Source: a virus
Virus record (IMG/VR): IMGVR_UViG_3300042934_000444
Location: 1-22,539 of that record
DNA length: 22,539 bases
Direction: 5' to 3' (one strand)
The first letter of the stretch is position 1. Each line of letters starts with the position of its first letter. Positions 1 to 22,539 of the stretch are shown one piece after another. Both the position numbers and the translations under genes were made by a program. The notes under the pieces were generated by a model. The model saw nothing but the letters and a program-made list of their open reading frames with translations, ran no database searches and was not told the DNA's origin.

Positions 1-325
1 CTACCGGCACCGCCTCTCCCTGATCGGTCAGCCATACTTCGCCGTGTACCGCGTGCTGCACGGGCACCATGCGCGGGTCGGCGTGCAACGAGATCTTGAT
101 GCCCCGCCTGATCGCTTCTGCCTGCCATTCGGGGTCGGATTCGATGAGGCCGTTGATGATGGATTCCAGCCACACCACGTTCGACAGGCGGTGTTTGTTG
201 GCCCTGCCGCCCATGCCGCCTTGACGGTGTTGGGGTACGAGTTCGGGCACGTCTTCCCCGGTCCATGCGGAGACGTGCCCGTCGCGTTGTTCGAGTGCCC
301 GGAGTACGGGTTTCGGTGTACTCAT
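1..325 (-). CDS. HNH-like endonuclease-related protein, C-terminus cut by window edge
   Basis: The frame starts at ATG 325 and is open for 108 codons to the window edge, so the C-terminus is missing. The ATG overlaps the stop of the upstream gene as ATGA. The sequence resembles small HNH-family proteins of actinobacteriophages: a segment ALEQRDGHVSAWTGED where family members usually carry the first zinc-ligand cysteines, then HRQGGMGG and HRLSNVVWLESIINGLIE. The expected CxxC is absent (GHVSAWTG), so it may be a degenerate or DNA-binding relative rather than an active nuclease. It is the last visible gene of the leftward early operon. Confidence 0.75.
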   Translation of the reverse strand, partial: MSTPKPVLRALEQRDGHVSAWTGEDVPELVPQHRQGGMGGRANKHRLSNVVWLESIINGLIESDPEWQAEAIRRGIKISLHADPRMVPVQHAVHGEVWLTDQGEAVPV

Positions 326-585
326 ATCGGTATGACTTCCACGAGGTCGTCGTAGACGGTGGGCATGAGCGCCGTCTTGCAGTACACGCATTGGACCAGC
401 GGTGGGACGGGGCGGGATCGGGCCTGGGATACGCACGTGTCCCCCACGAGTGCTTGCTTCGTGCAGCACCGCATCCGTGCGAGGTATGCGGCGGGCTCGG
501 TGCAGAAGTCACATCCCGCGACGTCGTCGAGGATGGTTTCATCGAGGATGATCGTGTCTACCCGGGGTGTGTCAAGAACAGTCAC
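322..585 (-). CDS. Small cysteine-rich, probably zinc-binding protein
   Basis: A protein of 87 residues read from GTG 585, which overlaps the stop of the upstream gene (GTGA). GTG 606 is a possible earlier start. It contains CDFC, a CC pair, a lone Cys and then CVYC, spaced as in a small zinc ribbon. No family is recognised. It belongs to the early operon and overlaps the next gene by four bases (ATGA). A longer start at 720 would run far into the neighbouring gene and is not used. The role is unknown; nucleic-acid binding is the usual one for such folds. Confidence 0.65.
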   Translation of the reverse strand: MTVLDTPRVDTIILDETILDDVAGCDFCTEPAAYLARMRCCTKQALVGDTCVSQARSRPVPPLVQCVYCKTALMPTVYDDLVEVIPI

Positions 586-860
586 GAGATCCACCACTTC
601 CGCCACGTCGAGGACGGAACCGTTGCTGCGGTCTTCGGTGCGTGTGCCTCGAGTGCAGCCTTGAGTCGGCGTGCACCCTCGGTGGATGCTTCGTACACTG
701 CGGTGTCCATCGCTTCCCACAGGAACGCGTAGAAGTGGATGAGCCCTTCACGCGGGTAGTCGCGGTCGTGCTGCGGTTCCCAGGTGTCGGACCACTTCTG
801 TTTCCAGACTCCGTACATGCGGCATCCGCAGGGGCAGAGGCGAACGAATGGTCTGTTCAT
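582..860 (-). CDS. Hypothetical early protein with N-terminal CPCGC motif
   Basis: A protein of 92 residues from ATG 860, preceded by GAGGAG at good spacing and overlapping the upstream stop as TGATG. The N-terminus carries CPCGC (residues 9-13), a possible metal site. The middle is rich in aromatic and charged residues (VWKQKWSDTWEP), and the C-terminus ends in basic and Trp residues. I do not recognise the family. Tight coupling to both neighbours places it in the same early transcript as the exonuclease at 1414-2265. Confidence 0.65.
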   Translation of the reverse strand: MNRPFVRLCPCGCRMYGVWKQKWSDTWEPQHDRDYPREGLIHFYAFLWEAMDTAVYEASTEGARRLKAALEAHAPKTAATVPSSTWRKWWIS

Positions 861-1414
861 CACGTCTCCTCGGTGGTGAGCTCGGTCTTGCGTCGTTCCT
901 TCAAGGCGACGACGTCGGGGTGGTTCTGGATGCCGCGTGTGCCGGCGAGATCCCATGCCGCCTTGAGGGTCGGGATGGAGTCGGCGTTGGTGATGTCGGC
1001 CAACGCCGCCTCGAGTCCGCCCGTGTCGGTGGGGAGCGGCTGGACGGTGAACGGTGCGCTCTTGCCGCGGGAGATCATCAGCGACACCTTCACGGGTGCG
1101 TCGATGTGCGAGGCGTGCGACAGTCGAATGCCGCCAACCTCCTGCCCGCCGAACTTCACCGATGCGTCGCCGTATACGGTCACGCGCCGCCCGGGGTAGA
1201 CCGATGAGTCCGGCCCCCAGCATGCGACGAGGACGCGGCGAACAGTCTTGGCTGGACGCCACGGCCGCTCGAACTCGGCGAACGCGATCTCGACGGGCTG
1301 GTCCGGTGAAGGTCCGCGCCTGACTTCCGTGATCGTGAGCGTCTTCGGACCCGCGATCAGGTCCACGTAGTCCATCTGGTCGGATTTGGGCGCGAGCGTG
1401 TCTGAAATGTCCAT
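860..1414 (-). CDS. Hypothetical protein coupled to the RecB-like exonuclease, possibly DNA-binding
   Basis: A protein of 184 residues from ATG 1414, sharing TGATG with the stop of the upstream exonuclease gene. An internal start is preferred because the longer frame to 1516 lies inside that gene. The first 120 residues look like a beta-rich fold (LTITEVRRG, RRVLVACWG, GRRVTVYGD, IRLSHASHI); the C-terminal third is helical and charged. Phage exonucleases of this type are often followed by a recombination partner such as an annealing or single-strand binding protein. That is the likely role here, but it is inferred from position only. Confidence 0.75.
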   Translation of the reverse strand: MDISDTLAPKSDQMDYVDLIAGPKTLTITEVRRGPSPDQPVEIAFAEFERPWRPAKTVRRVLVACWGPDSSVYPGRRVTVYGDASVKFGGQEVGGIRLSHASHIDAPVKVSLMISRGKSAPFTVQPLPTDTGGLEAALADITNADSIPTLKAAWDLAGTRGIQNHPDVVALKERRKTELTTEET

Positions 1415-2265
1415 CAGATCCTGATTTCTGAGCTGAGTGCGTAGCGTTCTTCGTGTGCCATTGCCGCCCACACGGGAGGCTCGAGGGTCTGTACGTCTTC
1501 GGGGTGTCCGGGCCACGTGTTGGCCGCTTCACAGGCCGCGTACGTCTTTCTGGCGACGTCGGCGAGCGTCTTACCCATCTCCTCGTACATGACCCCGAGG
1601 CGGTGTACGGCGACGAGGTACGGTGCCGTGGTCTCAACGACGACGAACACGAACTCGATCTCCCCGTGGGGTCGGTACGCGTCCTTGTAGAACTCCTGCT
1701 GAACGTGGTACCCGTACTTCACGACCGTCTTCGTGAACGCGTCCCCCGATGCCGAATCCGCGGTTGTCTTCAGGTCGATGCCGAACACACCGTTGGGGGT
1801 TTCGTCGGTGAGCGCGTCGAACCGTGCCCGAACCTTTACCCCGTCAACCTCACTGAACACGGACACTTCCCTGTGACCGGGAAGCTCGAACAGTGCCCGT
1901 GCCGTCGGATGCTTCAACACGGCCTCAGCCATGCCGGTGATGGGTCGCAGGTCGCCGGCTTTCATGGGGATCTTCCCCTCGAACCGCACACCGTCAGCCC
2001 AGTCCTTCGCGGCTTTCGTGGATGCGGCGCCGTTCGACGCGAGCACATCTTCCGGGTATGCGACCGCTTCAGCACCAACCCCGAGGACCGCAGCGTGGAC
2101 TGCTTTGCCGACGTCGAACGCGGCCGACGTGTATTCGCGCCCTTGCCGGTACTTGAACTTCGCCGGCGACCCACCGAACTCGGGCAACAGGAGTCGCGCC
2201 CCGGTGCTGCTGAGCTCGGGGCGCGTGTGGTAAGAGGCGTCAGGAAGGTCGTACTGAATGCTCAT
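1414..2265 (-). CDS. RecB/Cas4-like PD-(D/E)XK exonuclease
   Basis: A protein of 283 residues. It has the motif series of the RecB/Cas4-like nuclease family (the phage DUF3799 type): GKAVHAAVLG around His57, the acidic Asp150 in VRARFDAL, the catalytic IDLKT with Asp164 and Lys166, and YHVQQEFYKDAY (186-197) with the conserved Gln and Tyr. Such enzymes resect DNA ends in phage recombination and replication, with a metal at the D/D/K centre. The gene overlaps its upstream neighbour by ATGA and its downstream neighbour by TGATG. No RecT or Erf-like annealase is seen in the window; the next gene is the candidate partner. Confidence 0.88.
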   Translation of the reverse strand: MSIQYDLPDASYHTRPELSSTGARLLLPEFGGSPAKFKYRQGREYTSAAFDVGKAVHAAVLGVGAEAVAYPEDVLASNGAASTKAAKDWADGVRFEGKIPMKAGDLRPITGMAEAVLKHPTARALFELPGHREVSVFSEVDGVKVRARFDALTDETPNGVFGIDLKTTADSASGDAFTKTVVKYGYHVQQEFYKDAYRPHGEIEFVFVVVETTAPYLVAVHRLGVMYEEMGKTLADVARKTYAACEAANTWPGHPEDVQTLEPPVWAAMAHEERYALSSEIRI

Positions 2266-2492
2266 GAGTCCTCCGTGGGGTGGAATCCCCCGTCGTCTGC
2301 GATGGTCAACTCCCGCAACACCCGTTCCCGCTGCGCAACCATCGCGTCCATCGCGTCGTAGTGGCGTTGCGCGTAGTCCCGGTTCGTGGTTGCCACGAAC
2401 AGCCGTGACTCGGTGTGTTCAAGGATTCGGGCGGCTTCGTCTCGGTATCGGATGGCTTCGGTGAGTGCATCGTCAGCATCAGCAGCGTTCAT
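2262..2492 (-). CDS. Small helical hypothetical protein
   Basis: A protein of 76 residues from ATG 2492, which overlaps the upstream stop (ATGA) and is therefore preferred over GTG 2501. It is almost entirely charged and helical, with heptad-like spacing (ALTEAIRYRDEAARILEH), which suggests a short coiled coil. No catalytic motif is seen. It sits directly before the exonuclease gene, overlapping it by four bases. Function is unknown. Confidence 0.7.
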   Translation of the reverse strand: MNAADADDALTEAIRYRDEAARILEHTESRLFVATTNRDYAQRHYDAMDAMVAQRERVLRELTIADDGGFHPTEDS

Positions 2493-2767
2493 TGCTTGCA
2501 CGGCCCCTCATGTCCACCCGCGAGGCAGCACGGCCCGAGCCCGCAGTATCGGAAGTTGTTCTCGGGCGGGTTCTCGTCGCCCCAGTCCGCGATGAGCCCG
2601 TAGGAGACCGCCAGGGCCTCGTACAGCGGCTTCCACATCTGGTTCCCCTCAGGGTGTTCCCGGAGAATGTTGAGGACGCGGTCGACGGCGTGGGCGGCTT
2701 CCCAGCGGAGGGACGTACCGCGGTTCTTCTCGGCGGTGATCGCCTTGAGCATGTTGAGGTCAGTCAT
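2489..2767 (-). CDS. Hypothetical early protein with Cys/His-rich C-terminus
   Basis: A protein of 92 residues from ATG 2767. The start is fixed by a strong AGGAGG site and by the ATGA overlap with the upstream gene; the longer frame to 2902 lacks both. Residues 1-70 are helical (WEAAHAVDRVLNILREHPEG). The tail carries YCGLGPCC and GGHEGPC, a compact set of four cysteines and a histidine that could bind zinc. No family is recognised. Confidence 0.72.
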   Translation of the reverse strand: MTDLNMLKAITAEKNRGTSLRWEAAHAVDRVLNILREHPEGNQMWKPLYEALAVSYGLIADWGDENPPENNFRYCGLGPCCLAGGHEGPCKQ

Positions 2768-2925
2768 CGGTTCCTCCTGGGGCTGAACAGCACGGTCAAG
2801 GCCGCGTGGGTTATGAGGGCTACGGTGAGCCCGTAGAGGATGGCGTGGCGGATGGTGTGGTTGCGTTCGTGGCGTATCCATCCGGGGCGACCGTTCACCC
2901 ACGCCAAACGGTCACGAGGCTTCAC
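2764..2925 (-). CDS. Small single-pass membrane protein
   Basis: A protein of 53 residues read from GTG 2925. It has a basic N-terminus (KPRDRLAW, IRHERNHTIRH) followed by one hydrophobic segment, AILYGLTVALITHAALTVLF, then a basic end. The topology is probably C-terminus out by the positive-inside rule. It overlaps the gene upstream by 14 bases and the one downstream by ATGA. No good ribosome binding site precedes the GTG, so the start is tentative. Confidence 0.55.
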   Translation of the reverse strand: MKPRDRLAWVNGRPGWIRHERNHTIRHAILYGLTVALITHAALTVLFSPRRNR

Positions 2926-3067
2926 GGCCGTACCGCTTCGAACGGCATCCGGGGCACTTCCAGCGGAACCCGCCGAAGTCGTTGAGAGTGACCTCAACGT
3001 CACCGTCGAACTCGCAGTACTCGTTCGTCTCGGCGTCGAGAAGCTTGTTGCAGACGACGTAATGCAT
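2912..3067 (-). CDS. Small zinc-ribbon protein
   Basis: A protein of 51 residues from ATG 3067, preceded by AGGGGAGGGCG. It has Cys6, Cys18 and a CPGC near the C-terminus around the aromatic FGGFRW, the layout of a single zinc ribbon. It is the first gene after the long hairpin at 3091-3131, so it may start a sub-block of the early transcript. The function is unknown; a nucleic-acid or protein-binding adaptor is plausible. Confidence 0.7.
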   Translation of the reverse strand: MHYVVCNKLLDAETNEYCEFDGDVEVTLNDFGGFRWKCPGCRSKRYGREAS

Positions 3068-3090
3068 CGCCCTCCCCTTTCGTTTGTGTG

Positions 3091-3131
3091 TTGTGGGGTT
3101 CGGTACCCCCTGGCCGACCCGAACCCCACAA
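3091..3131 (-). terminator. 13-bp perfect inverted repeat between early genes (attenuator or weak terminator)
   Basis: TTGTGGGGTTCGG at 3091-3103 is exactly complementary to CCGAACCCCACAA at 3119-3131, with a 15-base loop. On the minus strand it begins four bases after the stop of the gene at 3135-3878. No T-run follows, so it is not a textbook terminator. It may attenuate transcription, protect the 3' end, or mark an RNA-processing site. Confidence 0.55.
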
Positions 3132-3134
3132 GCC

Positions 3135-3878
3135 CTAGATGGTGCGCGTCCAGAAATCCGGGTCAGTATCCGGAGACACACCCACGTCGGCATCGTCAGC
3201 GGGGAACTCCGCGACCATCGCCTTGAACGTGTCGAACACGGGCACGTCGGGATAGTTGCGGAGGATCATCGCCCGCAACCGATCCGGAACGTGCTTCGGG
3301 ATGCGGATGGCGACGATGCGCGCCTTCATGCACCGGAACCCGCGGGTACCGATCACGGTCTCCCCGTAGCCCTCCACGACGCCCATCACGTAGCCCTGCT
3401 TGTAGTAGTCGTTCGAGCCGTCGTAGTACCCGTAGAACCCGTGGGAGCAGTCCGCGAGAGTGTCCCGCGCTTTCCGCTCCGCTTCGAGCCGGGCCTTCTC
3501 GGCTTCGGCCTTCTCTTTCTCCTCGCGCTCTGCCTTCACGCGGGCTGCGGCTTCCTCAGCCGCACGAGCGGTCTGGGGGGAGGTGCCGAGGACGGCATCA
3601 ACCCACGAACGCTTCGATTCGACTGCGGCGGCGCTGGCCATCGCCGATGTGTAAAGAGAGGTATCGGGGTAGAACTTCATCCGGCTGCCCAACGCGATGT
3701 TCAGCCCGCCCCACGCGTCAGATTCATCCTTACGACAGACAGCTTCGTTCTCGCCCGGCGTCCACACCTGCTTGTAGGACACACCCGTCAGGCGCCCGAG
3801 CTTGTCAACGTCAAACGACCGGGTGCCGCGGACAACACCAGCGGCGAACCCGATACCGGAGAACTCTTCGCCACTCAT
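3135..3878 (-). CDS. Hypothetical early protein with central coiled coil
   Basis: A protein of 247 residues from ATG 3878, overlapping the upstream stop as ATGA. The order is: an N-terminal globular part (1-75); Ala-rich linker; a highly charged coiled coil of Ala/Glu/Lys/Arg at about 103-138 (for example KAEREEKEKAEAEKARLE); then a compact domain with HGFYGYYDGSNDYYKQGY and GTRGFRCMKARIVAI; and an acidic tail. The GFRC-KARIVAI segment is familiar from uncharacterised actinobacterial and phage proteins, but I know no function for it. Its size and position suggest an early host-interaction or DNA-metabolism role, which is inference. Confidence 0.78.
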   Translation of the reverse strand: MSGEEFSGIGFAAGVVRGTRSFDVDKLGRLTGVSYKQVWTPGENEAVCRKDESDAWGGLNIALGSRMKFYPDTSLYTSAMASAAAVESKRSWVDAVLGTSPQTARAAEEAAARVKAEREEKEKAEAEKARLEAERKARDTLADCSHGFYGYYDGSNDYYKQGYVMGVVEGYGETVIGTRGFRCMKARIVAIRIPKHVPDRLRAMILRNYPDVPVFDTFKAMVAEFPADDADVGVSPDTDPDFWTRTI

Positions 3879-3979
3879 GCGGGCACCGGTTCCTCAACAG
3901 GGGCCTCTACCGGGGCCGTGACGGGAGCCTCTACCGGCTCAAGTTCGATGTGCTTCAACGGCTTGCCAATGTCACCCAT
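3875..3979 (-). CDS. Short Pro/Glu/Val-rich early peptide
   Basis: A peptide of 34 residues from ATG 3979, with GAGAGGAG at good spacing. It opens with MGDIGKPLKHIELEPVEAP and then repeats (T/V)APVEAPVEEPVPA, an acidic low-complexity tail. Small proteins of this style, with an S/G-DIGKP start and P-V-E repeats, recur in actinobacteriophage early regions; their role is not known to me. It overlaps the next gene by four bases (ATGA). It is probably disordered. Confidence 0.7.
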   Translation of the reverse strand: MGDIGKPLKHIELEPVEAPVTAPVEAPVEEPVPA

Positions 3980-4012
3980 GACGGGCTCCTCTCGATATCG
4001 GTTCAAAAGCAG

Positions 4013-4029
4013 CGGGGACTCGAACCCCG
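4013..4029 (-). other. tRNA T-arm-like hairpin (element 1)
   Basis: On the minus strand this is CGGGG-TTCGAGT-CCCCG: a perfect 5-bp stem and a 7-base loop that matches the B-box GGTTCGANNCC exactly. No complementary 7-base acceptor strand is found at tRNA spacing upstream, so a full cloverleaf could not be drawn by hand. It may be a tRNA remnant, a non-standard tRNA or a tRNA-like structure. It lies about 30 bases before the gene at 3875-3979. Confidence 0.45.
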
Positions 4030-4130
4030 GAATCTCCTCGGTACTCGCCAGTGGCGATGACGGCATACGTTCCGCCAGGACACTGGACCTTCCCGAGGCG
4101 CGTGTGCCGCCTCGCCTCCGCAGTAGGTGT

Positions 4131-4147
4131 CGGGGACTTGAACCCCG
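4131..4147 (-). other. tRNA T-arm-like hairpin (element 2)
   Basis: On the minus strand this is CGGGG-TTCAAGT-CCCCG, the same stem as element 1 and again a B-box match. It lies 118 bases upstream of element 1 on the transcript. The flanks ACACCTA and TAGGCGG pair only partly and too close for a full tRNA. Both hairpins also share an upstream TGGCG(G/A)GT. Read instead as anticodon arms, the loops would carry CAA and CGA. The true nature is open. Confidence 0.42.
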
Positions 4148-4201
4148 ATGTATGCCATTCACCCGCCACCGCCTAACCCGTACGGCACGGTTCCGGGACG
4201 A

Positions 4202-4348
4202 CTAACCCCCAGCCAACGAACGCCCTAACCCAAGCGCCCCCGGTTCCGACACGAATGCCGGCCAGTCGTGTATCAGGGCCGCACGCAGCGACTCCTGAGA
4301 AATTGATGGTTCCCTTCGACAGAAACCTCCACCCCAACAGCGCCGCAT
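4202..4348 (-). CDS. Weak candidate small ORF
   Basis: A frame of 48 residues from ATG 4348 to TAG. Its second half (QESLRAALIHDWPAFVSE and following) reads like a protein. There is no clear ribosome binding site and it does not overlap a neighbour, unlike almost all genes around it. It could be a real small early gene or chance in the leader of the tRNA-like elements. Confidence 0.25.
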   Translation of the reverse strand: MRRCWGGGFCRREPSISQESLRAALIHDWPAFVSEPGALGLGRSLAGG

Positions 4349-4530
4349 CTCACCAGCGAACGCCCGTCAACAGATGGTCTATTTCGACGCCGCACGGCTC
4401 CTAACCGGCCCCTGAGCGGGGATCGGAATCCGCAGTACAGCTATGTGTTGTTGATCCGCCACGCAAGCGCGACGAATAGTGCTAGGCAGCGATCTGTGAG
4501 CGCCTGCCGAGCGGGTGGAGCGAGCTCGGG
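4349..4530. other. Gene-poor stretch in the early operon
   Basis: Together with 3980-4348 this makes about 550 bases without a well-supported gene, in an operon where genes otherwise overlap. The stretch holds a short stem at the end of the upstream gene (GAGCTCG at 4522-4528 with CGAGCTC at 4536-4542) and no convincing frame. To its left lie the two T-arm-like hairpins, the weak frame at 4202-4348 and one TGTATCA motif (4269-4275). Confidence 0.6.
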
Positions 4531-4641
4531 TCACTCGAGCTCTGGGATGTCCGTGGGGAGTGGCGGGTCTTCTGTGAGGATGTCCGGAACAGGACGGGTC
4601 ACGTTCATCCAGATGCGCGGGTTCGCCTCGTAGACGCTCAT
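4531..4641 (-). CDS. Small acidic proline-rich protein
   Basis: A peptide of 36 residues from ATG 4641, with GGAGG seven bases upstream and an ATGA overlap with the gene before it. It begins MSVYEANPRIWMNVTRP and ends in an acidic, proline-rich tail (TEDPPLPTDIPELE). No family is recognised. The strong coupling signal is the main support. Confidence 0.62.
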   Translation of the reverse strand: MSVYEANPRIWMNVTRPVPDILTEDPPLPTDIPELE

Positions 4642-4832
4642 CGTCCCGCCTCCTTGGAGTCGGTAATCGCGGAGACCGCTTGGAACGCTGCCCCGTACAC
4701 GTTGGTGACGATCAGGAATGCCCAGAACGCCATGCCGGGCTGGACACCATTGACGGCTGCCTGGACGGTGCTGATGAGCATCAACACAAGGAAGACCAAC
4801 GTGCCGAGCGCCAGATGGGTGCGAGCTTTCAT
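4638..4832 (-). CDS. Small two-helix membrane protein
   Basis: A protein of 64 residues from ATG 4832, with GGAGG at good spacing and an ATGA overlap with its upstream neighbour. Two hydrophobic segments, LALGTLVFLVLMLISTV and MAFWAFLIVTNVYGAAF, are joined by a short polar turn. The C-terminus ends EAGR, as do the two genes upstream. An early-expressed inner-membrane protein could act in superinfection exclusion, but there is no direct evidence. Confidence 0.68.
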   Translation of the reverse strand: MKARTHLALGTLVFLVLMLISTVQAAVNGVQPGMAFWAFLIVTNVYGAAFQAVSAITDSKEAGR

Positions 4833-4951
4833 CGTCCTGCCTCCCTCGCGGAGCACTTGCCTTCGCCCCGGTGGACGAGAAGCACCTTCCCGTCGCGGCG
4901 GATGACGTGGCAGTGGTCGCAGATGAGGCGACCCTTCGGGATGATGTTCAT
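4829..4951 (-). CDS. Small zinc-binding protein
   Basis: A protein of 40 residues from ATG 4951, preceded by GGGAGGCAGGACG. It contains ICDHCHVIRRDGKV, a CxxC followed by His, and a further Cys near the end. Very similar short 'CxxCHVIRR-GKV' sequences resemble ribosomal protein L36-type zinc ribbons, though the length and rest differ. It ends REAGR and couples to the next gene by ATGA. Confidence 0.65.
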   Translation of the reverse strand: MNIIPKGRLICDHCHVIRRDGKVLLVHRGEGKCSAREAGR

Positions 4952-5070
4952 CGTCCTGCCTCCCAGTCGGAACCAGCATTGAAGACGGACTGAAGAGTCT
5001 CGGTGTCTACCTCGGACACGGGTCCCAGGGTGGCGAGGAGTTGACCGAACGCAAACTCACGATCAGACAT
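4948..5070 (-). CDS. Small acidic hypothetical protein
   Basis: A protein of 40 residues from ATG 5070, overlapping the upstream stop as TGATG. The sequence MSDREFAFGQLLATLGP and SEVDTETLQSVFNAGSD is helical and acidic, and it ends WEAGR, encoded by the same bases that form the next ribosome binding site. No family is recognised. Confidence 0.62.
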   Translation of the reverse strand: MSDREFAFGQLLATLGPVSEVDTETLQSVFNAGSDWEAGR

Positions 5071-5276
5071 CACACACCCCCCATGTGGTCAACGTCCGAC
5101 TCAAACCGAGGCCGGTCATGTGCGGTCTCGTGCTGCCGGTGCTCGATGAACAAATCCACGGCAAGCAGTCCCGCGCCGATTCCGAGCGGCACCCACCCGT
5201 CCACACCGAACATCACAAGGACGGCACCGAAGAAGAACAGGAACCCGCCAGCGATCGCATTCAACGCACGGAACAT
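5070..5276 (-). CDS. Small two-helix membrane protein
   Basis: A protein of 68 residues from ATG 5276; GTG 5279 is an alternative. GAGGCGGCG precedes the start. Two hydrophobic stretches (AIAGGFLFFFGAVLVMFGV and VPLGIGAGLLAVDLFI) are followed by a charged cytoplasmic-type tail. It overlaps the excisionase-like gene by TGATG. It is part of the first block of the early operon; the function is unknown. Confidence 0.7.
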   Translation of the reverse strand: MFRALNAIAGGFLFFFGAVLVMFGVDGWVPLGIGAGLLAVDLFIEHRQHETAHDRPRFESDVDHMGGV

Positions 5277-5491
5277 CACGCCGCCTCGCTCTCGGAAGAG
5301 TCATCGTTGACTTCGACGAGGATCAGGCGGGCCTGGTTCCAAGCGTCAAGGTCCGCGGTGTAGAACGCGTTCCGCTTGCCCTGCTTGTAATGCTTCGGGC
5401 CGGCACCCTGACTGATCAGGTTGTACAGCGTCTGCACTGCCATACCGCAGTACTCAGCAGCGGCTTTAGACGTGAGGACGGGGCCGCTCAT
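5276..5491 (-). CDS. Excisionase-like MerR/HTH_17-type DNA-binding protein
   Basis: A protein of 71 residues. The motif LTSKAAAEYCGMAVQTLYNL followed by GPKHYKQGKRNAFYTADLDAW is the helix-turn-helix plus wing of the HTH_17 (excisionase/AlpA-like) family. In temperate phages such proteins either direct excision by the integrase or regulate early genes. Second place in the early operon, behind a Cro-like gene and opposite to the integrase arm, fits an excisionase. The ATG at 5491 overlaps the Cro-like stop as ATGA. Confidence 0.78.
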   Translation of the reverse strand: MSGPVLTSKAAAEYCGMAVQTLYNLISQGAGPKHYKQGKRNAFYTADLDAWNQARLILVEVNDDSSESEAA

Positions 5492-5721
5492 GCCGCACGC
5501 TCCCCGATAAGGGCCTCAACGGGCCGGTCGAGTGCTGCCGCGATACGGAGGAAGTTCTTAACGGTCAGCGCTTCAGGCTTGACCTTGAGCTGGTGTCGCA
5601 GCGTTGACCGTGCGATACCAGACGCCTCAGCCAACCAAGAGAACTTGCGTCCCTCGGTCTCGAGGACCCGCAAGACTCGCGCGGCTGCTTCGCCGTCTGC
5701 GAGGTGTGTGTTGGTTGCCAT
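5488..5721 (-). CDS. Cro-like XRE-family repressor
   Basis: A protein of 77 residues from ATG 5721. A helix-turn-helix of the XRE type lies at about 24-60: FSWLAEASGIARSTLRHQL, then LTVKNFLRIAAALD, with the usual PVEALIGE end. It is the first gene of the leftward early operon and faces the repressor-like gene at 5833, so it is the natural Cro of the switch. A promoter candidate ends a few bases upstream, so the message may be almost leaderless. The longer frame to 5757 would run over that promoter and is not used. Confidence 0.82.
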   Translation of the reverse strand: MATNTHLADGEAAARVLRVLETEGRKFSWLAEASGIARSTLRHQLKVKPEALTVKNFLRIAAALDRPVEALIGERAA

Positions 5722-5728
5722 GTGTCCG

Positions 5729-5757
5729 AGTCTGACACCCATATGGCAACACGTCAA
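5729..5757 (-). promoter_or_regulatory. Candidate early leftward promoter
   Basis: On the minus strand TTGACG (5757-5752), a 17-base spacer and CAGACT (5734-5729) give a reasonable sigma-70-type promoter, predicted to start near 5722, right at the ATG of the Cro-like gene. The palindromic core CCATATGG lies in the spacer and could be part of an operator. Confidence 0.5.
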
Positions 5758-5832
5758 CCCTTTTCGGCCATGTCACACAACTTTTTGGCTACACCGATGT
5801 ATCAGACGGGGATCCCGCGTCTCTGAGAGGGC

Positions 5833-6153
5833 ATGGATAAGACCCAAAAGGCCTCCACTGCCACATTCCTCGCAACCGGAACGGCTAGTATCGACGCCGT
5901 GGATGACGCGCCTCTGACCACCGCTGACGTGGTGCGCGAACTAAAGAAGGAAGCTCTCGACGTGTACGGCACTCGAGGGAAGTTCTCTGACGCCATGAGT
6001 GAGCCCGACAACACTGTTGGGCGGTACTTCCGGGGTGAACGCGAGATGCCGGCCGACTTCCTGCTGCGGGCCATCGTTCTTCTCGGGGTCACCCCGGAAC
6101 AGTTTTTCGCTAATGCACGAGCGACCCGGTCGGTGCCAACCAAGGGTGACTGA
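5833..6153 (+). CDS. Putative immunity repressor
   Basis: A protein of 106 residues from ATG 5833, with GAGAGGG just upstream. After a disordered N-terminus (1-28), residues 30-95 read as a helical DNA-binding domain: ADVVRELKKEALDVYG, FSDAMSEPDNTVGRYFRG and MPADFLLRAIVLLGVTPEQFF, similar to XRE domains with a 'RYFRGEREMP' recognition part. It diverges from the Cro-like gene across 110 bases and stands first in the arm that carries the integrase. Both facts fit an immunity repressor. No peptidase (LexA-type) domain is present. Confidence 0.7.
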   Translation: MDKTQKASTATFLATGTASIDAVDDAPLTTADVVRELKKEALDVYGTRGKFSDAMSEPDNTVGRYFRGEREMPADFLLRAIVLLGVTPEQFFANARATRSVPTKGD

Positions 6154-6331
6154 GCGCTTCGAGCTCTTCGATGAGCCGCGAGATTCCGGGGCATGAGCGC
6201 CCCATCGCCATAACTGGGCAGATCGTCTCGCATGCGGCGCCGGCTCCGCAGATGATGTGTCCCGGGGTCTGGGGGACGGTATCTGGGTTTGCCGAGTCGG
6301 GTCCGCTAGTGCTTGCGCGTGGTTCGTTCAA
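6110..6331 (-). CDS. Weak candidate ORF antisense to the repressor end
   Basis: A frame of 73 residues from TTG 6331. It has five cysteines (IICGAG, CETICPV, SCPG) and a helical end (SRLIEELEALSHPWL) with GC-rich third positions. It runs against the strand of this arm and overlaps the repressor gene by 44 bases on the other strand. A GGGGG lies about 10 bases before the TTG. The remainder of 6154-6486 may simply be non-coding regulatory DNA. Confidence 0.3.
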   Translation of the reverse strand: MNEPRASTSGPDSANPDTVPQTPGHIICGAGAACETICPVMAMGRSCPGISRLIEELEALSHPWLAPTGSLVH

Positions 6332-6361
6332 TTTGTTGTTCCCCCAACCCCGGTGTGACTC

Positions 6362-6409
6362 TGGTCGGCGGGGGCTTATTAACCCGTCTGGGAGGGTTCC
6401 TGCCGACCA
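6362..6409. repeat. Nested inverted repeats in the lysogeny arm
   Basis: TGGTCGGC (6362-6369) is complementary to GCCGACCA (6402-6409). Inside the loop AACCC (6381-6385) pairs with GGGTT (6394-6398). No T-run follows on either strand. The structure could be an RNA element or a protein-binding site in the non-coding stretch between the repressor and the next gene. Confidence 0.4.
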
Positions 6410-6473
6410 TTAAGCGAAGGCTAGGTCATGCCGGGGACACTGGAGAGCGCTCGCCTGTCCCCCTTAAGGCGGA

Positions 6474-6489
6474 CAATCGATAACGATTG
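6474..6489. promoter_or_regulatory. 16-bp palindrome, possible operator
   Basis: CAATCG-ATAA-CGATTG is a perfect 6-bp inverted repeat with a 4-base centre, about 60 bases before a promoter candidate. Its size and symmetry are typical of an operator for a dimeric repressor. No second exact copy was found by eye. Confidence 0.35.
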
Positions 6490-6551
6490 GGTAACTCGCT
6501 AGCCAGGGTGTACGACTTCACCTTGGTTTCTGTTAATGAAGACCGAAGTTG

Positions 6552-6581
6552 TTGCGCGGCCCGCTACGTTTCGGGTATAGC
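6552..6581 (+). promoter_or_regulatory. Candidate promoter of the HTH-HNH-integrase block
   Basis: TTGCGC (6552-6557), an 18-base spacer and TATAGC (6576-6581). A second -10-like TATGAT lies at 6589-6594. Either would transcribe the gene at 6643 and probably the nuclease and integrase behind it. Confidence 0.4.
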
Positions 6582-6589
6582 CTGTAGCT

Positions 6590-6646
6590 ATGATCGCAAC
6601 GATTCCGAGATCGACGTCCGCATTCATGGGTTCCGTGTCGCGATGA
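6590..6646 (+). CDS. Possible 18-codon leader ORF
   Basis: ATG 6590 opens an 18-residue frame (MIATIPRSTSAFMGSVSR) whose TGA overlaps the ATG of the next gene as ATGA. There is no ribosome binding site, but the ATG lies just downstream of the TATAGC box, as in a leaderless message. It may couple translation into the gene at 6643, which also lacks a clear site. Confidence 0.3.
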   Translation: MIATIPRSTSAFMGSVSR

Positions 6647-6861
6647 ACGCTACAGTCGGGGGTGTGCCCCAGAAGCGAGGAATCGTCAGCGACGCCGACC
6701 AGGCGCGGATTCTCACGGCGCTAGGCAAGCGTGGAGAGTGGGAAGCCGAACTCCGGGAGTCTGTCATCACCGCCGCGCAGCACGGGGCGTCCGTCCGGGA
6801 GTTGGCAGCCTTGACGGGGCTTTCGACAAACACGATCAGCCGATGGAAACGAGGCGAGTGA
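6643..6861 (+). CDS. Small HTH protein
   Basis: A protein of 72 residues from ATG 6643. The C-terminal part ASVRELAALTGLSTNTISRW is a clear helix-turn-helix of the resolvase/XRE-like kind, following a helical charged N-terminal half. A closely similar domain occurs in the gene at 11283-11477. It lies upstream of and coupled to the HNH gene (TGATG), in the integrase block. It is probably a transcription regulator or a small recombination accessory protein. The longer frame to 6487 crosses the promoter candidate and is not used. Confidence 0.65.
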   Translation: MNATVGGVPQKRGIVSDADQARILTALGKRGEWEAELRESVITAAQHGASVRELAALTGLSTNTISRWKRGE

Positions 6862-7178
6862 TGACAGCTCCTCACTCTCAAGCGGTCGCGGGGCAACTCA
6901 CCGCGGCAGGCAACCCGCGCATCTGTCAGCACCGCGTCTACCGCATGTCTTGTGAGGACTTTGACGCGCTCGAGGAGCGCTCGGGCAAGCGGTGTGAGCT
7001 CTGCGGAACGTCGGAGCGTCGACTTGAGGTTGACCACGACCATTCGTTGGGGTGGAGTTTCGTGCGCGGGCTTCTGTGCTCCAAGTGCAACACGCACCTA
7101 CGTTTGGTTGAGTCGGGCGTTAGGGATGCAGACGAGCGTGTGACTGGCTATCTGGCCGTCCCGTTCTGGAGGAGGTAG
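6861..7178 (+). CDS. HNH endonuclease of the endonuclease VII family
   Basis: A protein of 105 residues from ATG 6861, sharing TGATG with the upstream stop and preceded by GAGGCGAG. It has the full zinc-and-catalytic pattern of recombination endonuclease VII-like proteins: CELC (45-48), VDHDHS (57-62) and GLLCSKCN (70-77), after a motif MSCEDFDALEERSGKRC that aligns with the 'YGLT-EDYEALL-AQ-G-CAIC' entry of that family. Such enzymes cut branched or other DNA, in phage recombination, packaging or as homing enzymes. Seven bases separate it from the integrase gene. Confidence 0.82.
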   Translation: MTAPHSQAVAGQLTAAGNPRICQHRVYRMSCEDFDALEERSGKRCELCGTSERRLEVDHDHSLGWSFVRGLLCSKCNTHLRLVESGVRDADERVTGYLAVPFWRR

Positions 7179-7184
7179 CACGTC

Positions 7185-8426
7185 ATGGCTAGGCCACCGC
7201 TTCCCCTGGAGACGTACGGGACGATCCGTACGTTCACTCACAACGGGAAGCCAGCGGCCAGCGCTTACTACCGCGACAGCGACGGTGAGACGCGGCGGAT
7301 GATGCGGACGGGGCGGACCAAGGCACTCGCGGTCAACGCGCTCAAGGAAGCGTTGCGGGATCGTCTGGCGCCGGCCGGGGATCTCATCACCCGCGACTCC
7401 ACCCTTCAGCAGTTGGCTGATGCGTGGAAGGTGGAGATGCTGGCCGACACGAACTTGGCGGACGGGACGAAACTGACCTATCAGGAGGCGTTGAAGGCGG
7501 TTCTGCGGGGTTTGGCGGGTGTTCGTGTTGGGGAGGCTACCCCGGCAAAGCTGAACCGTTATATCCAGGCTGTGGCGAAGAAGACTCCTGGGCAGGCGCG
7601 GACGGTTCGGATCGTGTTGAAGCACATGATGGCGCATGCCGTGTATGCGGGTGCGGTTGACCAGAACCCGGTGCCGGAGACTAAGGCGGTGACGCGAACG
7701 AAGCCGAAGGTGAAGGCGTTGCGTGCGGACGACATCGCCGCCATTCGTGGCCTGCTGGAACTGTGGGATGCCGGGTTCGACAGGTACCAGCGTCCGCGGA
7801 ACGGAAGCCTGCGGGACACGATGGACATGTATGCCGCAACCGGTGCCCGCACGTCCGAGGTTCTGGCGTTGCGGTGGTCTGACTTCAACTTCGACTCGAT
7901 GCCGCCCACGGTCACGATCAACGGGACCGTTGCGCGGAGCATCGACGGGAAGCTGGTCGTGAAGGAAACATTGAAGACGGACAAATCACGGCGTGAGCTC
8001 GAGCTGCCTGTGTTCGTTGTCCCGATGCTCGTGGCACGTGCGGCAGGTGCGTACTCGGATCTAGTGTTCCCCTCTGCGGCCGGAACCCCGAGGTGGCCTG
8101 ACAACCTCCGCAGGGACTGGAGGGCCGCTCTAGAGGGGAGTGGTTACGCGTCCGTGACTCCTGGGGCGTTCCGTAAGGCTGTGGCGACGCTGCTTGCCGA
8201 GGATCTGGGTGTTGAGGCTGCGCGTGACCAGCTTGGGCATACGGGGTTCGGGAATCTGCGGCATTACGTTGAGCAGGCGTCGCGTGGTCCGGCGTCGGCG
8301 GCGACGGTGCAACGGTTGCTGGTTCCGCCGTCTGTGGTGGCTGTTAATGTGAGTGAAGAAGCCCCCGACCCGATTGCGACGGGCCGAGGGCAAGAGTCCG
8401 ATCATGAAGGGATCGAACATGGATAA
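7185..8426 (+). CDS. int: Tyrosine integrase
   Basis: A protein of 413 residues with a GGAGG upstream. It has an N-terminal arm-binding region (1-70), a core-binding domain (about 72-160; TLQQLADAWKVEML to AHAVYAGAVDQNP), and a catalytic domain. Catalytic residues seen are Arg222 (ATGARTSEVLALRW), Lys264 (LKTDKSRREL), Arg330 (TPGAFRK), His352 (QLGHTGF) and Tyr361 (LRHYVEQ). The position usually taken by His in H-x-x-R is Gly327. It joins attP with a host tRNA site. The attP candidate is 855 bases downstream, behind three small genes. The last 30 residues are a polar extension that overlaps the next gene. Confidence 0.95.
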   Translation: MARPPLPLETYGTIRTFTHNGKPAASAYYRDSDGETRRMMRTGRTKALAVNALKEALRDRLAPAGDLITRDSTLQQLADAWKVEMLADTNLADGTKLTYQEALKAVLRGLAGVRVGEATPAKLNRYIQAVAKKTPGQARTVRIVLKHMMAHAVYAGAVDQNPVPETKAVTRTKPKVKALRADDIAAIRGLLELWDAGFDRYQRPRNGSLRDTMDMYAATGARTSEVLALRWSDFNFDSMPPTVTINGTVARSIDGKLVVKETLKTDKSRRELELPVFVVPMLVARAAGAYSDLVFPSAAGTPRWPDNLRRDWRAALEGSGYASVTPGAFRKAVATLLAEDLGVEAARDQLGHTGFGNLRHYVEQASRGPASAATVQRLLVPPSVVAVNVSEEAPDPIATGRGQESDHEGIEHG

Positions 8427-8772
8427 GTCTACCGATGACGAGCGCGAGGCGCTGGCGACCGTCCTAGCGTCCGCCTACAACGCATCGCCATACCGTGACG
8501 CACACCTCCGTGGTGCCGATGCGATCCTCGCTGCCGGATACCGCCGACAGGGGCCGATCACCGACGAGTGGGAGTACGCGATCAAGGATGGCGCGGGTCT
8601 TCATGCGTGGCCGTTCGGGCCGCAGGACGAGGAACTGGCGGACACCCTCGAGGCTTGCGTCAAGGCACTCGACGGCAACGACCCCGACTTCTGGAACCCG
8701 GACGACCACATCGTGCGTCGTCGGAAGCACGGCGCGTGGGGGCCAGTCGCCGCCGATAGGAGTGAGTCATGA
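8419..8772 (+). CDS. Hypothetical cargo protein next to the integrase
   Basis: A protein of 117 residues from ATG 8419, with AAGGGA eight bases upstream; the in-frame ATG 8404 lacks such a site. It has a helical start (DEREALATVLASAYNASPY, then RGADAILAAGYRRQGPIT) as in many small actinophage proteins, then an acidic domain rich in Trp, Asp and Pro (DPDFWNPDDHIV). It overlaps the integrase end by eight bases. It ends AADRSES, coded by bases that double as the next ribosome binding site. The function is unknown; its place between int and attP is typical for accessory genes. Confidence 0.75.
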   Translation: MDKSTDDEREALATVLASAYNASPYRDAHLRGADAILAAGYRRQGPITDEWEYAIKDGAGLHAWPFGPQDEELADTLEACVKALDGNDPDFWNPDDHIVRRRKHGAWGPVAADRSES

Positions 8773-8909
8773 GCGGCAAGCTTTGGGCCAACTTCCTCGC
8801 GAGGCACCCTGAAATCATCGAGTGCGGGCGGTGTGGGTTCCCGCTTCACGGCGAGGACGCCGAGGCGCACATGTGTCGGTGCATCGACGCCGCCGGTAGG
8901 AGTGAGTAA
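8769..8909 (+). CDS. Small zinc-finger-like protein
   Basis: A protein of 46 residues from ATG 8769, overlapping the upstream stop as ATGA, with TAGGAGTG in front. It contains CGRCGFPLHGEDAEAHMCRC, two Cys pairs around two His, the layout of a short zinc finger. It ends AGRSE, and its TAA overlaps the next ATG (TAATG). Function is unknown. Confidence 0.7.
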   Translation: MSGKLWANFLARHPEIIECGRCGFPLHGEDAEAHMCRCIDAAGRSE

Positions 8910-9157
8910 TGGCAACCTTCGCTGACATCATTAAGCACTCGGACGTGGAACCCGTGACATGGGTGGACTCCACGATCCCGGATGGTCATTTCGGCGCAAC
9001 AACACGCATCCTCGGCATCATCACCGCGTACCGCCTTCGGGGGGTTCAGGGCGACCCTGACGCCGTCATCGTCGGGCGCGACGAGATGTACAGCGGGCGC
9101 GTCACCTCGTATGAGGGCGCTGGGCTCAAGGGTGGATCTCTTGTTCGCCACCGCTGA
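8909..9157 (+). CDS. Hypothetical cargo protein, last gene before attP
   Basis: A protein of 82 residues from ATG 8909, with AGGAGTG at good spacing. It is mixed alpha/beta (FADIIKHSDVEPVTWVD, TTRILGIITAYRL, DAVIVGRDE) with no recognised motif. It is the last gene of the plus-strand arm and is followed by the strong hairpin at 9220-9255. Confidence 0.7.
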   Translation: MATFADIIKHSDVEPVTWVDSTIPDGHFGATTRILGIITAYRLRGVQGDPDAVIVGRDEMYSGRVTSYEGAGLKGGSLVRHR

Positions 9158-9219
9158 CCATGGCTAGGGCTAAAGGGTGAGGGTGGCAAAACCGCCACTA
9201 AATAGCCACTAACGCAGAA

Positions 9220-9255
9220 AACCGCCCCGCCTGTCCGGAGACTGGCGGGGCGGTT
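9220..9255 (+). terminator. Strong, probably bidirectional terminator
   Basis: AACCGCCCCGCC (9220-9231) pairs perfectly with GGCGGGGCGGTT (9244-9255) over 12 bp with a 12-base loop. A T-rich stretch follows on the plus strand (TCGTTGATTTT), and TTTCTG follows on the minus strand. It ends the integrase-cargo operon and insulates attP. Confidence 0.85.
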
Positions 9256-9281
9256 TCGTTGATTTTCCGGGGCTGTGGGCC

Positions 9282-9312
9282 TGGTGGCGAGTGAGGGATT
9301 CGAACCCCCGAA
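9282..9312 (-). other. attP: attP core: 3' end of a tRNA gene
   Basis: On the minus strand this reads as the T-arm (GGGGG-TTCGAAT-CCCTC), the 3' acceptor strand ACTCGCC, the discriminator A and CCA. The matching 5' half (GGCGAGT acceptor, D-arm, anticodon) is not present upstream. That is what is expected of a phage attP that carries only the end of the tRNA gene and restores it upon integration. The tRNA identity is not decidable from this part. Phage genes lie on both sides, so the site is uninterrupted. Confidence 0.8.
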
Positions 9313-9488
9313 TGCTGAGCAGTCTGGTATGCAGTCGCGGTTACCTGGCGCTACTTCCCCCTACCGTTTCGCTTGATTCTGCGGGCGAGTAGCCACAGGG
9401 AGTTCCAAGTAGCTTCTGAAAACAGCCACTAAACCGCCACCAGGGTTATCGCATCCGATACTAAGGGTCGCGCGTAGTCACACTTCGA

Positions 9489-9495
9489 TGTATCA
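9489..9495 (+). promoter_or_regulatory. TGTATCA motif upstream of the small gene at 9524
   Basis: The sequence CGATGTATCAGGGG also occurs, with small changes, before the repressor gene (5798-5804), and the 7-mer recurs twice upstream of the paralogous gene at 11474-11620. It may be a -10 element (TGTATC) or an operator half site. No good -35 is visible at this copy. Confidence 0.4.
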
Positions 9496-9523
9496 GGGGA
9501 GCGTTTACCGTCCTCCCACGGTT

Positions 9524-9676
9524 ATGGACACACGTCGCCCCACCATCACACCAGCCACCGAGATCACTCCCCCAGGCATCCCGTACCATGCGGACGACGA
9601 CACCCCGTGTGACTCCCCCGGCCCATGCTCACACTTTCGGCTCGTGTACTGGCGGACACTCCCGTTCCAGTACTGA
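9524..9676 (+). CDS. Small 'DDDT-C' protein, paralogue of the gene at 11474-11620
   Basis: A protein of 50 residues from ATG 9524; ATG 9488 is possible but overlaps the TGTATCA motif. It carries YHADDDTPCDSPGPC and LVYW, matching the pattern HxDDDTxCxSPxxC...VYW of the protein encoded at 11474-11620 on the other strand. The two Cys and the acidic run suggest a metal or nucleotide contact, but no function is known to me. It stands alone between attP and the hairpin that ends the late operon. Confidence 0.55.
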   Translation: MDTRRPTITPATEITPPGIPYHADDDTPCDSPGPCSHFRLVYWRTLPFQY

Positions 9677-9688
9677 CGCAACGCAGAA

Positions 9689-9728
9689 ACGCCCCGCACC
9701 CCACCAGTGAAGGTGGGATGCGGGGCGT
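9689..9728 (-). terminator. Terminator of the late/lysis operon (and of the facing small gene)
   Basis: ACGCCCCGCA (9689-9698) pairs with TGCGGGGCGT (9719-9728), with an inner CCCACC/GGTGGG helix, giving a stem of about 16 bp. TTTCTGCG follows on the minus strand. It lies six bases beyond the stop of the last lysis-region gene and 12 bases beyond the stop of the convergent gene at 9524-9676. Confidence 0.8.
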
Positions 9729-9734
9729 GAGTGG

Positions 9735-9803
9735 TTAGAACCAGTAGAACAGGAACCCGAAGACGAGGCGGATCGAGTTCCCCTTGAACGGTGTGCGGAT
9801 CAC
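9735..9803 (-). CDS. 22-residue membrane-type peptide
   Basis: GTG 9803 overlaps the stop of the holin-like gene (GTGA) and opens a frame of 22 residues, MIRTPFKGNSIRLVFGFLFYWF. It has a basic N-terminus and a hydrophobic, aromatic C-terminus, and its stop is just before the terminator stem. The coupling and position make it credible although it is very short. It may modulate lysis or be a non-functional tail of the operon. Confidence 0.45.
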   Translation of the reverse strand: MIRTPFKGNSIRLVFGFLFYWF

Positions 9804-10015
9804 TCCGGGCCGTCCGTGGGTGCGTTCGGGAACTGGTAGACGCTGAACGCGGTAGCGACGGCGAGGCCGATCTTCAGCCACTTGGAGACCTCGTCATCGA
9901 TGGGCAGTTCACCCGACAGGATGATGAGTGCACCACCCAGCACGGCAACCCAGAACTTCGTGTACTTCTGTGCCGACTTGATCCAAGCCGACACGTTCTC
10001 GTGAAACTTCTCCAC
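9800..10015 (-). CDS. Holin-like membrane protein
   Basis: A protein of 71 residues from GTG 10015, with AGGAGG at ideal spacing. Two hydrophobic helices (FWVAVLGGALIILSGELP and WLKIGLAVATAFSVYQFP) are separated by a short acidic turn, and the end is PNAPTDGPE. The pattern, with a lysine-rich N-terminus and 'P...W...A.AT...VY..PN', is usual for actinobacteriophage holins. It sits downstream of the endolysin. It would permeabilise the membrane at the end of infection. Confidence 0.78.
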   Translation of the reverse strand: MEKFHENVSAWIKSAQKYTKFWVAVLGGALIILSGELPIDDEVSKWLKIGLAVATAFSVYQFPNAPTDGPE

Positions 10016-10024
10016 GATTCCTCC

Positions 10025-10249
10025 TCATTCGATTTCGTCAAGCCAGCCGTCAGGCGGCTCGGGCAAAGGGACTCCAGGGGCGTGCTTGTACGCGTGGTCG
10101 ATGAGTGACCGGATGTACAGCCAGGAGAGTTTGTCGCGCCGCTCGAGGCGACCCAGGCGTCCGGACAGGCGGGTGAGCCATGCGATGAACGCGGTCAGCA
10201 TCCCTCCGCCGATGACGGAGATGAGTGCGATCGTTACCCCCTCGGTCAC
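10025..10249 (-). CDS. Membrane protein of the lysis cassette (second holin or antiholin candidate)
   Basis: A protein of 74 residues from GTG 10249, overlapping the endolysin stop (GTGA). One N-terminal transmembrane helix (VTIALISVIGGGMLTAFIAWLT) is followed by a basic amphipathic stretch (RLSGRLGRLERRDKLSW) and a soluble tail ending in acidic residues. Such proteins next to a two-helix holin are often second holins or holin regulators. The role is inferred from position and topology. Confidence 0.72.
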   Translation of the reverse strand: MTEGVTIALISVIGGGMLTAFIAWLTRLSGRLGRLERRDKLSWLYIRSLIDHAYKHAPGVPLPEPPDGWLDEIE

Positions 10250-11217
10250 GACTGCATCCGATCGGCGGCGTCGTCGTTCACTGCCTGAGCGATCTGCTCC
10301 GGTGTCGGCAACGAAAGACCATCGCGGACCCGCGCCGCGATCTGTGCCTTGTCGTCATCAGACAGGCTCACAGTGACCGCAGGGGATGAGGTGCGCAGCC
10401 AAGACGCGACATAGAACCGTCCACCACCCAGCGAATGAAGGAACGCCTGCAACTCCGCCGCGGTCCCCGACGTCGGAAAACACTCCTGCAACCCGTGGTT
10501 CCACATCTCCGCGATCATCTCGTCGTTGGTGAGGGTGTGAACCTTCCCCGTGGTGAGGTGCGCATAGTTGTGGCCCTGGTCGCCTGGTGCGTTCTTGATG
10601 TACCCGACACCGAGGAGGAAGATCCACCCGTTCAGCAGGGTCGGACAGGTGACAGTTATCATGAAGTCCTCCAGGTAGGGGGGGTTGGGTTCCGGCTCGG
10701 GCGGGCTGAATGGGACCGCCCCGATTCCTGCGGTGACGGCCCGCCACGGTTCGAGGTCGATGACATGCCAGGGCTCGTCGGGGTAGCCGCGTTCACGCGA
10801 GATCATCCCCGGGGTGAGCCCCACCGCCCGACAGTCGGCGTAGAACCGGCCCCGGTCGCCGTTGTAGACGTATGACCAGTTGCCGTAATCCATCGCCAGG
10901 GTGTCTTGGCGTTCCCAGTACCCGCCGTGCGACGACGTACCGACCGTTGCGGCACCGTTCCCGTACAGGGTGCGGGCGATGGTCTGCCCGTAGAGGGGCC
11001 GGTAGCAGGAGAACCCGGCCGAGAGTTGAAGCCGCTTCCCCGTGTTCTTCAGGGCGCGGGCGACCAGCGCGACATGCTTCGCATACGTGCCCGGGGTGAG
11101 TCCCTGATACCAGTCCTCAACGAGCGTCCCACCACCCTTCAACTGGTGGACTGTGCGGCCCCGGTTGAAGATGTGGAGTTCATGCTCTGGGATTTGCCCG
11201 TTTGGGTACTTCGGCAT
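10246..11217 (-). CDS. Endolysin, M15 (VanY-like) D-Ala peptidase
   Basis: A protein of 323 residues from ATG 11217 with GGAGG upstream. Residues about 40-160 form an M15 peptidase: YRPLYGQ (72-78), SSHGGYWERQDTLAMD with zinc ligands His97 and Asp110, then Glu148 and His151 in DEPWHVID. It would cleave peptide bonds in peptidoglycan stems. A Pro/Glu-rich linker (170-182) leads to a C-terminal part (185-323) that I cannot assign and that may bind the wall. It ends in a helical segment resembling DDDKAQIAARVRDGLSLPTPEQIAQAV. It is first in the lysis cassette, before the holins. Confidence 0.88.
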   Translation of the reverse strand: MPKYPNGQIPEHELHIFNRGRTVHQLKGGGTLVEDWYQGLTPGTYAKHVALVARALKNTGKRLQLSAGFSCYRPLYGQTIARTLYGNGAATVGTSSHGGYWERQDTLAMDYGNWSYVYNGDRGRFYADCRAVGLTPGMISRERGYPDEPWHVIDLEPWRAVTAGIGAVPFSPPEPEPNPPYLEDFMITVTCPTLLNGWIFLLGVGYIKNAPGDQGHNYAHLTTGKVHTLTNDEMIAEMWNHGLQECFPTSGTAAELQAFLHSLGGGRFYVASWLRTSSPAVTVSLSDDDKAQIAARVRDGLSLPTPEQIAQAVNDDAADRMQS

Positions 11218-11234
11218 TGGTACCTCCAGGCATG

Positions 11235-11262
11235 CAAAAAAGCCCCCGACATGCGGAGGCTT
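11235..11262 (-). terminator. Intrinsic terminator upstream of the endolysin gene
   Basis: On the minus strand AAGCCTCCG (11262-11254) pairs with CGGGGGCTT (11248-11240) with one G-T pair, a 5-base loop and a run of T. This is a textbook intrinsic terminator 21 bases after the stop of the gene at 11283-11477. It also means late transcripts must read through it, or the lysis genes have their own promoter. Confidence 0.82.
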
Positions 11263-11282
11263 TCGTGGTTGATCGGGGCGGG

Positions 11283-11477
11283 TTAGTTGCCGTCGATGAT
11301 CTTGCGGATGGTGTTCGGTGCTAGCCCGGTGAACGCGGCGAGCTCACGGATCGACGCATCGTCGTTCGCGGCTGCGGCGATCGCATCCCGGTACGCCCGG
11401 TCAGCACGTTCCTTCGCAGCCTCAGCACGCCTAATCGCGGCCTGATGCTTCGCGGGAACGGTGCCCCGGACTGTCAC
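11283..11477 (-). CDS. Small HTH protein in the moron-like cassette
   Basis: A protein of 64 residues from GTG 11477, which overlaps the upstream stop (GTGA). A helical, Ala/Arg-rich first half (AAIRRAEAAKERADRAYRDAI) precedes the helix-turn-helix ASIRELAAFTGLAPNTIRKI. The latter closely resembles the HTH at the end of the protein encoded at 6643-6861 (ASVRELAALTGLSTNTISRW). It is probably a DNA-binding regulator. It is followed by an intrinsic terminator, so the cassette is separate from the lysis genes. Confidence 0.7.
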   Translation of the reverse strand: MTVRGTVPAKHQAAIRRAEAAKERADRAYRDAIAAAANDDASIRELAAFTGLAPNTIRKIIDGN

Positions 11478-11620
11478 TCGCCCAGTGTAGGGAACTCGTG
11501 CAGTGGGGCACCGCCAACCCAGTAGACGGTGCGACCGCACACGTCGGGTGACGTGCATTCGGTGTCGTCGTCGAGGTGGAGTGCGCCGACCGGGTAGACC
11601 CGGGTGGTTGTGGTGGTCAT
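11474..11620 (-). CDS. Small 'DDDT-C' protein, paralogue of the gene at 9524-9676
   Basis: A protein of 48 residues from ATG 11620, with GAAGGG seven bases upstream; ATG 11626 lies too near that site. After a run of Thr it reads VYPVGALHLDDDTECTSPDVC, then RTVYWVGGAP. The HxDDDTxCxSPxxC and VYW pattern matches the small gene at 9524. It is the first gene of a unit with its own promoter and terminator inside the late operon. Function is unknown. Confidence 0.68.
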   Translation of the reverse strand: MTTTTTRVYPVGALHLDDDTECTSPDVCGRTVYWVGGAPLHEFPTLGE

Positions 11621-11648
11621 TGTCATGCCCTTCACTGTGTCACTGATT

Positions 11649-11678
11649 GATACAGTGGGCAAGAGGGAACCGTGTCAA
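11649..11678 (-). promoter_or_regulatory. Candidate promoter of the moron-like cassette
   Basis: On the minus strand TTGACA (11678-11673), an 18-base spacer and TGTATC (11654-11649). The -35 is a perfect consensus. A second TGTATCA lies upstream at 11689-11683. Transcription would start near 11641, about 20 bases before the ATG. It sits in the 70 bases after the last fibre gene. Confidence 0.6.
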
Positions 11679-11692
11679 CCGGTGATACACAC

Positions 11693-12520
11693 CTACTGGA
11701 TCGGAACCCACGCACCCGCGACACGGAGGAACCGTTTCGGGTCCACCGGATCCCCACCACCACCCTCAGTGAGCGAGATGTCGGCGCCAGTCGCGGCCGG
11801 CCAGTCATCGTCAGACGGCGCAGTGAACGCCAAATCCGACCCGCCACGAACGAGCCTCGGACGGGAACCCGTGCAGTTGAACGGGCTAGCCCCCGTCGCA
11901 CCGAACCTCAGATCAGCGTTCAGCCGTAGCGCCCCGCCCATGCTCACCCCGTAAGCAGCGGAACCGCTACCTCCCGAGAGTGTGCCATTCACAGTTACCT
12001 GCGCGCCTCCGCCGTTGATGCCGAGAACGGAGCTAGCACTTCCGCCCGTAACAGTTCCATTTACGGTGATAACTGGGGTGCCGCCGCCGTAGTCAATACC
12101 GTGTGCTCCTGAGAGCGATCCGCCCGTCACATCCCCGTTGATCGTCAGTGTCGCCGAGACTGAGACGTTTATCCCGCGGCGGTTCGTGGAGCTTCCGCCC
12201 GCAATGTTGCCGTTGACTACTACGGTGGGAGTCCCGGACGTGATGTTCAGGACAGACGAGCTGTTCGTCGCATTATCACCAGCCTGTATGCCATCAGCGA
12301 TCGTGATGGTCGCTGATGCCGTCACGTTGAACGTGCCACCTACTGCGATGACGGGGGAGGCGTTCGCGATCTTCTTGAGCGACTTGACGCTGATGTCCTG
12401 GTTGATGCTGACGGTGAAAGCGTTCGCGTACACGTCGTCAGCCGACGTCGGAAGTACCCCCGTGCTCCACACCGTCGTGTCAGACCAGACACCCGTTTTC
12501 GTTGCGTAGACGATAGCCAT
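11693..12520 (-). CDS. Beta-repeat tail fibre or adhesin-like protein
   Basis: A protein of 275 residues from ATG 12520, joined to the upstream gene by TGATG. The N-terminus has GVWSDTTVWSTGVLPTSADDVYA, a G8-domain-like entry. It is followed by a Thr/Val/Asn/Gly-rich region with four imperfect repeats of the type 'T(V/L)T(V/I)NG-(V/I/L)-GGS' at about 99-110, 125-135, 150-161 and 175-185. That layout suggests a right-handed beta-helix. It is last in the fibre gene group, so it is a receptor-contact or virion-decoration candidate. No enzymatic motif is seen. Confidence 0.72.
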   Translation of the reverse strand: MAIVYATKTGVWSDTTVWSTGVLPTSADDVYANAFTVSINQDISVKSLKKIANASPVIAVGGTFNVTASATITIADGIQAGDNATNSSSVLNITSGTPTVVVNGNIAGGSSTNRRGINVSVSATLTINGDVTGGSLSGAHGIDYGGGTPVITVNGTVTGGSASSVLGINGGGAQVTVNGTLSGGSGSAAYGVSMGGALRLNADLRFGATGASPFNCTGSRPRLVRGGSDLAFTAPSDDDWPAATGADISLTEGGGGDPVDPKRFLRVAGAWVPIQ

Positions 12521-13179
12521 CAGGCGCTAATCCATTCGTCGCCATCGACCGCGTTCGTCGGGTCGTCGACACCCTCGGTGCCCGTGTACTGCCAGAAGTT
12601 CTTCGGAAGTGACGCGTTACGCGTGGCACCCTGCGTGGTGTGCGGGTTCATCGCGGAACCGTCCGCAATCGCCAGATCGGAACCGGCTGCGTCGACCCAC
12701 TCCGCGTCGTAGTCCGTGCCAGAGTTCTTCGCGAGCACCTGACCGGTCGTGCCACCTGCGGGTACGCCTACGCCATCTGCCCCGTCGGTACCGTTCGTGC
12801 CGTTAGTGCCGTTAGTGCCATTCGTCCCATCTGCACCGTCCGATCCCTGAAGGGATGCGAGCCAAGCGGCCTCAGTCCCGACGAAACCATTGTTGACAGC
12901 GACCTGATACGCCGAATCCCCGTCAGCACCATCGGTGCCGTTCGTCCCGTCAGCGCCGTCCGTGCCGTTGGTCCCGTTCGTCCCGTTTGTGCCGGGAGTG
13001 CCCGGGGCGCCATCAGCACCATCGGTACCCTGAAGATCCTCGAGCCACTCCTCGACGGTGCCTACAAACCCGTTCGCCACCGCAACGTCAAACGCCGACG
13101 CGCCCGGCGTGCCAGGCTGACCAGTGGGCACCCGGACAACGACTGTCTCAACGACAGGAACCCGCACAACATCGGTCAT
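12520..13179 (-). CDS. Collagen-like tail fibre protein
   Basis: A protein of 219 residues from ATG 13179 (ATGA overlap with the gene before). Two units of a motif with A-V-x-N-G-F-V-G-T and a following WL (30-50 and 90-111) each lead into Gly-X-Y runs: about 51-87 and 112-137, made mainly of GTD, GAD and GTN triplets. Then GTTGQVLAKNSGTDYDAEW (143-161), common in phage fibres, and a C-terminal domain. Gly-X-Y triplets imply a trimeric collagen-like shaft. It is part of the host-recognition fibre set. Confidence 0.82.
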   Translation of the reverse strand: MTDVVRVPVVETVVVRVPTGQPGTPGASAFDVAVANGFVGTVEEWLEDLQGTDGADGAPGTPGTNGTNGTNGTDGADGTNGTDGADGDSAYQVAVNNGFVGTEAAWLASLQGSDGADGTNGTNGTNGTNGTDGADGVGVPAGGTTGQVLAKNSGTDYDAEWVDAAGSDLAIADGSAMNPHTTQGATRNASLPKNFWQYTGTEGVDDPTNAVDGDEWISA

Positions 13180-13601
13180 CGCGTCACATCCAGTCGCCAC
13201 TTCGTCTTAGCCCGGGTGAGAGTACGCACGCTGGGAAGCGCCGCCTGGATGTCGAACACACCAGAATCGCCCATCGCGCGCGTCTGCGCCTCCGACGCCC
13301 CGAGTGTGATGACTCCAGTCGCCGCAGCGCTCGCGTCGACAGTGAGGCTGATGGCGAGAGAGTCGTCCGACTCTGCGACGGGACGCCACTGCGAGCTCCA
13401 CGACGACAAGCCCGACAAGTCATCCGGTTCCCACGTGTCAGCATTCGCGGGGTCCAGCGCAAGCCACTCCTGGACCGTGCCCGCGTACCCGGCAGACACC
13501 GCCGCCGTGTAACCCGTGTACTCCCCGAACTCGAACGACTGCGACCACGCATCACCCGCATACACGTTGTAAGGGGTGGAATCGATGAACACTTCAGCCA
13601 T
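13176..13601 (-). CDS. Minor tail or fibre-associated protein
   Basis: A protein of 141 residues from ATG 13601, overlapping the upstream gene by eight bases. It opens with a beta-rich segment (MAEVFIDSTPYNVYAGDAWS), then YTAAVSAGYAGTVQEWLAL (31-49), a diverged copy of the motif in the collagen-like fibre. The remainder is beta-rich (SLAISLTVDASAAATGVITLG). It sits between two fibre genes and is probably a baseplate or fibre adaptor, which is inference from position. Confidence 0.65.
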   Translation of the reverse strand: MAEVFIDSTPYNVYAGDAWSQSFEFGEYTGYTAAVSAGYAGTVQEWLALDPANADTWEPDDLSGLSSWSSQWRPVAESDDSLAISLTVDASAAATGVITLGASEAQTRAMGDSGVFDIQAALPSVRTLTRAKTKWRLDVTR

Positions 13602-14316
13602 TACGACCCCTTAGTTCCTCTTCAAGAGCTTCAATGCGTGCAAGGAGAACGGCGATCTGCGCCGTGTGCATCCCCTGCGTGTCAATCCCCGCAGGCTCCC
13701 CCTCGTCATCAACGACAAGGAACCGTTCAGCATCCGTCCCGACAAGGTCATCAGCCATCGGACCAATACGCCGACGACCGTTCCCCTCGATGTACTCCCA
13801 CTCGAAAAGGACCGGGAAGACCGACACCAGATCCGGCGCGGGCTCGATGTTCGTCTTCAGACGCCGAGCGGACGGGTTCGAGAACGTCCCCGGCACCACA
13901 ACCGTGTGATCCGCAGTACCCAGCATCACCTGATCCGCGGCGGTCGTCACAGCCCCAGTACCAACCGCCGTGCTAGAACTATGCACCGCGTTAGCGTCGT
14001 AACCGAGAGCCATCGAACTGTCGTGAGACGCAAGCGACCCGCGCCCCAACGCCACACTCCCGAACGCCCACGACTGAGCCGAAGCCCCGACAGCCACAGA
14101 ACCCACGGCAGTCGCGTCTGTCCCGTACCCGAGGGCGACAGAAAGGTTCGCCGACGCGGTGCTGAGTTGACCGATCTGTAGAGACGCAGACCCACCACTA
14201 CCCTCATGCGAACCATCCGTACCGCCAGCAGAACCCGTGCCAGCCTCCAACCGTTCAACACGCTTCCGCAGCGTCCGGTCCCCAGCATTCAGATCAGACG
14301 GGTCATCAGCCGGCAT
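13594..14316 (-). CDS. Tail fibre with YadA-like head repeats and S74 chaperone domain
   Basis: A protein of 240 residues. After a helical N-terminus (1-25) and a Gly/Ser linker, residues about 52-133 hold YadA-type head repeats: SVALGYGTDATAVGSVAVG, then SVALGRGSLASHDSSMALG, then STAVGTGAV. From 140 follows an intramolecular chaperone autocleavage domain: NPSARRLKTNIEPA with Ser149 and Lys154 as the expected catalytic pair, FEWEYIEGNGRRRIGPMADDL, and a C-terminal coiled coil (IAVLLARIEALEEELRG). In known members this domain folds the trimer and then removes itself. Receptor binding is the likely role. Confidence 0.85.
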   Translation of the reverse strand: MPADDPSDLNAGDRTLRKRVERLEAGTGSAGGTDGSHEGSGGSASLQIGQLSTASANLSVALGYGTDATAVGSVAVGASAQSWAFGSVALGRGSLASHDSSMALGYDANAVHSSSTAVGTGAVTTAADQVMLGTADHTVVVPGTFSNPSARRLKTNIEPAPDLVSVFPVLFEWEYIEGNGRRRIGPMADDLVGTDAERFLVVDDEGEPAGIDTQGMHTAQIAVLLARIEALEEELRGRNG

Positions 14317-15376
14317 CCTGCACCTCCGGAGTCACAGTCAAACCAAGCCCGCCACGCAACCCGACAACACGCTTCGTATACGGGCCATCGAGAATGTACT
14401 CATCACCCGTAGACGTAACTTCAAGCAGGCGCCCAGGCGCAGTGAACTCAGGCCCATCCGGGTAAATGTGCAACCCGAACGACATCACCTCAGTAGGGTT
14501 ATGCAGAAAATCGATCGTCTTATCCGCCGCCCCCTGCAACCGCGTCACATCCGTAACATCACTGAACGTCTGCCACGTATCACGGAAACTCATCACATGA
14601 ACGCCACTGTTGGCCCACGCAGACGGCGCATCAACCCCACCCCTACCAAACGCCAACACACCAGTCATCTGCTTCACATGATCGGTGTACACACTCAGGT
14701 CCAAGACAGGACTATCGTCACCATCAAGGTCCAACGCCGTCGCAGTGCCAATCTCGATAACAGGCGACCCAACAATGGTCTCCCACCGCAGATCCGCACC
14801 ATCCTTATAAGGCCGCAAATAGATCTCGCAACCATCATCCTCAACCTGCCGAAGATGATCCTCAACCTTCAAACGCTCGTTGTGCTTCCAATCCGCAGAA
14901 AACGCCCCAGACCCATCAGCGGAAATGTCAATGGGAAGCGCCCACCCCGCCGAAATACTGATCGAATGGTTAATGATCGCCCGAGCCGCCCCCGAATGGG
15001 ACTTCCCAGTGAGCGTCAGAACCGAATCGGTAGGGCGATAATCCTCAACGCCATACAACATGCGGTCATTGAGGTACGCACCACGCAATTCCATACTCGC
15101 AACCTCAAGAGTGCGCGTCTTCTTCGTGTACCACGGGCGCTGAATAACCCCCGCATACACGACATGGTCATCCCACTCCTGAGCGATCGTGTACTTATTG
15201 CCGGTAGTGAACTCCCGAATATCCGCCCGCGAAACACCAGCCCCAAACAACGGGAACGTGTGCCGGCCACTGCCCTTACCAGACAGCCGCGTACTCCACT
15301 CCCCCGCAGACGGCTCAGGCAACGTGAACTCATGCACACCCGACTGTGTGTTGTAAATGTTGAAGGACCACGTCAC
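14306..15376 (-). CDS. Minor tail protein, baseplate hub/tail-associated
   Basis: A protein of 356 residues from GTG 15376, overlapping the upstream stop (GTGA). Order and length fit the second minor tail protein of siphoviruses, the hub that follows the distal tail protein. The beta-rich N-terminal part has FNIYNTQSGVHEFTLPEPS and VVYAGVIQRPWY, as in gpI/siphovirus ReqiPepy6-type tail proteins. The middle (about 160-300) resembles a hub domain with ERLKVEDHLRQVEDDGCEIYL. It would cap the tail tip with the gene before it. No lytic domain is seen. Confidence 0.78.
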   Translation of the reverse strand: MTWSFNIYNTQSGVHEFTLPEPSAGEWSTRLSGKGSGRHTFPLFGAGVSRADIREFTTGNKYTIAQEWDDHVVYAGVIQRPWYTKKTRTLEVASMELRGAYLNDRMLYGVEDYRPTDSVLTLTGKSHSGAARAIINHSISISAGWALPIDISADGSGAFSADWKHNERLKVEDHLRQVEDDGCEIYLRPYKDGADLRWETIVGSPVIEIGTATALDLDGDDSPVLDLSVYTDHVKQMTGVLAFGRGGVDAPSAWANSGVHVMSFRDTWQTFSDVTDVTRLQGAADKTIDFLHNPTEVMSFGLHIYPDGPEFTAPGRLLEVTSTGDEYILDGPYTKRVVGLRGGLGLTVTPEVQDAG

Positions 15377-15801
15377 GGAAGCAGCTCCTTCGTCGGATCA
15401 GGCGCCCACAACTGCAACCGGTACCGTGCCCGCGACCCATACACCTCGACGATGATTTCCGGCGAACCGATCCGACCAACCTCGGCCGTGTACGTACCCG
15501 TCGCCTGAGCCACCGAGAACGTGCCCATAGAGCCATCCGCAAGCAGATCCTCGAGCGCCTTCATCGCCACCTCAAACGCCTCCGGATCATCCGTAGCCAG
15601 GATGAAACCTGAGAGCGTGATGAGCCGCGACCCAAGGTGACCAGGAGTGGGGAAGTCGCCATTGCCATTCGGGCGGGCGATGATCTCACGACGCATCTCC
15701 GCACCCTCAAACCAGCCCGTGAGACCCCGGTCACGGAAGATCGTGTACGTCGCCGCACCCTCACCGCCAACGAACGTCAGCCCACCAAGAGTCGCGTTCA
15801 T
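15373..15801 (-). CDS. Distal tail protein
   Basis: A protein of 142 residues from ATG 15801, overlapping the tape measure gene stop (ATGA). It has LTFVGGEGAATYTIFRDRGLTGWFEG, a short Dit-like N-terminus, and PGHLGSRLITLSGFILATDDPEAFEVAMKAL, the part that usually forms the ring. Location right after the tape measure gene is the standard one for Dit. It would link the tail tube to the baseplate. It is shorter than typical Dit proteins of about 250 residues, so it may lack the C-terminal lobe. Confidence 0.78.
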   Translation of the reverse strand: MNATLGGLTFVGGEGAATYTIFRDRGLTGWFEGAEMRREIIARPNGNGDFPTPGHLGSRLITLSGFILATDDPEAFEVAMKALEDLLADGSMGTFSVAQATGTYTAEVGRIGSPEIIVEVYGSRARYRLQLWAPDPTKELLP

Positions 15802-18530
15802 CCGTTCCCCCTAGCCGCAAACGCCATCCGCTCCGCAGCGATACGGCCGATCTGTTCCTCACTCATCCCCGGCGCCGGCTGAATGATCTGCGTGACATCG
15901 ACAGTTGACACGGCACCCCCACCGGAACCCCACCTAGGCATCGGAGCCGCGTACTGAGGCTGAACCTCACCACCATCCGCATACCCACGGATACGGCCAC
16001 CACTGTTGATGTAATGCAGCAGCGCCTTGTTCCGCTGAGCCGCCTCCGTGTTGACAACGAACTCGCCAGTAGCCGCGTGGATGAGGACGTTGTCTTTACG
16101 TGACGGGCGCCCGGGGATTTCTCCACCGTCCGCGAACCCACCCGCGGTACCGTCACCAGCCGCACCCTCACGGGTCGCCCGGTACACAATCGAACCCTTC
16201 AGCGTCCCGTACCGGGTCATAAAGTCGTCGATCGTGGTTGCCGCCGTCGCCGTGTCAGCAAGAAACTTGATCTGCTTCTCGTCGGGCAGAGCGAACACCT
16301 TGTCAGCAAGGATCTGCACCTCGTCGGCGTTGTAACCCGCCTCAGTCGCAGAGTCGATGAACGCCTGCCGCTGAGCCTCCAGCGTGCCAAGGTAGATGGC
16401 GGTCGCCGCGTCGGCACCGACCGTCGCCGAATCAACCTCGAACTGTGCGCGCGCGGCATCCTGCGCCTTACTCGCAACATCCGCGAGCATCGCCGCGTTA
16501 GCCGAACCGGCCTCAGTCGTCTCATCCAGAGTGAGAACGAAACCGTCCAGCGTCCCAACGAAACCCTCCAGGGTGCCGTTGGCATCCAGGAACGCCTTCT
16601 TCTGCAAGTCGATGAACGCTTCCTTCTGGCGGTCCACCTCATCACTGATCCCAGCAAGAGCGGACTGGTAGGCGGCGTTCGTGCTGACCGCGTCCTGACC
16701 GATCCCGTTCGCCTCATTGATCGTGTCGATCAGCTCGCGCAGGTTCGACTGAAGTTCCTCAGCCTTGTCCGCAGCATCCTTATACGCAGTCGCCGCGTCC
16801 GTGGTCTTATCCGCCGACACGTCAGCAGCAGCAGCCTGGTCCTCCAGGTTCTTGTCAGCACGCTCGAGACCGTCAGACAGTGCGTTGACTGTGTTCACGG
16901 AGTTCGCAATCGACGGGTCGAACGGGTTCCCGTTGGCGTAGTCGTAGAGCTTCTGTCGCAGATCCTCGACAGCGTCGCCGCCCTCAAGAATCGCGTCAGT
17001 GAGTTCCTTCTGAGAGATGCCCGCGTTCTTCGCGCCGTCGAAAGCGCCCACCTCAGCAAGCTTCTTCGCGACCAGTTCCCGCGTGTAGTCCGTGACCGCA
17101 CCAGTCGTCTGATCCAGCGACTCTTCAAACTCCGCCGCCGTCGCGGTCGCCTCACCCTGCCGCTGCGCCCAAATCGCGAACGCAGTACCAGCAAGCGCCA
17201 GCGCACCAGTCGCCAGACCGATACCCCGAGCCGCGGACGCACCCGAAATGTTCAGCGTCGACAGCGCCAGCTTGAACTGCGCGATCTTCGGCACCGCAAG
17301 CAGCGCCGCACCACCCACAAGACCAACAGCCGCAACAATCCCCGTGATCTGCGTGGCAACACCAAGCACCGGTTCCGGGATACTGCCGATCGCGTCGACA
17401 ATGCCCGTCGCGCCCTGCGTCACCCCACGGAGAAGGTCGTTGACACCAGAACCCGACTTGATGAGGGCAGTGTCGATCGCCCCGCCCAGCTTCTCCACGT
17501 CACCGGTCAGGTTGTTCAACCGGTCAGCGGCAACCTTCGCCGCATACCCCGAGTCGTTCGTCTGGTCGATGTACTTCCGGATGCCGTCAGCACCCTCGTC
17601 GTACAGGACGTTCGCAACACGGAGCGCGTCGTTACCGAAAATCTGAGCCAGAGCCGCGTTGCGCGTCTCGTCAGTCAGCGAACCAAGGTTCTCATCCAAC
17701 TGGCCGGCGATCTCGTCGAACGCGAGCATCTGACCGTTGGTGTCGTAGAAGGAAAGGTTGTACTCCTCCATGATGCCGCGGGCCTTGTCAGTGGGCGCCT
17801 GCAACGCGATAAGCGCAGCCTTCAGCGACGTACCCGCGTCGGAACCCAGAAGGCCCGCATCAGCGAACGCCGCCAGCACACCAGTCGTGTCCTCGATGGA
17901 CTGACCCGCACCGTTCGCGACCAGACCCACCTGACCGAGCGCGTCGGAGAGATCCTTCACGTCACCGACAGCCTTGCCCGCACCAGCCGCCAGCAGATCA
18001 GCCACATGGGGGATGTCTTCACCCTCAAGGTTGAACTGTTTCAACGCGATCGCAGCGATACCCGCAGCCTCAGCAACCTCAAGCTGACCAGCCGCAGCAA
18101 GATCCAACGCACCCGCCAGACCGCCACCAAGAATCTGCTCAGTCGACAGACCGGCCTTACCGAGCTCCTCGATCGCGTTCGCCGCCTCAGTGGCAGAGAA
18201 CACCGTCGAAGCCCCAGCCTCAAGCGCCGCCTCACGCAGCAGGCCCATGTTCTCGGCAGACTCCTGCGTCGCCGCCTGCACATTCGACATCGCGGCGTCA
18301 AATTCACTGAAGCGGGCAACGGCAAGACCGAAGGCGACCGCCGCCACCGCACCGATGGCCGCGATACCGGTCCCGACCTCACTCATGGCCTGGTGCTGCT
18401 TCTCAAGCTTCGCTGCGGTCTCGGCAGCTTCGGTGCCAACCTTTGCCGTAGCGGCCTGGGCCTTCTGCATGTCGGAGATATAGCTTCCGACTGCCGCAAT
18501 CAAGGTGACCTTGGTCGTTCTGTCCGCCAC
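15798..18530 (-). CDS. Tape measure protein
   Basis: A protein of 910 residues from GTG 18530, set by GGAGG at good spacing; the longer frame to 18560 lacks one. It has the classic parts: an N-terminal helical coiled region, a hydrophobic helix (about 56-74), FDAAMSNVQAAT (77-88) of the PhageMin tail domain, further hydrophobic helices in the 390-450 region, long Ala/Asp/Lys helices, and a C-terminus with GFADGGEIPG and GYADGGEV. The size would give a tail of roughly 135 nm at 0.15 nm per residue. It is the longest gene of the window. It sets tail length and passes out with the DNA. Confidence 0.93.
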   Translation of the reverse strand: MADRTTKVTLIAAVGSYISDMQKAQAATAKVGTEAAETAAKLEKQHQAMSEVGTGIAAIGAVAAVAFGLAVARFSEFDAAMSNVQAATQESAENMGLLREAALEAGASTVFSATEAANAIEELGKAGLSTEQILGGGLAGALDLAAAGQLEVAEAAGIAAIALKQFNLEGEDIPHVADLLAAGAGKAVGDVKDLSDALGQVGLVANGAGQSIEDTTGVLAAFADAGLLGSDAGTSLKAALIALQAPTDKARGIMEEYNLSFYDTNGQMLAFDEIAGQLDENLGSLTDETRNAALAQIFGNDALRVANVLYDEGADGIRKYIDQTNDSGYAAKVAADRLNNLTGDVEKLGGAIDTALIKSGSGVNDLLRGVTQGATGIVDAIGSIPEPVLGVATQITGIVAAVGLVGGAALLAVPKIAQFKLALSTLNISGASAARGIGLATGALALAGTAFAIWAQRQGEATATAAEFEESLDQTTGAVTDYTRELVAKKLAEVGAFDGAKNAGISQKELTDAILEGGDAVEDLRQKLYDYANGNPFDPSIANSVNTVNALSDGLERADKNLEDQAAAADVSADKTTDAATAYKDAADKAEELQSNLRELIDTINEANGIGQDAVSTNAAYQSALAGISDEVDRQKEAFIDLQKKAFLDANGTLEGFVGTLDGFVLTLDETTEAGSANAAMLADVASKAQDAARAQFEVDSATVGADAATAIYLGTLEAQRQAFIDSATEAGYNADEVQILADKVFALPDEKQIKFLADTATAATTIDDFMTRYGTLKGSIVYRATREGAAGDGTAGGFADGGEIPGRPSRKDNVLIHAATGEFVVNTEAAQRNKALLHYINSGGRIRGYADGGEVQPQYAAPMPRWGSGGGAVSTVDVTQIIQPAPGMSEEQIGRIAAERMAFAARGNG

Positions 18531-18551
18531 GGCTGACCTCCGTCTACGAGA

Positions 18552-18577
18552 GAAGGGCACCCTCTCGGATGCCCTTC
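18552..18577 (-). repeat. 8-bp hairpin between chaperone and tape measure genes
   Basis: GAAGGGCA (18552-18559) pairs with TGCCCTTC (18570-18577) around a 10-base loop. On the minus strand it lies 20 bases before the tape measure start and is followed by TCTC. It may affect processing or translation of the tape measure message. On the plus strand it precedes the antisense ORF candidate at 18588. Confidence 0.45.
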
Positions 18578-18587
18578 AACCTCGTTC

Positions 18588-18776
18588 TTGTTCGCTATTG
18601 AATTGGGTCGTACTTGGCGCCCTTGCTGGCGTTGCCTTGAGGACCGCGGATTCGAGGCAGGGCTCTCCGAGTTCATCCGCATCGCCAAAGAGACCGGGAT
18701 GACAGCCGCCGAAGCAGGCCGTGTCGCAGGAGCCGCATCTGTCGCGTACTGCGACGAATACGCCGACGAGTTCTAG
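18588..18776 (+). CDS. Candidate antisense gene inside the late operon
   Basis: A frame of 62 residues, from TTG 18588 (TTG 18603 is an alternative) to TAG 18774-18776. It fills an otherwise unexplained 240-base gap between the chaperone and tape measure genes. It reads like a helical protein (FEAGLSEFIRIAKETGMTAAEAGRVAG and an acidic end), with codon use like the genes around it. Its stop shares the CTAG with the chaperone stop on the other strand. No ribosome binding site is clear, so the start is doubtful and the gene may be a remnant. Function unknown. Confidence 0.42.
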   Translation: MFAIELGRTWRPCWRCLEDRGFEAGLSEFIRIAKETGMTAAEAGRVAGAASVAYCDEYADEF

Positions 18777-19722
18777 TACTCGAACTTCTCGACGGTGAAG
18801 TACACGCCGTTCATGTTCGCGTTCTCACCCAGCGACTTCCGGTAGGCGTCCTGTTCGTCAAGGCGCGCCTTCTCGTACCAATTGACGAACGGACCCTTGG
18901 CGACCGGGCGCTGACCGGAGTAGTTCATCGGGTCAGACAGTTCGTCGTTCGTCGCATCCGGCATCCACTCGCCGTTTGGCCCGGTGAGGTTGCGGATCAG
19001 TTGCTCCGCGATGACAAGGTCAACTTGTTCTTCGTCCCACTCGGGCTCCGGCACCGACGAGATCATGCGCCCGTCGTCGCCGTATTCGTAGAACGTTCGT
19101 GGCTCCCACCCCCAGAGTCGCCGTGGGGCGATCCCGGAGCGCGCGGCGAAAGCTACTTGCTGACGGAGCGCGACGCTGCCCCGGAGCCTTTTACCAGTGC
19201 GTTCAGTCGCTGCTCAGGCTCATACTCGTTCAGCGACCACACCGCATCACGAATCTTGCCGATGTCGCTACCAGACAGGACGTCGAACAGGTCACCCCAC
19301 TCGTCGTCGCTGATTTCGACGGGTTCGCCGTCCTCGAGCCGTGCACCGTACGCCACGTTTGAGGTGTCGCGGTATCGTGCGGCGGCTTCACACGCAGCGT
19401 CGTAGTTGTACCCGTAGTGACGGTCAATCGGGACGTCGGGCCGCACCGGGCACTTCGACGTCAGGTTCGACCAGTCACGCCCGGGGAGGCGCGTGAGACG
19501 GATGGTGAGGAGGGAATCGGCGGACCGTTCCTCGAGCTCGTCCAGTTGCTTCTGGATCTCGTCAGCCGGCGACAAGGCCCCGAGACGGGGATCGGCAGCG
19601 GCCGTTTCGAGTTCCTTTTCCAGACGCTCACGCTCAGCAGACACGGCGCCGTCGAGGACAACCACAACATCCTTGAATGGCCGTGCGGCACGAGCTGCGG
19701 CCAACTGTTCCTTGAAGTTCAT
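18773..19722 (-). CDS. Tail assembly chaperone GT, made by -1 frameshift
   Basis: The downstream frame (18773-19189) has no own start of note before the internal ATG 19066, and continues in frame upstream to the G reading frame shifted by -1. Joined at 19189, it gives 316 residues, of which the last 138 are the T part: FAARSGIAPRRLWGWEPRTF, then EQVDLVIAEQLIRN and WYEKARLDEQDAYRKSLG. In siphoviruses G and GT coat the tape measure protein during tail assembly. The arrangement, tube gene, G, shifted T, tape measure, is standard, so the fusion is well supported although the site is not a textbook one. Confidence 0.8.
19153..19722 (-). CDS. Tail assembly chaperone G
   Basis: A protein of 189 residues from ATG 19722; GTG 19731 is a possible start three codons earlier. 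It has a helical charged N-terminus (MNFKEQLAAARAARPFKD), an acidic middle (SPADEIQKQLDELEERSAD) and a conserved-looking second half (RDWSNLTSKCPVRPDVPIDR, GYNYDAACEAAARY, DDEWGDLFDVL, DIGKIRDAVWSLNEYEP). This arrangement is typical of actinophage chaperones. A 13-bp hairpin separates it from the tail tube gene. Most ribosomes should end at the TAG at 19153. Confidence 0.85.
   Translation of the reverse strand: MNFKEQLAAARAARPFKDVVVVLDGAVSAERERLEKELETAAADPRLGALSPADEIQKQLDELEERSADSLLTIRLTRLPGRDWSNLTSKCPVRPDVPIDRHYGYNYDAACEAAARYRDTSNVAYGARLEDGEPVEISDDEWGDLFDVLSGSDIGKIRDAVWSLNEYEPEQRLNALVKGSGAASRSVSK
19187..19195 (-). other. Programmed -1 frameshift site
   Basis: The minus strand reads GGTAAAAGG, with zero-frame codons CTG GTA AAA GGC. 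A -1 slip of the AAA codon onto the overlapping AAA (GGT AAA AGG) moves ribosomes into the T frame. A stop in the -1 frame about 27 bases upstream and the zero-frame TAG at 19153 confine the shift to this short window, in which no better slippery run occurs. Confidence 0.6.
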
Positions 19723-19757
19723 TCTGTTCACCGTTTACTTCACCGTGGAGGGTGGAA

Positions 19758-19794
19758 CCTGACCCTGGGGCACGGTGAGAACCCCAGGGTCAGG
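19758..19794 (-). terminator. 13-bp perfect hairpin after the tail tube gene
   Basis: CCTGACCCTGGGG (19758-19770) pairs exactly with CCCCAGGGTCAGG (19782-19794) with an 11-base loop, seven bases beyond the stop of the tail tube gene. Only TTCC follows on the minus strand. It is probably a partial terminator or 3' stabiliser that lets the tube gene be expressed at a higher level than the chaperones. Confidence 0.6.
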
Positions 19795-19801
19795 AGATGG
19801 A

Positions 19802-20320
19802 TCAGACGCCAGCCGCGACGACGCCCTCGACGATGGGGCCAGTGATCGAAGCGCGCTGCTTGATGTGGAACTTCCCATCAGGGGTGACCGGGAAGATCTG
19901 CGAACCCAGCGTCACCGGAACCGTGCGCACCTTCTGCGCCGCCGCGACAAGCGTCCCGTTCGGCACATTCGGGCGGATGACGAAATAGCCAGACTTCGAG
20001 GTGGCAGGCGGCGTCGGCTTGAGGACAACAGCCGCCGACGACGCGGTGACCGAGTCCATGTACTCGAGCATCCCGAGCGTGTCGGTACGGATACCCAGCG
20101 CCTCAAGGTCAACGGTCAGGCCCAGGCGTGCGTCAGTGTCGACAACCTGGTCCGCGTCAAGCGCGAACCCGCCCGGAGTGAACGAGTGCGTGATACGCGT
20201 TCCGTCGCCGATCTCGTCATCAGTCGGCTCTTCGAGGTCAGCGATCGTGTCGACCCACCAGATGACAAGGTTGCCCTTGACATCAATCGCGGCGGGAACA
20301 ACGTCAGCAACATCAACCAT
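19802..20320 (-). CDS. Major tail (tube) protein
   Basis: A protein of 172 residues from ATG 20320 with AAAGGACTG upstream. It is beta-rich with GNLVIWWVDTIADLEEPTDDEI, TPGGFALDADQVVDTDARLGL and GYFVIRPNVPNGTLVAAAQKVRTVPVTLGSQ, and ends FHIKQRASITGPIVEGVVAAG. Length and the place between the terminator and chaperone genes are those of a siphovirus tail tube subunit, which stacks as hexamers. It is flanked by hairpins on both sides. Confidence 0.85.
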   Translation of the reverse strand: MVDVADVVPAAIDVKGNLVIWWVDTIADLEEPTDDEIGDGTRITHSFTPGGFALDADQVVDTDARLGLTVDLEALGIRTDTLGMLEYMDSVTASSAAVVLKPTPPATSKSGYFVIRPNVPNGTLVAAAQKVRTVPVTLGSQIFPVTPDGKFHIKQRASITGPIVEGVVAAGV

Positions 20321-20337
20321 GTTCAGTCCTTTCTTCT

Positions 20338-20386
20338 CCCCGACAACCGGGGTTCTTCCTTGGGTTGCCCTCTGGGAGACAGAGGG
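20338..20386 (-). repeat. Two small hairpins upstream of the tail tube gene
   Basis: CCCTCTG (20368-20374) pairs with CAGAGGG (20380-20386), and CCCCG (20338-20342) with CGGGG (20348-20352). On the minus strand they fall between the stop of the terminator gene and the start of the tube gene. No T-run follows. They may separate or stabilise the tube message. Confidence 0.45.
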
Positions 20387-20390
20387 AGTC

Positions 20391-20768
20391 TTATGAGTGG
20401 GTCAGGTCGAACTGGTCGACGAGGTACCAGAGAGGCGGGTTCGCTTCCTTGTCCAGCCGTGGCGGCAGAGACACGGGATGGGTGAGCCGGCCGACACCGG
20501 GGATGACGTAGTCCGTCAGCAGCCCGACGACACGACGCCCAACCCACTTCGCCTGCTCAACCGTGGTCGCGACACTGTGGATCGTGTACGTCGTGTCATT
20601 GACGTTCGACGGGCCACCCAGACGATCGGACGTGTCAGCACCCAGCGGTGCAAACACGGACGCGTAACGTGCAGGAGGGTTCGTCACCGTGCCCTCATAG
20701 ATCGCGTTCGCGAGCTGCGAGTCAGAGCGAAGACGGGCGAGAACAGCCGCGTCACCCGCGGCGCTCAT
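20391..20768 (-). CDS. Tail terminator protein
   Basis: A protein of 125 residues from ATG 20768, with AGAGGACAG upstream and an ATGA overlap with the small gene before it. It has VLARLRSDSQLANAIYEGTV, ARYASVFAPLGADTSDRLGG, TTYTIHSVATTVEQAKWVGRRV and VPIPG-like ends that match the tail-terminator (gp-U-like) proteins of actinophages. It would cap the tail tube and join it to the head. The final part is proline and tryptophan-rich. Confidence 0.75.
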   Translation of the reverse strand: MSAAGDAAVLARLRSDSQLANAIYEGTVTNPPARYASVFAPLGADTSDRLGGPSNVNDTTYTIHSVATTVEQAKWVGRRVVGLLTDYVIPGVGRLTHPVSLPPRLDKEANPPLWYLVDQFDLTHS

Positions 20769-20929
20769 TCTGTCCTCTTCTCACGTGCGGCGAGTTCGCG
20801 AAGTATCTCCAACCCGCGACGCTGGGCATCGCCCATCGGGATATAACACCCATCGGAGGGGAGAACCTGCTGCCAACCGCCATTTCCGGGGATGACTCCA
20901 CCGGTAGCGAATCCTTCAGTGGCGCTCAC
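20765..20929 (-). CDS. Small head-tail region protein
   Basis: GTG 20929 overlaps the upstream stop (GTGA) and opens a frame of 54 residues that ends in an ATGA overlap with the terminator gene. It reads MSATEGFATGGVIPGNGGWQ, then CYIPMGDAQRRGLEILRELAAREKRTE. A Gly-rich start with TGG-IPG followed by a helical end recurs in small actinophage structural-region proteins. Its function is unknown; coupling on both sides supports it. Confidence 0.72.
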   Translation of the reverse strand: MSATEGFATGGVIPGNGGWQQVLPSDGCYIPMGDAQRRGLEILRELAAREKRTE

Positions 20930-21315
20930 AAGATGTCCTCCACGGCCTCAGCGAGACCCTTCTCGAAGTCGTCCTCGTTCTTCTGCAACGCGGCGTGGCC
21001 GTAGCCCGTGGGCGGCGTCGTCGGGGTGCCGTACTCAAGCGTTCCGATCAGACCACCAAGCCAGTGCGAACCCTTGCCACGCACAGTCGGCCCGATCTCA
21101 GCCGTGACACCTTCAGAGTCCGTCGTGATGTCGTAACTGACGGTGAATGCACCGCGGGGAATCATCTCCGACTGCGAAAGCGGGTCGCGCCAGTCGTCCT
21201 TCACGTGACGGGCGGTCACCTCAATGGCCTTCCGGACGTTTGCGTGTGTCTTCGCCGGAATTTCACCGAGATCCGCCACGAGCTTGCTCAACTCCGAGTA
21301 GTCAAAGGTCGTCAC
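20926..21315 (-). CDS. HK97 gp10-like head-tail connector
   Basis: A protein of 129 residues from GTG 21315 (GTGA overlap). It has YSELSKLVADLGEIPAKTHANVRKAIEVTARHVKDDWR, the N-terminal helical pair, then GAFTVSYDI and VTAEIGPTVRGKGSHWLGGLIGTLEYGTP, which is the conserved 'IG...G.LG..IE.G' of the gp10-like family. It ends with a helix (LQKNEDDFEKGLAEAVEDIL). It belongs between head closure and tail terminator proteins and serves in the neck. Confidence 0.82.
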   Translation of the reverse strand: MTTFDYSELSKLVADLGEIPAKTHANVRKAIEVTARHVKDDWRDPLSQSEMIPRGAFTVSYDITTDSEGVTAEIGPTVRGKGSHWLGGLIGTLEYGTPTTPPTGYGHAALQKNEDDFEKGLAEAVEDIL

Positions 21316-21698
21316 GTCTGCACCTCCACCGGGAAACGACGCGCGGTCGCATCGGTCTGGAAGAACACGCCCTCAATGTTCAGCCGCAGCCCCACACTCG
21401 CCGGATCATTCACAGACGCCGTGATCTCCGCCGAGTCATTCACCTGCACACCACCCGACGTCGCGACAGGAAGGTCCAGACGCGGAGTCTGCGCTGCAAG
21501 GTTCTGCCCCTGCGCGTCCACCGACCCGACGACGCTCGAGGAGAGCTTCAGCCGTGCCGGGCCGTTGTAGACAGTCACCGTGGTTGGCGTGTAAGTGCCT
21601 GTCTCCTCATCGAAGACCGGCTCCGTTTCGCGGGTGATAAGCACCGTGTCAGTCATGCGCACCTCAGCGAAGTTCCTGCCCAGGCCGAGGATGCTCAC
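21312..21698 (-). CDS. Head closure protein
   Basis: A protein of 128 residues from GTG 21698 (GTGA overlap). The opening segment MSILGLGRNFAEVRMTDTVLITR with VFDEETGTYTPTTVTVYNGPARL is typical of the actinophage head closure family (DUF6093-like). The rest is beta-rich (LPVATSGGVQVNDSAEITASV). It would close the portal channel and attach the tail. Confidence 0.78.
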   Translation of the reverse strand: MSILGLGRNFAEVRMTDTVLITRETEPVFDEETGTYTPTTVTVYNGPARLKLSSSVVGSVDAQGQNLAAQTPRLDLPVATSGGVQVNDSAEITASVNDPASVGLRLNIEGVFFQTDATARRFPVEVQT

Positions 21699-22255
21699 CG
21701 GGTCTCCACCACCGTCACATCACCACGGCCGAACTGGCGGCGAATAAGCGCCTGCTGCGGCTCCGGAAGCACCATCCCAGACCCCGTGCCACCATCAGCG
21801 AACGCAGCCCGGAAATCATCAAGCGCAACCGACGACAACCCGCCAAACGTGAGCCCCGTACCCGTCTCAACCGCAAGGATCGCCTGCGACACAAGAACAG
21901 CAGAGAACGACACCAGCACAGGCGGCGCCGTAGCAACACCCCACGTGAACGTCACATCCACCGGGTCATCACACGACACCGTCAAATACCCAGGCCGGTA
22001 CGTGTAATCCACCGCAACCGAATCCCGCTCAACCGCGTCCACGGACACGACCGGATACTGAGGCAAATCAACCCGCCCAGCATCCGGCCATGCCGTGAAC
22101 GTCGATTGAGTCGTCGGGTAAACGTCCTGCCCGATAACCGACCGAAGGTACGCGGAAGCGTCCACCAACAGTGTGGTGACCCACTCATCCTCCGCACTCG
22201 AAAAAGTACGGTTCAGACGAGCGGCGACAGCGTCAGAGTTGGTGAACGCAACCAC
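21695..22255 (-). CDS. Head-tail adaptor
   Basis: A protein of 186 residues from GTG 22255, set by AGGAGG at good spacing. It begins VAFTNSDAVAARLNRTFS, then EDEWVTTLLVDASAYLRSVIG, and has YPVVSVDAVERDSVAVDYTYRPGYLTV with VDVTFTWGVATAPP. These are features of gp6/gp15-type adaptor (connector) proteins. It follows the major capsid gene after a short gap. It would bind the portal and the head closure protein. Confidence 0.82.
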   Translation of the reverse strand: MVAFTNSDAVAARLNRTFSSAEDEWVTTLLVDASAYLRSVIGQDVYPTTQSTFTAWPDAGRVDLPQYPVVSVDAVERDSVAVDYTYRPGYLTVSCDDPVDVTFTWGVATAPPVLVSFSAVLVSQAILAVETGTGLTFGGLSSVALDDFRAAFADGGTGSGMVLPEPQQALIRRQFGRGDVTVVETR

Positions 22256-22270
22256 GATTACCTCCTGGGG

Positions 22271-22539
22271 TCAGGCCGAGACGTAGTGCTGGATCGCCGT
22301 GGCGCGGAGCGCCTTGGCGCCGTACACGTGCAGGCCGTCGATCTGGTCACCGAAGGCGTCCAGGGCAACGTTCGCGCGCTGCTTGACGATCTGCTCGACG
22401 AACGCGAACGCGCGACCCCAGTAGCCGATGAAGACCGGCTTCGAGGTGTTCGCGATCGCAGCGGACGGGGTCTCCACGACGGTGAAGCCGCGGTACTCGC
22501 CGATGACACCGTTACGGAGCGTCTGGTCTGAACCGGACT
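22271..22539 (-). CDS. Major capsid protein, C-terminal part (cut by window edge)
   Basis: The last 88 complete codons of a gene that continues beyond the window. The sequence RNGVIGEYRGFTVVETPS, then YWGRAFAFVEQIVKQRANVAL and DQIDGLHVYGAKALRATAI, is characteristic of the C-terminal A-domain of HK97-fold capsid proteins of the P22-coat/actinophage type. It is followed by the adaptor gene, as in the head-to-tail order of siphoviruses. The start lies to the right of the window. Confidence 0.85.
   Translation of the reverse strand, partial: SGSDQTLRNGVIGEYRGFTVVETPSAAIANTSKPVFIGYWGRAFAFVEQIVKQRANVALDAFGDQIDGLHVYGAKALRATAIQHYVSA

Follow-up and report, generated by a model that had tools for sequence, protein, structure and literature searches.

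Two optional cassettes of a new small-protein family on either side of the lysis genes in temperate Microbacterium phages

Two small genes, referred to here as DDDT1 and DDDT2, face each other across the endolysin-holin genes of a linear virus record from IMG/VR that is 22,539 bases long (the window). This arrangement raises the questions of whether the two genes are related, whether they form a single duplicated module, how they are controlled and what they might do. Both open reading frames were confirmed where the original prediction had placed them (Table 1), with two possible starts for DDDT2: the first ATG gives a gene at 11474-11626, whereas the second, at 11620, gives one at 11474-11620 that encodes 48 residues. 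Comparison of the carriers establishes the homology of the genes, their nature as cassettes, the conservation of the candidate operators and the change of these operators together with the regulator. The best overall explanation, which we consider fairly probable, is that of two separate optional cargo cassettes, of which the DDDT2 cassette would be self-regulated, with a payload that most likely acts against or modifies a host function.

Table 1. Features of the window that bear on the two cassettes.
Feature	Position	Strand	Remarks
Integrase gene	7185-8426	+	followed by small genes
Likely attP core	9285-9315	.	same sequence as the 3' end of tRNA-Tyr in many Microbacteriaceae
Leader element of DDDT1, GATGTATCAGGGGAGCGTTTACCGTCCTCCC	9487-9517	+	31 bp; 5' border of the cassette
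DDDT1 gene	9524-9676	+	50 aa
Bidirectional terminator stem separating DDDT1 from the last lysis gene	9688-9729	.	fold -38 kcal/mol
Two small membrane-protein genes	9800-10249	-	holin-like; phrog_26963 and phrog_17495, membrane protein
Endolysin-position gene	10246-11217	-	assigned by position and relatives; unrelated endolysin types here in relatives
Terminator between HTH gene and endolysin	11235-11262	-	fold
HTH gene	11283-11477	-	64 aa; GTG start overlaps DDDT2 stop (GTGA); predicted autorepressor
DDDT2-HTH cassette	11286-11692	-	about 407 bp; bounded via the empty site in L026
DDDT2 gene	11474-11626	-	50 aa
Core promoter of DDDT2	11634-11662	-	TTGCCC-17-CACAGT; ends 7 nt before the first ATG
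Candidate operator O2	11636-11654	.	palindrome TGTATCA-N5-TGACACA, between -35 and -10
Candidate operator O1	11671-11689	.	palindrome TGTATCA-N5-TGACACG, 35 bp upstream of O2

The similarity of DDDT1 to DDDT2 is far above chance. Their local alignment scores 76, compared to a maximum of 58 among 20,000 shuffles, and BLASTP finds 17/35 identical residues (E 1e-7, for a single comparison), in line with the shared motif claimed in the original prediction; the profile match it had called for is likewise significant (profile-profile comparison, 96% probability, E 2.5e-9). The pN/pS values of 0.27 for DDDT1 (16 distinct sequences) and 0.36 for the core of DDDT2 (14 distinct sequences) indicate that both genes are coding and under purifying selection. 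Nine alignment columns (T, T, P, H, D, D, C, C, R) do not vary in any variant, even when a prophage of a third origin is included. DDDT1 and DDDT2 belong to a single new family, whose members are small, acidic and share an invariant H...DD...C-x5-C...R core. The structure prediction for DDDT2 is of low confidence (pLDDT 59), so the fold gives no hint for any target; a fold search with this model returned no match.

About 30 IMG/VR contigs and two prophages, one of them in a Microbacterium genome, carry the family. Both genes were found in contigs from two metagenomes, and most long contigs carry both; as nearly all comparative data derive from these two metagenomes, probably from one environment, the contigs are not independent lineages. 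No convincing match to the family was obtained in INPHARED, Pfam, PHROGs, NCBIfam, PADLOC or PDB sequences, a pattern scan of GTDB R220 gave no relative, and scores in a family sample were at chance level only. A genus search with a wider profile identified one lysogen, a Microbacterium (G468), whose chromosome shows the same arrangement, DDDT1 being preceded by the same leader and DDDT2-HTH by both operators. The prophage in question has a different integrase, with a tRNA-His gene close by (L283 8191-9471), and the cassettes are therefore not bound to one att site. A 42-kb record from outside the two metagenomes (G430), apparently the prophage of an isolate, has one DDDT gene in the slot between tail gene and endolysin, and no HTH homolog was found anywhere in this record. 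The carriers are temperate phages of Microbacterium (Microbacteriaceae) that together form a mosaic group. The window itself is not closely matched by any of 50,697 phage records, and an Rfam search of it gave no element, only one chance match.

The late genes of the window lie on the minus strand and end with the endolysin-position gene, for which no family match below E 0.06 was obtained, and the two small membrane-protein genes. The 31-base core beyond them is likely attP: it is matched exactly in at least 119 genome stretches, and ARAGORN calls a tRNA-Tyr(gta) that terminates at it. DDDT1 is an orphan cargo gene between this core and the lysis terminator, beyond which the last lysis gene ends at 9800. 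Strong terminators had been proposed to follow both genes, that of the minus-strand copy as its own. The hairpins do exist, but the one at 9688-9729 also occurs in L210 and L211, relatives without DDDT1, and an equivalent of the one at 11235-11262 is present in L026, a relative without the DDDT2-HTH cassette; both terminators thus belong to the phage backbone and not to the modules, and a terminator belonging to the minus-strand copy itself is not supported. At the 9688-9729 site, two unrelated bidirectional terminator hairpins substitute for each other among close relatives.

DDDT1 is absent from L209, L210 and L211, although its slot is covered in all three. In L210 and L211 leader and gene are both missing and the lysis terminator directly adjoins the att region, and in L209 a different small gene (2275-2583, minus strand) fills the slot. 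It follows that the DDDT1 slot takes variable cargo; it lies at the edge of the prophage, where lysogenic-conversion genes are usually found. The gene in the L209 slot recurs immediately ahead of DDDT1 in L025, L026 and the prophage of G468. At the 5' border of the DDDT1 cassette, the leader GATGTATCAGGGGAGCGTTTACCGTCCTCCC has a mean column entropy of 0.06 bits, whereas the sequence immediately preceding it has 1.53 and the third codon positions of DDDT1 have 0.52; upstream of the leader the carriers are unrelated, with the attP region in some and other small genes in others. Substitutions in the leader show no preference for third codon positions, and in L022 an extra base between leader and DDDT1 shifts the frame, indicating that the leader is a nucleic-acid element rather than an N-terminal extension. 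A start of DDDT1 at 9488 (MYQGSVYRPP...) was rejected for these reasons, the leader being kept as DNA and not as codons and the L022 copy being frameshifted there. The leader lacks a clear -35.

DDDT2 sits between a tail gene and the endolysin, and the HTH gene claimed to be next to it was recovered. This gene follows DDDT2 in all sampled relatives from the two metagenomes in which the gene end is visible. It matches phrog_5497 (HTH DNA binding protein, E 1.9e-6), and its protein is modeled with pLDDT 86 as a long helix plus HTH; a fold search with this model returned generic HTH matches only. A paralog of the protein, 39% identical and conserved in relatives, is encoded at 6667-6861 on the plus strand, upstream of an HNH/endonuclease-VII-like ORF and the integrase. 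Three allelic types of DDDT2-HTH, the third uncovered by a scan with an L020 variant, occupy the same slot, while the flanking tail genes and endolysins vary freely among carriers, from which we conclude that the pair moves as a unit. The borders of this unit are given by the empty site in L026, where CCAGTAACCCGCCCC spans from the tail-gene stop straight to the terminator: the stop directly joins CCCGCCCC and the terminator at the point where the window carries an insertion of about 407 bp. L026 still has its lysis genes, and it carries DDDT1 while its DDDT2-HTH slot is empty. The earlier description of the minus-strand copy as a moron-like unit therefore holds, in that DDDT2-HTH is insertable and has its own promoter-like region. 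The idea of a duplicated module is not supported: the genes are homologous and accessory, but DDDT1 has neither an HTH gene nor twin operators and occupies a separate slot that is filled independently.

Upstream of DDDT2, TTGNNN-17-YACMST is found at -36/-35 in 25/25 copies, with a -10 (CACAGT) that is a weak match to the consensus. Since this promoter lies so near the first ATG, the mRNA may be leaderless or may be started at the second ATG. The TTGACA/TGTATC promoter of the original prediction was rejected in favor of this conserved one, as TTGACA reads TTGATA, TGGATA or GGGATA in relatives and TGTATC reads CGTATC in type 2. In the form GTATC-N7-GAYAC, O2 occurs without mismatch at -27 in 18/18 copies of types 1 and 2, compared to 0/7 of type 3, and O1 occurs with 0-1 mismatch at -61/-62 in the same 18/18; the right half of O1 is TGATACR in many relatives. 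The type-3 copies (7/7) have neither palindrome, and their HTH recognition region differs. This change of the palindromes with the HTH type is the main evidence for the HTH protein as the regulator, and predicts that it autorepresses the DDDT2 promoter, as in acr-aca operons. The type-2 copy in L013 has a type-1-like operator sequence, in keeping with the recognition helices of these two types, which are nearly identical. From the anatomy of the promoter, DDDT2 expression in a lysogen is predicted to be low and self-limited.

TGTATCA, which had been noted before both genes, occurs 5 times in the window versus 0.9 expected. It is present at both places, but before DDDT2 it is half of each of two palindromes, and before DDDT1 it is the start of the non-palindromic leader. 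A further stretch, TGTATCAGGGG, lies upstream of both the type-3 DDDT2 copies and DDDT1, hinting at a common control of the two. Another TGTATCA, positionally conserved, lies at 4269 within an apparently non-coding region (4000-4640) that also contains two minus-strand tRNA-like T-arms not called by ARAGORN.

These elements suggest a course of events in which host RNA polymerase would transcribe the DDDT2 cassette (promoter, payload gene and HTH gene) after phage entry. The HTH protein would then bind O2, between -35 and -10, and O1, further upstream, and turn the promoter off. The presumed outcome is an early burst of DDDT2 followed by silence, and the shut-off would also keep the promoter from disturbing the neighboring endolysin and adjacent late genes. 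DDDT1, at the edge of the prophage, would be driven by a leader of its own.

Among the closest known systems are acr-aca operons, whose core promoter contains an inverted repeat and which may have a second, similar repeat beyond it (PMC9410906). Like the operons with Aca1-Aca10 promoters described there, DDDT2-HTH has a small cargo gene first and an HTH gene second on the same strand, with an inverted repeat in the core promoter (O2, in 18/18 type-1/2 copies and in none of type 3) and another outside (O1). It differs in a payload without demonstrated anti-CRISPR activity, an HTH protein without an established Aca family, and hosts in which CRISPR-Cas is rare. For these reasons we do not class DDDT2-HTH among the acr-aca operons, although by analogy it would work like one. 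The strict form of this reading, with DDDT2 as an Acr and the HTH protein as an Aca, agrees with the operon order, gene sizes and operator layout described for acr-aca (PMC9410906, PMC9765179), yet we regard it as highly improbable: searches of PDB sequences and PDB profiles gave no known Acr or Aca homology, and no Aca was among the PDB profile matches listed for the HTH protein, the sole comparison with known Aca proteins. Moreover, Cas1 was found in only 14/199 sampled genomes of the host family and not in the lysogen G468, which makes a CRISPR target unlikely. The SAS/ESAS elements of cluster K mycobacteriophages (PMC3203893) resemble the DDDT2 operators in that they are conserved and directly precede certain small genes, with paired imperfect inverted repeats in the extended form. 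The DDDT2 operators differ from them in sequence, are confined to a single operon and vary with the HTH type of that operon.

Like morons and lysogenic-conversion genes of temperate phages, the DDDT cassettes are optional, are inserted between phage genes and may have a promoter region of their own, and one of the two lies at the prophage edge by att; here, however, the flanking terminators are backbone, one cassette has its own regulator, and DDDT has no known conversion function. If the proteins were made in the lysogen to guard against other phages, by superinfection exclusion or another conversion function, one would expect the location of DDDT1 between lysis terminator and attP, in a slot with different genes in relatives, as well as the presence of both cassettes in an integrated Microbacterium prophage. 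We nevertheless find this unlikely, given that the proteins have no apparent membrane segment and match no known exclusion family (PHROGs, Pfam, NCBIfam, PADLOC), and that the operators built into the DDDT2 promoter predict low expression in a lysogen. A role of the HTH protein and DDDT2 in tuning the adjoining endolysin-holin genes, as regulators of lysis timing or late genes, would explain why the cassette is constantly placed just upstream of the endolysin. This is improbable, as a terminator separates the two, L026 retains its lysis genes without the cassette, and the cassette pairs with unrelated endolysin types. The two small overlapping genes, the autorepressor-like second gene and the twin promoter palindromes also resemble a type II toxin-antitoxin operon, with DDDT2 as toxin and the HTH protein as antitoxin and autorepressor. 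Yet DDDT genes exist without any HTH partner, as the solo gene in G430 and as DDDT1, including that of L026 with its empty DDDT2-HTH slot, and no toxin family was matched in Pfam or NCBIfam. As a toxin would then not always be accompanied by its antitoxin, we rejected the strict version of this explanation and give the general one very little credence.

We therefore return to the two optional cargo cassettes, whose payload most likely neutralizes or modifies a host function. Our best guess is anti-defence or host-takeover cargo; anti-defence as the target is the leading guess, though one more apt to be wrong than right. A wider proposal, speculative and rather doubtful, is that the DDDT proteins make up a new class of counter-defence proteins, possibly metal-binding via H-x6-C-x5-C, which phages of Microbacteriaceae use in two ways, as the product of an orphan conversion gene and as payload in a new type of HTH-regulated operon. 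If it were true, the HTH gene could serve as bait for other anti-defence genes of actinophages; in proteobacterial phages, cargo operons that are small and autoregulated have proved a rich source of anti-defence proteins. DDDT is a defined and testable candidate family in Microbacterium phages, for which natural presence/absence variants, a regulator-less paralog and a chromosomal lysogen are at hand. Should the payload not be anti-defence, the cassette would still offer a compact operator/regulator pair with natural specificity variants.

Two other parts of the window deserve mention. At 5796-5832 on the plus strand, GATGTATCAG followed by AGACG-N9-CGTCT lies between two divergent HTH-like genes and is conserved in L009, L019, L020 and L033. 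Among the tail genes, those at 12520-13200 and 13594-14316, both on the minus strand, include by eye a collagen-like repeat protein and a C-terminus like that of endosialidase-type chaperones.
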